Positions 1 to 64,000 of a stretch of 64,000 nt of DNA are shown here, piece by piece; within the stretch, counting starts at the first letter, position 1, and each line of letters begins with the position of its first letter. The notes below the pieces were generated by a model, which made no database searches, was not told where the DNA came from, and worked only from the letters and a program-made list of their open reading frames with translations. This DNA is from Ideonella sp. A 288 (GTDB lineage Bacteria > Pseudomonadota > Gammaproteobacteria > Burkholderiales > Burkholderiaceae_C). Where the stretch lies: positions 62,001 to 126,000 of the forward strand of contig NZ_MWLO01000139.1 in the NCBI RefSeq assembly GCF_002198735.1, in the 5' to 3' direction. Position numbers and translations under genes: made by a program.

Positions 1-1150
1 CGACCAGCCCCAGTTGGGGGCTGCACCAGCGCAGCAGGGCCTCGAAGCCGCACAGGCCGCAGTTCGGCAGCACCACGCGCGGCTGATAGTGCAGCACGAA
101 CTCGTCGCGCTCCAGGGCATGGCGCAGGCCGTGCTCGAGCGCGAAGCGACGCTGGCTGCGGGCCGCCAGGTCGGCGGTGCAGAAGCGGTGGCCACTGACG
201 CCGTCGCTCTTCACCTGCGCCAGGGCCATCGTGGCCGCCTTGATCAGGCTGGCCGGGTCCTTGCCGTCGTGCGGCGAGGCGGCAATGCCCACACGCGGCG
301 ACACCACCACCTCGTGGCCCGCCACGGCGAAGGGTTCCGACAGCGCACCGATGGCCTCGCCGACCGCGCCCACGGCATCGGCCGCGTCGACCAGGTCGGG
401 CAGCACCAGGATGAATTCGTCGCCGTCCAGTCGCGCAATCAGCTCGTTGTCGCGCGACACGCGGCGCAGCCGGGCCGCTGCCTCGCGCAGCAGGGCATCG
501 CCAACCATGTGGCCCAGGGTGTCGACGACGTTGCGGAAGCCTTCGAGGTGCACCATCGCCACCGCCGTGCTGCGGCCGCGGTGCTGGGCGGCGGCCACGG
601 CGTCGGCAACGCGGTGCTCCATCGCCAGGCGGTTGGGCAGGCCGGTGAGCAGGTCGTGCTGGGTCAGATGGGCCAGCTGCTCGGCCAGTTCGGCCTGGGT
701 CAGAAGATCTTGCTCGAGCTGCCGGTTGGCGGCCTCCATGGCCGCCGCCTCGGCGCGCAGCTCGGCGTTGCGGAACAGCGCGACGAAGACCTCGACCTTG
801 GAACGCAGCACCGTGGTGTCGATGGGCTTGAAGAGGTAGTCGACCGCACCGGCCTGATAACCTTTGAGCAGCATGGCACCGTCGGGCGAGTGGGCGGTGA
901 CGAAGATGATCGGCGTGCGGCTCGAGCGCTCGCGCTGGCGGATGAGCCTGGCGGTCTCGAAGCCGTCCATGCCGGGCATCTGCACGTCCATCAGGATCAG
1001 TGCGAAGTCGCGCTGCAGCGTCTGCCGCAGCGCCTCGGCGCCCGAGCCAGCACGCACCAACTCGACCCCGGTGTGGTCGAGCATGGCCTTCAGCAGGTAC
1101 AGGTTGGTGGGGTTGTCGTCCACCATCAGGATCGCGGGAAGCGGGTTCAT
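1..1150 (-). CDS. Response regulator with REC, degenerate GGDEF and EAL domains (3' end outside window)
   Basis: A cytoplasmic cyclic-di-GMP signalling protein, cut by the left edge after about 383 residues. The receiver domain (about 1-120) has the acidic pair at 11-12, the phospho-acceptor Asp55 in LILMD, and FKP. A short helical linker (about 120-155) leads to a GGDEF domain (about 160-320). The signature reads DGDEF (242-246), and the stretch usually DxDxFKxIND reads [10 protein letters not shown], so the metal-binding Asp is His. Diguanylate cyclase activity is therefore doubtful. The EAL domain begins with YQPR and EALLRW, so phosphodiesterase activity is possible, but its catalytic residues lie outside the window. 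ATG is at 1150. No cognate kinase is seen. A BLUF gene lies 199 bp upstream on the same strand. Confidence 0.9.
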
Positions 1151-1268
1151 GCGGCAAGGATCCTAAGCGAACGCAACTTCCGGCGGTGCAGTTGGGCGCA
1201 AATCGATCGGCTGGAACCTGTGTGCATGACCGCCAGACCGTGGGCGACTCGCCAGCCCTTGCTTGTAC

Positions 1269-1293
1269 CCGTTGCATCCATCGCCTGCAACGG
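1269..1293 (-). terminator. Inverted repeat downstream of the BLUF gene
   Basis: Perfect 8-bp arms CCGTTGCA and TGCAACGG flank a 9-nt loop, 57 bp past the BLUF stop codon and 118 bp before the start of the REC-GGDEF-EAL gene. No T-run follows on the minus strand. It may be a weak terminator or an operator for the downstream gene. Confidence 0.3.
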
Positions 1294-1349
1294 TCGACGG
1301 GCCGAACCTGACCCGTCGCAGGGGACTTGGTCGCAGGCGGCCAGGCCGA

Positions 1350-1913
1350 TCAGGCCCACGCTTGGTGACCCCGCCGAACATGGGTCGGCGCGAGCCGCCT
1401 GGCGCGATCGGCAGACAGATCGAACAGGGCTGCCGCCACCGAATGCCGGCCGCGTTGCCAGAAGTTCGTCAGCAGGTCGCGCGCGCCGAAGCCCGGCTGC
1501 TCCATGCGGGCCAGGCTGTCCATGACCAGCGCATCCTGCCCGCTGGTCTGGGACTGGCCGCACTCGTCCACCACGCGCATGGCCATGGCCCAGTGGCCGA
1601 ACTGGCGCTGGCCGATCGGCTGGCGGAGCAGGTCGATCACGCCGTAGTGCAGCGGATCGGACTTGATGACCCCATACACCGTGGACAGTCCGGCCGCCGT
1701 CCCTTCGATGTACTGCATGAAGGCGCCGCCGGCGTACAGCAGCAGGCCGGTCACCTGCTCGTCGTGGTTGCGCGCCTGGGCGCGCGCCTGCAGGTGCCTC
1801 AACTCTGCCAGGGACAGCAGGCGTGCGGCCGTCGAGACATAGAGGATGGCGTACAGGTCCACCGGAGGGGGCGCCTGCCCCCTCGTCGTGTCGTCGTTCT
1901 CGGCGTCGGTCAT
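1350..1913 (-). CDS. BLUF domain blue-light sensor (FAD-binding), stand-alone
   Basis: 187 residues with one BLUF domain (about 18-112). BLUF domains bind FAD and switch on blue light by rearranging hydrogen bonds between a Tyr and a Gln. Both are visible: Tyr25 in ILYVS and Gln67 in FMQYIEG. The conserved Asn49 sits five residues before VTG, and the W/M strand is FGHWAMAM. The C-terminal 70 residues are helical and carry no recognisable output domain, so the output is probably a partner protein. ATG at 1913 gives the normal BLUF N-terminus; longer forms would run into rpoD. The gene lies 85 bp after rpoD, on the same strand and upstream of the REC-GGDEF-EAL gene, which suggests light input to c-di-GMP signalling (inference). 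Confidence 0.88.
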   Translation of the reverse strand: MTDAENDDTTRGQAPPPVDLYAILYVSTAARLLSLAELRHLQARAQARNHDEQVTGLLLYAGGAFMQYIEGTAAGLSTVYGVIKSDPLHYGVIDLLRQPIGQRQFGHWAMAMRVVDECGQSQTSGQDALVMDSLARMEQPGFGARDLLTNFWQRGRHSVAAALFDLSADRARRLAPTHVRRGHQAWA

Positions 1914-1998
1914 GTCGGTCGGTGTTCGATCGAGTGCAGCGCCTCGAACATCGGTTGGAACAACGGCCGCGCGCGCGGCCTGGCGATCGCGCCCGGGA

Positions 1999-4275
1999 CT
2001 ACAGCGATTCGGCGTACATGCGGATCTTGTCCGCACGGCTCGGGTGCTTGAGCTTGCGCATCGCCTTGGCCTCGATCTGGCGGATGCGTTCACGGGTCAC
2101 GTCGAACTGGTTGCCCACTTCCTCGAGCGTGTGGTCGCTGCTCATGTCGATGCCGAAGCGCATGCGCAGCACCTTGGCTTCGCGAGGCGTCAGGCCATCG
2201 AGCAGTTCGCCGACCACCGCGCGCAGGTTGGACTGCATCGCCGCGTCCATCGGTGCCACGTTGTGCTGGTCTTCGATGAAGTCGCCCAGCGTGGTGTCGC
2301 CGTCTTCGCCCACCGGCACTTCCAGCGACACCGGCTCGCGCGCGATCTTCATGATCTGGCGGACCTTCTCTTCGGTCAGTTCGAGCTTCTGCGCGATGGT
2401 GGCCGCATCGGGCTCGTGGCCGAACTCCTGCAGGTGGGCTCGGCTGACGCGGTTGATCTTGTTGATCGACTCGATCATGTGCACCGGCACCCGGATGGTG
2501 CGGGCCTGGTCGGCGATCGACCGCGTGATGGCCTGGCGGATCCACCACGTGGCGTAGGTCGAGAACTTGAAGCCGCGGCGGTATTCGAACTTCTCCACCG
2601 CCTTCATCAGGCCGACGTTGCCTTCCTGGATGAGGTCGAGGAACTGCAGGCCGCGGTTGGTGTACTTCTTGGCGATGGAGATCACCAGCCGGAGATTGGC
2701 CTCGATCATCTCGCGCTTGGCGTCGAGCGACACGCGGTCGCCCTCGTTCATGCGCTTGTGGATGGCCTTGAGCTCGTCGAGCGGGATCACCGCAGCGGTC
2801 TGCAGGCCGATGAGCTTGGTCTGCCATTCCTGGATCGCCGGCACATTGCGGCCGAGGACCGCGCTGTAGGGCTTGCCGGCGGCCACTTCGCCCTCGACCC
2901 AGGCCAGGTTCAGCAGGTTCGGCGGGAACTGCTCGATGAAGCGCTGCTGCGGCATACCGCACTTGTCGACGACGATCTTGCGGATCTCGCGCTCGCAGCG
3001 GCGCACGTGCTCGACCTGCGCGCGCAGCATGTCGCACAGCCGGTCGCTGGTCTTGACCGTGAAGCGCAGCGTCATCATCTGCTCGCTCAGCGCCTGCTGG
3101 GCCTTGCGGTAGGCGGGCGAGCCGTGGCCGGTCTTTTCGTGCGCGTGGCGCAGCTTGTCGAAACTCTGGCGCATGGCCGCGAAGCGCTCGAGCGCTGCGG
3201 TCTGCATCTCGTCCAGGCGGCGGGTCATGGCCTTGCTGCCGCCACTGCCGTCGTCGTCGTCCTCGGAGTCGTCGAACGAGTCGACGTCTTCCTCGGCCAC
3301 GTAGTCGTCCGCTTCACCGGCCACGACGAAGCCGTCGACCAGATCGGAGATCTGGATGGTGCCCTTGGCCACCTTGTCGGCGTCGGACAGCACCTCGGCC
3401 ACGATGGACGGCAGCGCCGACACCGCCAGCATCATGGCCTGGCGGCCGCCTTCGATGCGCTTGGCGATCTCGATCTCGCCCTCGCGGGTGAGCAGGTCGA
3501 ACGAGCCCATCTCGCGCATGTACATGCGCACCGGATCGGTGGTGCGGCCGAACTCGGAATCGACCGTGGACAGCGCGGCCTCGGCGGCCTCCTCGGCTTC
3601 TTCATCGCTCGCAGCCGTACCCGTGCCGCCGGCCACCAGCAGCGTGGCGGTGTCGGGGGCCTGCTCGTACACCGCGATGCCCATGTCGTTGAGCATCTTG
3701 ATGATCGCCTCGATCACCTCGGCGTCGACGAGTTTCTCGGGCAGGTGGTCGTTGATCTCCTGCTGCGTCAGGAAGCCGCGGGTCTTGCCCATCTTGACCA
3801 GCGCGGTCAACTCGCGCCGGCGCTTTTCGATCTCTGCCTCGGTGAGCAGGGTGACGTCGAGGCCGAACTCGCGGATCAGCGCGCGGGCCTTGGACTTGGG
3901 CACCTTCACCCGCAGCGGCTTGACCTTGGCCTCGGGGACGTCGGCCTCGGGGATGTCCACCACGTCGGCGGCGATGGCGTCGATGTCGTCGCCCAGCAGG
4001 TCGTCGTCACCGATCAGTTCGGGTTCGGCGTCCGGCAGCGCGACCACCGGCTTTGCGCGCGTGGCCGCTGCGCCGCGCTTGGCGGACGCCTTGGCGTCAG
4101 GGACCTTGGTGCTGGGGGCCTTCGCAGCGCTGGTCGACGGCTTCACGTTGGCCGCCGCAGCCGGCGCCTTGGCGGACGCCCGCGCGGCCTTCTTGGGTGG
4201 CACCACCGCCTGGGGAGCGATGGCCACCTCGGCAACGGACTCAGTGGTTCGACGAACAGGCTTCTTGGTGGTCAT
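1999..4275 (-). CDS. rpoD: RNA polymerase primary sigma factor RpoD (sigma-70)
   Basis: 758 residues. The N-terminal 110 residues are rich in Ala, Lys and Pro, as in other betaproteobacterial RpoD. Region 1.1, an acidic spacer containing EDDDDGSGG, and regions 2 to 4 follow. Region 2 is recognisable from [32 protein letters not shown] and ATWWIRQAI. Region 4.2 ends with the helix-turn-helix containing [18 protein letters not shown]. The start is ATG at 4275, preceded by AGGA; open frame continues upstream but has no family resemblance. The upstream neighbour is divergent, so rpoD is not in the usual rpsU-dnaG-rpoD arrangement here. Confidence 0.98.
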
Positions 4276-4606
4276 GCGGATCCTGAAGGGTGGTGCTGGC
4301 CTGGTCGGGACGGTCCGCAAGGCTGGGTGACAGCGGGGCTGTCGGGTGAAGAAGACAAGAGACTGAACGTCAGGATTCACCGTCGGAATCCCACGCTGGC
4401 ACATGGGGGCTGAAGCCCGGAAGAAAAGGCCGCCATCTCGGCAGCCGAGGCTGCGTTGGAGTCGGAGGACACGGGCCTCGCGACCGGGCCGACCGCGGCT
4501 GGCTTCGAACGTCCGGATGGCCCCACCGGACCTCACAGCCTGGCCCGCGGCGCTCGAGGTTGGCCGAACGGTCTGTTCGGATTCCCGCGCGCGCGGAAAA
4601 CCGACA

Positions 4607-4612
4607 ATCATA
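4607..4612 (-). promoter_or_regulatory. Candidate -10 element for rpoD
   Basis: TATGAT on the minus strand is the best -10 match in the 536-bp gap (4276-4811) between rpoD and the divergent Spy-like gene. No convincing -35 lies 16-18 bp upstream. It would give rpoD a leader of about 325 nt. I see no gene in the leader. Confidence 0.3.
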
Positions 4613-4726
4613 CGGCAGTTGCGATCCTGGATGTTGCCCTTGTCGCCGTCCGCGCGGCAAATGACCGGGGTGTTCGCGCAAATCAGGGTGCTGCCGCACG
4701 GGGCCGTCGGCGTGCCCCCTTGGCTG

Positions 4727-4741
4727 TTTACGGATCTTTAC
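4727..4741. promoter_or_regulatory. CpxR-type box upstream of the Spy/CpxP-like gene
   Basis: The plus strand reads TTTAC, five bases, TTTAC. Its complement is GTAAA-N5-GTAAA, the published consensus for CpxR. AT-rich direct repeats like this stand out in such GC-rich DNA. The box lies 71-85 bp before the start codon of the Spy-like gene, which is followed by an OmpR-family regulator and kinase. It is probably the autoregulatory site of that regulator. Confidence 0.65.
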
Positions 4742-4751
4742 CGCGGTGACC

Positions 4752-4771
4752 CAGCCCCGATACGGGGGCTG
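4752..4771 (+). other. Hairpin in the leader of the Spy-like gene
   Basis: A 7-bp stem CAGCCCC/GGGGCTG closes a 6-nt loop GATACG between the CpxR-type box and the start codon. It is likely transcribed as part of the 5' leader. Function unknown. Confidence 0.3.
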
Positions 4772-4811
4772 CCCAGAATCCTCCTTACCCTGTTTCCCTT
4801 CCGAGGACATC

Positions 4812-5375
4812 ATGACCAAGACACCCTACGCCCACACCTGGATTTCCCTTCGCCGCACCGCCGTGGCCTGCGCAGTGTTGCTGGGCGCGGTGACCGCGGT
4901 CCAGGCGCAGCCTGGCATGCACGGCGGCCCTGGCATGCACGGCGGTCCCGGAATGCATGGTGGCCCGGGCATGCGCGAGCCCGGCATGATGGGCATGGCC
5001 GGCCCTGGCCGGCACCTCGAACGCATGCTGTCGGGCGCGGGTGCCAGCGCAGAGCAGCGCGCCAAGGTGCGCGACATCATGGCCGCCGCCCGCGACGAGG
5101 TGCAGCGCCAGCGCGAGGTCGGCCGCGATGCCCGCCAGCAGATGATGCAGTTGATGCTGGCGCCGCAGGTCGATCCGGCAGCGGTTGAGGCCGCGCGGCA
5201 ACGCATGTCGGTGGCGCACGATGCGACGAGCAAGCGCATGGCACAAGCCATGCTCGACGCGGGCGGGGTGCTCACCCCCGACCAACGGGCGAAGCTGGCC
5301 GAGCGCATGAAGGCCCGTGGTGAAATGATGGAACGCCACCAGCGCGAGCGTGAAGCGCTGCAACCGAAGGGCTGA
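4812..5375 (+). CDS. Periplasmic Spy/CpxP-like protein with Met/His repeat (LTxxQ family)
   Basis: 187 residues. A signal peptide ends near AVQA|Q (about residue 32). A low-complexity tract (about 34-64) repeats GMHGGP three times and continues GMREPGMMGMAGPG, a Met/His/Gly composition typical of metal binding. A mostly alpha-helical region with ASAEQ (about 78-82) and LTPDQ (154-158) matches the paired LTxxQ motifs of Spy, CpxP and ZraP. Family members are periplasmic chaperones or negative regulators of a membrane kinase. ATG 4812 has a GAGGA site, and a CpxR-type box lies upstream. The regulator gene follows after 66 bp, so this is probably the stress-sensing accessory of the adjacent two-component system. 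Which metal or stress it senses is not visible. Confidence 0.85.
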   Translation: MTKTPYAHTWISLRRTAVACAVLLGAVTAVQAQPGMHGGPGMHGGPGMHGGPGMREPGMMGMAGPGRHLERMLSGAGASAEQRAKVRDIMAAARDEVQRQREVGRDARQQMMQLMLAPQVDPAAVEAARQRMSVAHDATSKRMAQAMLDAGGVLTPDQRAKLAERMKARGEMMERHQREREALQPKG

Positions 5376-5441
5376 CGGCCCGGGTGGCGCTGGTCCCTGC
5401 GGCGTCGGCCGCAGGGCAGATCTCAACGACACACGGATGAC

Positions 5442-6146
5442 ATGAGCGCTCGACTGCTGTTGATCGACGACGACGCCCGGCTGGTGGCCATGATCGGTGA
5501 CTACCTGCGTGCCAATGGCTACGACGTCGACACGGCCGGCACGCTGGCAGCCGGCCGGGACAGCCTGAGAGTGGGCAGCTACGACGCCTTGCTGCTCGAC
5601 CTGATGCTGCCCGATGGCGACGGGCTCGACCTGACGCGCGAACTGCGCTCCGACCACCGCCTGCGCCGCCTGCCGCTGCTGATGCTCACGGCGCGCGGCG
5701 AGCCGCTCGACAGGGTGGTGGGGCTCGAACTGGGGGCCGACGACTACCTGCCCAAACCCTTCGAGCCGCGCGAACTGCTGGCCCGAGTCAAGGCCTTGCT
5801 TCGGCGCGCCCACCCGTCGCCGTTGGCCGACGACGTGCTGCAGTTCGGCCGCCTCGAGATCGACCTCGCGGCTCGCCAGGCCCGAATCGACGGCAAGGTC
5901 TGCGACCTCACCAGCCACCAGTTCGAGTTGCTGGTGGTGCTGGCGCAGAGCGCTGGTCGGGTGCTCACCCGAGACCAGATCATGGACACGCTCAAGGGCC
6001 ATCCGATGGAGGCCTTCGACCGCAGCATCGACGTGCACGTCTCGCGCATCCGCGCCTGCATCGAGGATGACCCCAAGAACCCGCAGCGGGTGCTCACGGT
6101 GCGCGGTTCCGGCTACGTCTTTGCCCGAAAGCAGGACGCCGAGTGA
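5442..6146 (+). CDS. OmpR-family response regulator (CpxR/RstA-like)
   Basis: 234 residues. The receiver domain (1-118) has the acidic pocket LIDDD (8-11), phospho-acceptor Asp53 in LLLDLMLPDGDG, Thr83 in MLTARG and Lys105 in LPKPF. A winged-helix DNA-binding domain (about 130-230) has LTSHQFELLVVLAQSAGRVL and the recognition region RSIDVHVSRIR, ending with VRGSGYVFA. It is expected to bind direct-repeat sites such as the GTAAA pair at 4727-4741. It sits between the Spy-like gene (66 bp upstream) and the kinase gene (122 bp downstream), all on plus. Confidence 0.95.
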   Translation: MSARLLLIDDDARLVAMIGDYLRANGYDVDTAGTLAAGRDSLRVGSYDALLLDLMLPDGDGLDLTRELRSDHRLRRLPLLMLTARGEPLDRVVGLELGADDYLPKPFEPRELLARVKALLRRAHPSPLADDVLQFGRLEIDLAARQARIDGKVCDLTSHQFELLVVLAQSAGRVLTRDQIMDTLKGHPMEAFDRSIDVHVSRIRACIEDDPKNPQRVLTVRGSGYVFARKQDAE

Positions 6147-6268
6147 CCAGCGGCGGCCTTGCCACCGTGCACTGCCGGCCGTCACGCGGGGCAGCGCTCG
6201 AGTCAACGAAGGGGCGTCCCCGAGTCGACTCACCCGCCCGGCCTGCGGGCGCACTGCACGGGCACTGA

Positions 6269-7624
6269 GTGCGTTCGCTCTACCTGCGCATTTGGTTGAC
6301 CGTGGTGCTGGCGCTGGCGGCCTTCGCGCTGGCGTCGGGTTGGCTGTGGCAACAGCACCTCGACCAGGAGCGCGCACGCTTCGAGGTCTCCGCCGGCGAA
6401 CGCATCGCCGCCTGGGCCGAACTGGTGCAGCGCTCGATGCCCTCGGCCGATGCGCCCGCGGACGAGCAGGCCGATGCGCTGCGCGACTGGTCGGTGAGGC
6501 TGCGTGTGCCGCTGGCCCTGGACGACCGGCAGGGGCAGCGTGTGGTGGCTTCGGACAGTTTCCTTCGGCGCGAAAGCGATGGTGGCCCGCCGGCGATGTC
6601 GGTCAAGCTCGATGACGGCCGCACCCTCTGGATTGCACGTCGCGTGCCGCGGCGTGGGCCCGGCATGGTCGGTGGTGCGCCGCCGCGCGACGGGGGTGGC
6701 CCGCCGGGCGTGATGCCGGCGCCCATGATGCCGATGCTGGGCTTCGGCCTGCCCTCGGCCGTCGGCCCGGTGCTGCTGATGCTGTTGGTCTTCGTGGCGG
6801 TGGCGGCCGGCGCCTACCCGGTGGTGCGGCGGCTGACCAGCCGGCTCGAGGCGCTGAAGAAGGGCGTCGAGGTCTTCGGTGGTGGCGCGCTCGGGCACCG
6901 GGTCGACGCGTCGGGCCGCGACGAGGTGGCCGCCGTGGCCTCCACCTTCAACCGCGCTGCCGACCGCATCGAGACGCTGGTGCGCTCGCACCAGAGCCTG
7001 CTGGCCAATGCCAGCCACGAACTTCGCTCGCCGCTGGCGCGGTTGAAGATGGCCGTGTCGATGTACCCCGACGCCACCGGCGCCCAGCGCGACAGCCTGC
7101 GCCACGAGATCGAGACCAACGTCGGCGAACTCGATGCCCTGGTCGAAGAGGTGCTGCTGGCCAGCCGGCTCGATGCCGCGCAGGCGCTCGACACGGACGA
7201 GCCGGTCGACCTGCTGGTGCTGGCCGCCGAGGAGGCTGCCCGTGTGGGTGCCGAGGCTGGTGGCGTCGCCCTGGTGGTGCAGGGCAGCGAACGCCTGCTG
7301 CGCCGCGCGATGCGCAACCTGCTCGAGAACGCCCGCCGCTACGGCCAGAAGGACGTGGAGATCACCGTGGCGCGAGAGGCCGACGGCCGCGCCGGCTGGC
7401 GTGTGTGCGACCGCGGGCCGGGCGTGCCCGAGGCCCACCGCGAGCGCATCTTCGAGCCTTTCTTCCGCCTGCCCGGCCATGCCGAGCGCGAGGGCGGCGT
7501 GGGCCTGGGTCTGAGCCTGGTGCGCCAGATTGTCGAGCGCCACGGTGGGCAGGTGCAGTGCCAGCCGCGCGCCGGCGGTGGCACCTGCTTCGTTGTGTCG
7601 CTGCCCGGCGATCGCGTGCGCTGA
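6269..7624 (+). CDS. Sensor histidine kinase, partner of the upstream regulator
   Basis: 451 residues, GTG start. Order: TM1 (about 7-27), a short periplasmic sensor (about 28-163), TM2 (about 164-186), HAMP (about 187-240), HisKA with His250 in ANASHELRSPLARLK, then the HATPase with MRNLLENARRYG (348-358), DRGPGVPE (381-388), EPFFR and GVGLGLSLVRQ (410-419). The end of the periplasmic segment (about 128-160) is very rich in Gly, Pro and Met, echoing the Met-rich tract of the Spy-like protein. The 122-bp gap to the regulator shows no second gene. The stop lies 7 bp from the convergent MATE gene. Confidence 0.93.
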   Translation: MRSLYLRIWLTVVLALAAFALASGWLWQQHLDQERARFEVSAGERIAAWAELVQRSMPSADAPADEQADALRDWSVRLRVPLALDDRQGQRVVASDSFLRRESDGGPPAMSVKLDDGRTLWIARRVPRRGPGMVGGAPPRDGGGPPGVMPAPMMPMLGFGLPSAVGPVLLMLLVFVAVAAGAYPVVRRLTSRLEALKKGVEVFGGGALGHRVDASGRDEVAAVASTFNRAADRIETLVRSHQSLLANASHELRSPLARLKMAVSMYPDATGAQRDSLRHEIETNVGELDALVEEVLLASRLDAAQALDTDEPVDLLVLAAEEAARVGAEAGGVALVVQGSERLLRRAMRNLLENARRYGQKDVEITVAREADGRAGWRVCDRGPGVPEAHRERIFEPFFRLPGHAEREGGVGLGLSLVRQIVERHGGQVQCQPRAGGGTCFVVSLPGDRVR

Positions 7625-7631
7625 ACCGCGG

Positions 7632-9023
7632 TCAGCGCGCCTCGGCAGCCGATTCGTTTGCCTGTTGCCGCAGCACCCAGGCCAGGAACAGCGTCAGTCC
7701 GGCGGCCGCGCAGACCAGGCCGACGGTGGAGGCGGTCCAGAACCCGACCGCGCCACGCCAGGCCAGTGGCACGGCCTCGAAGCCGCCGAAGGCCATCGCG
7801 TAGCCACCACCCAGCCCGACGCCCCACAGCGCCACCGCGTAGATGACCAGTGGCACGGTTGCGATGTGCCAGGCCCGCAGCACGAAGGCCGACAGCGTCT
7901 GCGCCGCATCGGCGGCATGGAACAGCGCCACCCAGGCCAGCAGCGGCATGGCCGCGCCGATGACCGCCGGGTTGTCGGTGTACAGCCGCAGCACCGGCTC
8001 GCGCGCCAGGTACACCGCGGCTCCCAGGGCCGTGGCCAGCCCCACGGTGAACTGCCAGCCGTGCCAGCACAGCCGGCGCGCATCGGCCAGGTCGCCCGCA
8101 CCGATGCGCTGGGCCACCAGCGTGCTGGTGGCATTGGACAGGCCCAGCGGCATCATGAACAGCAGCGACACCAGGTTGGCCGCCAGCTGATGGCCGGCCA
8201 CGGGCGTCTCGCCCAGGCGGGCGATGAAGATCGCCATGAAGGCAAAGCCCGTCACCTCGACCAGCACCGAGGCACCGATCGGCAGGCCCAGGCCCAGCAG
8301 GGCCTTCAGCGAGCCCAGGTGCAGGGGCCGCAGGCGTGGCAGGCCCAGTTCGAAGCGGGCATAGAACGGGTCGCGCCACAGCAGCACGCCGCCGGCCAGC
8401 ACCTGTGCCCACATCGCCACCAGCGTGGCGATGCCACAGCCCACCACCCCGAGCGCCGGGATGCCCAGCAGCGGCACGCCGCCGACCAGCGCGAAAGACA
8501 ACGGCACCTTCAGTGCCAGCGCGGCCACCTGGATCACCATCACCGCCTTGGGCCGCGACACCGCGGTGTTGAAGGCGCGGAACACCGTGAACAGCAGCGA
8601 GCCCGGCAGCGAAAAGGCCAGGGCCAGCAGGTAGCCGCTCACCTTGTCGGCGACCTCCGGGCTGGCCCTCGACAGCGACAGGAACGGCGCCGGGAACGCC
8701 AGCAGGCCGCTGCCGACGAGCGTCAGCCCCAGCGCCAGCCACAGGCCCTGGTGGAACTGCTCGCCAGCCTCGGCATGGCGGTGCGCACCGTGCAGGCGGC
8801 CGACGATCGGCCCGATGGCCAGCACGATGCCCATCAAGCCGATGAACACGGTGATGTAGGCCGCCGAGCCGACGGCCAGCGCCGCCAGGTCGGTGGCCGA
8901 ATGGCGCGCCACCAGCATCGTGTCGACGGTGGCGAAGGCCAACACTGCGATCTGCCCGACGAACACCGGCCAGGCCAGCGGCACGATGCGGCGCACGCTG
9001 TGCGAGAGGCTGCCGGCGCTCAT
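7632..9023 (-). CDS. MATE family efflux transporter
   Basis: 463 residues with about 12 hydrophobic segments and MATE-type repeats, including PLAWPVFVGQIAVLAFATVD near the N-terminus and GHQLAANLVSLLFMMPLGLS in the second half. MATE proteins export cationic drugs or metabolites in exchange for H+ or Na+; the substrate here is unknown. ATG 9023 overlaps the stop of the upstream DUF3717/DUF1289 gene by 4 bp (ATGA), so the two are probably translationally coupled. It ends 7 bp from the convergent histidine kinase gene. Confidence 0.92.
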   Translation of the reverse strand: MSAGSLSHSVRRIVPLAWPVFVGQIAVLAFATVDTMLVARHSATDLAALAVGSAAYITVFIGLMGIVLAIGPIVGRLHGAHRHAEAGEQFHQGLWLALGLTLVGSGLLAFPAPFLSLSRASPEVADKVSGYLLALAFSLPGSLLFTVFRAFNTAVSRPKAVMVIQVAALALKVPLSFALVGGVPLLGIPALGVVGCGIATLVAMWAQVLAGGVLLWRDPFYARFELGLPRLRPLHLGSLKALLGLGLPIGASVLVEVTGFAFMAIFIARLGETPVAGHQLAANLVSLLFMMPLGLSNATSTLVAQRIGAGDLADARRLCWHGWQFTVGLATALGAAVYLAREPVLRLYTDNPAVIGAAMPLLAWVALFHAADAAQTLSAFVLRAWHIATVPLVIYAVALWGVGLGGGYAMAFGGFEAVPLAWRGAVGFWTASTVGLVCAAAGLTLFLAWVLRQQANESAAEAR

Positions 9024-9484
9024 CGGCGGCTCATGGGTCCGGGCCCCAGGCTGTCCGGCGGGGGGTGGTCTTCGCCGCTGGCCTGACGGGCGCGTTCGGC
9101 ATAGCGGTTGAAGCGCCAGGCCGTGGCCTCCAGCGTGATGCGGCGCCACACCAGCCGCTTTTCGCCGGGGCTCATGCGCGGCCAGTGCTGCACCTCGTCT
9201 TCGGTGCGGCCACAGCCCTTGCACAGCGCATCGCCCTGGGCGGTGGAGCAGATCGCGATGCAGGGGGCGTCGGGGGTGTGCGCATACCAGGCCAGCCAGG
9301 CCGCCCGGGCGGCGGCGGGCAGTGTGTCCTCGTCGGCCAGCGGTTCACGGTAGTACACCATCAGCGCGTACACCTCGGCCAGCGCCAGCACCTCGGCGCA
9401 GGCGGTGATGCCGTCGATGGACGGTGATCGAGTGCGCCACCAGTTGATGGCGGACTCGATGTCGGTGATGTGGAGGCCGGCCAT
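9020..9484 (-). CDS. DUF3717-DUF1289 fusion protein
   Basis: 154 residues. The N-terminal part (about 1-60) begins MAGLHITDIESAINWW and continues ALAEVYALM, matching DUF3717. The second part (about 75-125) has PCIAICSTAQGDALCKGCGR followed by TEDEVQHW, the Cys-rich DUF1289 pattern, probably a small metal-binding fold. ATG at 9484 gives the DUF3717 start. The last codons overlap the MATE start by 4 bp. Function unknown. Confidence 0.82.
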   Translation of the reverse strand: MAGLHITDIESAINWWRTRSPSIDGITACAEVLALAEVYALMVYYREPLADEDTLPAAARAAWLAWYAHTPDAPCIAICSTAQGDALCKGCGRTEDEVQHWPRMSPGEKRLVWRRITLEATAWRFNRYAERARQASGEDHPPPDSLGPGPMSRR

Positions 9485-9568
9485 TGGGGCGGGGCAGGGC
9501 GGGGCTGCACCGTGGAAGGGCCGCAAGGATAGCGCGACGGCGGCCGGCGGCGCGGCAAGAGGTCGGGT

Positions 9569-10261
9569 TCAGCGCTGCGGTGGACGCGCCAGGCGGACCT
9601 GCACGGCGCCGCCGAGCAGTTCGCGGCGCGCGTCGGCCGCGATCCACCGGGCCGACGGCGTGCCGCGTGCCGCGATGCGCCCGGCCGCTGCCAACGCTTC
9701 GGCGTTGAGGGCGGCATTGCGTTTGCCGATTCCGCGCAGCGCCCAGTTGACCGCCTTGCGGACGAGGTTGCGCCCATCGTCGCTGGCCGCCTCGACAAGT
9801 GCCAGTGCCGCGACGAAGCGGGCGTCGTCGGTCGACTTGTCGTGCACCGCCAGGCAGGCCAGCAGCGCGAAGGCGGCGCGGCGCACGAACTCGTCGCGGC
9901 GGTCGGCCCACGCGTCGACCCGTCCCCAGGCCAGTGGCGACCGCCGGTAGGCGTTGTTGCAGGCCTGGTCGCACACGTCCCAACTGCGCGCGGTGCGTGC
10001 CCAGGCGTCCATCTGGCGCACGGCGAAACGCGCGGGTTCGGCCACCATCGAGGCCAGGATTTGCGCATCCGGCACGCCGGTGTCCCACAACGCGCCGGCC
10101 AACGCGTGGTCGGGGCCGAACCGCCGGCCCAGGCGACGCAGTTCTGGCACCGACACCCCCAGGCGGTTGTCGCCGGCCATGCCGAAGCGGGCCATCGCCG
10201 GCAGTTGATCGGGGCGGGCATGCTGATGCAACGCAGCCAGTGCATCGTCGAGGCGGGCCAT
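9569..10261 (-). CDS. DNA alkylation repair protein (AlkD-like HEAT-repeat family)
   Basis: 230 residues, all-helical, with the AlkD-family order GVSVPELRRLGRRFG, RSWDVCDQACNNAY, RRDEFVRRAAFALLACLAVHDK and GRNLVRKAVNWALRGIGKRN. AlkD-type proteins are HEAT-repeat DNA glycosylases that remove bulky or cationic alkylated bases. The conserved WD pair (SWDVCD) and KAVNWALR are visible. ATG at 10261 is used; ATG at 10270 would add three residues. It follows the RhlE-like gene on the same strand with a hairpin between, so it is probably a separate unit. Confidence 0.85.
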   Translation of the reverse strand: MARLDDALAALHQHARPDQLPAMARFGMAGDNRLGVSVPELRRLGRRFGPDHALAGALWDTGVPDAQILASMVAEPARFAVRQMDAWARTARSWDVCDQACNNAYRRSPLAWGRVDAWADRRDEFVRRAAFALLACLAVHDKSTDDARFVAALALVEAASDDGRNLVRKAVNWALRGIGKRNAALNAEALAAAGRIAARGTPSARWIAADARRELLGGAVQVRLARPPQR

Positions 10262-10334
10262 GGACCGCATTCTGCGGGAGCCGACAGGGCGTCGACCGGG
10301 CGCCGTCGATGCCGCGGCCGGGTCCCGGAAACGG

Positions 10335-10361
10335 CGAAGGCGGACATCGAGTCCGCCTTCG
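10335..10361 (-). terminator. Hairpin terminator after the RhlE-like helicase gene
   Basis: A 10-bp perfect stem CGAAGGCGGA/TCCGCCTTCG has a 7-nt loop and lies about 90 bp after the helicase stop codon. Only three T residues follow on the minus strand, so it is not a textbook intrinsic terminator. Confidence 0.5.
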
Positions 10362-10449
10362 GGTGCTTCAGTGGGTGCCGGTGTGACCGAGGCGGTCACC
10401 GGGCACCGCCGCAGGCCGTGTCATCGGCCCGCGGTGCGCTACGCGCAGG

Positions 10450-12033
10450 TCAGCGCGGCGTGCGGCGCGGGCCGAACGCCGGCTTGCCGGCGAATGCGCG
10501 CGCGGGCCGGGGGGCACCGCCGCCATGGCCGCGCTCGTACGGCGCACCGGCCGAACGGCTGTCGTCGCGGAAGGCGCCCTGGCCACCGCCGAAGCCGCCG
10601 GGGGCACGGTCGCCGTGCGGGCGGTCACCCACCGGGCGGTCGTTGAAGCTGCGCTCGCCGAACTGGCGCTCGCCACCATGGCGATCACCGCCATTGCGAT
10701 CACCCTGGTAGCCGCCCTTGAAGCCACCCTGCGGGCCGTGGCCGCCACGGCCACCGAAGCTCGGCTTGCCGCGGCCGAAGGCCGGGCGGCTTTCGGTCGG
10801 CGTGGGCATCTTCGGCTCGAAGCCGGCCACCACCGCGATGGCGATCGGCTGCGTGGTGAATCGCTCGATGCGGCGGATCATGCCGACGTCGCGGCGCTCG
10901 GCCAGCGTGATGGCCAGGCCGGTGCGACCGGCGCGGCCGGTGCGGCCGATGCGGTGCACGTAGTCCTCGGCCTTCATCGGCAGGCCGTAGTTGATGACGT
11001 GCGAGATGGTGGGCACGTCGATGCCGCGCGCGGCCACGTCGGTGGCCACCAGGACGCGCAACTGGCCTTGGCGCAGGCCCTGCAGCACGCGATTGCGTCG
11101 GCCTTGCGGCATGCCGCCATGCAGCGCCGCGACCGAGTGGCCGATCTCGCCCAGCTTCCAGGCCAGGTCGTCGGCATCGCGCTGGGTGCTGGTGAAGACC
11201 AGCGCCTGGTCGACGCCGCGGTCGGTCAGCAATTGCTCGAGCATCGCATGCTTGTGGTGCTGGCTGTCGGCCCAGTGCAGGCGCTGCTCGATCGAGGCGT
11301 GGGTGTCGGTGTGGGCGTCGACGCTGACCCGTTGCGGGTCACGCGTCAACTGCTTGGCCAGCTGGCCGACATTGCCGGCGAAGGTGGCCGAGAACATCAG
11401 CGTCTGGCGCTTCTCGGGCAGGGCCTTGGCGATGAGGGTGATGTCGTCGATGAAGCCCATGTCGAGCATGCGGTCGGCTTCGTCGAGCACCAGCATCTCG
11501 GCCTGCGCCACGATGGCGGCGCCCGAGCCCATCAGGTCGAGCAGGCGGCCGGGGGTGGCGATCAGCACGTCGAGCGGGCCGCGCAGGGCCTTGAGCTGGG
11601 CGTGGTACGGCACGCCGCCGACGACGTGCGCCACCCGCAGGCCGGCGACGCCATGGCCGTACACCGTGAAGGCGCGCGAGACCTGCATCGCCAGTTCACG
11701 CGTCGGGGCCAGCACCAGCACGCGGGGGCCGGCGACCTGGCCCTTGGCGCGGCGCTTCTCGGGGTCGTTGCGGGCATCGATGATGCGTTGCAGCGCGGGC
11801 CACACGAAGGCGGCGGTCTTGCCGCTGCCGGTCTGCGACGAGACCAGCAGGTCCTGGCCGGTGAGGGCCAGCGGCACGGCGCGGGCCTGCACGTCGGTGG
11901 GGCTGGGGTAGCCGGTGTGCGTGATGGCGCGCACGATCTCGGGCGCCAGGCCCAGGCTGTCGAAGGACGAGCCGGCAGGGATCTGCTCGGGGGATTGCGC
12001 CGGCATCTGGTCGGCGTGGGTATCGAAGCTCAT
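10450..12033 (-). CDS. DEAD-box RNA helicase, RhlE type, with RGG-like C-terminal tail
   Basis: 527 residues. The Q motif is within SFDSLGLAPE...GYPSPTDVQ. Motif I is SQTGSGKT, Ia PTRELA, Ib TPGR, II DEADRMLDMGF, III SAT, V ATDVAARGID and VI HRIGRTGRAG. The core ends near residue 410. A Gly/Arg/Asp/Phe-rich disordered tail of about 110 residues follows, with GGRGGHG, GGYQGDRNGG and GERSFNDRPVGDRPHGD. Such tails bind RNA and can drive condensates. RhlE-type proteins act in ribosome assembly and RNA turnover. ATG at 12033 follows a leader of about 250 nt. Confidence 0.95.
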   Translation of the reverse strand: MSFDTHADQMPAQSPEQIPAGSSFDSLGLAPEIVRAITHTGYPSPTDVQARAVPLALTGQDLLVSSQTGSGKTAAFVWPALQRIIDARNDPEKRRAKGQVAGPRVLVLAPTRELAMQVSRAFTVYGHGVAGLRVAHVVGGVPYHAQLKALRGPLDVLIATPGRLLDLMGSGAAIVAQAEMLVLDEADRMLDMGFIDDITLIAKALPEKRQTLMFSATFAGNVGQLAKQLTRDPQRVSVDAHTDTHASIEQRLHWADSQHHKHAMLEQLLTDRGVDQALVFTSTQRDADDLAWKLGEIGHSVAALHGGMPQGRRNRVLQGLRQGQLRVLVATDVAARGIDVPTISHVINYGLPMKAEDYVHRIGRTGRAGRTGLAITLAERRDVGMIRRIERFTTQPIAIAVVAGFEPKMPTPTESRPAFGRGKPSFGGRGGHGPQGGFKGGYQGDRNGGDRHGGERQFGERSFNDRPVGDRPHGDRAPGGFGGGQGAFRDDSRSAGAPYERGHGGGAPRPARAFAGKPAFGPRRTPR

Positions 12034-12282
12034 GAAAGTCTTTCACTCGAACGCGCTGCGCCTCGCGGCCCGCATGGGGGCACGACAAGACACAACCGCG
12101 GCGCCACGGAACGCGGCCACCGCAGGTGGAGTCGCCATAGGGAGCGGATGACAGCGCGCGAGGAAGGCGCCGACGGGCCCGAACGTCTGGAGCGACGGCA
12201 TCGCCGCCAACCAGGTGCCGAAACGCGGTGGGTGCCCTGCACTGTGGCAAGGCCCGGCTCGACGAGGGTCAGAGGGGATGAA
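12034..12282 (-). other. 5' leader/promoter region of the RhlE-like gene
   Basis: About 250 bp without a gene between the GMC terminator and the helicase start codon. I see no clear sigma-70 hexamers and no convincing open frame. A long leader is common for cold-inducible DEAD-box helicase genes, but nothing here proves that use. Confidence 0.3.
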
Positions 12283-12322
12283 CGAAAACGCTGAGCTACC
12301 GGCACACCGGCAGTTCAGCGTT
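12283..12322 (-). terminator. Intrinsic terminator after the GMC oxidoreductase gene
   Basis: On the minus strand, arms AACGCTGA and TCAGCGTT enclose a second stem CTGCCGG/CCGGTAG (one G-T pair) with a TGTG loop and a single A/C mismatch between the stems, 36 nt in all. TTTT follows at the end of the outer stem. It lies about 55 bp past the oxidoreductase stop. Confidence 0.75.
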
Positions 12323-12376
12323 AACCCGGATCATAGCAGAGGACGGCCGAGCGTGCCGGGCGAGAAGTGCGCGTTG

Positions 12377-13978
12377 TCACGCCGCGCGTGCGGCGGTGCG
12401 GACCAGGTCGGCCGCCTTCTCGCCGATCATGATCACCGGCGCGTTGGTGTTGCCGCCCACGATGCGCGGCATGATCGAGGCGTCGACCACGCGCAGCCCC
12501 TGCACCCCGTGCACGCGCAACTCGGCATCCACCACGTCGTCGGGGCCAGGCCCCATGCGGCACGACCCCACCGGGTGGTAGATCGTGTCGGCGTACTGAC
12601 GGATGAACTGGGCGATCTCGGCGTCGCTCCTGGCCTGGGCCGAGGCGCTGAATTCGCGACCACGCAGGCCGTCCAAGGCCGGCTGGCCAAGCACCTGGCG
12701 CATCTTCTTGACGCCGACGACCATGCGCTCGAGGTCCTCGGGAGCGCCGAGGAAGTTGGGGTCGATGCGCGGCGCAGCCATCGGATCGGCACTGGCCAGT
12801 TGCAGGCTGCCGCGGCTGCGCGGGTGCAACAGGCACACGTGGCACGAGTAGCCGTGGCCGAACACCGTCTTGCGGCCATGGTCCACCAACTTGCCGATGA
12901 CGAAGTGCAACTGCAGGTCGGGCACCGGCTCGTCGGCGCTGCTGCGCAGGAAGGCCCCGGCCTCGGCGAAGTTGGTCGTCAGCATGCCGCTGCGGCTGCG
13001 TCGCCATTCGGCGATGCCGTGGAGCGCCCGCCACGCGCCCGCCAGCGACAGGCCGAACAGGTCTTTCAAGTGCGGGGCATCCACCACCTGCACCACGTCG
13101 ACGTGGTCGTGCAGGTGCTGGCCGACGCCGGGCAGATCGTGGACGATGGCAATGCCGTGCTGCTTCAGGTGGGCGCCCGGCCCGATGCCGCTGAGCATCA
13201 GCAACTGTGGTGATTGCAGCGCGCCGGCGCTGAGCAGCACTTCGCGGCGGGCGCGCACCTGGCGCAGTTCGCCGCCCTGGCGGTATTCGACGCCGACCGC
13301 GCGGCGGCCTTCCAACAGCACGCGGGTGGCTTGCGCGTCGGTGATGACCTGCAGGTTCGGTCGCGCCAGTGCGGGCGTCAGGTAGGCCTTGGCAGCACTG
13401 CAGCGCTCGCCGTTGCGGTGGGTGACCTGGTAGAGGCCGGCGCCTTCCTGGTCGGGGCCATTGAAGTCGGCGTTCCTCGGCAGGCCGGCCTGCACCGCGG
13501 CGTCGACGAACACCGAGGCGAAGCGGTTGGGGCTGCGCAGGTCCATCACGTTCAAGGGCCCACCCACACCATGCAGTGCATCTGCGCCGCGCTCGTTGTG
13601 CTCGGAGCGCTTGAAGTAGGGCAGCACCTCGTCGAATGACCAGCCCGGGTTGCCGGCCGCGGCCCAGCCATCGTAGTCGCTGCGTTGGCCGCGCACGTAG
13701 ATCATCGCGTTGATCGAGCTCGATCCGCCCAGCACCCGCCCGCGGGGCTGGTAGCCGCGGCGCCCGTTCAGGCCCGGCTGCGGTTCGGTCTGGAATCGCC
13801 AGTTCATCGCGGCGCCGGCCTTGGCCATCAATGCCAGACCGGCGGGGCAGTGGATCAGCACGCTGTCGTCGCGGCCGCCGGCCTCGATCAGGGCCACGCG
13901 CACGGCGGTGTCCTCGCTCAGTCGGGCAGCGAGCACGCAACCCGCCGATCCGCCGCCGATCACCACATAGTCGAACAT
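12377..13978 (-). CDS. GMC family FAD-dependent oxidoreductase (choline/alcohol dehydrogenase-like)
   Basis: 533 residues. The N-terminus [20 protein letters not shown] is the ADP-binding Rossmann motif for [22 protein letters not shown] is GMC signature 1, and [18 protein letters not shown] is signature 2. The C-terminal [13 protein letters not shown] contains the active-site His, and [17 protein letters not shown] the second conserved region. The family oxidises alcohols, often choline or long-chain or aromatic alcohols; the substrate is not readable. ATG at 13978 has GGAGA upstream. No BetB-like partner adjoins. An intrinsic terminator follows. Confidence 0.93.
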
Positions 13979-14223
13979 GCCAGTCTCCAACGATGGCTGC
14001 CCGCCGCATGCATGGCGTCCGGGCTCGAAAGCCATCTTATCGACGGGGCCGCCGCGCAGGCGTGAGGCGAAGGGCGCTTAGGTTCGGCGCCCGCCTCTAA
14101 TCGATCCTGCCGCCGCGGCAACGGCCTGCTGCAGAGGGGCCGAGGGGCCCATGGCGCAGCGGCCGCGGTGCGAATGAGGAGATCTCCCCACGCACGGCCA
14201 GCATCTTTGCGCCACGCGAAGAC

Positions 14224-14243
14224 GCGAATGCTGCTACATTCGC
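14224..14243. promoter_or_regulatory. Inverted repeat between the GMC and cold-shock genes
   Basis: GCGAATG and CATTCGC flank CTGCTA. It lies in the 445-bp gap (13979-14423) between the divergent GMC and cold-shock genes. It could be an operator or part of the cold-shock leader. No convincing -35/-10 pair was found in the gap. Confidence 0.3.
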
Positions 14244-14364
14244 ATCACAGACATGCACGAGGCCGTTTCCACAAGGTCTTACTCCCGATCCGCCAGAGAG
14301 CGCCTTGCGCCCGAAGGCCGGCCTGGTTTGAACTCCCGGTTCGACGTTTCTTGAGTGTCTCTGT

Positions 14365-14391
14365 CCGCCTGCGGCATGGTGCCGCGTGCGG
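14365..14391 (+). other. Hairpin in the cold-shock mRNA leader
   Basis: Stem GCGGCA/TGCCGC with a 3-nt loop, extended through a 2x2 internal loop by CCGC/GCGG. It ends 32 nt before the ATG and is followed 10 nt later by a T6 run (14401-14406). Cold-shock mRNAs often carry structured leaders that refold at low temperature, so this may be such an element. Confidence 0.4.
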
Positions 14392-14423
14392 GTTCATTAC
14401 TTTTTTCGACAGGGACTCTCAAT

Positions 14424-14639
14424 ATGAGCACCACCCAAACTGGCACCGTCAAATGGTTCAACGATGGCAAGGGCTTCGGCTTCATCACCCCCGATGACGG
14501 CGCCAAGGACCTCTTCGCCCACTTCAGCGAAATCCGCAACAACGGCGGTTTCCGCAGCCTGGCCGAAAACCAGAAGGTCGAATTCGAAGTGAAGCAAGGC
14601 CCGAAGGGCCTGCAAGCCTCGAACATCCGCCCGCTGTAA
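14424..14639 (+). CDS. cspA: Cold-shock protein (CspA family)
   Basis: 71 residues, one cold-shock OB-fold. RNP1 is [11 protein letters not shown] and RNP2 is DLFAHFSEI; the start [15 protein letters not shown] is diagnostic. These proteins bind single-stranded RNA and DNA and act as RNA chaperones. ATG 14424 is preceded by AGGGA in a T-rich leader. The gene stands alone with its own terminator. The exact paralogue name is not determinable here. Confidence 0.95.
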
Positions 14640-14658
14640 AGCGCACGGTTCGACAAGA

Positions 14659-14689
14659 AGCCGCAGCCCGCAAGGGTTGCGGCTTTTTT
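14659..14689 (+). terminator. Intrinsic terminator of the cold-shock gene
   Basis: An 11-bp stem AGCCGCAGCCC/GGGTTGCGGCT (one G-T pair) is closed by a GCAA tetraloop and followed by a run of T at 14684-14689. It begins 20 bp past the stop codon. Confidence 0.93.
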
Positions 14690-14726
14690 CATGGCCGCGC
14701 ACTGGCGATCGCGTGTCCTTGGTCGC

Positions 14727-15353
14727 TCAGAATGCGGTGTAGCGACCCGGCTTGTGGTTCACGGCCAGTGCGAAGTTCATGGCCAGGGCGCCGGCGATCG
14801 ACAAGGCCAGGTGGCGCACGTCCAGCCAGGGCACCGAGGCCAGCAGGATGGTCACATCGATGCCCATCTGCATCCAGCCGGCGCGCCAGCCGAAGCGGTC
14901 CTGCAGCCACAGCACCAGCACGTTCAGGCCGCCCAGACTGGCGCGGTGCCGGAACAGGATGATGAAGCCGGCCCCAAGGAGCAGACCGCCTCCCAGCGCG
15001 GCGAACAGTGGCTCGATGTGGCTCAGGCCGATCCAGCGCGGCATCCATTCGGACAGCAGTGCCAGCAGTGACACCGCGGCAAAGGTCTTGAGCGTGAAGC
15101 GCGCGCCCATGCGGCGCCAGGCCAGCCAGTAGAACGGCAGGTTGATCGCGAAGAACAGCGCGCCGAACGGCAGGCCCATCGCGTAGTGCAGCACGAGCGC
15201 AATCCCGGCCGTGCCGCCCGTCAGCAGACCCGCCTGGCGGAACAACATCAGTCCGAAGGCCACGAACAAGGTGCCGGTGGCCAGCCCCTGCACATCGTCG
15301 AACAGGCTGTGGCGCTGCGGCTCCAGCGCCTGCGCCGCGGGCCCCGGGCTCAT
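14727..15353 (-). CDS. YitT family membrane protein
   Basis: 208 residues with five to six hydrophobic segments. The pattern GLLTGGTAGIALVLHY near residue 43 and GGLLLGAGFIILFRHRASLG near 120 match the YitT (formerly DUF161) family of integral inner-membrane proteins, whose function is unknown. Its start overlaps the stop of the DUF2788 gene by 4 bp (ATGA). Last gene of the apparent DUF2189-DUF2788-YitT operon. Confidence 0.85.
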   Translation of the reverse strand: MSPGPAAQALEPQRHSLFDDVQGLATGTLFVAFGLMLFRQAGLLTGGTAGIALVLHYAMGLPFGALFFAINLPFYWLAWRRMGARFTLKTFAAVSLLALLSEWMPRWIGLSHIEPLFAALGGGLLLGAGFIILFRHRASLGGLNVLVLWLQDRFGWRAGWMQMGIDVTILLASVPWLDVRHLALSIAGALAMNFALAVNHKPGRYTAF

Positions 15354-15568
15354 TCGACGATGCCGCCGATGAAGTACTTGATCAGGCCCTTCGCGGCGAA
15401 GCCGACGAGGCCGAAGCCCAGCGCAAGGAACAGCACGAAGGCGCCGAACTTGCCAGCCTTGGATTCACGCGCCAGCTGGAAGATGATGAAGACCATGTAG
15501 AGCATGAACGCGCTGACGCCGAACGTCAGCCCGAACCACGCCACCTGTTCTTCGGTGAATCCGAACAT
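15350..15568 (-). CDS. DUF2788 family small membrane protein
   Basis: 72 residues beginning MFGFTEEQVAWFGLTFG, with two membrane segments (about 13-33 and 43-65). It matches the DUF2788 family of betaproteobacteria. It is sandwiched tightly: 3 bp after the DUF2189 stop and overlapping the YitT start by 4 bp. Function unknown. Confidence 0.85.
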   Translation of the reverse strand: MFGFTEEQVAWFGLTFGVSAFMLYMVFIIFQLARESKAGKFGAFVLFLALGFGLVGFAAKGLIKYFIGGIVE

Positions 15569-15571
15569 GCG

Positions 15572-16360
15572 TCAGTCCAGTTCGGCCATCGCCGAGGTGT
15601 CCACCAGGTCGCGATAGGCATGCCAGCTGGCGTGCGACAGCCAGGGCGCGATGATCACCAGGCCGAGCAGCGCGGTGGCCATGCCCAACACGGTGAGCAC
15701 CATCAACAGGCCGGCCCAGAGCGCCAGCGGCAGCGGATGGGCCTGAACCACGCGCCAGCTCGTCAGCACGGCCGCCAGCACGCTGACTCGACGGTCGAGC
15801 AGCAGCGGGATGGCCACCACGCTGCTGGCGAACACCGGCGCGGCCAGGAATGCGCCCAGCGCCAGCCAGATCTCGAACAGGTGACCGGTCTCGGCCAGCA
15901 CCACGACGCGCAGGAAGTCCATCGGACCGCGCACCGGCGCAGGTGCGAAGCCGGTGATCAGGGAAGCCGAGGTCAGCACCCAGCCGGTGCCGGCCAGCGC
16001 CAGCAGCAGGCCGAAGACGACCAGCCGGCCATCCCGCGGCTTCCAGGCCGCCAGGGCCACGGCCAGGTCGGCGCGCTGCTGGCGTTCCAGCGCGCGGCTC
16101 ACGGCGTACAGGCCGGTGGCCAGGATGGGGGCCACCAGCAGGAAGCCGGTGAAGGCACCGGCCAGCAGCCAGAAGTGCTGGTGTGCCACGGCGATCAGCA
16201 GGGCGCCAAAGGCCGCCAGCGCCAGGCCATGCAGCAGCCCCGGCAACGGGCAGCGCATCAGATCGGTCCAGCCGCGGGCGAGCCAGCCCAGGGGCCGCAG
16301 CATGGGGATGTGTCGCACGCCGAAGCGGCGTGATTCGATCAGGGCAGGGCTTTCGCGCAT
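15572..16360 (-). CDS. DUF2189 family integral membrane protein
   Basis: 262 residues with about six hydrophobic segments. Features of DUF2189 are GWTDLMRCPLPGLLHGLAL near the N-terminus, the loop GFLLVAPILATGLYAVSRAL, and the end APWLSHASWHAYRDLV. ATG 16360 is chosen as the first Met giving the family N-terminus. First gene of a three-gene operon of uncharacterised membrane proteins. Confidence 0.82.
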   Translation of the reverse strand: MRESPALIESRRFGVRHIPMLRPLGWLARGWTDLMRCPLPGLLHGLALAAFGALLIAVAHQHFWLLAGAFTGFLLVAPILATGLYAVSRALERQQRADLAVALAAWKPRDGRLVVFGLLLALAGTGWVLTSASLITGFAPAPVRGPMDFLRVVVLAETGHLFEIWLALGAFLAAPVFASSVVAIPLLLDRRVSVLAAVLTSWRVVQAHPLPLALWAGLLMVLTVLGMATALLGLVIIAPWLSHASWHAYRDLVDTSAMAELD

Positions 16361-16397
16361 GAGTCGTCCATGTTGCCCGTTGAGGTGGGCGGTGTGC

Positions 16398-16426
16398 TTG
16401 ACAAAGAGCAAGGCCGCTATCCTATG
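16398..16426 (+). promoter_or_regulatory. Sigma-70-like promoter with no gene ahead of it
   Basis: A perfect TTGACA (16398-16403) is followed after 17 bp by CCTATG, or after 14 bp by TATCCT. It points right, into the 195-bp gap between the DUF2189 gene and mnmH. The next plus-strand gene is purL, more than 4.6 kb away. Confidence 0.3.
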
Positions 16427-16455
16427 GGGTGCAGCGCCTGCAGGGCCCATGGGGA

Positions 16456-16524
16456 GGCCGGTTGGATGGCCGGTTCGATGGCCAGCCAGGTGCGTCGGGC
16501 GCGGTCGGTGCGTCGGGCCTGGTC
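16456..16524. repeat. Short tandem direct repeats downstream of mnmH
   Basis: Two 12-bp units (GGCCGGTTGGAT then GGCCGGTTCGAT, 16456-16479) are followed by two 18-bp units (GGTGCGTCGGGCGCGGTC then the same with CT for GC, 16489-16524). A 6-bp hairpin GGGGCC/GGCCCC (16529-16549) lies between them and the mnmH stop. No coding potential seen. Confidence 0.6.
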
Positions 16525-16555
16525 GGTTGGGGCCGGCCGGTCAGGCCCCGGGGTG

Positions 16556-17611
16556 TCATGCCATCAGCGCCCGGGCCGCGGCCAATACCGTGGCCGGCTC
16601 GCCATCGGCCAGCGGCACCACGCCCGCCTGGGCATAACCGCTGTAGTGACGGTCCATCGAGCGCTGGTACAGCGGATCGTAGTGATCGCGCATCAGTTGG
16701 CCGAAGACGGTGGCCCAGTCGCCCGCCCGGGCCAGCGCCTGCCAGCGGCCGACCGCCTCCTTGCCGCGCAGCACCACCAGCCCGTCGAGCAGGTCGCAGA
16801 AGCGTTCGGGCTCGTCCGCGAAGAAGCCGTACTCCTGCAGCAGCAGCGCCACACGCGCCTCGTCGGGCATCTGCACATGCAGCACGCGGCCCTTCGCATG
16901 CATGTGCTCGATCAGTGCCTCGGGCACCTGCAGCCGGCCGATCTTGCGGCTCTCGCTCTCGACATAGACCGGGCGCGCCGGGTCCAGCCGCTGCAGCGCG
17001 CTCCACAGCAGCGTGTCGAAGCGCTTCTGCGTGGGTTGCGGGTGCCCAGGCACGCCACCGAGGATGGAGCCGCGGTGGCTGGCCAGCGCCTCGAGGTCGA
17101 GCACCTGCGCGCCGGCGGTGGCCAGCGCCTGCAGCAGGCGCGTCTTGCCGCTGCCGGTGCGCCCGGCCAGCACGCAGAAGTCGAAGCGGGCCGGCCACTC
17201 GCCCAGGTCGGCGCGCACCACCGTGCGGAAGCCCTTGTAGCCGCCCGCCAACCGGGTGCAGCGAAAGCCGATCTGATCGAGGAACCAGGCCAGCGAGCCC
17301 GAGCGTTGCCCACCGCGCCAGCAGTACACCAGCGGCTGCCACTCGCGCGGCTTGTCGGCGATCCAGCGGTCGAGGTGGTCGGCGATGTTGCGCCCCACCA
17401 TCGCGGCACCCACCTTGCGCGCGGCCAGCGGCGAGTCCTGCACATACAGCGTGCCGACGATGCGGCGCTGCTCGTCGTCGAGCACGGGCCAGTTGATGGC
17501 GCCGGGCAGGTGGTCGTCGGCGAACTCGGCCGGCGAGCGCGCATCGATGATGGCGTCGTATTGGTCGAGCTCGCGCGCGATGGCCGGGCCGTCGGTGGAG
17601 CGCAGGGCCAT
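16556..17611 (-). CDS. mnmH: tRNA 2-selenouridine synthase MnmH (SelU/YbbB)
   Basis: 351 residues. A rhodanese-like domain (about 1-130) carries the active-site Cys97 in VYCWRGGQRSG. A P-loop domain follows with GRTGSGKT (150-157). The signatures GGYKGFR and SVESESRK-like YVESESRKIG are present. MnmH converts 2-thiouridine to 2-selenouridine at the wobble base of some tRNAs through a geranylated intermediate, using selenophosphate. The length matches E. coli YbbB (about 364). It starts 9 bp after glnD, so map-glnD-mnmH looks like an operon. selD is not in the window. Confidence 0.95.
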   Translation of the reverse strand: MALRSTDGPAIARELDQYDAIIDARSPAEFADDHLPGAINWPVLDDEQRRIVGTLYVQDSPLAARKVGAAMVGRNIADHLDRWIADKPREWQPLVYCWRGGQRSGSLAWFLDQIGFRCTRLAGGYKGFRTVVRADLGEWPARFDFCVLAGRTGSGKTRLLQALATAGAQVLDLEALASHRGSILGGVPGHPQPTQKRFDTLLWSALQRLDPARPVYVESESRKIGRLQVPEALIEHMHAKGRVLHVQMPDEARVALLLQEYGFFADEPERFCDLLDGLVVLRGKEAVGRWQALARAGDWATVFGQLMRDHYDPLYQRSMDRHYSGYAQAGVVPLADGEPATVLAAARALMA

Positions 17612-17620
17612 GGTCGATGT

Positions 17621-20236
17621 TCAGCGCGGCGCGGCCGCGTCGAGCAGTTCGCTTTCGATCTGCAACTGCGCCCGGGTCTGCTGCAGGGCGGGGCCATCGA
17701 CGAGGAAGGTGTCCTCCACGCGCTCGCCCAGCGTCGTGACCTTGGCCAGTTGCAGGTTGACGTGGTGACTGGCCAGCACGCGGGCGATGGCGTAGAGCAG
17801 GCCGGAGCGGTCGCTGGTGCTCACCGACAGCAGCCAGCGCTGCGCGCGCTCGTCGGGGCGCAGCGAGACGCGGGGCGTGACCGGGAAGGACTTGACCCGG
17901 CGCGAGAGGCGGCCGCGGCTGGGCTCGGGCAGCGGGCCGGTGCTGTCCAGCGCCAGCGCCAGCTGCGTTTCGATCAGCGAGATCAGGTCGCGGTAGCCGC
18001 TGCTGTCGCCGGCCTCGCAGCTGGGGTGCACCACCTGGAACGTGTCGAGCGCGTAGCCGCTGCGGCTGGTGTGGATCTTGGCGTCCTGGATGGAGAATCC
18101 TGCGCCGTCGAAATAGCCGCAGATGCGGGCGAACAGGTCGGGCCGGTCGGGCGAATACACCAGCACTTGCAGGCCATCGCCGACGGGCGATGGGCGGGCA
18201 CTCACGACCGGCTCGGAGGTCTCGATGTGGCGCCACAGCGAGCGGGCGTGCCAGGCGATCTCGGTGGCGTCGTGGCGGGCGAAGTAGCTCACCTCGAGCG
18301 TCTTCCACAGCGGGCCCTCAGTGCCGGGCAGCGCCGAGTGCAGCGCAAGGATCTGGATCGCCTCCTGCTTGCGGGCCTCGAGGTCGGCGACCATGTTGGG
18401 CTGGGCGCCGCCCAGCGCGCGCAGCGTGACGCGGTACAGGTCTTCGAGCAGCTTGCCCTTCCAGGCATTCCAGACCTTGGGGCTGGTGCCGCGGATGTCG
18501 GCCACGGTGAGCAGGTACAGCGCGGTCAGGCGACGCGGCGTGCCCACCTTGTCGGCAAAGGCGCGCACGACGTCGGCGTCGGACAGGTCTTCCTTCTGCG
18601 CGACGGTGCTCATCGTCAGGTGCTGGCGCACCAGGAACTCGATCAGCGATGCGTCGTCGCGATCGATACCATGGTCGCGGCAGAAGTGGCGCACCTCGCG
18701 GGCACCGAGCTCGGAATGGTCGCCGCCGCGGCCCTTGGCCACGTCGTGGAACAGTGCCGCCACGTACAGCACCCAGGGCTTGTCCCAGCCGCTGGCCAGT
18801 TGCGAGCAGAACGGGTATTCGTGCGCATGCTCGGGGATGAAGAAGCGGCGCACGTTGCGCAGCACCATCAGGATGTGCTGGTCGACCGTGTAGACGTGGA
18901 ACAGGTCGTGCTGCATGCGCCCGACGATGCGGCGGAACACCCACAGGTAGCGGCCCAGCACCGAGGTCTGGTTGAGCAGCCGCATCGCGTGCGTGATGCC
19001 CTGCGGCTGGCGCAGGATGTCCATGAAGGTGGCGCGATTCACCGGGTCGCGGCGGAAGCCGGCGTCCATCAGGTTGCGGGCGTTGTACAGGGCACGCAGC
19101 GTGCGCGCCGAAAAGCCCTGGATGCCCGGCGATTGCTCGAAGATCACGAAGGTCTCGAGGATGGCGTGCGGGTCCTGGGTGTACAGATCGTCGCGCGCCA
19201 CTTCGAGCATGCCGCCACGGTCGAGGAAGCGGTCGTTGATCGGACGCATCGGCGCGGTTTCGCTGGCGTTGATGCGCTCCTCGATGTTGAGCATCAGGAT
19301 CTGGTTGAGCTGCGTCACCGCCTTGGCCGCCCAGTAGTAGCGGTGCATCAGCACCTCGGACGAACGCTGGGTGCGGCTCGAGGTGTAGCCGATGCTCTCG
19401 GCCACCGCGGTCTGCAGGTCGAACACCAGGCGGTCCTCGCGGCGGCCCGCCACGGCATGCAGGCGGGCGCGGATGAGCTGCAGCGTGCCCTCGTTGCGCT
19501 GCAGCTGCTTCACCTCGAAGGGCGTGATCAGCCCGGTGGCGGCCAGTTCGCTCCAGCTGCGGCCCAGGCCCGCGGCGCGGGACACCCAGATCACCACCTG
19601 CAGGTCGCGCAGGCCGCCCGGGCTTTCCTTGCAGTTGGGCTCGAGGGAGTAGGGCGTGTCCTCGTACTTGGTGTGGCGCTGCCGCATCTCCAGCGTCTTG
19701 GCGCGCAGGAAGGCGGCGGGTTCGATGGCGTCTTCCGCGGCGCGGCGAAAGGTGGCGAACAGCCGCTTGGTGCCGCAGACGAAGCGCGCTTCGAGCAGTG
19801 CAGTCTGCACGGTGACGTCGGCCCGCGCCTCGGCCACGCATTCGTCCACGGTGCGCACCGACGAGCCCGGTTCCAGGCCGATGTCCCAGCAGGCCGTGAT
19901 GAAGCCCTCGACCGTGGCGCGCATCGCGTCGTTCGGGGCGCCGTCGGGCAGCAGCACCAGCACGTCGACGTCGCTGTGCGGGTAGAGCTCGCCGCGGCCA
20001 TAGCCGCCCACGGCCACCAGCGCCGCAGCCGGCGGCATGCCGGCGTTGCGCCACAGTTCGGCCAGCGTGGCATCGACATGCCGGGTGAGCGCACGGATCA
20101 GCCGCGTGGCCGCCGGCGCCGAGGCGCGCGACTGCAGGAAATGATCGATCAGCGCGCGCTTGCCGTCGCGGAAGCGTGCCCTCAGCGCTGCAACACTGCC
20201 GCCGGCGGTGGCGTCGGGCTGCGTCTGCGCCAACAT
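17621..20236 (-). CDS. glnD: Bifunctional uridylyltransferase/uridylyl-removing enzyme GlnD
   Basis: 871 residues. The nucleotidyltransferase motif [19 protein letters not shown] lies at about 77-95. An HD domain follows with [17 protein letters not shown]. Two C-terminal ACT domains begin around [19 protein letters not shown] and [20 protein letters not shown]. GlnD uridylylates PII proteins when glutamine is low and removes UMP when it is high. ATG at 20236 is 4 bp past the map stop. Family length is about 850-890. Confidence 0.97.
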
Positions 20237-20240
20237 CGGC

Positions 20241-21044
20241 TCATGCCCCGGCGAAGGCCGGTGGCTTCGGCGTGCCATCCGACACCGTGAGCACCTCGTA
20301 GCCGGTGTCGGTGACGAGCACCGTGTGCTCCCACTGCGCCGACAGCGACCGGTCCTTCGTGACGATGGTCCAGCCATCGCCCAGTTCGCGGATCTCGCGG
20401 CGGCCGGCATTGATCATCGGCTCGATGGTGAAGATCATGCCCGGCTGCAACTCTTCCAGCGTGCCGGGCCGGCCGTAGTGCAGCACCTGCGGCTCTTCGT
20501 GGAACTTGCGGCCGATGCCATGGCCGCAGAACTCGCGCACGATCGAGAAGCCCTGGGTCTCGGCGAAGGTCTGGATGGCGTGGCCGATGTCGCCGAGGCG
20601 GGCCCCCGGCTTCACCTTGACGATGCCCTTCCACATGGCCTCGAAGGTGAGGTTGCACAGCCGGTTGGCGGCGATCGAGCCCTCGCCGACCACGAACATC
20701 CGGCTGGAATCGCCGTGCCAGCCGTCCTTGATGACGGTGACATCGATGTTCACGATGTCGCCGTTCTTCAAAGGCCGGTCGTTCGGGATGCCGTGGCAGA
20801 CCTGGTGGTTGATCGACGTGCAGATCGACTTGGGGTAGGGCGTGTAGCCGGGCGGGGCATAGTTCAGCGGCGCCGGGATGGCCTTCTGCACGTGCACGAT
20901 GTGGTCGTGGCAGAGCTTGTCCAGGTGGTCGGTGGTGACGCCCGGCTTGACGTGCTCGGCCAGCATGTCCAGCACCTCGGACGTGAGGCGGCCGGCGATG
21001 CGCATGCCGTCGATGTCGGCGGCGGTCTTGAGGGAGATCGGCAT
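20241..21044 (-). CDS. map: Methionine aminopeptidase, type I
   Basis: 267 residues. The pita-bread metalloprotease residues are visible: His in CHGIPND, Asp in [19 protein letters not shown], His in [14 protein letters not shown], Glu in FTIEPMI and Glu in [10 protein letters not shown]. It removes the initiator Met from nascent proteins. First gene of the map-glnD-mnmH series, divergent from purL across 60 bp. GATAAT on minus at 21053-21058 is a possible -10 but lies very close to the start codon. Confidence 0.97.
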
Positions 21045-21104
21045 GGGGCGAAATTATCCCACCTCAACCTAAAATCCCTGGTTTGCCCTCGGAACGTGTC
21101 GCCC

Positions 21105-25085
<3,981 letters not shown>

Positions 25086-25088
25086 TCC

Positions 25089-26087
25089 TCAGGACGCCCC
25101 GGCCAGCTGCGACAGCAGTTCGTAGGAGCGCAGCCGCGCGGCGTGGGAATGCACGGCGCAGGCGACGATCAGTTCGTCGGCCTGCGTGGCCTGGACGATG
25201 TCGGCCAGCTGCCGGTGCACCGTGTCGGGCGAGCCCACGGCGGTGGCGGTGAGCATGCGCTGCACGGCGGCCTTCTCGTGCGGGCTCCACATCGCGTCCA
25301 TCTCGGCGGGCGTCACCGGCCTCGGCAGCGGCCCGCGCACGCCGCGCTGCATGCCCAGGAAGCGCTGCTGCAGCGAGGTGAAGGCCTGGGCGGCCGCGTC
25401 GTCGTTGTCGGCGACGATGACGTTCACGCCGACCATGGCGTGGGGCTTGGGCCAGTCTGCCGACGGGCGGTAGGTGGCGCGGTAGACCTCCAGCGCCTGC
25501 ATCAGCTGCTCGGGCGCGAAGTGCGACGCGAACGCGTAGGGCATGCCCAGGTAGGCCGCGAGCTGCGCACCGTACAGGCTGGACCCCAGGATCCAGATCG
25601 GCACCTTGGTGCCCGCGCCCGGGATCGCACGCACCGCCTGACCGGGTTGCGCCTCGGCGAGGTAGGCCTGGAGTTCGAGCACGTCGTTCGGAAAGCTGTC
25701 TTCGTTGCCCGGCGTCATCTGTCGGCGCAGGGCGCGCGCGGTCATCTGGTCGGTACCCGGCGCGCGGCCCAGGCCCAGGTCGATGCGGCCGGGGTACAGC
25801 GTGGCCAGCGTGCCGAAGGCCTCGGCCACCACCAGCGGCGCATGGTTGGGCAGCATCACGCCGCCCGAGCCGACGCGGATGCGGCGGGTGCCGCCGGCCA
25901 CGTGGCCGATCAGCACCGCGGTGGCCGAGCAGGCCACGCCGTCCATGTTGTGATGCTCGGCGAGCCAGTAGCGGTGGTAGCCCCAGGCCTCGGCATGTTG
26001 CGCGAGATCGAGTGTGTGGCGCAGCGATTCGGCGGCATCGCTGCCTTCGACGATGGGCGCCAGATCGAGGACGGACAATGGGATCAT
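25089..26087 (-). CDS. LLM class flavin-dependent oxidoreductase (luciferase-like monooxygenase)
   Basis: 332 residues. Starts [12 protein letters not shown] and continues [20 protein letters not shown] and [14 protein letters not shown], as in the YhbW/MsnO8-type branch of bacterial luciferase-like enzymes. These use reduced FMN and oxygen; the substrate is unknown. The barrel pattern [27 protein letters not shown] is characteristic. ATG 26087 is the start that gives the family N-terminus. Convergent with purL, 3 bp apart. Confidence 0.9.
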
Positions 26088-26164
26088 GGGCTGAATGATG
26101 CCTTGCCGTGGCGCCGCGCGGGCGCCGGTGGGCATCGCCGGTCGATCATCGAAAGGACAGAGCC

Positions 26165-26671
26165 ATGCCACACCGTTCAGACACCCCGTGCGATGCCGAT
26201 CGACGCGCAGCGAGTCGACCTTCGTGCGGCGACCGGGCCCTCGCCGGAGTCCGCATCCTGTGTGTCACGCTGCTGGTCTCTGCCTGCCAGGCCCAGACGC
26301 CGCCCGGCCCCCCAACGGGCGAGCCCGCGGTGTCGAGGGCGGCCACGGTGAAGGCCAGTCTCGAGCTCGAGGCGGCGCAGCGCCGCCGCATCGAGGCCGA
26401 GATCGGCGACGCGGCCTGCACCAGCGATGCCCAGTGCAGGACCCTGCCGATCGGCGCCCGCTCGTGCGGCGGCCCGGAAAGCTGGATGGCCTGGTCTGTG
26501 GCCTCCGGCAAGGCCGATGTGCTGAAGGCGCTGGCCGACGATCTGGCCGTGATGCAGCGGCAGCGCAATGAGCGCTTCGGCATCATGTCGACCTGCCAGG
26601 TGATCCCCGATCCTGGTGCGGTGTGCCGCGATCGGCGTTGTGTGCTGCGGCCTCGGCCTCTGGCCAACTGA
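26165..26671 (+). CDS. Putative lipoprotein with conserved cysteines, function unknown
   Basis: 168 residues. A hydrophobic segment ends in the lipobox LVSAC, with Cys at about residue 41, preceded by an unusually long basic N-terminal extension; the true start may be downstream. The mature part has a helix ([19 protein letters not shown]) and then Cys residues in [33 protein letters not shown] and [10 protein letters not shown]. Six or more cysteines suggest a disulfide-rich periplasmic domain. ATG 26165 has AAAGGACAG upstream. It stands alone, convergent with the subtilase gene. Confidence 0.72.
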
Positions 26672-26687
26672 TTTGGTGCTGAATGGA

Positions 26688-26715
26688 CAACGGGCCACGC
26701 ATGCGTGGCCCGTTG
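26688..26715. terminator. 28-bp perfect palindrome between convergent genes
   Basis: CAACGGGCCACGC, AT, GCGTGGCCCGTTG: 13-bp perfect arms with almost no loop, 16 bp after the lipoprotein stop and 46 bp before the subtilase stop on the other strand. No T-run follows in either direction. Its place suggests a bidirectional terminator. Confidence 0.6.
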
Positions 26716-26761
26716 GGAAAGACGACGACCGGCCCGACAGGCCGGCCGGTGCCGGACAGGT

Positions 26762-29700
26762 TCAGCGTTCGGCCAACTTGGCAGCCTTCTGCATGCCTTT
26801 GCTGCTGCTGGCCGGGGCCGGAGTCAAGACGGCCGCGCTATCGATGTACAGCGCGGTGCTTCCCACAGGCGTGCTGGCACCGTCGAGGAACTGCACCGTG
26901 GTGAAGTAGCGCTGACCAGCGGCCACCGCCCAGGAGAATGCCACCGAGCCAGTGCCCGCGGTGACCACCGTCGCCGGGGTGCTGACGCGCAGCGTGTTGG
27001 CCAATCCCTTGCCCGGGGCCACGACCCAACTGGACAGGGTGTAGTTCGAGCTGGTGGCATTGGTTCCATCGGGATTCTTGCGGCTCGTGCCGAAGCCGAT
27101 GACGCAGACCCAGTACTTGCCTGCGGCAGGCGAGGCGATGCTCACCGTTTCATCTGCTGTGGTGCCACCGCTGCTGCCAACCAGCGTGGCCGTGGCCAGC
27201 GTGGCCCCGCGGTAGACCTCGAGGTCGAGGTCGTCATCACCGTTGCCGGTGGTTTCTCCGTCGAACAGCGCAATGCGCAAGGCAGTGGCGCCCGCCGGTA
27301 CGTCGAACGAGGCTGTGCAGTTGTCGGCACCGAAGTTCACCGATCCTCCCGTGCGCGTGGACGGCACCAAGCCGACAGTGCTCGAACGCAGCGTGCCGTC
27401 ATAACCCGTGCCCACTGTGAAGATGTGGCTCGCGCGCAGACGTCTGTCGGCGATGATCGCTGGCGCGGCCAGTGACAGCGGCTTCAGCGTCAACGGGCTG
27501 CGAACCGTGCTGCTGCCATCGCTCCAGTCGAGGTTGCCGAAGCCCCAGGCGCCGAGCGGTGCATTCGTGCGCTGCGCGGTGAGTGTGAAGCTACCACTGC
27601 CGCCGGCAGGAAGGGCCAGCGTAGCGGGCGACACCGAGACCGAGAAGCCGGGCATCGTGACCGATGCCGTATAGCTGGCCGGATTGGCGCTCACGTTGGT
27701 GACCGTGCGGCGGAATGTCTGGCGCCCCACCACTTCGGAGGTCAAGGAGGCCAGGTTCAGATCCCACGGCGCGATGAAGCCGAAGGCATTGCACAGGGCG
27801 CCGGTCGGGTTGACCAGGCCTTGTCCGCACAGGAAGGCCGCGTAGTCCGGGAAGCCCGCGTCGTAGACCAGGCCCACGCCGGCCGCGGCGTTCGGGTTGG
27901 CATGGCCGGCTCCATAGCCGAATCGATCGGTGTCGGGTGCGCCATTGCCCAGCTTCACGCCGGTGGCCGTGGTCATCAGTGCCGACTTGATGGCGGCTGG
28001 CGACCACGACGGCTTGGCCTGCTTCAGCAGTGCGGCCATGCCGGCGATGTGCGGGCTGGACATCGACGTGCCCTGCAGGTAGTTGAAGGACGGCGCCGGG
28101 TAGTTGCCCAAGGCGATCTGGGCATCGGTCTGGGCGGCATTGGCCAGTGGCGGCGCGTACGCGGCCAGGATGTTCACGCCAGGCGCCGTGATGTCCGGCT
28201 TAAGGATGTTGGGATTGGCCAGGTTCGGGCCACGCGAGGAGAAGGCAGCCATCTGCGGGGCGATCACGCTCGGGTCGAGCACCGAGCCGCTGAGGCTGGC
28301 TGTGCCGGCGCCGCCAGCGGCATAGGTCCGGACGGTCGTGCGGAACAGGTGAGACAGGTGGACCGTCGGCACGAAATGCGCGTCATCGTTGAGCGTGTTG
28401 GCGGCCGTGTTGATCACGATCGTGCCTGCGCCGCCGGCCTCCTTCGTGGCGAGGCTCTTGTTGACGCGGGCGTTGGCGCCGCGGTCGCAGACGACGATCT
28501 TGCCGGCGACCTTTGCCGGGTCGAGGGCGGCGGCCGGGCCGGCGGCTGCGCCCAGCAGCGTGGCGTCGGCCAGGTCGGCGTTGGAGAAGCACAGCCGCAG
28601 CGCAGCCTGTTGCAGCGCAGTCAGACCGGCGAGCGGCGTGACGCCTGCCTCGGTCGACAGGATCAGCGACTTGCTGGGCAGACCGGCGGCTTGCAGGGAG
28701 GGGCCGGTGAAGGTGCTGCCGTTGCCAAGCGTGACGGTGGCGACGTTCAGGCGATCGTGCGTGGACGCGGCCACTGTCGTGAGCCAGGGGCTCATGTGCG
28801 CCACGGTGTTGCCCGGGCCTTCGTTGCCGGCCGAGGCCGCCACGAAGACGCCCGCATCCGCGGCAAAGAGGAAGGCCACTTCGACGCTGTCAACGAAGTT
28901 GGTGCGCGTTCCGCTGATGGAGAAGTTGATGACATCCACGCCGTCGGCGACCGCGGCGTCGATGGCGGCGACGCTGTCGCTCGAGAAGCAGGTGGCCAAC
29001 GCCGAGCCGTTGTAGAGCCAGCAGACCTTGTAGGCCGCGATGCGGGCCCGCGGCGCCATGCCGCTGATGATGCCGCTGGGCGAGCCGTTGACCACCGACT
29101 CGACACCGGCGTTGCCGCCAGCAGTGGAGGCGGTGTGGGTGCCGTGGCCGTCGGCGTCGCGCGGCGACAGGAACTCGACTGACTGGCGTGTGCGCCCCGA
29201 CTGGTCGAAGCCGGCATGGAAGTGGCGCGCGCCGATCAGCTTGTTGTTGCAGGCGCTGGCCGGGAACCCGGGACCGGTCTGGCAGGTGCCGGCCCAGGGG
29301 CGGCTGTTGATGATCGGGTTGTAGACGACGGTGCCCGGCAGGTGGCTGGATACGGGCTTGCCGGCGCCGTCGACCTTGTCGGAGAACGCCGGATTTTCGG
29401 GCGTGATGCCGCCATCGACGATGCCGATGATCACGTTCTCGCCGGTGACGCCGTTGGTATGCAGCCCACCCGATCCGGTGAGGCCCAGGAACCCTGGCGT
29501 GCGGCTGGTGTCGACCGTGCGGGGCGTGTCCTCGGACACGGCCGCCACGCCGGCATTGGCTTTGAGCTTGGCGACGTCGGTGTCGGTCAGTAGTGCCGTG
29601 AAGCCGTTGAACGCCACGCTGTAACGGTGCGTGACCGGCACGTTGCCCAGCGAAGCCAGCACGGTGGACTGGCGGCCGCTCAGGTAGTTGCGATAGGCCA

Positions 29701-29899
29701 GCACGTTGGCCGCACGTGCATTGAACTTCTGGCCCAGCACCGGCCTGGTCGCGGCATAGCCCTGCACCGAGCCGGTGTAGCCGGCAGCGGGCTGGTCAAC
29801 CAGCTGCACGATATAGGACTTGCGCGCGGCCTGCTGCGCACTGGCGGCACCCGCGGCCATCAACAGTGCGGCGGCCCAGATCCATGGGGTTTTCGTCAT
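26762..29899 (-). CDS. Secreted subtilisin-like (S8) serine protease with PA domain
   Basis: 1045 residues. Signal peptide ends near AASA|QQ (about 21). An inhibitor I9 propeptide (about 27-125) is followed by the catalytic domain with Asp162 in IGIVDGG, His252 in DGHGTHTAS, oxyanion Asn in ASAGNEGPGN and Ser612 in GTSMSSPHIAG. A protease-associated insert (about 400-530) makes it resemble the cucumisin-type S8 branch. A beta-sandwich region (about 700-790) precedes a pre-peptidase-like domain (about 810-940). No PEP-CTERM or autotransporter end, so it is probably released. The ribosome-binding site GGAGGAG is strong. Lies 34 bp downstream of the PEP-CTERM gene on the same strand. Confidence 0.93.
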   Translation of the reverse strand: MTKTPWIWAAALLMAAGAASAQQAARKSYIVQLVDQPAAGYTGSVQGYAATRPVLGQKFNARAANVLAYRNYLSGRQSTVLASLGNVPVTHRYSVAFNGFTALLTDTDVAKLKANAGVAAVSEDTPRTVDTSRTPGFLGLTGSGGLHTNGVTGENVIIGIVDGGITPENPAFSDKVDGAGKPVSSHLPGTVVYNPIINSRPWAGTCQTGPGFPASACNNKLIGARHFHAGFDQSGRTRQSVEFLSPRDADGHGTHTASTAGGNAGVESVVNGSPSGIISGMAPRARIAAYKVCWLYNGSALATCFSSDSVAAIDAAVADGVDVINFSISGTRTNFVDSVEVAFLFAADAGVFVAASAGNEGPGNTVAHMSPWLTTVAASTHDRLNVATVTLGNGSTFTGPSLQAAGLPSKSLILSTEAGVTPLAGLTALQQAALRLCFSNADLADATLLGAAAGPAAALDPAKVAGKIVVCDRGANARVNKSLATKEAGGAGTIVINTAANTLNDDAHFVPTVHLSHLFRTTVRTYAAGGAGTASLSGSVLDPSVIAPQMAAFSSRGPNLANPNILKPDITAPGVNILAAYAPPLANAAQTDAQIALGNYPAPSFNYLQGTSMSSPHIAGMAALLKQAKPSWSPAAIKSALMTTATGVKLGNGAPDTDRFGYGAGHANPNAAAGVGLVYDAGFPDYAAFLCGQGLVNPTGALCNAFGFIAPWDLNLASLTSEVVGRQTFRRTVTNVSANPASYTASVTMPGFSVSVSPATLALPAGGSGSFTLTAQRTNAPLGAWGFGNLDWSDGSSTVRSPLTLKPLSLAAPAIIADRRLRASHIFTVGTGYDGTLRSSTVGLVPSTRTGGSVNFGADNCTASFDVPAGATALRIALFDGETTGNGDDDLDLEVYRGATLATATLVGSSGGTTADETVSIASPAAGKYWVCVIGFGTSRKNPDGTNATSSNYTLSSWVVAPGKGLANTLRVSTPATVVTAGTGSVAFSWAVAAGQRYFTTVQFLDGASTPVGSTALYIDSAAVLTPAPASSSKGMQKAAKLAER

Positions 29900-29933
29900 C
29901 GATTCTTCTCCTCCTGCGTTGTGCGCAGCGGGG

Positions 29934-30656
29934 TTATCGGGCAGAGCGGCGGCGGGTGAACGCCAGGCCGCCCAGACTCAGGGCCACCAGCCACAGGGCC
30001 GATGGTTCGGGGATCGTCAGCGACAGGTTGTCGATCGCGAACTGCAGGTCGTTGAACAGGTAGCCGGCGGCATCGAAGTCGACACCGCTGCGCACGCAGT
30101 CGGCTCCGATGAAGACGCAGGCCCCCAGGGTCATTGAACGGAGCAGCGGCGAACCCGGGAGGCCGTAGCTGCTGAACACGAAGTCACCGGGAACGCCCGG
30201 AGCCTCGAGCAGCGAGAGCGTGGTTTCGATCAAGCCACCGTCCCACAGCGTGCCGACCAGCTTCAGTCCCATCGGTGAGTTGGCGAAGATGCCCGCCGGC
30301 GTTGGCAGCGGGAAGAACGAGGCGTCGAGGGCGTCGATCGAGAAGGCGCGCTGCGTCGTGATGGTGACTTCCGCACCATTGAGGGCCGTGAGGTAGACGC
30401 TGAGGAAGTTGTTGCGGATGCAGGATTCGCCGAGCGCTGGCGCGCAGGATGAAAGATCGACGATGGCGTCGCTGCCCGTCGGAGTGAAGGTCACGCCCGA
30501 TTCGGTGTACGAGGCGTCGGGCTGGCCCGGTCCGACCACGGTCAGGGGCGGCGCTGACTCGAAGTCGACGAGCGCCGCCGAGGCGATCGTCGGTACGGCG
30601 GTGGCGGCCAACAGCGCGGCGCTTGTGAGGCACCTGGCCCAGGAGGGGTTGAACAT
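29934..30656 (-). CDS. PEP-CTERM sorting domain protein
   Basis: 240 residues. Signal peptide ends at about IASA|A (27). The mature domain is beta-rich with ALVDFESAPP and two Cys pairs. The C-terminus is a textbook PEP-CTERM signal: IPEPSALWLVALSLGGLAF then TRRRSAR, that is Pro-Glu-Pro, a hydrophobic helix and an Arg cluster. Such proteins are processed by an exosortase and displayed or released with extracellular polysaccharide. Exosortase genes are not in the window. It precedes the subtilase gene by 34 bp, so the two are probably co-transcribed. Confidence 0.9.
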   Translation of the reverse strand: MFNPSWARCLTSAALLAATAVPTIASAALVDFESAPPLTVVGPGQPDASYTESGVTFTPTGSDAIVDLSSCAPALGESCIRNNFLSVYLTALNGAEVTITTQRAFSIDALDASFFPLPTPAGIFANSPMGLKLVGTLWDGGLIETTLSLLEAPGVPGDFVFSSYGLPGSPLLRSMTLGACVFIGADCVRSGVDFDAAGYLFNDLQFAIDNLSLTIPEPSALWLVALSLGGLAFTRRRSAR

Positions 30657-30829
30657 GGAGCTAGCCCTTTCGTCGGATGGAGGAGACGGCAGCCGGGCGG
30701 TGGGCCCGGATCGCACGACTGTGGAATGCGGCCTGCGGTCGATTCGGGATGTCCGAAACGACCGGTACTGCGCCACGAACAGGGTAGCAACATCGGGGCC
30801 TGCCACACCACCCTGAATGCCCTGTGTTG

Positions 30830-30849
30830 GCCCCCTCGAACGAGGGGGC
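30830..30849. terminator. Hairpin downstream of rlhA
   Basis: GCCCCCTCG, AA, CGAGGGGGC: 9-bp perfect arms with a 2-nt spacer, 11 bp after the rlhA stop on the minus strand. No T-run. It also ends the leader region of the PEP-CTERM gene, where I see no other feature. Confidence 0.5.
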
Positions 30850-30860
30850 TCCCCCGCGAT

Positions 30861-32822
30861 TCAGGCGGGAGGACGCGCGCGGTAGAACTGCAGCGGCTGC
30901 TCGACCACCTGCTGCAGCACATTGCGGCGCAGCCGCCCGACCACATGCATCTCGCAGGGCTTGCAGTCGAAGCGCAGCGTGAGCGTGTCGTCGCCGTGCG
31001 TCAGGGTCAGCGGCTCGGCGCGCAGGGTGCCCTGCACGCCGGTCACGCCCTTGGCCTGCTTGGGGCACAGGCTCAGCGAGTAACGCACACAGTGCTTCGT
31101 GATCATCAGGCTGGCTTCGCCCAGGGTCTCGTGGCTTTCGTAGGCCGACTCGATGACCCTCACGCCATGGCGGGCATAGAAGTCTCGCGCCCGGTGGTTG
31201 TACACGTTGGCCAGGTAGCTGAGCGTGTCGTCGGGATACCGCACCGGCGGGTCCACCGCTGTCGCGCGCGGCAGCCGCTCGAACGCGGCTGCACGCGCGC
31301 TCTCGAGGGCGGCCACCGCGTCACGCCGCAGGCCGTTGACGGCCGCGGCCGGCAGGAACCAGGCCTGCGAGGTGGCGATGTCCAGCTCCCGCGCCTCGAA
31401 CACGGTGGCGCCGAGCTTGCCCAGCGCGTCGCGCAGCGCGGCCTCGGCGCGCGCCGCGTCGCGTGCTGGTGTCAACGGCAGGTGGGCTTCGGCCTGGCCG
31501 ACGTGGCCGTCCTCGTCGGTCAGCGTCAGCAGCAGGCCGTCGGGCAGTTCGTCCAGGCGCAGGTCCACCGCGAGGCGGCGCTCGGCGGTCTTGCGGTCCA
31601 TCGCGCGGTCCCAGGCCATGTCGCGGTTGCGGTGCACGGCGGTGTGCCGGCGCAAGTCGTGCAGGTCGGCCATCGGCTCGTTGGGCCACACCCGCCACTG
31701 ACGTGCGGCGGCGTCCAGCGCCTTGGCCACGTTCACCTGCACGCCGTTGAGTTCGCCCTGCAGGTCCCACCAGGTCAGGCCGTCGCCGTTGGCCAGGGCC
31801 TCGGTGCCATCGGCCAGCACCACGTCGAAGTGGTCGGTGCCGCAGCGCAGCACCTCGCCCACCGCCAGGCCGGCGTGCTTGGGCGTGTCGAAGGCGCCGA
31901 TGTCCTCGAGGCGGCCATTGACGAAGTAGTCGGTGGCGCCACGGTTGAAGTTGCGCGCCGGGTCGGGCGTGAAGAAGAAGGTGCAGCGGCCCGACGAGGC
32001 CCGGTGCAGGCCCGGCGCACCGTCGAGCAGGTCGTCGACCAGGCGGCGGTAGTGGGCGGTGACGTTCTTGACGTAGCCGAGGTCCTTGTAGCGGCCCTCG
32101 ATCTTGAAGCTGCGGATGCCGGCGTCGACCAGCGCGCGCAGGTTGTCGCTCTGGTTGTTGTCCTTCAGCGAGAGCACGTGCTTGTCGTGGGCCACGATGC
32201 GCCCCTGCGCGTCGGTCACCGTGTAGGGCAGCCGGCATTCCTGCGAGCAGTTGCCGCGGTTGGCGCTGCGGCCGGTGTGGGCATGGCTGATGAAGCACTG
32301 CCCGCTGTAGGCCACGCACAGCGCGCCGTGGATGAAGAACTCGAGCGTGGCCTGCTGCACCTGCGCGGCCACCGCGCGGATCTGCGGCAGCGACAGCTCG
32401 CGCGCCAGCACCATCTGCGAGAAGCCCACGTCCTGCAGGAAGCGCGCCTTCTCGGGCGTGCGGATGTCGGTCTGCGTGCTGGCATGCAACTGCAGCGGCG
32501 GCAGGTCGAGTTCGAGCAGGCCCATGTCCTGCACGATCAGCGCATCGGCACCGGCCTCGTGCAGCTGCCAGGCCAGCCGGCGGGCGGGTTCGAGCTCGTC
32601 GTCGCGCAGGATGGTGTTGAGCGTGACGAAGATGCGCGCGCCGTAGCGGTGGGCATGCCGGCACAGCCGCTCGATGTCGGCCACCGTGTTGCCGGCATTG
32701 GCGCGGGCGCCGAAGTCGGGGCCGCCGATGTACACCGCGTCGGCGCCGTGGTCGACCGCGGCAATGCCGATGTCGGCGTCGCGCGCCGGGGCCAGCAGTT
32801 CGATCGCCTGGCGCGAGGCCAT
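30861..32822 (-). CDS. rlhA: 23S rRNA 5-hydroxycytidine synthase RlhA (peptidase U32 family, YdcP-type)
   Basis: 653 residues, the same length as E. coli YdcP/RlhA. Starts with the U32 pattern LLAPARDADIGIAAVDHGAD and has HGALCVAYSGQCFISH and RGNCSQECRLPY. The four conserved Cys of the U32 domain, with CPKQ and CKPCE near the C-terminus, suggest an iron-sulfur site. RlhA, with prephenate-derived cofactor, hydroxylates C2501 of 23S rRNA. Related U32 proteins (UbiU/V, TrhP) are shorter, which favours RlhA. The start lies 16 bp after the thrH stop. Confidence 0.85.
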   Translation of the reverse strand: MASRQAIELLAPARDADIGIAAVDHGADAVYIGGPDFGARANAGNTVADIERLCRHAHRYGARIFVTLNTILRDDELEPARRLAWQLHEAGADALIVQDMGLLELDLPPLQLHASTQTDIRTPEKARFLQDVGFSQMVLARELSLPQIRAVAAQVQQATLEFFIHGALCVAYSGQCFISHAHTGRSANRGNCSQECRLPYTVTDAQGRIVAHDKHVLSLKDNNQSDNLRALVDAGIRSFKIEGRYKDLGYVKNVTAHYRRLVDDLLDGAPGLHRASSGRCTFFFTPDPARNFNRGATDYFVNGRLEDIGAFDTPKHAGLAVGEVLRCGTDHFDVVLADGTEALANGDGLTWWDLQGELNGVQVNVAKALDAAARQWRVWPNEPMADLHDLRRHTAVHRNRDMAWDRAMDRKTAERRLAVDLRLDELPDGLLLTLTDEDGHVGQAEAHLPLTPARDAARAEAALRDALGKLGATVFEARELDIATSQAWFLPAAAVNGLRRDAVAALESARAAAFERLPRATAVDPPVRYPDDTLSYLANVYNHRARDFYARHGVRVIESAYESHETLGEASLMITKHCVRYSLSLCPKQAKGVTGVQGTLRAEPLTLTHGDDTLTLRFDCKPCEMHVVGRLRRNVLQQVVEQPLQFYRARPPA

Positions 32823-32838
32823 GGCCGCGTGCCGCCCG

Positions 32839-33459
32839 TCAGGCCGCGGCCAGCAGCCTCGCCGCGGCGCCGTCGATCGACGCCTTCAGCTCGGCATAGC
32901 TGCGGTTCACCGGGAACTGCGGGAACTGCGCGACGATGCTTTCGGGCGGGTGGATGAAGAAGCCGGCGTCGGCCGCGCCCAGCATGCCGGTGTCGTTGTA
33001 CGAGTCGCCGGCCGCGATGACCTGGAAGTTCAGGCCCTTCAGCGCATTGACGGCATGGGCCTTCTGGTTGGGCTGGCGCAGCTTGTAGTCGGCCACGAAG
33101 CCGGCCGCGTCGATCACCAGCTTGTGGCAGAACAGCGTGGGCCTGCCCAGCTGCCGCATCATCGGGTCGGCGAACTCGTAGAACGTGTCCGACAGGATGA
33201 TCACCTGGAAGCGCGAGCGCAGGTCGTCGAGGAAGGCCTTGGCGCCGTCCATCGGCGCCATGCCGCCGATCACGTCCTGGATGTCGGCCAGCTTGAGCTT
33301 GTGCTGGGCCAGCAGGCCGATGCGGAAGCGCATCAGCTTGTCGTAGTCCGGCTCGTCGCGGGTGGTGCGCATGAACTCGGCGATGCCGGTGCGCTTGGAG
33401 AATTCGATCCAGATCTCGGGGATCAGCACGCCTTCGAGGTCGAGGCAGACGACTTGCAT
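32839..33459 (-). CDS. thrH: Phosphoserine phosphatase/homoserine phosphotransferase ThrH
   Basis: 206 residues, HAD superfamily. Motif I is CLDLEGVLIPE, in which the usual DxDxT/V reads DLEGV as in ThrH. Motif II is ILSDTFYEF, the conserved Lys is in RQPNQKAHAV, and motif III is AAGDSYNDTGML. ThrH dephosphorylates phosphoserine and can transfer the phosphate to homoserine. The length matches Pseudomonas ThrH (about 205). Directly upstream of rlhA on the same strand. Confidence 0.93.
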   Translation of the reverse strand: MQVVCLDLEGVLIPEIWIEFSKRTGIAEFMRTTRDEPDYDKLMRFRIGLLAQHKLKLADIQDVIGGMAPMDGAKAFLDDLRSRFQVIILSDTFYEFADPMMRQLGRPTLFCHKLVIDAAGFVADYKLRQPNQKAHAVNALKGLNFQVIAAGDSYNDTGMLGAADAGFFIHPPESIVAQFPQFPVNRSYAELKASIDGAAARLLAAA

Positions 33460-33550
33460 GGGGGCTCCAGGTGCAGCCGGCGGCCGGGCCGGTGCTTCGG
33501 GCGCGGATCGTAACGCACCGCGCCCGGCGCGGCCCGCTGGGCGGCCGGTT

Positions 33551-35047
33551 TCAGCGCACCTGCACCACCTTGACCAGGCGCCCTGGCGTCACCGCCTGGC
33601 CGCTGTAGCTGCCGTTGAGCAGCAGCAGCTGGGCGCGGGCATGCGGGCCCAGCGGCGAGCGCCGGGCCAGTTCGTCGAAGCCCCCGGCCGGCAGCGGCAC
33701 CAGGCGGATCTCCCACGACCGCGCGGCGGCACGCTCGGCTTCGCCGATCAGGCGGAAGCTGGCCTCGGCCTCGCGCAGGCCGGCGCGCGACCGCTCCAGC
33801 GCCGCGGCGTCCTTGGCGGCGTAGGACATCAGGTAGTGGCGGTTGCCCGGCCCGGTGGCGAGGGTGAGCTCGAAACCCTGCGCCTGGCCCTGCGCATTGC
33901 GGCGGCTGCCGGTGAGGTGCGTGGCCGACAGACCGCCGCCCAGCGTGCGCCGCTCGCTGCGCACTTGCTCGGGCTTGATCAGGTTGCGCACGATTTCGTC
34001 GTGCGTGGCGCCGGCCTGGGACGGCACCAGGCGCACCACCAGCGCCGCGTCGCCGGCCGCATTGACCAGCGTGATGGCCTCGGTGTCGTTCTGGATGCTC
34101 CACTGGGCCGGGGCGGTCAGCGCCACGCCCAGCGGCTCGTGGAAGAAATGCCGGCCGCGGGTGACGCCCTGCTCGCGGCTCTCGCCGAAGGGGATGGCCT
34201 CGATGGCCTTCAGGTAGCGCGCCCGGCCGTCGTCGTCGTAGCTGCCCTTGTAGGCCGCGGCGCGCCGGGCGATCTCGGCCAGCCGCTGCTCGCCGCTGGG
34301 GTGCGACGACAGCCAGTTGGCCTGTTGCGGCGCGGGCCGGCCTTCGGCCTTGGCCACGTCGGCACGGAACAAATCCTGGTCGCGCAGCGTGCGGATCACG
34401 TCGACCATGTTGCTCGGGTCGTACCGGGTGCGGGCCAGGTACTCGGCGCCGAGCTGGTCGGCCTGCAGTTCCTGGTCGCGGCTGTAGCTGGCGATGAAGC
34501 CGGCCGCGGCGGCCTGCGACAGCTGCCCGGCCATGTTGCCGGCGCCGGAGACCCCGCCGCTCTCGAGCACCGCGCCCAGCACGGTGGCGGCGAACACGCC
34601 GATGCCCGCGGCCTGGGCGCGCGTCGCCCGCTGGGCACCGTGGCGCGCGGTGACGTGGCCGATCTCGTGGCCCAGCACGCCGGCCAGGTCGGCCTCGCTG
34701 TCCAGGTAGGCCAGGATGCCGCGGGTGACGTAGACATAGCCGCCCGGCAGCGCAAAGGCATTGACCTCGGGGCTGTCCAGCACGGTGAAGGTCCACTTCA
34801 GGCCGGCCCGGTGCGACTGGCGAGCCAGCCGCTGGCCGATGTCGTCGACATAGGCCTGCAGCGGCGGATTGGACAGCAGCGGGTACTCCTTCAGCACCTC
34901 GGCGTGGCCCTTGGCGCCTTCGGCGATCTCGCTGCGCTCGTCCATCACCGTGCGCTCGTCCTGGCCGGTGACCGGGTTCTTCACGGTGCTGCAGGCGCCC
35001 AGCAGGGCGGCCACGACGAGCAGCAGGGCGAGGCGGTGTCTGGGCAT
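33551..35047 (-). CDS. M48 family metalloprotease, lipoprotein
   Basis: 498 residues. The lipobox LLGAC has Cys19, so the protein is a periplasm-facing lipoprotein. Zinc site HEIGH at 127-131 in LGHEIGHVTARHGAQRATR; the third ligand is probably the Glu in RDQELQADQLGAEYL. It begins like the BepA/YfgC and LoiP group but has no TPR repeats; the C-terminal 230 residues are a separate domain with alpha/beta character. A role in outer-membrane protein quality control is inferred. ATG 35047 has AGGAG nine bases upstream. Divergent from the BCS1-like gene across 119 bp. Confidence 0.9.
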   Translation of the reverse strand: MPRHRLALLLVVAALLGACSTVKNPVTGQDERTVMDERSEIAEGAKGHAEVLKEYPLLSNPPLQAYVDDIGQRLARQSHRAGLKWTFTVLDSPEVNAFALPGGYVYVTRGILAYLDSEADLAGVLGHEIGHVTARHGAQRATRAQAAGIGVFAATVLGAVLESGGVSGAGNMAGQLSQAAAAGFIASYSRDQELQADQLGAEYLARTRYDPSNMVDVIRTLRDQDLFRADVAKAEGRPAPQQANWLSSHPSGEQRLAEIARRAAAYKGSYDDDGRARYLKAIEAIPFGESREQGVTRGRHFFHEPLGVALTAPAQWSIQNDTEAITLVNAAGDAALVVRLVPSQAGATHDEIVRNLIKPEQVRSERRTLGGGLSATHLTGSRRNAQGQAQGFELTLATGPGNRHYLMSYAAKDAAALERSRAGLREAEASFRLIGEAERAAARSWEIRLVPLPAGGFDELARRSPLGPHARAQLLLLNGSYSGQAVTPGRLVKVVQVR

Positions 35048-35166
35048 GGGCTTGTCTCTCCTGGGCATTGGGGCGGTGCATCGGCGCGCGGGGCCGGATG
35101 CGGGGCGAGCGTATCTCAAGTGCGGTGCGCCCCGGTGCGCCGGGCTTCGCCTAACATCCCGTCCCC

Positions 35167-36423
35167 ATGTGGGACGCCCTCGTCACGGCCCTGAAGGCCC
35201 AGCTGGACAACCAGGTGGTGGCCGGCGCCGTGGCACTGGGCCTGATCGGTGTGGTGGCCGCCTCGCTGCGCAGCGTGCCGGCGGCGCTGTGGTCGCAGCT
35301 GCAGCGGGCCTTCGTCGTCACCGCGGTCATCGACAGCCGCAACGACCTGTTCCCGGCCTTCGTCGCCTGGCTCAACGACCAGCGCTTCGGCCAGCGCAGC
35401 CGCTGGTTCACGGTGATCCAGGCCGCGCCGCCGGTGGCCGATGCGGCCGAGGGCGAGGACGGCTCGCCGCAGCTCGCGTACAGCCCGGCGCCGGGCTTCC
35501 ACCTCTTCTGGCACGACGGCCGGCTGATGTGGCTGCAGCGCGAGATCGCCATGAACCTGCAGGTCATCGAGACGGTGCGCATCGGCGCGCTGTTCGCGCC
35601 GCGCCGCGCGCTGGAGGCGCTGTTCGAGACCGTGCTGCAGCATGCCGGTGCACGCCGCGCCAACCGGCTGGCGCTGTACACCGTGGACCGTTGGGGCGAG
35701 CAATGGCACCTGGCCGACACCAAGCCGCTGCGCAGCCTGGACTCGGTGGTGCTGGACCCCGGCGTGGCGCGGCTGCTGCACGACGACATCCACGAGTTCT
35801 TCGACCGCCGCGAGTGGTACGCCGGCCTGGGCATCCCGTGGCGGCGCGGCTACCTGCTGCACGGGCCGCCGGGCACTGGCAAGACGAGCGTGGCCTACGC
35901 GCTGGCCGGTGAGCTGCGCCTGAAGCTGTGCGCGCTGTCGCTGACCAACCCGAAGCTCAACGACCACACGCTGGCCGACCTGCTGCAGCGCACGCCAACG
36001 CGGTCGCTGATCCTCATCGAGGACATCGACGCTTTCTTCAGCGCGCGGCGCACGCTCGACCAGCGCATCGAGGTCAGCTTCTCGGGCCTGCTCAATGCAC
36101 TGGACGGTGTGGCCGCGCAGGAAGGCCGCATCGTGGTGCTGACCACCAATCACCGCGAACAACTCGATGCGGCGCTGATCCGCCCGGGCCGCATCGACCT
36201 GGAACTGCGCCTGGGCAACGCCACCGCCGCCCAGTTGCGCGCGCTGTTCCTGCGCTTCCACCCGAGCGCGGTGGCCCAGGCCGATGCGCTGGCGGCAGGC
36301 TACCCGGATGGCGCGCTGTCGCCGGCCCAGATCCAACAGGCGCTGCTGGCGGCCGACGATGCGGGCGACGCGGTGGCGCGGCTGACGGCCGCGGCGGCCG
36401 AGTCCTCGGCCACGGCCGCCTGA
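35167..36423 (+). CDS. BCS1-like AAA ATPase
   Basis: 418 residues. One N-terminal membrane segment (about 15-35) is followed by a BCS1-type N domain (about 45-200) and an AAA module: KPLRSLDSVVLDPGV, IPWRRGYLLHGPPGTGKTSV (Walker A 233-240), SLILIEDIDAFF (Walker B 281-290), SFSGLLNALDGVAAQEGRIV and TTNHREQLDAALIRPGRID. The order and spacing are those of mitochondrial Bcs1, which moves the folded Rieske protein across the inner membrane. The bacterial role is unknown. No Rieske or bc1 gene lies nearby. It ends 7 bp from the convergent molybdopterin enzyme gene. Confidence 0.88.
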   Translation: MWDALVTALKAQLDNQVVAGAVALGLIGVVAASLRSVPAALWSQLQRAFVVTAVIDSRNDLFPAFVAWLNDQRFGQRSRWFTVIQAAPPVADAAEGEDGSPQLAYSPAPGFHLFWHDGRLMWLQREIAMNLQVIETVRIGALFAPRRALEALFETVLQHAGARRANRLALYTVDRWGEQWHLADTKPLRSLDSVVLDPGVARLLHDDIHEFFDRREWYAGLGIPWRRGYLLHGPPGTGKTSVAYALAGELRLKLCALSLTNPKLNDHTLADLLQRTPTRSLILIEDIDAFFSARRTLDQRIEVSFSGLLNALDGVAAQEGRIVVLTTNHREQLDAALIRPGRIDLELRLGNATAAQLRALFLRFHPSAVAQADALAAGYPDGALSPAQIQQALLAADDAGDAVARLTAAAAESSATAA

Positions 36424-36430
36424 TCGGGCG

Positions 36431-38665
36431 TCAGCCGCCGGGCGGCGCCGGCATCACCTCGACCGCCACGCCGGACAGCACGGCGTTGCCCGACAGCGGG
36501 TCCATCTGCGACTCGTCGAGCACCGCATTGAGGTTGGCGCCGGGCCGCTCGGCGGCCAGGCCCAGGCGCACCCCCGGCAGGTCGTGCCCCCAGCCGTGCG
36601 GCAGGCTCACCACGCCGGGCATCATCGCGGTGCTGAGCGCCACCGGCGCCTCGATGTGCGCATCGCCGCGGCGGATGCGGGCCAGCGCGCCGTCGGCCAG
36701 GCCCAGGCGGGCCGCGTCGTCGGGGTGCACGAGCAGCGTGCAGCGCTGCGGCCCCTTGGCCAGGGTCGGCAGGTTGTGCATCCAGCTGTTGTTCGAGCGC
36801 ACGTCGCGCCGGCCGATGATGACCATTGGTGGGCTCGGAGCGTCCAGGTCGGCCAGCGCCCGCGGCAGGTCGGCCAGCAGCAGCGGCGGGGCCAGCTCGA
36901 CCCGGCCGCTGGGCGTGCGCAGCACCTCGGGCAGGCGCGGCTGCAACTCGCCCAGGTCGATGCCGCCGGGCGTGTCGGCCAGCCTGGCCAGCGTCAGGCC
37001 GTCGGGCACGACGCCGAAGCGGTCGCCATGCGGGCCGCTGCGCAGCGCCAGGTCGACCAGCCGCTCGGGGCCGGTCCAGCGGCCCACCGACTGCAGCACG
37101 CTGTCGGCCTGGTCACCCGCCATGCGCCGCACGTCGTCGGCTGCCAACTCGTCGTCCAGGGCCTGCACATCGGCGCCGGCCCCACGGCCGCGCACGATGG
37201 CCGTCAGCTTCAACAGGCTCTGCCAGTCGGGCAGGTGCCCGACCGGGGGCTCGAACACCGCCGCGCTGTAGCGCGCCTGGTTGCGCCAGCTCAGTTGCGG
37301 GAAGGCGATGTCGTAGTGGCCTTCCTCCAGCGGCGACAGGCCCGGCAGCACGACATCGGCGTGGCGCGTCGTCTCGTTGAGGTAGATGTCCAGGCTGACC
37401 ATGAAGTCCAGCCCGTCCAGGGCCCGGGCCAGGCGGGCACCGTTCGGCGCCGACAGCACCGGGTTGCTGGCCACGGTGATCAGCGCGCGCACCTGGCCGG
37501 GGCCGGCCGTCTCGATCTCTTCGGCCAGCGCGTTGATCGGCAGTTCGCCGAACACCTCGGGCGCGCCGCTGACGCGGGCGCGGTGGCGGCCGGTCGATAC
37601 GCCACGACCGCGGCCCGGGGGCCCGGCGGTGTTGGCGGCGAACGCGGGCGCCTTGGCGAACATCACGCCGCCGGGCTCGTCGAGTCGGCCGGTCAGCACG
37701 TTGAGCACGTCGATGAGCCACGAGGCCAGCGTGCCGTAGGCCTGGGTGCAGGTGCCGATGCGGCCGTAGACGCAGGCGCGCGGCGCCGCGGCCAGTTGGC
37801 GTGCGAGCCGACGGATCGTGTCGGCGCCGATGCCGCAGCGCGCAGCGGCGCGCTCGGGCGTGAAGCCGGCCACCGCGTCGCGCACTGCGTCGACGCCGGC
37901 CACGTGATCGGCCGCCCGGCCCAGCCGCACCAGGTCCTCGTCGAACAGCGTGCGCACCATCGCCGCCAGCAGGAACACGTCGGCGCCGGGGCGGATGAAG
38001 TGGTGCTCGTCGGCGACCTCGGCGGTCTCGGTGCGGCGCGGGTCGATCACCACCAGGCGCCCACCCCGGGCCCGCAGCGCCTTGGCCTTGCCGCGGAAGT
38101 CGGGCACCGTCCACATGCTGCCGTTGCTGGCCATCGGGTTGGCGCCGATCACCAGCATCAGGTCGGTGCGCGGCAGGTCGGGCAGGGCCACCGACAGCCA
38201 GTGCCCGTACATCAGGCCCGACTGCAGCTGCTTGGGCATCTGGTCGAGCGTGCTGGCCGAGAACACGTTCTTAGTGCCCAGCGCGCGTGCCAGTCGGGCG
38301 AAGTACAGCAGCAGCCCCATCTTGTGCGCCGCCGGGTTGCCCACGCTCAGCGCCACCGCGTCGCGGCCGTGCTCGGCCAGCAGTGGCGGCAGGCGGCGAT
38401 CGATCTCGGCGAAAGCCTCGTCCCAGGTGGCCGGCACACGGCGCCCATCGCGCTTGATGAGCGGGGTCCGCAGGCGGTCGGGATCGTCGTGCAGGTCCTT
38501 CAGCGCATAGGCCTTCGGACAGACATAGCCGGCGCTGAACGGGTCGGCGTCCAGGCCCCGGATGCCCACCACCCGACGGCCCTCGGTGCGCACCTCGAGG
38601 CCGCAGCAGGCCTCGCACAAGGGGCAGATGCGGTAGTGGGAGCGGACGGTGTCGGGCGTGGGCAT
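36431..38665 (-). CDS. Molybdopterin-dependent oxidoreductase (formate dehydrogenase-like family)
   Basis: 744 residues. The N-terminal [4Fe-4S] motif is CPLCEACCGLEV (Cys14, 17, 20 or 21) with Cys49 in YVCPKA. The DMSO-reductase-family core follows: LVIGANPMASNGSMW, VVIDPRRTETAEVADEHHFI, and a C-terminal molydopterin-binding domain with VSLPHGWGHD and LNAVLDESQMDPLSGNA. It has no Tat signal, so it is cytoplasmic. No electron-transfer subunit or cofactor gene adjoins. Substrate not readable. It follows the HtrA-like gene by 38 bp on the same strand. Confidence 0.9.
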   Translation of the reverse strand: MPTPDTVRSHYRICPLCEACCGLEVRTEGRRVVGIRGLDADPFSAGYVCPKAYALKDLHDDPDRLRTPLIKRDGRRVPATWDEAFAEIDRRLPPLLAEHGRDAVALSVGNPAAHKMGLLLYFARLARALGTKNVFSASTLDQMPKQLQSGLMYGHWLSVALPDLPRTDLMLVIGANPMASNGSMWTVPDFRGKAKALRARGGRLVVIDPRRTETAEVADEHHFIRPGADVFLLAAMVRTLFDEDLVRLGRAADHVAGVDAVRDAVAGFTPERAAARCGIGADTIRRLARQLAAAPRACVYGRIGTCTQAYGTLASWLIDVLNVLTGRLDEPGGVMFAKAPAFAANTAGPPGRGRGVSTGRHRARVSGAPEVFGELPINALAEEIETAGPGQVRALITVASNPVLSAPNGARLARALDGLDFMVSLDIYLNETTRHADVVLPGLSPLEEGHYDIAFPQLSWRNQARYSAAVFEPPVGHLPDWQSLLKLTAIVRGRGAGADVQALDDELAADDVRRMAGDQADSVLQSVGRWTGPERLVDLALRSGPHGDRFGVVPDGLTLARLADTPGGIDLGELQPRLPEVLRTPSGRVELAPPLLLADLPRALADLDAPSPPMVIIGRRDVRSNNSWMHNLPTLAKGPQRCTLLVHPDDAARLGLADGALARIRRGDAHIEAPVALSTAMMPGVVSLPHGWGHDLPGVRLGLAAERPGANLNAVLDESQMDPLSGNAVLSGVAVEVMPAPPGG

Positions 38666-38703
38666 GGGCGTCTCCGAGGGGGCCGCGGGGCGGGAGGGAC
38701 GGC

Positions 38704-39768
38704 TCAGTCGCCCGCGGCCAGTGTCGCGTTCTGCTTGCGGGTGCGGCCGCCGCGCGACAGCGTCAGGCTGACGGTGTCGCCGGGCTGGTGCCTTTCCAGC
38801 ACGGTGAGCATGTCGTCGAGGCTCTTCACCGGCTCGTTGTCGATGGCGGTGATCACGTCGCCCGGCACGATGCTGCCGTCGGCCGCGCGCGCGAACGGCT
38901 GCAGCCCTGCCTTGGCCGCCGGGCTGCCCGGCGACACGCGCACCACCGCCAGGCCATCGGGCAGGCGCAGCGCACGGTGCACGGCCTCGTTGGCCGACGA
39001 GATGCCCAGCGACGGCCGGGTGATGCGGCCGTCGCGGATCAGGCGCGGCACGATGCGGTTGACCTCGTCGACCGGGATGGCGAAGCCGATGCCGGCGCTG
39101 GCGCCCGAGGGGCTGTAGATCGCGGTGTTCACGCCGATCAGGCGGCCGGCAGAATCGAGCAGCGGGCCGCCGGAGTTGCCGGGGTTGATGGCGGCGTCGG
39201 TCTGGATCGCGCCGCGGATGGTGCGGTTGTTGGCGGAGTCGATCTCGCGGTTCAGCGCGCTGACGATGCCGGTGGTCAGCGTCTGGTCGAGCCCGAACGG
39301 GTTGCCGATGGCATAGACCCTCTGCCCGACCACCAGGTCGCGGCTGGTGCCGATGGGCACGGGTGTGAGCTTGTCGCGCGGCGCATCGATCTTGAGCACG
39401 GCGAGGTCACGGTCGGCGAACACGCCGACCAGCGTGGCCCGGTGCACGCTCTGGTCGGCCAGTGTCACCGTGGCGCCGCTGCCGCCCTGGATGACGTGGA
39501 AGTTGGTGACGATGTGGCCCGCCGTGTCCCACATGAAGCCGGTGCCGGTGCCACGCGGCACCTGCTGCACGTTGCGCGAAAAGAAGTCGCGCTCGAGTTC
39601 GAGCGTGGTGATGTGCACCACGCTGGGGGACAGGCGCCTGAACACATCGATGTGGGCCACCTCGTCGGCGGCCAGTGGCGCACGGGGCGTGACGGCGCGC
39701 TGGGCGATCGCCGGTGCCACCGCCGAGGCGAGGGCGATGGCCGCGGCCAGGAACGCGGTGGTGCGCAT
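38704..39768 (-). CDS. Periplasmic trypsin-like serine protease with one PDZ domain (DegS/HtrA-like)
   Basis: 354 residues. Signal peptide ends at about AIA|Q (22). Catalytic triad: His91 in VTNFHVIQ, Asp121 in ADRDLAVLKID and Ser199 in NPGNSGGPLLD. One PDZ domain (about 255-345) has GSIVPGDVITAIDNEPVKS. The length and single PDZ resemble DegS-type proteins, but the N-terminus looks like a cleavable signal rather than an anchor. ATG 39768 lies 2 bp after the stop of the thioesterase gene. Confidence 0.92.
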   Translation of the reverse strand: MRTTAFLAAAIALASAVAPAIAQRAVTPRAPLAADEVAHIDVFRRLSPSVVHITTLELERDFFSRNVQQVPRGTGTGFMWDTAGHIVTNFHVIQGGSGATVTLADQSVHRATLVGVFADRDLAVLKIDAPRDKLTPVPIGTSRDLVVGQRVYAIGNPFGLDQTLTTGIVSALNREIDSANNRTIRGAIQTDAAINPGNSGGPLLDSAGRLIGVNTAIYSPSGASAGIGFAIPVDEVNRIVPRLIRDGRITRPSLGISSANEAVHRALRLPDGLAVVRVSPGSPAAKAGLQPFARAADGSIVPGDVITAIDNEPVKSLDDMLTVLERHQPGDTVSLTLSRGGRTRKQNATLAAGD

Positions 39769-39770
39769 CG

Positions 39771-40253
39771 TCAGCTCACGATGTAGGCCGCCGCCGCCGT
39801 GGCGATCAGCGTGCCGTCGTCGGAGACCAGCTGCATCTGCGTCGAGCCGACGCGGCCGCCCAGCCGGGTCACCTCGGCCGACGCGATGAAGTGCTGGCCC
39901 ATGCCTTGGCGCAGGAAGTCCACCCGCAGGTCGATGGTGCCGACCTTCAGGAAGCGGTGCATCACCTGTTCGGCGCTGTCCGACGGGTGCCGCTCGGCCA
40001 CGGCCAGCATCAGCGCGCAGCCGCCCATGGCATCGAGCGCGGCCGAAATCACGCCGCCGTGCAGGCGGCCGTAGTGGAAGTGCCCGATCAGTTCGGGGCG
40101 CATGTCGAAGCGCACCAGGAAGCGCGGCCGCAGCGCCTGCACCTTCAGGCCCAGCACCTCGTTGAACCTGATCTTGTGTTCCACCAGGTCGGTGAGTTCG
40201 GCATCGAGCCGCGCCTGCTCGTCGGGCGTGCGTGGGGGCAGTGAAGGGGTCAT
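39771..40253 (-). CDS. Hotdog-fold thioesterase family protein
   Basis: 160 residues. The PaaI/YiiD_C-type hotdog pattern is visible: GRLHGGVISAALDAMGGCAL (helix with HGG), followed by GTIDLRVDFLRQG and VTRLGGRVGSTQMQLV. Such enzymes hydrolyse acyl-CoA thioesters; the substrate is unknown. ATG at 40253. Tightly followed by the HtrA-like gene, so thioesterase-protease-molybdoenzyme appear as one transcription unit. Confidence 0.85.
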   Translation of the reverse strand: MTPSLPPRTPDEQARLDAELTDLVEHKIRFNEVLGLKVQALRPRFLVRFDMRPELIGHFHYGRLHGGVISAALDAMGGCALMLAVAERHPSDSAEQVMHRFLKVGTIDLRVDFLRQGMGQHFIASAEVTRLGGRVGSTQMQLVSDDGTLIATAAAAYIVS

Positions 40254-40307
40254 GGTCGGCAAGGATAGCCGCTCAAGATTTGCCCGGCGGCGCCGAAACC
40301 AAGGGTC

Positions 40308-40607
40308 ATGACACGCCTGGACACCTTCCTGCTCCTGCTGCTGGCCGGCATCGGCTGGGGCTGCGGCTTTGCGCTGATCGGCTTCGCCGTGTTTCGCGGC
40401 GTGCCGGGCAATGCGTCGCTGGCGGCGATCTTTGCCGGCTTCGGGTTCGCGGCCGGCGTGACCATCGCCGCGATCCGTCTGGCGCTGGAGCGGCAACTGC
40501 CGCGCTCGCTGGCGATGGGCCTGCGCTCGTCCGAAGTGCAGCCAGACCGCGCCAGGATCGATGCCGTGGCCCCCGCCTCGGCCAGGGTCAGCGTCTTCGG
40601 TGCCTGA
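40308..40607 (+). CDS. Small hydrophobic protein, unknown function
   Basis: 99 residues with two membrane segments (about 5-28 and 38-58) separated by RGVPGNAS, then a polar C-terminal tail of about 40 residues. Not recognised. ATG 40308 has AAGGG upstream. First of three closely spaced plus-strand genes (gaps of 20 and 28 bp). Confidence 0.65.
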   Translation: MTRLDTFLLLLLAGIGWGCGFALIGFAVFRGVPGNASLAAIFAGFGFAAGVTIAAIRLALERQLPRSLAMGLRSSEVQPDRARIDAVAPASARVSVFGA

Positions 40608-40627
40608 GCCGCTCCTGACGAGCCACC

Positions 40628-40948
40628 ATGATCCACATCCAGATCGCCAACACACTGAGCGAAGACGGCGTCGGCGACATCCGCTGGGTGCTGCTCGACC
40701 CGAGCGAGTCGCCAGCCGCGGCACCGGCGATCGCCGAGGCCACGACCGCGGAGGCCGCCGGGGCGGCGCCGCGCGACCCCGATCCGTCTCCGCACACCGG
40801 CCGCGAGGCCGACTGGACCTACCAGGTGTTGCGCGTGCTGGTGCTTGCCTCGGCCCTGGCCGGCGCCCTGTGGCTGGCGTCGTCGACGCTCGAACGGCGC
40901 GGCCCGATGGTCAAGGCACCGATGGCCGCGGCGTCTGCGCGGCCCTGA
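40628..40948 (+). CDS. Small single-pass membrane protein, unknown function
   Basis: 106 residues. An N-terminal segment MIHIQIANTLSEDGVGDIRW is followed by an Ala/Pro-rich linker and one membrane helix (about 70-86, VLRVLVLASALAGALWLA), with a short tail. Not recognised. The ribosome-binding site is weak. Middle gene of the three small genes. Confidence 0.6.
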   Translation: MIHIQIANTLSEDGVGDIRWVLLDPSESPAAAPAIAEATTAEAAGAAPRDPDPSPHTGREADWTYQVLRVLVLASALAGALWLASSTLERRGPMVKAPMAAASARP

Positions 40949-40976
40949 CGCCAACGGGCTGAACCAGGGGAACCCG

Positions 40977-41585
40977 ATGAGCGACGACCTCAAGTCCGGT
41001 GCGCTGGGCTGGCACGACACCCGCGTTCAACTCGGCATCGAGATGCGCGTGCACTTTTTCGACCCGGACGAGGTCGATGCGCGCGTCAGCTTCGTGGAAC
41101 GCTATCTCCCGGTGTTCACCCGGGCGCGACCCCGGCTGATCGGCGAGCCGCAGCAACGGCAGTCGTTCGTGGCGGGTGACCTGTCCGCGGTCGTCGACGC
41201 CGTGCTCGAGCACGGCAACGGGCTGCTGTGCCTGACCTACCGCCACACCGAGCGGCAGTTCGTCGAGCGCGAACGCTGGTCTGCGCAGGTGCGGGTGGAT
41301 GCCATGCTGCAGTCGATTGCCGGCGCGATGGCGGTGGCCGGTGCCCGGCAGCAGCCCACGGTGGCCCTGCTGCGGCTGGGCAATGCGCTGCTGCATTTCT
41401 CGCCAGGGCCACCCGTGCTCGAATGCCTGGCCACCAGCGTGGGGGCGGCCCGGCGTTACTGGAACGCGCCCAAGGCCGTCACCACCGCGCAGTTGGCCAG
41501 CTTCTGCGAGCCGCGCTTGCGGTCGCTGCCCGGCATCGGCCTGTCGGCGCCTCCGGCGTCGTGGCAGACGGTCGCCGGCACCTGA
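40977..41585 (+). CDS. Uncharacterised 202-residue protein
   Basis: Soluble, alpha/beta in appearance, with no signal peptide or membrane segment and no motif I recognise. Recognisable stretches are MRVHFFDPDEVDARVSFVER, GNGLLCLTYRHTERQF and SVGAARRYWNAPKAVTTAQL. ATG 40977 has a good site (AGGGGA). Its last 130 bp overlap the 3' end of the opposite-strand gene at 41456-42634. Third in the small-gene series. Confidence 0.65.
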   Translation: MSDDLKSGALGWHDTRVQLGIEMRVHFFDPDEVDARVSFVERYLPVFTRARPRLIGEPQQRQSFVAGDLSAVVDAVLEHGNGLLCLTYRHTERQFVERERWSAQVRVDAMLQSIAGAMAVAGARQQPTVALLRLGNALLHFSPGPPVLECLATSVGAARRYWNAPKAVTTAQLASFCEPRLRSLPGIGLSAPPASWQTVAGT

Positions 41586-42634
41586 ACCCGGCCTGAAGTC
41601 GCGAGCGCCCAGCCGTCGGTGGCGTGGTCGAGGCTCAGCCAGGTGGCCCCTGGGGTCGCCAGATCGCGCGACGCCGCCCGCTGCAGCAGCCGTTCGCAGT
41701 CGGCCGAGGTCAGGCGCAGTGCCAGCCGCTGCCAGCGGCGATGGACGAGCGGGTCGGCCCAACTGTCCTCCAGCGCCTGCCGCAGTACCGTGCGGTCGGC
41801 GGCCTGTCCCGCCGACAGCCGCCGGGCCAGCAGCGTGTGCATGAACACCTGGAAGGCCTGGCGCAGCTCGCTCGTGGGCATCAGTGCGGCCAGCGTCACC
41901 AGCCGGCGCGCATAGCCCGCGTGCAAGAACTGCAGGGTCAGCATCACCTGCACGGCCTGCACCGGGTTGAGCACGCGCACGCGGTTGGGCGGCAGCAGGC
42001 GCAGCGGCACCGTGGCGGCCACGTGGTGCGGCAGCGGCGTCGCGAAGCTCATCAGCACGCCCAGCCGGGACCATTCGGCGGCGGCCAGCGTGTCGGCGCT
42101 GCCCGCGCCATCGGCCGCCAACCGATCGGCGACCGCCAGGGCCTCGTCCCAGCCGAGCGTGGCCTTGGCGCCGGCCGCCCGTGCGCTCAGCGTGGCCAGG
42201 TTGCCCGCCGCCACACCGGCGCGGTCGCACAGGCGCACGACCCGGGCCCCGTCGTCGGTGATCGGCTCCCGGGTGACCGGGCAGGTGTCGACGGCGATCT
42301 GGCGCAGGAACTGCGGCGTCACCTGCACGTCCTCGAACACGCGACCGTCCATCCAGGCCGCCAGGCGCAACTGCAGCCAGCGGCGCACCCAGGGCGTGGC
42401 GGGCAGGGTGCGCCCGCCGAACACCGCACGGCCGTTGCGCCAGCCCTGGTGCACGGGGCTCTCAGCCTGCAGGTGGGCCATCGGCGGGGTGAGGCGATGA
42501 CGGGCGTGGTCGCGGCCGATGGCCCAGGCCACCGGGTCGACCGGCGTGCCGGCGTCGGGGGCGTGAAGGCGCAGCGCCACGGTCGGGCGGTGCGCGGCGA
42601 CGGGGGTGTCGAAAGGAAGGGCGGCTTGGGCCAT
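41456..42634 (-). CDS. Uncharacterised 392-residue protein, divergent from the WYL-helicase pair
   Basis: Soluble and mostly helical. No domain recognised. A conserved-looking segment FLRQIAVDTCPVTREPITDD (109-128, Cys118) is followed by RVVRLCDRAG (Cys136). Another hallmark is RLLPPNRVRVLNPVQAVQVM, and the C-terminal third is Arg/Leu-rich helices. ATG 42634. It is divergent from the WYL regulator with 174 bp between, so the regulator may control it. The 3' end overlaps the 202-residue gene by 130 bp. Confidence 0.72.
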   Translation of the reverse strand: MAQAALPFDTPVAAHRPTVALRLHAPDAGTPVDPVAWAIGRDHARHRLTPPMAHLQAESPVHQGWRNGRAVFGGRTLPATPWVRRWLQLRLAAWMDGRVFEDVQVTPQFLRQIAVDTCPVTREPITDDGARVVRLCDRAGVAAGNLATLSARAAGAKATLGWDEALAVADRLAADGAGSADTLAAAEWSRLGVLMSFATPLPHHVAATVPLRLLPPNRVRVLNPVQAVQVMLTLQFLHAGYARRLVTLAALMPTSELRQAFQVFMHTLLARRLSAGQAADRTVLRQALEDSWADPLVHRRWQRLALRLTSADCERLLQRAASRDLATPGATWLSLDHATDGWALATSGRVQVPATVCHDAGGADRPMPGSDRKRGSQKLANCAVVTALGAFQ

Positions 42635-42808
42635 GTCGAAGCTCCTGGGGGCGCGGCGCCGGGACACCCCGGCTGAGCGAAGTCTCCGGGCCAGGTGGCT
42701 CAAAGCGTGAGCCACCCGCGCGCGATCGCGTGCGCGGCTCGCGGGGTGGCTGGGAAACCCCTGTGGCAGACTGCGGCGACGGCAAGTCGCCGTCCCCGGA
42801 GCGTTTCC

Positions 42809-43783
42809 CTGGCCAACACCGCCCGCCTGTACAAGATCGAGATGCTCATCCGCCACAAGGGCCTGGTGAGCTTCGCGAGCCTGTTGCAGGAACTGGAGGT
42901 GTCGGCCGCCACGCTCAAGCGCGACCTCGAGTACCTGCGCGACCGGCTGGGCGCCCCCATCGTCTACGACCGCGAAGGCAACGGCTACCGCTTCGGCAGC
43001 GAGTACCGCAGCCAGAAGCATGAGCTGCCGGGCCTGTGGTTCAACGAGCGCGAGCTGTATTCGCTGCTGATGGCGCACCAGTTGCTGAGCGAACTCGACA
43101 GCGATGGCCTGCTCAGCCGCCACCTGCAGCCGCTGCTCGACCGCATCCACGACCTGCTGGGCCCGGGCGGCGAAGACGACGCCCACGCGTTGATGCGGCG
43201 CGTGCGCATCGTCAGTGCGCTGCGCCGTCCGGTGGCCAGCGAGCATTTCGAGCGTGTCGGCGAGGCCTTGCTGCGGCGCCGACGCCTGCACATGCGCTAC
43301 CTCACCCGCACCCGAGGCGAAGTGAGCGAGCGCGAGGTCTCGCCACAGCGCCTGGTGCACTACCGCAGCACCTGGTACCTCGACGCCTGGTGCCACACGC
43401 GCGAGCGGCTGCTGCGCTTCGCGCTCGATGCGGTGCAGGTGGCCAGCATTGGCGACCAGCTGGCCAAGGAAGTGCCGATGCGCCAGGTCGAGGCCGAGAT
43501 GGACGCCGGCTACGGCATCTACGCCGGCGGACAGAAGCGCTGGGCCGTGCTGCATTTCACCGCCCAGGCCGCTCGCTGGATCAGCCAGGAGCAGTGGCAT
43601 CCCGAGCAACAGGGCCGTCGCCTCGACGACGGCGGCTATGAACTGAAGTTGCCCTACGTGGACGAGACCGAGCTGGTCATGGACGTGCTGCGCCAGGGCG
43701 AGCAGGTCCGGGTCATCGAGCCTGATTCCCTGCGCGACGCTGTGCGCCAACGCCTGGCGCTGGCCCTCCATGCCTATGACTGA
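42809..43783 (+). CDS. WYL-domain transcriptional regulator (HTH-WYL)
   Basis: 324 residues if started at CTG 42809. This gives LANTARLYKIEMLIRHKG, the usual N-terminus, with GGAG seven bases upstream. A GTG at 42695 would add 38 residues of unlike composition and has no site; ATG 42841 would cut into the first helix. An HTH (about 15-60, VSAATLKRDLEYLRDRLG) is followed by the WYL domain (about 140-215, ERLHMRYL-like RRLHMRYLTRTRG and LVHYRSTWYLDAWCHTRERL) and a WCX-type C-terminal domain. WYL domains sense ligands or nucleic acids. The gene overlaps the helicase start by 14 bp. Confidence 0.88.
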   Translation: MANTARLYKIEMLIRHKGLVSFASLLQELEVSAATLKRDLEYLRDRLGAPIVYDREGNGYRFGSEYRSQKHELPGLWFNERELYSLLMAHQLLSELDSDGLLSRHLQPLLDRIHDLLGPGGEDDAHALMRRVRIVSALRRPVASEHFERVGEALLRRRRLHMRYLTRTRGEVSEREVSPQRLVHYRSTWYLDAWCHTRERLLRFALDAVQVASIGDQLAKEVPMRQVEAEMDAGYGIYAGGQKRWAVLHFTAQAARWISQEQWHPEQQGRRLDDGGYELKLPYVDETELVMDVLRQGEQVRVIEPDSLRDAVRQRLALALHAYD

Positions 43784-46031
43784 CACCCCGCCCGACACCT
43801 CGCGCAAGCCCGCGCCGCAGCTGAGCCTGCCCAACCCGCGGCATGTGCAGCGCCTGCCGGCGGGCATCGACCCCGCGTCGGCCGAGCGCATCCGCCAGGC
43901 CGCCTACCTGCTGCCGCAGACGCTGACACCCCTCGATTGCGACGACCTGCCGCCGCGCGAGGCCGAAGTGCGTTTCGAGGCCGAGGGCCTGATCCTGCTG
44001 CAGAAGGCCTTGGCCGAGCACCGGCCCAGCCGCTGGATCGCGCCGGACGCCATGGCGGCGGCGCTGCGCCACCTCGACGAGGTGGGCACCCGACCGGGCG
44101 TGCGGCCGCTGATGGCCGAGCGCACCACGGTGCTCGACACGCTGGGCCTGTCGCGCCAGGGCACTCGCTGGGACCGCCTGGTGTCGCAGGCCCTGTCGAT
44201 CGAGGTGCCGGGCCAGGACGAGCCGTGGTCGCTGGCCGTGGCGTTCCGCGTGCCGGTGGCGGCGCAGCCGGTGTGGGATTTCTACCGCACGGGCGACGGC
44301 GTGGCGCTGCGCGCGGCGCTGGGCCCGGTGCCGCCGCACCCGCAGGCCGCCGAGCTGCGGGCACACCTGCAGGGCCTGCTGGCGCGCAGCGCGATGCACA
44401 GCCCGCAGCAGCTCGACGCGCTGCTGCCGCGCCTGCAATCCGAGTGCTCGACGCCGCAGCCGCTGGCCGATCTGCTGGCTGCCTGCACCCGCGCGCAAGA
44501 TCGCTGGGAGCACCAGGTCAACGAGCAGGCCACGCTGGCCGGGCTGACCCGCGAGCTGGCCTTCCAGGGCTACCCCGACAGCTTCACGCTGGCGCGGCAG
44601 CTGCAGCGCACGGTGACGCTCTACGTCGGTCCGCCCAACAGTGGCAAGACCCACGCCGCCTTCGAGCGCCTGGCACAGTGCGAGGATGGTGCCTACCTGG
44701 CGCCGCTGCGCCTGCTGGCGCTCGAAGGACGCGACCGCCTGGTGGCCCGCGGCGTGCCCTGCAGCCTGCTCACCGGCGAGGAGAACGTGCCGGCCGACGG
44801 GGCGCGCGTGGTGTCCAGCACCATCGAGATGGTCAACACCCGCCGGGCCATCGACGTGGCGGTGATCGACGAAGCGCAGATGGTGTTCGACAGCAGCCGG
44901 GGCTGGGCGTGGACGCAGGCCATCGTCGGTGTGCCGGCCAACGAGGTGATCGTCATCTGCTCGAGCTTCGCGGTGTCGGCGATCGAGAACCTGCTGGGCC
45001 TGTGCGGCGAGCGCTGCACGGTGCGCCAGTTCGAGCGCAAGCAGCATGTGGAACTGCTGCACGCCGCGGTGCCGATCGCCGCGCTGCGCGAGGGCGATGC
45101 GGTGGTGGCCTTCAGTCGGCGCGACGTGCTGATGCTGCGCGACCAGGCGGCGGCCAACGGCAAGTCGGTGTCGGTGATCTACGGCGCGCTGCCGCCGGAG
45201 GTGCGGCGCCGCGAGGCCGAGCGCTTCGCCGGTGGCGAGTCGCAGATCCTGGTGGCCACCGACGCCATCGGTATGGGCCTGAACCTGCCGATCCGGCGGG
45301 TGCTGTTCAGCACGCTGGTCAAGTTCGACGGTGAGGCCGACCGGCCGCTGTCGGTGTCCGAGGTGCACCAGATCGCCGGCCGCGCCGGCCGCTTCGGCAT
45401 CCACGAGGAGGGCTTCGTCGGCGTGTTGCGCGAGGCCGAGGCCAGCGCCGCCCGCACGCTGAAGGACCTGCTGCCGCGCAGCCCGCGCGCGCCCCGCGAC
45501 TTCAAGGCCCCGGTGGCACCGAACCCCTGGCATGTGGAGACCATCGCCGACCGCCTGGGCAAGCGCAAGCTGCGCGAGGTGCTGGAGGTGTTCCGCGACC
45601 AACTGGCGCTGGACAACGCCCACTTCGCGGTGGCCGACCTCGACGCGATGATCGAACTGGCCGGTGCGCTGGACGAGCAGGCCGCGGCGCTGCCGCTGCG
45701 CGAGCGATTCATCTACTCGCAGGCGCCGGTGGACTCGCGCACGCCGGCGCAGGTGACGCAGTTCCTCGACTGGGCGCATTCCCATGCGCGCACGGGCAAG
45801 GCCGGCACGCCGTGGTTCCTGGATTCGGTGGACGGCCACAGCCGCCTCGACCGCATGGAGCAGGCCCTGCGCTCCTGCACGCTGTGGCTGTGGCTCGACC
45901 TGCGCTTTCCCGGCATCTACGGCGAGGTGCCCGAGGTGCTGGCGATGCGCGCACAGCTCAACGACGGCATCGAGCGCCAGCTGAAAGGCCAGCGGCCGCT
46001 GTGGCAGGCGCGCGGGCGCCCACGCCACTGA
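43770..46031 (+). CDS. SUV3-like superfamily 2 RNA helicase
   Basis: 753 residues. An N-terminal helical region of about 270 residues precedes the helicase core: TVTLYVGPPNSGKTHAAFER (Walker A 287-294), APLRLLALEG, CSLLTGEENV, SSTIEMVNT, VAVIDEAQMVFD (DEAQ box 367-370), SRGWAWTQAI, then VATDAIGMGLNLPIRRVLF and QIAGRAGRFG (534-543). This order is that of mitochondrial Suv3, the helicase of the RNA degradosome. The SUV3 C-terminal region is present. Start ATG 43770 lies inside the end of the WYL gene, indicating translational coupling. RNA unwinding is the likely activity. Confidence 0.9.
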   Translation: MPMTDTPPDTSRKPAPQLSLPNPRHVQRLPAGIDPASAERIRQAAYLLPQTLTPLDCDDLPPREAEVRFEAEGLILLQKALAEHRPSRWIAPDAMAAALRHLDEVGTRPGVRPLMAERTTVLDTLGLSRQGTRWDRLVSQALSIEVPGQDEPWSLAVAFRVPVAAQPVWDFYRTGDGVALRAALGPVPPHPQAAELRAHLQGLLARSAMHSPQQLDALLPRLQSECSTPQPLADLLAACTRAQDRWEHQVNEQATLAGLTRELAFQGYPDSFTLARQLQRTVTLYVGPPNSGKTHAAFERLAQCEDGAYLAPLRLLALEGRDRLVARGVPCSLLTGEENVPADGARVVSSTIEMVNTRRAIDVAVIDEAQMVFDSSRGWAWTQAIVGVPANEVIVICSSFAVSAIENLLGLCGERCTVRQFERKQHVELLHAAVPIAALREGDAVVAFSRRDVLMLRDQAAANGKSVSVIYGALPPEVRRREAERFAGGESQILVATDAIGMGLNLPIRRVLFSTLVKFDGEADRPLSVSEVHQIAGRAGRFGIHEEGFVGVLREAEASAARTLKDLLPRSPRAPRDFKAPVAPNPWHVETIADRLGKRKLREVLEVFRDQLALDNAHFAVADLDAMIELAGALDEQAAALPLRERFIYSQAPVDSRTPAQVTQFLDWAHSHARTGKAGTPWFLDSVDGHSRLDRMEQALRSCTLWLWLDLRFPGIYGEVPEVLAMRAQLNDGIERQLKGQRPLWQARGRPRH

Positions 46032-46083
46032 CGGTCGGGCGGCACCCGCCGGCACCGTCGAACACGGCACTGGCATCGACGCC

Positions 46084-46980
46084 ATGCGACATCCCACCGC
46101 CATGGTGGCCCTCACCCTGCTGATGTCCTCTGCCCCTGCCGGCGCCGACAGCTCGAGCCCCGGGCTCGCGTCGTACTACGACCGCCACATGGCCCTCGTC
46201 GATGGCGTGGCCCATGGCTGGACCGGCACCGGCGTGCCGAGGCGCCTGCTCGACGGCGTGCGTCAGGTGGGGGTGTCGAAGGACGCGTACTTCGTGCTCC
46301 AGCGCGACGGCACGCTGGCCACCTTCACCGACCCGGCCACGCCGGCCGTGGTGCTGATGCGCGGCGTGGCATCGTTTGCCGCCGGCGCGTCCGGCTGGCG
46401 CGCCATCGACGCGCACCGGGTGCTGTGGCACGGCGTCGGCATCGCGGCGCCGCGGCGCGTGGCCGAGCCGGTGGTCGATGCCTGCGTCGGCGACAGTGCC
46501 GACTACCACGTCACCGCCGACGGCCGGCTGTGGGTGCAGGGGCTGGCCCACCGCGGGCAGTACGGCGATGGGCGGCTGCAGGCCACGGCCGAGCCGGTGG
46601 CCACGGCCGACGGTGTGGTGGCCGTGCGCGCCCACACTGGCCATGCCCTCCACCTGCGGCGCGACGGCACGGTGATGGGCACCGGCGGCAACCGCTTCGG
46701 CCCCTTGTCGTCGCATGGCCTGGGCGACAAGGCCGACCGTTGGGGGCCGATCTTCGAGCGCGCCGTGGCCATCGCCACCGGTTCTCGGCATTCGGTGGCC
46801 CTGCGCGCCGATGGCAGCCTGTGGGGCTGGGGTGAAGGCTTCGGCATCGTGCCGACCCAGCTGATGGACGGGGTGGCCGAGGTGGCCGCCGGCGACACCG
46901 CGACCATCGCGCGGCGCCGCGACGGCAGCCTGTGGCAGTGGAACGGCGGCGGCGCGCCGCGGCGGCTGATGCCCGAGTGA
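46084..46980 (+). CDS. Exported RCC1-repeat (beta-propeller) protein
   Basis: 298 residues with a signal peptide (cleavage near AGA|DS, about 21). Six RCC1-type blades can be read, each with a GxxxVxxG...LxxDGxLxxxG pattern: from 57, 91, 130, 175, 229 and 262, for example HSVALRADGSLWGWG and ATIARRRDGSLWQWNG. Six or seven blades make a closed propeller used for protein binding. Target unknown. Starts 52 bp after the helicase and ends 4 bp from the convergent transporter gene. Confidence 0.8.
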   Translation: MRHPTAMVALTLLMSSAPAGADSSSPGLASYYDRHMALVDGVAHGWTGTGVPRRLLDGVRQVGVSKDAYFVLQRDGTLATFTDPATPAVVLMRGVASFAAGASGWRAIDAHRVLWHGVGIAAPRRVAEPVVDACVGDSADYHVTADGRLWVQGLAHRGQYGDGRLQATAEPVATADGVVAVRAHTGHALHLRRDGTVMGTGGNRFGPLSSHGLGDKADRWGPIFERAVAIATGSRHSVALRADGSLWGWGEGFGIVPTQLMDGVAEVAAGDTATIARRRDGSLWQWNGGGAPRRLMPE

Positions 46981-46984
46981 CGCG

Positions 46985-47884
46985 TCAGCGTCGCCGCAGC
47001 CCCAGCGCCATCACCGCGCCGACGACCAGCAGCGCGCCCACGCCCTGCACCGGCGTCACCGCCTGGCCCAGCACCGGCCAGGCCAGCGCCAGCGCGGCCA
47101 CCGGTTCCACGTTGAGGATCGGTGAATTGCCCACCACGCCCAGCTTGGGCAGCAGCGTGAAGAGCACCGTGAAGGCGGTGCCGTAGAGCAGGCTCAGCAG
47201 GGCCAGGCCCCACCAGCCGGCGCTGGCGTCGGGCCAGTGCAGGCCGCCTTGCGTGGCGGTGCCGGCCAGCGCCAGCAGGCCGACCATGGCCATGGTCATG
47301 GTCGTGCGCCAGCGGCCGTCGAGATCGGCCACCTCGTGTTGGGTCAGCGCCAGCACCAGGCCGAAGGCGGCGGCGGCGACGATGGCGAAGGCCACGCCGG
47401 CGCCCATGCGGCCCCACTGGGCCTGGGCGCCCAGGCCCGACGCGGCCCCGGTCACGTCCAGCGCCAGGCCCAGCCCGACCAGGATCACCGGCATGGCCAG
47501 CAGCACCGCGCGCTCGGGCCGATGGCGGTACAGGGCCCAGGCGGCCGCGGCTGTCCACAGCGGGTAGGTGTTGAAGGCCAGCAGCGCCAGCCCGACGGGG
47601 ATGCGCGCCACCGACGAGTAGATGCAGGCGCTCTGCAGGGCCACCAGCAGGCTGATCGCCGGCATCACCCGCAGGTGGCGGGGCTTCATCGCCAGCGGCA
47701 GTCGGTTCACCCACACGATCAGCCCCACCACCAGCGCGGTGGACAGGCTGCGCACCGCCACCGCGGTGGCCACGTCCACGCCGTGGTCCAGCGCGACGCG
47801 TGCAGCAACGTGGTTGCCGCCGAACATGCACGCCAGCAGCAGCAGCGTGACGAAGGCCTGCGGCGTCAGCGCCTGGGCGGCCAT
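46985..47884 (-). CDS. DMT superfamily transporter (EamA family)
   Basis: 299 residues with ten membrane segments in two EamA repeats, each with a terminal motif: GLALLAFNTYPLWTAAAAW in the first and VVGNSPILNVEPVAALALAW in the second. These are inner-membrane exporters of amino acids or metabolites; the substrate cannot be told. ATG 47884. Forty bp after the dbpA-like gene region on the same strand. Confidence 0.9.
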   Translation of the reverse strand: MAAQALTPQAFVTLLLLACMFGGNHVAARVALDHGVDVATAVAVRSLSTALVVGLIVWVNRLPLAMKPRHLRVMPAISLLVALQSACIYSSVARIPVGLALLAFNTYPLWTAAAAWALYRHRPERAVLLAMPVILVGLGLALDVTGAASGLGAQAQWGRMGAGVAFAIVAAAAFGLVLALTQHEVADLDGRWRTTMTMAMVGLLALAGTATQGGLHWPDASAGWWGLALLSLLYGTAFTVLFTLLPKLGVVGNSPILNVEPVAALALAWPVLGQAVTPVQGVGALLVVGAVMALGLRRR

Positions 47885-47924
47885 GGCGGCGCGTGCGAAG
47901 GGTGGGGCGCGCGGATGGCGCGGC

Positions 47925-49313
47925 TCACAGCCGCCGGACCTTCACCGATTTGCCCTTGACGCGGCCGGCGTTCAGGCCGCGCAACGCGTCCGCGGCGATC
48001 GACCGGTCCACCGCCACGTAGGTGGAGAACTCGTTGACGTTGATCTTGCCGATCTTGGCGGCGTCGAAGCCCAGGTCCTTGGTGAGCGCGCCCAGCACGT
48101 CGCCGGCGCGGATCTTTTCCTTGCGGCCGCCCAGGATCTGCAGCGTCACCATCGGCGGGCGCAGCGGCTCGCCGGCGGCCGGCACCAGTTCGGCCAGGGG
48201 GTGGAACTCGCTCGGCGTGCCCTGCATCTCCTCGATGCGGCCGACGCGGCCCATCTCGTCGAGGCTGGCCAGGCTGAAGGCCCAGCCGGCTTCGTCGGCA
48301 CGGCCGGTGCGGCCGACGCGGTGGGTGTGCAGTTCGGGCTCGGGCGTGATGTCGACGTTGATCACGGCCTCGAGCTGGGCGATGTCCAGCCCGCGCGCGG
48401 CCACGTCGGTGGCCACCAGCACCGAGCAGCTGCGGTTGGCAAACTGCACCAGCACCTGGTCGCGGTCGCGCTGGTCGAGATCGCCATGCAGCTCGAGCGC
48501 CACGATGCCGGTGGCCTGCAGCACCGCCACCAGGTCGCGGCACTGCTGCTTGGTGTTGCAGAAGGCCAGCGTGCTGACCGGCCGGAAATGGTCGAGCAGC
48601 AGGCCCACGGCGTGCAGGCGCTGCGATTCCGTCACCTCGTAGAAGCGCTGGCGGATCTTGCCGGCCGCGTGGCGGGCGGCCAGCCGCACCTCCTTGGGAT
48701 CGCGCATGTGCTTGCGCGCCAGCGTGGTGACGCCATCGGGGTAGGTGGCCGAGAACATCAGCGTCTGGCGCTTGGCCGGGCACAGCTTCAGGATGGCCGA
48801 GATGTCGTCCGAGAAGCCCATGTCCAGCATGCGGTCGGCCTCGTCGAGCACCAGGGTGTTCAGCGCATCGAGCTGCAGGCTGCCGCGCTGCAGGTGGTCG
48901 AGGATGCGGCCCGGCGTGCCGACGACGATGTGCGCGCCGTGCTCCAGGCTGGCCAGTTGCGGCCGCATCGTCGCGCCGCCGCAAAGGGTCAGGGCCTTGA
49001 TGTTCTCCTCGGCGCGGGCCAGGCGGCGGATCTCCTGCGTCACCTGGTCGGCCAGTTCGCGCGTCGGGCACAGCACCAGCGCCTGCACCGCGAAGCGCCG
49101 CACGTTCAGGTTGGCCAGCAGCGGCAGCGCAAAGGACGCGGTCTTGCCGCTGCCGGTCTTGGCCTGCGCGATGATGTCGTGGCCTGCCAGTGCCAAGGGC
49201 AGGCTGGCGGCCTGGATCGGCGTCATGCGCTCGTAGCCCAGGTGCTGCAGGTTGGCCAGCACCTGGGGGGCCAGCGGCAGCTGGCTGAAGGAATCGCCTG
49301 GGGTCTCGGTCAT
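47925..49313 (-). CDS. dbpA: ATP-dependent RNA helicase DbpA
   Basis: 462 residues. Motifs: Q motif GYERMTPIQ, AKTGSGKT, PTRELADQV, DEADRMLDMGF, SAT, HGDLDQRDRD, ATDVAARGLDI and HRVGRTGRA. The C-terminal 75 residues (TLQILGGRKEKIRAGDVLGA and INVNEFSTYVAV...GKSVKVRRL) are the DbpA RNA-binding domain, which recognises hairpin 92 of 23S rRNA and directs large-subunit assembly. The start overlaps the stop of the methyltransferase gene by 4 bp. Confidence 0.95.
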   Translation of the reverse strand: MTETPGDSFSQLPLAPQVLANLQHLGYERMTPIQAASLPLALAGHDIIAQAKTGSGKTASFALPLLANLNVRRFAVQALVLCPTRELADQVTQEIRRLARAEENIKALTLCGGATMRPQLASLEHGAHIVVGTPGRILDHLQRGSLQLDALNTLVLDEADRMLDMGFSDDISAILKLCPAKRQTLMFSATYPDGVTTLARKHMRDPKEVRLAARHAAGKIRQRFYEVTESQRLHAVGLLLDHFRPVSTLAFCNTKQQCRDLVAVLQATGIVALELHGDLDQRDRDQVLVQFANRSCSVLVATDVAARGLDIAQLEAVINVDITPEPELHTHRVGRTGRADEAGWAFSLASLDEMGRVGRIEEMQGTPSEFHPLAELVPAAGEPLRPPMVTLQILGGRKEKIRAGDVLGALTKDLGFDAAKIGKINVNEFSTYVAVDRSIAADALRGLNAGRVKGKSVKVRRL

Positions 49314-50551
49314 GCCGGATTGTCGGCGACCGGCTCCGGCAGCCGCGCCAGGCGGTCTTGCAGCAATGTTTCGAGGCACTGTTCGCGGATGCCGTAGAAG
49401 GCCTTGACCTCGGCGATCTGGGCCAGCACGGGCTGCGCGGAGTTCGGCTGGGCGCGCTTGACGGCCAGGATCATCTTGTTCTTGTTGGTGTGCTCCAGCG
49501 AGATGAACTCGAACACCTGGGTGTCGTAGCCCATCGCCTCGAGCAGCATGGCGCGCAGGCCGTCGGTCAGCATCTCGGCCTCCTGGCCCAGGTGCACGCC
49601 GTGCTGCAGGATGGGCCGCAGCGGGTGCGGGCTGAGCAACTGCGGCCGGATCTGCTTGTGGCAGCAGGGCGAGCACACGATGATGTCGGCGCCGCCGCGG
49701 ATGCCCAGGTCGATGGCGTGGTCGGTGGCCATGTCGCAGGCGTGCAGGGCGATCACCACGTTGACGTCGCGCGGGTGCCAGCTGCGCACGTCGCCCTGCT
49801 CGATGCGCAGGCCCTGCAGCCCGAGCCGGTCGATCACCCCCTGGCACAGGCTCACCATGTCGGGCCGCAGTTCGACGCCGGTCACCTGCGCCTGCACGCC
49901 CCGGGCGTGGCGCAGCCAGTCGTGCACGGCGAAGGTGAGGTAGCCCTTGCCGCAGCCGAAATCGACGATGTGCAGCGCCGGCGCCGTGGCCAGCCGCGAG
50001 GCGTCGAGCGCGCTGCCGATGACCTCGATGAAGCGGTTGATCTGCTTCCACTTGCGCGCCATCGCCGGCACCAGCGCGTGCTGCGCGGTGGTGACGCCCA
50101 GCTCGGCCAGGAAGGGCCGATCGAGCGACAGCGGGCGGCGCTTCTCGCGGTTGTGGGCCTCGTCGACCGGGGCTGGGACGTCGGCCGACGACTCCGCCGG
50201 CCGCGGGCGCTGGCGCAGGTGGGCCGTGCCGCGCTGGCCGATCGTCAGCTCGGCATGGCCGTCGCGGGTGTCGAGGTGGGCGCTGCGGAACCCCTCGGCG
50301 CCGAGTTGCGCGCGCACCTGGGCCGCGGCATCGGCCAGCGGGGTGTTGCGGGTGAGGTCGCGGGTGCTGTGGTGCAGCACCCACTGCAGGTGCGGCTCGT
50401 CGCGCAGGCGCACGCGGCGCAGGTCGATGCGCTGCAGCCCGGCCTCCGTGCCGTGGTAGCGCGACAGCACGGCCTTGACGAAACTGCCGTCGGTCAAGGC
50501 GGCCGCCAGGGCGTCGGCAAAGGTCTGGAGCGGGTCGGGGGCGGTGGGCAT
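49310..50551 (-). CDS. SAM-dependent methyltransferase (Methyltransf_32 type), coupled to dbpA
   Basis: 413 residues. An N-terminal region of about 150 residues precedes a class-I methyltransferase: HIVDFGCGKGYLTFAVHDWL (motif I), VTGVELRPDMV, VVIALHACDMATDHAIDLGI and IIVCSPCCHKQIRPQL. The HACD and CCHKQ signatures mark the Methyltransf_32 family (GSTCD and METTL25-like proteins in eukaryotes). No target is established for the bacterial members. Ending inside the dbpA start codon (ATGA) suggests an RNA or ribosomal substrate (inference). Confidence 0.85.
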   Translation of the reverse strand: MPTAPDPLQTFADALAAALTDGSFVKAVLSRYHGTEAGLQRIDLRRVRLRDEPHLQWVLHHSTRDLTRNTPLADAAAQVRAQLGAEGFRSAHLDTRDGHAELTIGQRGTAHLRQRPRPAESSADVPAPVDEAHNREKRRPLSLDRPFLAELGVTTAQHALVPAMARKWKQINRFIEVIGSALDASRLATAPALHIVDFGCGKGYLTFAVHDWLRHARGVQAQVTGVELRPDMVSLCQGVIDRLGLQGLRIEQGDVRSWHPRDVNVVIALHACDMATDHAIDLGIRGGADIIVCSPCCHKQIRPQLLSPHPLRPILQHGVHLGQEAEMLTDGLRAMLLEAMGYDTQVFEFISLEHTNKNKMILAVKRAQPNSAQPVLAQIAEVKAFYGIREQCLETLLQDRLARLPEPVADNPA

Positions 50552-50662
50552 GGGTGGTCTGCAGTGCGTGGCCGGATTGTGGCGCGCCCCCTTGTTCAGG
50601 GTGTGCCGCCCATACTTTTGGGGGGCAGACAGCGCGCCATTCGGCTGTTACCGTGAGTCATC

Positions 50663-50995
50663 ATGATGCTCTCCGGCTTGGTTTTCACCCTCCAGTTGAT
50701 CCTGCTCGCGGTCATCCTCTGCTTGTGCGTGATGGCCTGGAAGACCTCCCGGCGCCATCGATCCCAGCAGCGGTCCTATCTGGCGCTGGCCGTCGTGCTG
50801 GGTGGCATGGCCGTCCTGGGCGCCCTGGCCACGGTGGTCCATGCGATCTCGGTGGACGAGGTCGAGTTCTGGCTAGACCTGTGGCTGCCGGCCCTGTCGA
50901 TCGCCCTGTGCGGCGCCACCATGTGGCGCACCACCCGGGTGAAGCAGCGGCAGCGCCGTGCCGACGCGCCGTCCGGCGGCCTGCGCTCCCGCTGA
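50663..50995 (+). CDS. Small membrane protein, unknown function
   Basis: 110 residues with three hydrophobic segments (about 4-25, 40-62 and 70-88) and an Arg-rich tail. Not recognised. The start has only a weak site (GTGAG), so the call rests on membrane character and absence of an alternative gene. Confidence 0.55.
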   Translation: MMLSGLVFTLQLILLAVILCLCVMAWKTSRRHRSQQRSYLALAVVLGGMAVLGALATVVHAISVDEVEFWLDLWLPALSIALCGATMWRTTRVKQRQRRADAPSGGLRSR

Positions 50996-51056
50996 CCTTG
51001 CCTGCCGGGCCTCGTCCGGCCGCCCTGGGCCCGGTGCGAATCGCCCGGTCCGGTTG

Positions 51057-51929
51057 TCACCGCGATGGGGCCAGGCCCAGCCGGGCGCGTGCGTCCGCCG
51101 GACTGGCGATGGCGCGGCCGGCACGTCGCGCACAGTCTGCCAGGGCCTCCACCAGCACGCCGTTGCCGCCCGCGCGTTCGCCTCCCGGCAGGTAGAAGGT
51201 GTCTTCCAGCCCCGTGCGCAGCATGCCGCCGAGTTCGGCCACGCGCTGGTGCACCGGCCAGATCTCGCTGCGGCCGATCAGCGTGGCCTGCCACACCGCG
51301 CCGGGCGCCAGGTAGCGCGGCAGCAGGTTCAGCAGGTCGATGTCGCAGGGCATGCCCGAGGCCACGCCCATCACGAAGTTGTACTCGGGCGTGCCCGTCA
51401 CCATGCCGGCCTTCAGGTACATGCCCACCGACCGCACGATGCCCACGTCGAAGCACTCGAACTCGGGGTGCGTGCCCGTCTCGGCCATCACCGCGAGCAT
51501 GGCCTGCACCTTGGCCACCGGGTTGTCGAAGACCATCGGCGGCCAGGCCCACCGGCCGTCGTCCTTGATCTTCAGGTAGTTCAGGCTGCCGGCGTTGCAC
51601 GCGGCGATCTCGGGCCGCACGCGGCGGATGCACGCCGCCGGGCCGCTGATGTCCTTGCCGACCACGCCGGTCGTCAGGTTGATGACCACGCCCGGGCAGG
51701 CGTCGCGAATGGCGCCGACCACGGCCTCGGCCACGTCCGGGTCCCAGCTGGGCAGGTGGCCCATGCCCTCGTCCTGCATGCGCAGGTGCACGTGCATGAT
51801 GCTGGCGCCGGCGTTGAAGGCGTCGCGCGCCTCGGCCGCCATCTGCGCCGGCGTCACCGGCACCGGGTGCTGGCTGGGGTTGGTCAGCACGCCGGTGAGC
51901 GCGCAGGTGAGGATGGCCTTGTCGGTCAT
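51057..51929 (-). CDS. BKACE family beta-keto acid cleavage enzyme (DUF849)
   Basis: 290 residues. A TIM barrel with the metal-binding HxH in SIMHVHLR, the Glu/Asn strands VVINLTTGVVGKD and EIAACNAGSLN, and GTHPEFECFDVGIVRSVGM. BKACE enzymes cleave a beta-keto acid with acetyl-CoA to give acetoacetate and a new CoA ester; the founder acts in lysine fermentation. Subtype cannot be read here. ATG 51929. It lies 60 bp after the hydratase gene, last in the minus-strand acyl-CoA operon. Confidence 0.93.
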   Translation of the reverse strand: MTDKAILTCALTGVLTNPSQHPVPVTPAQMAAEARDAFNAGASIMHVHLRMQDEGMGHLPSWDPDVAEAVVGAIRDACPGVVINLTTGVVGKDISGPAACIRRVRPEIAACNAGSLNYLKIKDDGRWAWPPMVFDNPVAKVQAMLAVMAETGTHPEFECFDVGIVRSVGMYLKAGMVTGTPEYNFVMGVASGMPCDIDLLNLLPRYLAPGAVWQATLIGRSEIWPVHQRVAELGGMLRTGLEDTFYLPGGERAGGNGVLVEALADCARRAGRAIASPADARARLGLAPSR

Positions 51930-51989
51930 GTCGCTCTTTCGTCGATCGTCAAGTCGGCCCGATGTCGCGGGCTGGAAACGCGCGACGGC

Positions 51990-52829
51990 TCACGTCGGTG
52001 CCCACGACGGCTTGCGCTTCTGCAGGAAGGCGGTGGTGCCCTCGATGCCTTCGGCGCCGAGCACCGCGCGCGAGAACACCGCGGCCGCCTCGGCCACCAG
52101 CGCTTCCGGTGGGTGGAAGCGCGCCTTGGCCATCAGGGCCTTGGTGGCGGCCACGGCACCCGGCGCGTTGTTGAGGATGCCGTGCAGCACGTGGTGCAAC
52201 GCGGAGTCGAGGGCGCCGGCGGCATGCACCTCGTGCACCAGGCCCAGCCGCAGGGCTGCGTCGGCATCGAGCTTGCCGCCGGTGATGGCCAGCCGGCGGG
52301 CATCGGAGAAGCCCAGCCGCTCGACCAGGAAGGGGGCGATCTGCGCCGGCACCACGCCGAGCGAGGTCTCGGGCAGGCGGAACACCGTGCTCTGGCCGGC
52401 GACCACCACGTCGGCCACGCAGGCCAGGCCGAACCCGCCGCCCATCACCGTGCCCTCGACCACCGCCACCAGCGCCAGGCCGGTGTTGGCGTAGGCCACG
52501 CACAGTTCGCCGAAGGCGGCGTTGACCTCGGCGATCGGGTCGGTGCCGCCGCCGGTGCCGTCGGACAGCCGCGCACGGGCCGCGGCCATGTCCTTCAGGT
52601 CGCCGCCGGCGCAGAAATGCCCCCCCGCGCCGCGCAGCACCAGCACGCGCGAGCCGGCCGTGGCCTCGGCCTCGGCCAGCACCGCGCGCAGTTCGCGCAC
52701 CATCTGCAGCGACATCGCGTTGCGGCTCTCGGGCCGGTTGAGCGTGACGTGCCAGACGCCCGCGTCCACCTTCACCAGCAGGGTCTGCCGCGCGGCGTCG
52801 GCCGTGCCGGTGTCGTCAGGGGCGGCCAT
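51990..52829 (-). CDS. Enoyl-CoA hydratase family protein, AtuE-like
   Basis: 279 residues, crotonase fold. LNRPESRNAMSLQMV, GAGGHFCAGGDLKDM (oxyanion-hole strand) and VEGTVMGGGFGLACVADVVV with PETSLGVVPAQIAPFL are visible. The end EGTTAFLQKRKPSW and the NAMSL start resemble AtuE, the isohexenylglutaconyl-CoA hydratase of acyclic-terpene degradation, more than general FadB hydratases. Start ATG 52829 shares one base with the stop of the dehydrogenase gene (TGATG). Confidence 0.88.
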   Translation of the reverse strand: MAAPDDTGTADAARQTLLVKVDAGVWHVTLNRPESRNAMSLQMVRELRAVLAEAEATAGSRVLVLRGAGGHFCAGGDLKDMAAARARLSDGTGGGTDPIAEVNAAFGELCVAYANTGLALVAVVEGTVMGGGFGLACVADVVVAGQSTVFRLPETSLGVVPAQIAPFLVERLGFSDARRLAITGGKLDADAALRLGLVHEVHAAGALDSALHHVLHGILNNAPGAVAATKALMAKARFHPPEALVAEAAAVFSRAVLGAEGIEGTTAFLQKRKPSWAPT

Positions 52830-53983
52830 CAATGCGCTCCCTTCGGCAGCGTGCCCTCGAGCTTGGCGATGATGCCCAGCATGATCTCGTCGGCGCCGCC
52901 GCCGATGGACACCAGCCGGCTGTCGCGGTAGGCCTGCGAGATCGGGTTGTCCCAGGTGAAGCCCATGCCGCCCCAGTACTGCAGGCAGCTGTCGGCCACC
53001 TCGCGCACCAGGCGCCCGCACTTGAGCTTGGCCATCGAGGCCAGCTTGGTGACGTCCTTGCCGCCGACGTACAGCTCGACCGCGCGGTAGGTGAGGGCGC
53101 GCAGCGCCTCGACCTCGGTGCGCAGCTCGGCCAGGCGGAAGTGCACCACCTGGTTGTCGAGGATGCTCTTGCCGAAGGTCTTGCGCTGGCGGGTGTACTC
53201 GATGGTCTGGTCGATCAGCGCGTCCATGCCCTTCAGCGACGAGGCGGCGCCGAACAGCCGCTCTTCCTGGAACTGCAGCATCTGGAAGGCGAAGCCCATG
53301 CCTTCCTGGCCGATGAGGTTGCGCTTCGGCACCCGCACGTCGTCGAAGAACAGCTGCGCCGTGTCGGACGAGTTCATGCCGATCTTGCGGATCTTCTGCT
53401 TCGTGATGCCCGGGGCATCCATCGGCACGATGATCAGGCTCTTGTTCTTGTGCGCCGGACCTTCGCCGGTGTTGGCCAGCAGGCAGCACCAGTCGGCCTG
53501 CAGGCCGTTGGTGATCCACATCTTGCTGCCGTTGATGACGTAGTCGCCGTCCACCGCGCGGGCGCTGGTCTTGATGGCGGCCACGTCCGAGCCGCCGCCG
53601 GCCTCGCTGACGCCCAGGCAGCCGACCATGTCGCCGGCGATCGACGGTACCAGCCATTCGCGGCGCAGGTCGTCGGAGCCGAAGCGGGCCAGCGCCGGCG
53701 TGCACATGTCGGTGTGCACGCCGATGCTCATCGGCACGCCGCCGCACTTGCAGGCGCCCAGTTCCTCGGCCATCACCATCGAGTACGAGAAATCGAGCCC
53801 GGCACCGCCGAATTCCTCGGGGTACTTCAGGCCCAGCAGGCCCAGGTGGCCCAGCTTCTTCAGCACCTCGTGCGCCGGGTACTGCTCGGCGGCCTCCCAC
53901 TCGGGCACGTGGGGGTTGAGCTCCTTGTCGACGAATCGGGCCACGGTGTCGGCGATCTGGCGGTGCTCGGGGGTGAACTTCAT
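52829..53983 (-). CDS. Acyl-CoA dehydrogenase, AtuD (citronellyl-CoA dehydrogenase)-like
   Basis: 384 residues. FAD-dependent acyl-CoA dehydrogenase with PEEFGGAGLDFSYSMVMAEE, CLGVSEAGGGSDVAAIKT, YVINGSKMWITNG, RKTFGKSILDNQVVHFRLAE, YWGGMGFTWDNPISQAYRDS and the C-terminal GGGADEIMLGII. The stretch QADWCCLLANT and the N-terminus KFTPEH resemble AtuD of Pseudomonas. ATG 53983 has GGGG upstream. Third gene of the SDR-carboxylase-dehydrogenase-hydratase-BKACE series. Confidence 0.92.
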   Translation of the reverse strand: MKFTPEHRQIADTVARFVDKELNPHVPEWEAAEQYPAHEVLKKLGHLGLLGLKYPEEFGGAGLDFSYSMVMAEELGACKCGGVPMSIGVHTDMCTPALARFGSDDLRREWLVPSIAGDMVGCLGVSEAGGGSDVAAIKTSARAVDGDYVINGSKMWITNGLQADWCCLLANTGEGPAHKNKSLIIVPMDAPGITKQKIRKIGMNSSDTAQLFFDDVRVPKRNLIGQEGMGFAFQMLQFQEERLFGAASSLKGMDALIDQTIEYTRQRKTFGKSILDNQVVHFRLAELRTEVEALRALTYRAVELYVGGKDVTKLASMAKLKCGRLVREVADSCLQYWGGMGFTWDNPISQAYRDSRLVSIGGGADEIMLGIIAKLEGTLPKGAH

Positions 53984-54008
53984 GGTGGGGGATGTCCTGG
54001 AAAGGGGT

Positions 54009-55619
54009 TCAGAAACGGGCCACGCCGAAGGCATTGGGGCGCAGCGTCCGGGCCTCGGCCTCGGCGGCCATGGCCAGGCACAGCGACAGCACGCGCCGCG
54101 TGTCGCGCGGGTCGATCACCCCATCGTCCCACAGCCGGGCGGTGCCGAAGAGCACGTGCGATTCGCGGTCGATGCGCTGGCGTAACTGGTCGCTCATCGC
54201 GGTCAGCGCGTCCTCGTTGGCGGCCAGACCCGAGCGCGCCAGCTTGGCCGCGCCGACGATCTTCATCACCTGCGCGGCCTGCGCGCCACCCATCACCGCG
54301 GTGCGCGCCGAAGGCCAGCTGAAGATGAAGCGCGGGTCGAAGCCGCGGCCGCACATGCCGTAGTTGCCGGCACCGAAGCTGCCGCCCAGCACCACGGTGA
54401 ACTTGGGCACGCGCGCATTGGCCACGGCCTGGATCATCTTGCTGCCGTGCTTGATGGCGCCGCCGCGCTCGGCCTCGAGGCCGACCATGTAGCCGGTGGT
54501 GTTCTGCAGGAAGACCAGCGGCGTGCCGCTCTGGTCGCACAGCTGGATGAACTGCGCCGCCTTGGTCGACCCGGCGGGCTGGATCGGGCCGTTGTTGCCG
54601 ACCAGGCCCACCGGCCGGCCGTCGAGCCGGGCGTGGCCGCACACGGTGTCGGGTGCGCAGCCGGGCTTGAATTCGAGGAAGTCTGACGCGTCGACCAGGC
54701 GGGCGATGACCTCGCGCACGTCGTAGGGCTCGCGGTCGTCGGCCGGCACCACGCCGGGCAATTCGTCCGGGCTGAACAGCGGAGCCGGCGCGGCAGGCCG
54801 CGCGGGCACGGTGTCCCAGGGCAGCTTGTCGAGCAGTTCGCGCGCCATGCCGAGCGCATGCGCATCGTTGTCGGCCAGGTACTCGCCCAGGCCGGTGACG
54901 GTGGCGTGCAGCTCGGAGCCGCCGAGTTCGTCCTCGGTGGCGTCCTCGCCGATGGCGGCCTTGACCAGCGGCGGGCCGGCCAGGCAGATGCTGCTGCGGT
55001 CCCGCACCAGCACCACGTAGTCGCTGAGCCCCGGCAGGTAGGCCCCGCCCGCGGTGGACGCGCCGTGCACCACCGCCACCTGCGGGATGCCGGCCGCCGA
55101 CAGCCGCGCCTGATTGGCGAAGGCGCGGCCGCCATCGACGAACATCTCGCTCTGGTACATCAGGTTGGCGCCGCCCGACTCCACCAGGTAGACCAGCGGC
55201 AGCCTGTTCTCGCGCGCGATCTCCTGCGCCCGCAGGGCCTTCTTCAGGCCCATCGGCGAGATGGTGCCGCCCTTCAGCGACGAATCGCTGGCCGAGATCA
55301 GCACGCGCTTGCCGGCGACGGTGCCGATGCCGGTGATCGAGCCGCCGCCCTGCACGCTCTTGCGGCCGTCGTCGTCGTGCATGCCCAGGCCGGCCAGCGG
55401 CGAGAGTTCGAGGAAGCCCGAGCCGCGGTCGAGCAGGCGGGCGACGCGCTCGCGCGGCAGCAACTGGCCGCGGGCCTCGAAGCGCGCGGCCTTGGACGCC
55501 GACTCGGCCACCACCAGCGCCTCGAGCCGGCGCACCTCGGCCAGGCGCTCGGCCATGCGGGCGGCATTCGCCGCGAAGGCGGGCGAGCGGGTGTCGAGGC
55601 GGCTGGAGAGGGCAGGCAT
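54009..55619 (-). CDS. Acyl-CoA carboxylase beta (carboxyltransferase) subunit, AtuC-like
   Basis: 536 residues in two crotonase-type halves: SGGANLMYQSEMFVDGG and GASTAGGAYLPGLSDYVVLV in the first, QNTTGYMVGLEAERGGAIKH and FGAGNYGMCGRGFDPRFIFS in the second. LLPRERVARLLDRGSGFLEL and KGGTISPMGLKKALRAQEIA resemble geranyl-CoA carboxylase AtuC rather than methylcrotonyl-CoA carboxylase, which has VKGGTYYPLTVKK here. It needs a biotin-carrying alpha subunit, not found in the window. Start ATG 55619 shares one base with the SDR stop. Confidence 0.92.
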   Translation of the reverse strand: MPALSSRLDTRSPAFAANAARMAERLAEVRRLEALVVAESASKAARFEARGQLLPRERVARLLDRGSGFLELSPLAGLGMHDDDGRKSVQGGGSITGIGTVAGKRVLISASDSSLKGGTISPMGLKKALRAQEIARENRLPLVYLVESGGANLMYQSEMFVDGGRAFANQARLSAAGIPQVAVVHGASTAGGAYLPGLSDYVVLVRDRSSICLAGPPLVKAAIGEDATEDELGGSELHATVTGLGEYLADNDAHALGMARELLDKLPWDTVPARPAAPAPLFSPDELPGVVPADDREPYDVREVIARLVDASDFLEFKPGCAPDTVCGHARLDGRPVGLVGNNGPIQPAGSTKAAQFIQLCDQSGTPLVFLQNTTGYMVGLEAERGGAIKHGSKMIQAVANARVPKFTVVLGGSFGAGNYGMCGRGFDPRFIFSWPSARTAVMGGAQAAQVMKIVGAAKLARSGLAANEDALTAMSDQLRQRIDRESHVLFGTARLWDDGVIDPRDTRRVLSLCLAMAAEAEARTLRPNAFGVARF

Positions 55620-56515
55620 CAGCCGAGCACCTTGGGCAACGTGGCCCGGTGGAAGCCGTCGAAGGGCTGGCTGCGCTGGTGGTCGATCGACGGGTAGATG
55701 GGGGTGCCCAGGCCGGCACCGCCGTCGATGGCCAGGGTGACGCCGGTGATGAAGGCAGCCGCCGGCGACAGCAGGAAGACGATCGCCGCGCTCACCTCGG
55801 CCTCCACGGCCAGGCGGCGCAATGGCACATGGTGCTCGAGCTTGGGGATCAGGGTCTTGGCCAGGCCGCCGTACGTGTCCAGCCCGCTGGAGGCCACCCA
55901 GCCCGGCGCCACCGCGTTGACGCGCACGCCGGCATGGGCCCATTCGAAGGCCGCGGTCATCGTCAGGTTGGCCATGCCGGCACGGGCCGCGCCCGAGTGC
56001 CCCATGCCGGGCATGCCGCCCTTGTGGTCGGCCGTCATGTTGACGATGGCGCCGCCGTGGGCCTGCAGGCACTGCACGAACAGCTCGCGCATCATCAGGA
56101 AGCCGCCAGTGAGGTTGGTGGCCAGCACCGCGTCGAAGCCGCGCTTGCCGATGGCCAGCAATGGCGCCGGGAACTGCCCGCCGGCGTTGTTGACCAGGCC
56201 CGTGATGGGGCCGTCGGCCAGGGCCTCGGCGATCTGGGCCTTGACGGCGTCTTCGTCGCGGATGTCGAAGGCGCGCCATGCGCACTGGCCGCCGTCCTCG
56301 GCGATCTCGGCGGCCACCTGCTGCAGCTTGTCGGTCTTGCGGCCGCTGATGATCACCCGGGCGCCCAGAGAGGCCAGCTCGTGCGCGACACAGCGGCCGA
56401 TGCCCGAGCCGCCGCCGGTGACCCAGACGCGCTGACCGGCGAACAGGTCGGGCCGGAAAACGCTGCGGTAGTGCGTGCGGGTGGGCTCGGCCAGGGAGGG
56501 GGCGGCAGGCGTCAT
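55619..56515 (-). CDS. Short-chain dehydrogenase/reductase, enoyl-CoA reductase-like
   Basis: 298 residues. Rossmann motif TGGGSGIGRCVAHELASLG, NNAGG and the structural NMTADHKGG. The usual catalytic YxxxK is replaced by HSGAARAGMANLT, the pattern of peroxisomal trans-2-enoyl-CoA reductase and 2,4-dienoyl-CoA reductase, where the active residues lie elsewhere. So it probably acts on an enoyl-CoA rather than an alcohol. First gene of the minus-strand operon; ATG 56515. An upstream palindrome at 56539-56552 is close to its promoter. Confidence 0.88.
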   Translation of the reverse strand: MTPAAPSLAEPTRTHYRSVFRPDLFAGQRVWVTGGGSGIGRCVAHELASLGARVIISGRKTDKLQQVAAEIAEDGGQCAWRAFDIRDEDAVKAQIAEALADGPITGLVNNAGGQFPAPLLAIGKRGFDAVLATNLTGGFLMMRELFVQCLQAHGGAIVNMTADHKGGMPGMGHSGAARAGMANLTMTAAFEWAHAGVRVNAVAPGWVASSGLDTYGGLAKTLIPKLEHHVPLRRLAVEAEVSAAIVFLLSPAAAFITGVTLAIDGGAGLGTPIYPSIDHQRSQPFDGFHRATLPKVLG

Positions 56516-56538
56516 GGGTACCGCATTGGATCGAAAGG

Positions 56539-56552
56539 TGACGTTAACGTCA
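56539..56552. promoter_or_regulatory. 14-bp perfect palindrome, probable operator of the divergent acyl-CoA cluster
   Basis: TGACGTTAACGTCA lies in the 154-bp gap between the divergent SDR and SCP2 genes. The nearest regulator gene is the MerR-type at 56977. MerR-family regulators of acyl-CoA catabolism (LiuR type) bind palindromes centred on ACGT sequences, often in an overlong promoter spacer. On minus, TTGACG overlaps the arm as a possible -35; no clear -10 is seen. Confidence 0.6.
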
Positions 56553-56669
56553 ACGATGTGCCTGATCGGTGAATACGCGGATGCAAGCGGCAGGCGGCGA
56601 CGCTAGCATGCCGGTCAATCTCGAACGGCGCCCCAACGGGTGCCTTCGCCCACGCGTCACGGAGACCCC

Positions 56670-56966
56670 ATGGACATCACCGCCGCCACCGACACCCTTC
56701 GCGCCAAGGTGGGCAACGACTGCGGCATCGGCGCCGTGCTCAAGTTCGACTGCGGCGCCGATGGCGTGGTCGTGCTCGATGGCCGCTCGGTGCCCAACAC
56801 CGTCGACAACGCCGACCGCGATGCCGACTGCACCATCGCCATCACGCTGGCCAACCTGGGCGACCTGCTCACCGGCGAGCTGGAGCCCACCACCGGTTTC
56901 ATGATGGGCAAGTTCAAGGTGTCGGGCGACATGTCGGTGGCCCTGAAGCTGCAGCGCGTCGTCTGA
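56670..56966 (+). CDS. SCP2 sterol-carrier family protein
   Basis: 98 residues, single SCP2 domain: CGIGAVLKFDCGADGVVVLDGR, DADCTIAITLANLGDLLTGELEP and TGFMMGKFKVSGDMSVALKLQ. SCP2 proteins bind lipids or fatty acyl-CoA. ATG 56670 has GGAG six bases upstream. First gene of the plus-strand operon, so it may carry the substrate acyl-CoA. Confidence 0.9.
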   Translation: MDITAATDTLRAKVGNDCGIGAVLKFDCGADGVVVLDGRSVPNTVDNADRDADCTIAITLANLGDLLTGELEPTTGFMMGKFKVSGDMSVALKLQRVV

Positions 56967-56976
56967 AGGACCCGGA

Positions 56977-57426
56977 TTGAAGCGCGACGCGCAGCCCGCC
57001 GCACCCACCGCGCAAGAGGTGGTGGCGGCGCACCGCGACGACGGCGGCGCCGACCTGTTCGGCATCACCGAGCTGTGCCAGGAGTTCGGCATCTCGGCGC
57101 GCGCGATCCGCTTCTACGAGGACAAGGGCCTGCTCGCCCCGCGGCGCATCAACGGCACGCGGGTCTACACCCGGCGCGACCGTGCCCGGCTGGCGCTGAT
57201 CCTGCGCGCCAAGGCCATCGGCTCGTCGCTGGCCGAGATCAAGCATTACCTGGACATGTACGGCGCCCATGGCGAAGGTCGGGCCAAGCAGTTGAAGTAC
57301 GTGCTCGATCGCACCGACGACGCCATCGCCGACCTCGAGCAGAAGCGCCGCCACATCGACAGCACGCTGGCCGAACTGCGCCACATCAACGACACGGTGC
57401 GCGCGGCCCTGGCCGCCAAGGGCTGA
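56977..57426 (+). CDS. MerR-family transcriptional regulator (LiuR-like)
   Basis: 149 residues, TTG start 10 bp after the SCP2 stop. The winged HTH begins FGITELCQEFGISARAIRFY and continues EDKGLLAPRR and RVYTRRDRARLALILRAKAIG. A C-terminal coiled coil (about 100-140) follows. There is no metal-binding Cys cluster, so it is not a metal sensor. Its place between SCP2 and the thiolase suggests it senses a catabolic intermediate and binds the palindrome at 56539-56552. Confidence 0.9.
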   Translation: MKRDAQPAAPTAQEVVAAHRDDGGADLFGITELCQEFGISARAIRFYEDKGLLAPRRINGTRVYTRRDRARLALILRAKAIGSSLAEIKHYLDMYGAHGEGRAKQLKYVLDRTDDAIADLEQKRRHIDSTLAELRHINDTVRAALAAKG

Positions 57427-57436
57427 GGAGCCGCGG

Positions 57437-57670
57437 ATGGGCGATGCCGCACTGGGCTTCAGCTGGCGCAGCTTGAAGAACGGCGACGTCGAGGTGCTGC
57501 ACCACGGCCGTCGCGCCGCCACGCTGCGCGGCCACGACGCGGCCGATTTTCTGGCCGAGGTGGCCGCGGCCGATGCCGACGCGCAGCAACAGGCCATGGC
57601 CCGACTCACCGGCAATTACAAGCGTGGCAACGAGCGCCTGGCGGGCGAGCACCCGCGCAACCGGCGCTGA
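57437..57670 (+). CDS. Conserved small protein in the acyl-CoA operon
   Basis: 77 residues, soluble: FSWRSLKNGDVEVLHHGRRA, then a helix with ADADAQQQAMARLTGNYKRG and a basic end. No domain recognised. Lies 10 bp after the MerR gene and 36 bp before the thiolase gene, so it belongs to the operon. Its basic, strand-helix character suggests an accessory or nucleic-acid-binding role, but this is a guess. Confidence 0.72.
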   Translation: MGDAALGFSWRSLKNGDVEVLHHGRRAATLRGHDAADFLAEVAAADADAQQQAMARLTGNYKRGNERLAGEHPRNRR

Positions 57671-57706
57671 CCTGCGCACCCCGAACGACCCCGCAAGGAG
57701 ATCCGC

Positions 57707-58912
57707 ATGACCGAGGCATTCATCTACGACCACCTGCGCACGCCGCGTGGCAAGGGCAAGAAGGACGGCAGCCTGCACCAGGCCACGCCGGTGTGGCTGC
57801 TGCGCACGCTGCTGCAGGCATTGCAGCAGCGCCATGCGCTCGACACCTCGCTGGTCGACGACGTGGTGCTGGGCTGCGTCACGCCGGTGGGCGAGCAGGG
57901 TGCGGACATCGCCCGCACTGCGGTGCTCGACGCCGGCTGGGCCGAGACCACCGCGGGCGTCACGCTCAGCCGCTTCTGCGCCTCGGGCCTGGAGGCGGTG
58001 AACCTGGCCGCCGCCAAGGTGATGAGCGGCATGGAAGACATGGTGGTGGCCGGCGGCGTCGAGTCGATGAGCCGTTGGCCGATGGGCAGCGACGGCGGCG
58101 CCTGGGTCATGGACCCGCGCGTCAACCAGGCCCTCGGCTTCACGCCGCAGGGCATCGGCGCCGACCTGATCGCCACGCTGGAAGGCTGGGGCCGCGAGGA
58201 GGTGGATGCCTTCGCGCTGCGCTCGCACCAGCGCGCCGCCGCGGCGCGTGCCGACGGCCGGTTCGCCCGCGCCGTGGTGCCGGTGAAGGACATCGCCGGC
58301 CTGACGATGCTGGCCGAGGACGAGACCATCCGCGCCAACGCCACGCTCGAGGCCCTGGGCCGGCTCGAGCCGTCGTTTGCGGCGATGGGCCAGATGGGCT
58401 TCGATGCCACGGCGCTGCGCAAGTACACGACGGTCGAGCGCATCCGCCACGTGCACCATGCCGGCAACTCGTCGGGCATCGTCGATGGCGCGGCGCTGAT
58501 GCTGCTGGGCTCGAAGGAGGCCGGTGCCAAGGCCGGCCTGAAGCCGCGTGCGCGCATCCGCAGCATGGCCGTGATCGGATCGGAGCCCACCATCATGCTC
58601 ACCGGCCCGGCGCCCAGTTGCGAGAAGGCGCTGCGCAAGGCCGGCATGGCGGCCCGCGACATCGACCTGTGGGAGATCAACGAGGCCTTTGCGGTGGTGC
58701 CGATGAAGTGCGCCCGAGCGCTGGACATCGACATGGAGCGCGTCAACGTCAACGGCGGTTCCATCGCGATGGGCCACCCGCTGGGGGCCACCGGCTGCAT
58801 CATCCTGGGCACGCTGCTCGACGAACTGGAACGGCGAGACCTGTCGACGGGCGGCGCGACGCTGTGCGTCGGTGGCGGCATGGGCATCGCCACGATCATC
58901 GAGAGGGTGTGA
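57707..58912 (+). CDS. Acetyl-CoA C-acyltransferase (thiolase)
   Basis: 401 residues. Active-site nucleophile Cys in [20 protein letters not shown], His in [14 protein letters not shown] and the second Cys in [11 protein letters not shown]; the NEAF motif is in [11 protein letters not shown]. The thiolase carries out the last beta-oxidation step, splitting 3-ketoacyl-CoA with CoA. AAGGAG precedes ATG 57707. Followed 2 bp later by the FadB-type gene. Confidence 0.95.
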
Positions 58913-58914
58913 AC

Positions 58915-61044
58915 ATGAGCGCGATCGAACTCCAAGTGGGCGCCGACGGCATCGCCGTGGCCACGATCAACCTGGCCGGCAAGCCGATGAACGTCGTCAA
59001 CGACGACCTGATGGGGCCGCTGGCCGCCACGGTCGAGCGGCTGGCCAGTGATGCCTCGATCAAGGGCCTGGTGCTCACGTCCGGCAAGGGCGACTTCTGC
59101 GCCGGCGGCGACCTCGACCGCCTCTCTCGCCTGCCCGACGCCCAGGCCGCCTTCGACGTGACCACCGCGATGAAGGCGGTGCTGCGCAAGATGGAGACCA
59201 GCGGCAAGCCCGTGGTGGCGGCGATCAACGGCCACGCGCTCGGCGGTGGCCTCGAGATCGCGCTGGCCTGCCATGCCCGCATCGTGATCGACGACGCGCG
59301 GCTGAAGCTTGGCCAGCCCGAGGTCAAGCTCGGCCTGCTGCCGGGCGGCGGCGGCACGGTGCGCCTGCCGCGGCTGGTGGGCATCCAGGCGGCGCTGCAG
59401 ATCTGCGGCGAAGGCAACGACATCGCGCCGTCGAAGGCGCTGTCCATGGGCCTGGTCACCCAACTGGCCAGCGACCGCGATGACCTGCTCGCCAAGGCCC
59501 GCGCCTGGTGCCTGGCCAACCCCAAGGCGCGCCAGCCCTGGGACCTGCCCAAGTTCCGCTTCCCGGGCGGCGATTCACGATCGCCGGCCGTGGTGCAGAT
59601 GCTGGCCATCGCGCCGTCGATCGCCGCGGCCAAGACCTGGGGCAACTACCCCGCGGTCGGCCACATCATGAGCAGCATCTTCGAAGGCGGCCTGCTCGAT
59701 TTCGAGGCGGCCAGCGTGGTCGAGTCGCGCTACTTCGCGGCCTGTGCCACCAGCCAGGTGGCGCGCAACCTCATCAACACGATGTGGTACCAGCTCAACG
59801 CGCTGAAGAAGGGCGCGTCGAGGCCGGCCGGGCTGCCGCAGCGCAAAGTGGGCAAGCTCGGCATCCTGGGCGCCGGCATGATGGGCGCGGGCATCGCCTA
59901 CGTGTCGGCCCGGGCCGGCATTGACGTGGTGCTGCTCGACACCACGCAGGAGGTCGCCGACCGCGGCAAGGCCTACTCGCAGGGCCTGCTCGACAAGGCC
60001 GTCAAGCGTGGCCGCAGCACGGCGGACAAGCGCGATGCCTTGCTGGCCCGCATCCAGCCGACGACCCGCTACGAGGCGCTGGTCGGCTGCGACCTGGTCG
60101 TCGAGGCGGTGTTCGAGGACCGCGCCGTCAAGGCCGAGGTGACGAAGAAGGCCGAGCACGCGATCGGCGCCGACGCCGTGTTCGCGTCCAACACCAGCAC
60201 CTTGCCGATCACCGGGCTGGCCCAGGCCAGCGTGCGGCCGGCGCAGTTCATCGGGCTGCACTTCTTCTCGCCGGTGGACAAGATGCCGCTGGTCGAGATC
60301 ATCGTCGGCAAGGACACCTCGCCGGAGACGCTGGCGCGTGGCTTCGACTACGTGATGCAGATCGGCAAGACGCCGATCGTCGTCAATGACAGCCGGGGCT
60401 TCTACACCAGCCGCGTGTTCGGTACCTACGTGATGGAGGGCATCGCGATGCTGGCCGAGGGCGTGCACCCGCGCAGCATCGAGGTGGCCGGCCTGCAGGC
60501 CGGCATGCCGATGCCGCCGCTGGCGCTGCAGGACGAGGTGTCGTTGAGCCTCGGGCTGCACGTGGCCGACCAGACCAAGACGGACCTGGCCGCCGAGGGC
60601 AAGCCCTACGCCGATCACCCCGGCATGGCCGTGGTGCGCCACCTGTGCGAGCTGGGCCGCATCGGCAAGAAGGCCGGCAAGGGCTTCTACGACTGGGGCG
60701 AAGGCGACAAGTCGCTGTGGCCGGAACTGACCCGCCTGTACCCGACCGCGGCACAGCAGCCTGAACAGCGCGAGCTGATCGACCGCCTGATGTTCGCCCA
60801 GGCCAACGAGACGGCACGCTGCCTCGAGGAAGGCGTGCTGCGCTCGGTGGGCGATGCCAACATCGGCTCGATCATGGGCTGGGGCTTCGCGCCTTTCCAA
60901 GGCGGCACGCTGCAATTCATCAATGCGATGGGCACGCGGCGTTTCGTCGAGCGCTCGCGCGAACTGTCGGCGCGCCACGGTGCCCGCTTCGAGCCGGCGG
61001 CGCTGCTGGTGCGGCTGGCCGAGACCGACGCGCCTGTGGCCTGA
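58915..61044 (+). CDS. Bifunctional enoyl-CoA hydratase/3-hydroxyacyl-CoA dehydrogenase (FadB/FadJ type)
   Basis: 709 residues. Hydratase part (about 1-190): [32 protein letters not shown] and [20 protein letters not shown]. Dehydrogenase part (about 320-620): Rossmann [52 protein letters not shown] and a C-terminal HCDH domain with [13 protein letters not shown]. Together with the thiolase it completes beta-oxidation. It starts 2 bp after the thiolase stop. Confidence 0.96.
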
Positions 61045-61117
61045 GCCGCGATTGGCCGAGGCAGGCCGATGCGTCGGGTCGGCCGATTCGGGTATCGTGA
61101 CGGGGCCACCCCACACG

Positions 61118-62743
61118 ATGCCCGACATGCCCGTCAGTGACAACGCCGATCCCAAGGGCAGTGCGCCGGCCAATCCCGGTCGACGGCACTGGCTCGAAGC
61201 GGCGGCCGTCGGCGGCGGGGCCGTCGCCTTGCCGCCGCTGGCCTGGCTGGCAGGGGGCGCTGGCGGCGCTGCCGCAGCGACACCCCCGGTCGCCACAGCC
61301 GGTCCGACAGGCACCGCTGCAACCCCGTTGGCCCTGCTGGCCGAGGAGCGCATCGACGAAAGTGCGCAGGGCCTGACCTCGGAGTACCTCTACGCCAACT
61401 GGTACCGCTGGCGCCACCCGCGCGGCGATTGGGTCGACGCCGCAGGCAAGCCGCAGGGCTACCAGGCATTTGGAGCGTCGGTTGCATCGGCGCAGGGACT
61501 GCTGCGCATCGACATCACGCGGGCCGTGCAAGCCGGCCAGCCACTGCAACTGGTGCTGCGGACTTCGTCTCCCGATGGCGGGGCATTGGTCGCCTCACGC
61601 AACGCACCCGACGTGACGCGGCGCCCGTTCCTGGCCATCACGCCGTCCGGCGGCAAGCCGCTGCTGCTCGATGTCTCGGCCGATGCCGAAGCCAATGGCA
61701 GTACCGTCACCGCCAGGGGAGCCGAGCCGGCGATGAAGGTCTCGGCCGACACGCATGCGTTCCTGGCCTTTCCGCCCGTCGACATCAAGCCGGCCAGTGC
61801 CATGCTGGTGCTGCACGTGGAGCAACTGATCGGACAGGGCGGACGGCTGGAGGTCTATCGCATGGCCTCGCCGCGTCTGCCCGATGACCCTTCGCGCGTC
61901 AGCCTCGAGAGCGACCCGCGGGTGTTCTTCCGCAGCGCCGCGTTCGAGGAGCCGCTGTTCGAGGGCATCTTCAACACCCGCGGCAGCAACAACTTCGAGC
62001 AGCGGCGTGTCGTCGACACCGATCGCGGCCGCGCCCTCGAACTCAGCTTCGATCCTCGCACCAGCCTGGTCCTGGACGCCAGCGTGGCGTTCGTGCCCGA
62101 AGCCACCGAGGCGGCGTTCGAGTACGACCTGAAGGTGCTGCCCGGCTTCACGCCGTCCGACGGCGGCAAGATGCCGGGGTGGTCGTCCCGCACCAAGCCC
62201 GATGACAAGATCGCGCTGTCGAGGAACAAGGCCTTTGCCGGGTGGCCGCCCGGCTCGATGGGCACGCTGCTGGCGGGCAAGGGTGGTGATCGCGTCAATG
62301 GCCACGACGGCTGGTCGCTGCGGGGTGGCTACATCGTGCCCTGGGCGGCCAAGCATCCGCTGCATGGGCAGATGGGCTTGACGACCTATGCCTACCACGC
62401 GGCGATGCAGGACCAGTTCGGCGATTCGTGGCCCTGGACGCAGTGGGGGCCCTCGTCGGCCGTCGTCGGGCAATGGCAACGCATCCACCAGCGCCTGCGC
62501 GTCAACACCCCCGGCAAGCGCAATGGCCTGCTCGAGGCCCGCATCGACGGCCGCCTGGTGTTCCGCAAGACCGACGTATACCTGCGCGATGGCCAGCGCT
62601 GGGACCTCAACGACCTGGGCGTGGCCACCGAGGGCGGCATCGGCCGCGTCTGGCTGAACGTGTACCACGGCGGCACCGCGCTGCCCCCGACGCGTTGCGC
62701 CGCCATGCTGCTGCGCAACCTCAAGGTCGCTCGGCTGGCATGA
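61118..62743 (+). CDS. Exported polysaccharide lyase family 14-like protein
   Basis: 541 residues. The N-terminus has a Tat-like signal: NPGRRHWLEAAAVGGGAVAL with the twin Arg and a hydrophobic run of Ala and Gly. The middle (about 75-330) is a beta-rich, carbohydrate-binding-like region. The C-terminal half (about 350-541) has DGGKMPGW, HDGWSLRGGY, WPWTQWGPSS, the strand GNGLLEARIDGR-like GLLEARIDGR and WLNVYHGG, as in PL14-type glucuronan/alginate lyases. Catalytic residues were not assigned. ATG at 61118 or 61127. Confidence 0.7.
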   Translation: MPDMPVSDNADPKGSAPANPGRRHWLEAAAVGGGAVALPPLAWLAGGAGGAAAATPPVATAGPTGTAATPLALLAEERIDESAQGLTSEYLYANWYRWRHPRGDWVDAAGKPQGYQAFGASVASAQGLLRIDITRAVQAGQPLQLVLRTSSPDGGALVASRNAPDVTRRPFLAITPSGGKPLLLDVSADAEANGSTVTARGAEPAMKVSADTHAFLAFPPVDIKPASAMLVLHVEQLIGQGGRLEVYRMASPRLPDDPSRVSLESDPRVFFRSAAFEEPLFEGIFNTRGSNNFEQRRVVDTDRGRALELSFDPRTSLVLDASVAFVPEATEAAFEYDLKVLPGFTPSDGGKMPGWSSRTKPDDKIALSRNKAFAGWPPGSMGTLLAGKGGDRVNGHDGWSLRGGYIVPWAAKHPLHGQMGLTTYAYHAAMQDQFGDSWPWTQWGPSSAVVGQWQRIHQRLRVNTPGKRNGLLEARIDGRLVFRKTDVYLRDGQRWDLNDLGVATEGGIGRVWLNVYHGGTALPPTRCAAMLLRNLKVARLA

Positions 62744-62744
62744 G

Positions 62745-62966
62745 CCCCGCCCGGCCGCCCGAAGGGGCTCATTCCCGCCCGGCGGGACGGGCCGAAGGCC
62801 CAAGGGTGCCCCAGTGACCCCCGCCCGGCCGCCCGAAGGGGCTGATTCCCGCCTGGCGGGACCGGCTGCAGGCCGTAGGGTGCACTGGTGACCCCCGCCC
62901 GGCCGCCCGAAGGGGCTCATTCCCGCCTGGCGGGACCGGCCGCAGCCCGGTGGGTGCACCAGTGAC
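62745..62966. repeat. Three tandem 74-bp repeats upstream of the DUF1624 gene
   Basis: Three copies with a period of exactly 74 bp (landmark GAAGG at 62761, 62835 and 62909). Each starts with CCCCGCCCGG, contains GCCGCCCGAAGGGGCT and a hairpin TCCCGCC-N-GGCGGGA, and ends in AGGGTGC..CAGTGA or a variant. Copies 2 and 3 are nearly identical and copy 1 diverges at about ten positions. The third copy ends in the GTG start of the next gene. Likely an intergenic repeat family of this genome. Confidence 0.9.
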
Positions 62967-63684
62967 CGCGGGCGAGCGCTTCGACCGCCTCGATGCCCTG
63001 CGCGGCGTGGCCATCGTGTGGATGGCGCTGTTCCATTTCTCGTTCGACCTGAGCCACTTCGGCCTGGTGCAGCCGCGCCAGAACTTCTACGCCGACCCGT
63101 TCTGGACCAGCCAGCGCACCGTCATCGTCAGCCTGTTCCTGGCCTGTGCCGGGCTGGGCCAGGCCGCGGCGCTGCAGGCCGGGCAGGGCTGGCCGCGCTT
63201 CTGGCGGCGCTGGGCGCAGGTGGCGGCTTGCGCGGTGCTGGTGTCGGCAGGGTCGGCGTTGATGTTCCCGCGCAGCTGGATCAGCTTTGGCGTGCTGCAC
63301 GGCATCGCGCTGATGCTGGTGCTGGCGCGGCTCGCCGCGCCCCTGGGGTGGGGCCTGTGGCCACTCGGGGCACTCTGTGTCGCGCTGCCCCAATGGGTGC
63401 AGGACCCCTGGTTCGACACGCGCTGGACCAACTGGCTGGGCCTGGTCACGCACAAGCCCATCACCGAGGATTTCGTGCCGCTGCTGCCCTGGCTGGGCGT
63501 GATGCTCTGGGGGCTGGCGGCGGGGCAGTGGTTGCTGGTGCACCGCCGCGGCGTGCTGGCCGGCGCGGTGCCCGCGGCCCTGCGGCCGCTGGCGTTGCTG
63601 GGCCGCTGGTCGCTCACGTTCTACATGCTGCACCAGCCGCTGTTCATCGGGGCGCTGATGGCCTGGATCGCCATGACGCGCTGA
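62962..63684 (+). CDS. DUF1624 membrane acyltransferase-like protein (heparan-alpha-glucosaminide N-acetyltransferase family)
   Basis: 240 residues with about seven membrane segments. The family start ERFDRLDALRGVAIVWMALF with its RLDALRG motif, followed by HFSFDLSHFG, and the C-terminal SLTFYMLHQPLFIGALM with HQP are typical of DUF1624/HGSNAT-like proteins. The substrate is unknown. GTG 62962 starts inside the last tandem repeat; GTG 62950 is the alternative. Neither has a clear ribosome-binding site. Confidence 0.85.
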   Translation: MTAGERFDRLDALRGVAIVWMALFHFSFDLSHFGLVQPRQNFYADPFWTSQRTVIVSLFLACAGLGQAAALQAGQGWPRFWRRWAQVAACAVLVSAGSALMFPRSWISFGVLHGIALMLVLARLAAPLGWGLWPLGALCVALPQWVQDPWFDTRWTNWLGLVTHKPITEDFVPLLPWLGVMLWGLAAGQWLLVHRRGVLAGAVPAALRPLALLGRWSLTFYMLHQPLFIGALMAWIAMTR

Positions 63685-63738
63685 ATGATCCGGCGTGGCC
63701 GGGCCGGTCGGCGGACGCCGGGGGGCTACCATCGCCGC

Positions 63739-64000
63739 ATGAGCTCACGCATCCTCTTCGGCTTCCATGCCGTCACCGTGCGGTTGAAGACCGCCCCCGA
63801 GTCGATCGTCGAACTGCACGTCGATGCCTCGCGGCGCGACGCCCGCATGCGCCAGTTCGTCGAGCGCGCGCAGGCCGCGGGCGCCAAGCTGATCGAGAGC
63901 GACGACGACCGCTTGATCCGCCTGGCCGGCAGCCCGCGGCACCAGGGCGTGGTGGCCAAGGTGAACCCGCTGCCGCAGCGCCATTCGCTCGACGAGGTGC
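63739..64000 (+). CDS. rlmB: 23S rRNA (guanosine-2'-O-)-methyltransferase RlmB, 5' part
   Basis: The first 87 residues, cut by the right edge: SSRILFGFHAVTVRLKTAPE, RMRQFVERAQAAGAKLIESD and LAGSPRHQGVVAKV. This is the SpoU substrate-binding domain that precedes the SPOUT methyltransferase domain in RlmB, which methylates G2251 of 23S rRNA. ATG 63739. The catalytic domain lies outside the window. Confidence 0.9.
   Translation, partial: MSSRILFGFHAVTVRLKTAPESIVELHVDASRRDARMRQFVERAQAAGAKLIESDDDRLIRLAGSPRHQGVVAKVNPLPQRHSLDEV

Follow-up and report, generated by a model that had tools for sequence, protein, structure and literature searches.

Introduction

WYL factors are, to our knowledge, nucleic-acid-sensing regulators, few of whose regulons have been worked out; for two of them, CapW and BrxR, a regulatory role in defence systems is described. 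In the partial text of PMC12340889, DriD of Caulobacter is presented as an HTH and WYL domain protein that is activated by ssDNA and controls damage genes, and its pseudo-palindromic sites (ATACGAC-N7-GTCGTAT) overlap the -35 element at a constant distance from weak -10 elements. Mycobacterial PafBC, as far as the excerpt of PMC11804915 goes, has an HTH-WYL-WCX layout, functions as a heterodimer or fused pair, places itself at the -35 region and controls many genes. A further mycobacterial WYL activator, SiwR, is described in the available portion of PMC10693628 as a lone regulator, with an imperfect palindrome of 19 bp in the neighbouring operon's promoter, its targets being DinB-superfamily genes. 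With respect to Suv3 helicases, the part of a 2018 review at hand (PMC5818665) places them in eukaryotes and purple bacteria.

The locus presented here lies in a 64,000-nucleotide stretch of Ideonella sp. A 288 (the window) and comprises a WYL regulator, a Suv3 helicase and a 392-residue protein, called unk392. The window WYL protein resembles DriD in its domains and in a palindrome placed over a putative -35 region with a weak -10 box at constant spacing; a regulon of damage genes, as DriD has, would be a further likeness. The sites differ (GGCTCA-N5-TGAGCC here), and DriD was absent from the solved relatives of the window protein found by sequence. PafBC shares the domain layout, is the best solved sequence relative and acts as we propose for the window protein, unlike which it is paired and controls many genes. 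As with SiwR, a single regulator is encoded next to a palindrome in an adjacent promoter, although the target here is unk392. By sequence and by analogy with these systems, we favour, with moderate confidence, a DriD/PafBC-like activator dedicated to unk392, a degenerate-HNH protein, with Suv3 as a separate gene. A literature search confined to titles and abstract openings, with most subscription journals outside its scope, returned no description of the unk392-WYL pair, the palindrome or unk392; PMC10957082, in its partial text, deals with another regulator.

Results

Conservation of the unk392-WYL pair and its palindrome

The gene layout given in an earlier sequence-only reading was confirmed from the sequence (Table 1). 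The 174-bp gap that it placed between unk392 and the WYL gene is arithmetically correct for a WYL start at 42809, yet the codon there is CTG; in-frame alternatives are GTG at 42695, 42707 or 42746 and ATG at 42842, the last of which would truncate the HTH. The WYL and helicase genes, described as fused by overlap, do overlap by 14 nt when the helicase starts at ATG 43770 (8 nt with ATG 43776) and are not fused. The 202-aa reading frame had no match in Pfam, NCBIfam or PADLOC.

Table 1. Features of the locus, in window coordinates
Feature	Position	Strand	Basis or remark
Further open reading frame, 202 aa	40977-41585		marks the left edge of the region in the sequence-only reading
unk392, 392 aa	41456..42634	minus	open reading frame; no family model matches
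HNH-like stretch of unk392, ~residues 80-160	42155..42397	minus	predicted beta-beta-alpha; model matches PacI, Cas9 HNH
-10-like box, putative unk392 promoter, GAGACTT	42680..42686	minus	fixed distance from palindrome
Palindromic operator (predicted), GGCTCAAAGCGTGAGCC, 12 of 12	42697..42713	no strand	unique exact site; conserved 58/58
WYL-side extended -10-like box, TGTGGCAGACTG	42762..42773	plus	sequence
WYL regulator (HTH-WYL-WCX)	42809..43783	plus	start uncertain
Suv3 helicase, 753 aa	43770..46031	plus	neighbour here, judged outside the conserved unit

The suggested link between unk392 and the WYL gene held up, the two forming a conserved divergent pair in relatives. They were found together in 63 loci, 8 loci duplicated under another id having been left out, and were divergent within 700 bp in 58 of these; the other five (L098, L101, L103, L139, L241) had other arrangements. 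L173/L239 and L189/L234 read alike among the 58 pair regions, leaving about 56 distinct. Every one of the 58 regions contained GGCTCA-N5-TGAGCC at 10 of 12 bases or better (25 perfect). As controls, windows of equal length from these loci gave 16 of 1160, and tests with permuted half-sites 39 of 2886. In the whole 7-Mb genome there is a single exact copy of the palindrome. As read from these alignments, unk392 and WYL are a conserved divergent pair with a conserved palindrome. The WYL protein is a probable stress-sensing switch which appears to control unk392.

Promoter geometry and the WYL regulator

Towards unk392, operator positions +28 and +32 are A and T in 58/58 regions, with C31 in 98%, A30 in 95% and G33 in 91%. 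Because the distance from palindrome to box is fixed, the -35 region of unk392 would lie under the palindrome. The geometry of this putative promoter is clear at the sequence level and is of the DriD/PafBC type, a site over the -35 region at constant distance from the -10 element. On the WYL side the sequence where an operator would be expected is degenerate (2 of 12), the nearest candidate being 7 of 12 at 42736; this degenerate operator and the CTG start were both counted against the preferred reading.

The WYL protein carries HTH_11 (1e-06), WYL (1e-18) and WCX (1.6e-15) in that order, which is the definition of a WYL-WCX factor, and matched generic CRISPR-associated WYL models in PADLOC (6.6e-39). 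One arginine in the WYL-domain loop is invariant across 12 WYLs. Before the end of the domain PafBC reads R-N-F-R-L-D-R and the window protein L-R-F-A-L-D-A; the PafBC arginines, which we take to be ssDNA-binding residues, are not plainly kept, and this too was counted against the preferred reading.

A WYL protein that represses unk392 and is released by a phage or damage signal, in the manner of CapW and BrxR, seems unlikely. Placed at the -35 region, the palindrome would serve for blocking just as well as for positioning an activator, and both repressors appear, with weak E-values, among the solved WYL relatives; however, PafBC is much closer (4.5e-18 in the sequence search), and the fixed operator-box spacing on both promoters, together with the weak -10 boxes, fits an activator better. 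Similarly doubtful is a recent capture of Suv3 behind WYL in this lineage alone, with the two genes now co-transcribed. The 14-nt overlap is consistent with capture, as is the position of dbpA, 120 bp behind the WYL match in G018 (L094, same as L111) and separated from WYL in the window by Suv3, an RCC1-repeat gene and an EamA gene. Against it, WYL's own operator is degenerate in the window, and control of Suv3 by WYL is therefore doubtful. Such a capture can be reconciled with a dedicated activator of unk392, and the evidence gives no direction of change.

Predicted structure of unk392

At E <= 1e-10, relatives of unk392 occurred in 71 of the 220 family genomes, some of them partial or weak. 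Sequence searches of Pfam, NCBIfam, PADLOC, PHROGs and PDB gave nothing usable, and no defence-protein family model in PADLOC was matched. HNH nucleases have a beta-beta-alpha-metal fold and a conserved catalytic histidine. A beta-beta-alpha core is predicted in unk392 (strands E130-134 and E146-150, helix H151-157), which it would share with PacI and the Cas9 HNH domain (Z 6.2 and 6.0). HNH or Cas9 stood in the title of 27 of the 36 chains listed for the domain model, Z 6.2 being the best among the matches listed; by the tool's own caution, a Z under 8 may reflect a common arrangement, and an unrelated dehydratase reached 5.6. Foldseek with the domain alone placed PacI at E 0.52 and returned no E below 0.5; with the whole chain no match fell below E 1. 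Unlike HNH nucleases, unk392 has no invariant histidine across 35 aligned sequences (H117 in 23/35), and at the position that we judge, by our reading of the alignment, equivalent to the motif histidine, arginine occurs in 32/35. This alignment comprised window unk392 and 34 of 43 references, L111, L114, L115, L127, L144, L163, L174, L182 and L185 being left out as interrupted, cut or weak. The modelled N-terminal part bears a modest resemblance to HNH nucleases, and unk392 is read here as a putative degenerate-HNH protein. The C-terminal part is modelled as a helical bundle. Among viral folds, the best matches were putative anti-sigma factors of phage Srd (E no lower than 0.014, TM-score 0.2-0.3), which belong to another host; unk392 has no PHROGs sequence match.

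The palindrome beyond the pair

A composite pattern of palindrome and box was found at 79 sites in the 220 genomes, 56 of them immediately ahead of unk392 and spread over 56 of the 71 unk392 genomes, while only 5 of 149 genomes without unk392 carried any such site; a reversed-pattern control gave 0 in all rows. Single sites precede recC (two genomes), recA and rmuC, and related WYLs have the palindrome ahead of cas3 and recC. Most of the 21 composite sites elsewhere are near genes with no obvious part in repair, which was counted against the preferred reading; 7 of the 21 were viewed over part of their surroundings, 3 of these (G119, G146, G244) without surroundings. In 26 stretches exact palindromes lie away from the pair and, the cas3 locus L191 aside, are mostly intragenic or by unrelated-looking genes. 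The statement that WYL regulators are common controllers of defence loci was borne out in so far as some relatives of the window WYL adjoin defence or repair genes (cas3, cas1, recC).

It is improbable that the palindrome is bound by a different factor or by unk392, with WYL a mere neighbour. The palindrome does follow unk392 rather than WYL where the two part, staying with unk392 when other genes separate WYL (L101, L103) or when WYL is on another contig (L109); for these separated copies the L241 row, in other-strand coordinates, was ignored, and L110 ends at the gene start. Only a variant, GGATCA-N5-TGATCC, was seen in L098, and L229, a weak 42%-identical copy, had no palindrome. Many WYLs without unk392 also lack it, 27 of 38 such loci having no good palindrome within 250 bp upstream; we count this, with the modest HNH match, against the preferred reading. 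Set against another binder are the 12-of-12 palindromes beside WYLs with other neighbours (L191, L217, L218, L219, L220, L225, L228).

Suv3 as a probably separate gene

The helicase belongs among true Suv3 homologues: DEXQc_Suv3 (3.4e-51), Helicase_C, Suv3_C_1 and SUV3_C each exceed the cut-off, and human SUPV3L1 is the best solved relative (7.6e-70). While these four Suv3-type domain models match the window protein, it differs from SUPV3L1 in being encoded by a bacterial stand-alone gene without a common neighbour. Given the review text cited above (PMC5818665), which also has Suv3 in bacteria, the statement that SUV3 is otherwise known from mitochondrial RNA decay was incomplete. PADLOC matched the protein over helicase-core stretches only, with no specific defence-protein match.

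Suv3 is patchily distributed (15/21 genus genomes, 52/220 family genomes), which excludes a fixed housekeeping gene. Twelve genus genomes have both Suv3 and this WYL; the two are adjacent in the window's genome only and on different contigs in the other 11, G002 and G007 being weaker tests as Suv3 is there in pieces at contig ends. Within 7.8-17.1 kb around Suv3 in 18 relatives there was no WYL or unk392 match, and no neighbour common to most of these 18 loci was found. No palindrome of 11 or more matches lay near Suv3 in L240 or L243-L245; L242 had one, 2 kb beyond the Suv3 end. Across the family unk392 occurred in 45 of 52 Suv3 genomes versus 26 of 168 others, uncorrected for descent, and because no species tree was built we drew no functional conclusion from this co-occurrence. 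Suv3 and unk392 are 8-21 kb apart in 9 further genomes, which belong to 5 genera, with varying genes between them.

The sequence-only reading had proposed a single RNA-surveillance or defence module of WYL, unk392 and Suv3, and despite the 14-nt overlap and the Suv3-unk392 co-occurrence and proximity, this is very hard to credit with adjacency in 1/12 genus genomes, no link in 18 Suv3 loci, no palindrome of 11 or more matches near Suv3 in L240 and L243-L245, varying genes between Suv3 and unk392 and a co-occurrence uncorrected for descent. On the linkage in the 12 genomes and 18 loci we rejected Suv3 as a member. That reading would have abandoned its module for a fixed helicase gene with no linked WYL in relatives and an unlinked unk392; a linked WYL was indeed lacking, while the helicase is not fixed and unk392 is not unlinked. 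From these comparisons Suv3 looks like a separate gene, adjacent by happenstance in this genome.

Discussion

In the reading that we prefer, the WYL protein would bind GGCTCA-N5-TGAGCC over the unk392 -35 region, with a weak -10 box at fixed spacing. Its WYL domain would sense a nucleic-acid signal and RNA polymerase would be helped to start at unk392, as with DriD and PafBC. The WYL protein is the likely binder of the palindrome, activation of unk392 appears somewhat likelier than repression, and the chances that damage is the signal are about even. As main output, unk392 would most likely act on DNA, binding rather than cutting, possibly in a DNA-damage or defence response, and Suv3 would be a stand-alone helicase gene that in this genome follows the WYL gene.

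A wider proposal, which we put forward tentatively and at rather less than even chances, is that Burkholderiaceae have a so far undescribed WYL DNA-damage regulon working through GGCTCA-N5-TGAGCC at the -35 region. Its dedicated core target would be the degenerate-HNH proteins, as a new family acting without cutting on DNA or RNA polymerase, and individual lineages would have added recA, recBCD, rmuC or CRISPR-Cas.

The overlap with the mitochondria-like helicase, suggestive as it looked, is not conserved. An unnamed family present in 71/220 sampled genomes gains a first functional lead. In harmless environmental bacteria this candidate WYL switch is directly open to test, since sequence comparison across a bacterial family yields an operator, a promoter geometry and one conserved target.

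Organization of the locus

Open reading frames confirmed the positions of the three genes described in the sequence-only reading, namely a WYL regulator (WYL), a SUV3-type helicase (Suv3) overlapping its 3' end, and a divergent 392-aa protein (unk392).

Features of the locus (window coordinates)
Feature	Position	Strand	Remarks
202-aa ORF	40977-41585		Tail-to-tail with unk392, 130 bp overlap; no family match
unk392	41456-42634	minus	ORF
Exact palindrome	42697-42713		Single exact copy in this genome
WYL operator and start region	42736-42842		WYL gene's own operator decayed; start codon CTG, ATG in relatives
WYL	end at 43783	plus	ORF; HTH, WYL, WCX domains
Suv3	43770-46031	plus	ORF; DEXQc_Suv3, Helicase_C, Suv3_C_1, SUV3_C matches

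The closest solved relative of the helicase is human SUPV3L1. No family match to unk392 was found in Pfam, NCBIfam, PADLOC or PHROGs, TetR_C_23 at E 0.24 falling far under its cut-off. Relatives of the 202-aa ORF (43-57% identity) adjoin unk392 in most loci of the genus, and also in two loci where the fetched stretch has no WYL (L109, L110).

Linkage of the helicase

Suv3 is present as one copy in this genome and was found in 15 of 21 genus genomes and 52 of 220 family genomes, two of the 52 at only 41% identity. Twelve genus genomes carry both Suv3 and this WYL; in 11 of them the two are on separate contigs. No WYL or unk392 match was found near Suv3 in 18 relatives (7.8-17.1 kb fetched around Suv3), and the largest neighbour cluster in these had 5 members, Suv3 itself excluded. 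With respect to the module of WYL, helicase and unk392 proposed earlier, the WYL-unk392 linkage held, the two being divergent and less than 700 bp apart in 58 of the 63 loci that carry both (8 repeat loci taken out), while the helicase did not, being adjacent to WYL in 1 of the 12 genus genomes, that of the window. Judged by sequence comparison, Suv3 is not part of the conserved unit.

Co-occurrence leans the other way: unk392 was found in 45/52 family genomes with Suv3 versus 26/168 without it (Fisher p 4.5e-21, kinship ignored). In 9 further genomes from 5 genera the distance between Suv3 and unk392 is 8-21 kb; in the 8 fetched in one piece Suv3 is on the unk392 side, away from WYL, and the intervening genes vary. 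This pattern fits an inherited chromosome block and is not called functional. Genes between the two in L231-L239 include, as named by eye, queD-, queE-, mazG- and DnaQ-type exonuclease-like ones. In one relative (G018) WYL is followed by dbpA after 120 bp, and in the window Suv3, an RCC1-repeat gene and an EamA gene sit between them; because this interval differs, the WYL-Suv3 junction looks like a local rearrangement, in either direction.

The WYL-unk392 pair and its operator

At E ≤ 1e-10, unk392 is present in 71 of 220 family genomes, some matches being weak or partial. On a WYL tree of 106 rows, a few of them identical, the presence of unk392 in the locus required 8 changes compared with 35.5 when labels were shuffled, and the window's WYL falls within a 17-row clade in which every row is unk392-linked (support 100/97). 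Inserted genes part the pair in L098 (one 546-aa gene) and in L101 and L103 (three genes).

All 58 WYL-unk392 intergenic regions contain the palindrome GGCTCA-N5-TGAGCC at 10/12 matches or better, 25 of them perfectly. Equal-length windows taken from these loci reached this level in 16 of 1160 cases, and permuted half-sites did so in 39 of 2886 tests. At least two copies occur in 21 regions, spaced 55-57 or 65-67 bp apart in 18 of these. The window's own genome has a single exact copy (42697-42713); other genomes counted in the same way have 0 to 35. The operator remains with unk392 where other genes part it from WYL (L101, L103), and in L109 though WYL is on another contig.

Promoter geometry

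Counted from the operator towards unk392, positions +28 and +32 are A and T, respectively, in 58/58 regions, with C31 in 98%, A30 in 95% and G33 in 91%. If these bases are read as a -10 hexamer, nAnACT, the operator spans roughly -39 to -23. Towards WYL, the 21 two-copy loci (T24 81%, G25 95%, A28 86%) show equal spacing and an extended -10. DriD sites are reported to overlap the -35 at a constant distance from weak -10 elements, and DriD to bind ssDNA in its WYL domain (PMC12340889); PafBC wedges itself between sigma domain 4 and the promoter (PMC11804915), and the SiwR site is a 19-bp imperfect palindrome (PMC10693628). The geometry here is of this type.

The arginines of the PafBC loop (R-N-F-R-L-D-R) are not plainly retained in the window's WYL (L-R-F-A-L-D-A), one arginine of the loop being invariant across 12 WYLs. 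The window's WYL-side operator is degenerate (2/12 at the expected place), and CTG stands where the ATG of relatives aligns; in this genome WYL could be undergoing change or losing its function. Among 38 WYLs with no unk392 in their locus, 27 lacked an operator of at least 10/12 within 250 bp upstream. For these reasons we only infer binding of the palindrome by WYL, activation, and a signal.

Sites at other genes

A search of the 220 genomes for the operator with the -10-like box at fixed distance returned 79 sites, of which 56 immediately precede unk392, 2 are on the side facing WYL and 21 lie elsewhere; the reversed pattern returned none. Only 5 of 149 genomes without unk392 had any such site. 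Among the 18 sites elsewhere that were fetched, family models confirmed recC (L281, L282; genomes G099, G158), recA (L291; G080) and rmuC (L289; G203) as downstream genes, which suggests candidate lineage-specific repair targets. Sites also precede VWA-domain genes in L283 (family model) and in L278 and L279 (by eye); the others adjoin genes with no evident part in repair, or no gene at all. In L222 a VWA-like gene (by eye) is divergent from a WYL.

More distant WYLs lie directly before cas3, recC-recB or cas1f, most with a full or partial palindrome between the genes: perfect just before cas3 (L191) and before recC of recC-recB (L218), partial (10/12) before type I-G cas3 (L224), and absent between WYL and cas1f (L226). 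In L223 a WYL relative directly precedes cas3 (by eye).

Predicted structure of unk392

The AlphaFold model of unk392 had a mean pLDDT of 86.5, and its N-terminal domain modelled alone 94.0. The top structural match of this domain was PacI (Z 6.2, 88 aligned, 2.9 A), followed by Cas9 (Z 6.0, 75 aligned, 2.5 A). HNH or Cas9 stood in the title of 27 of the 36 chains listed, with an unrelated dehydratase at Z 5.6 and the tool cautioning on Z under 8. The consensus reads HCPITRxPL ... VDRV ... AGYAAGNLAVxS ... ANxAK. What we take to be the position of the HNH histidine holds arginine in 32 of 35 aligned sequences, among which no histidine is invariant; the preceding aspartate occurs in 24 of the 35 and is absent from the window's protein. 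We read unk392 as HNH-like, its nuclease activity probably lost. Its best viral fold matches were phage (T4-like) Srd putative anti-sigma factors (E 0.014), hinting at an RNA-polymerase-directed role. Small uncharacterised phage proteins were also among the top viral matches.

The sequence-only reading was right in its observation and half right in its interpretation: an RNA-surveillance system is not favoured, and it is the conserved two-gene switch with its legible promoter that merits attention.
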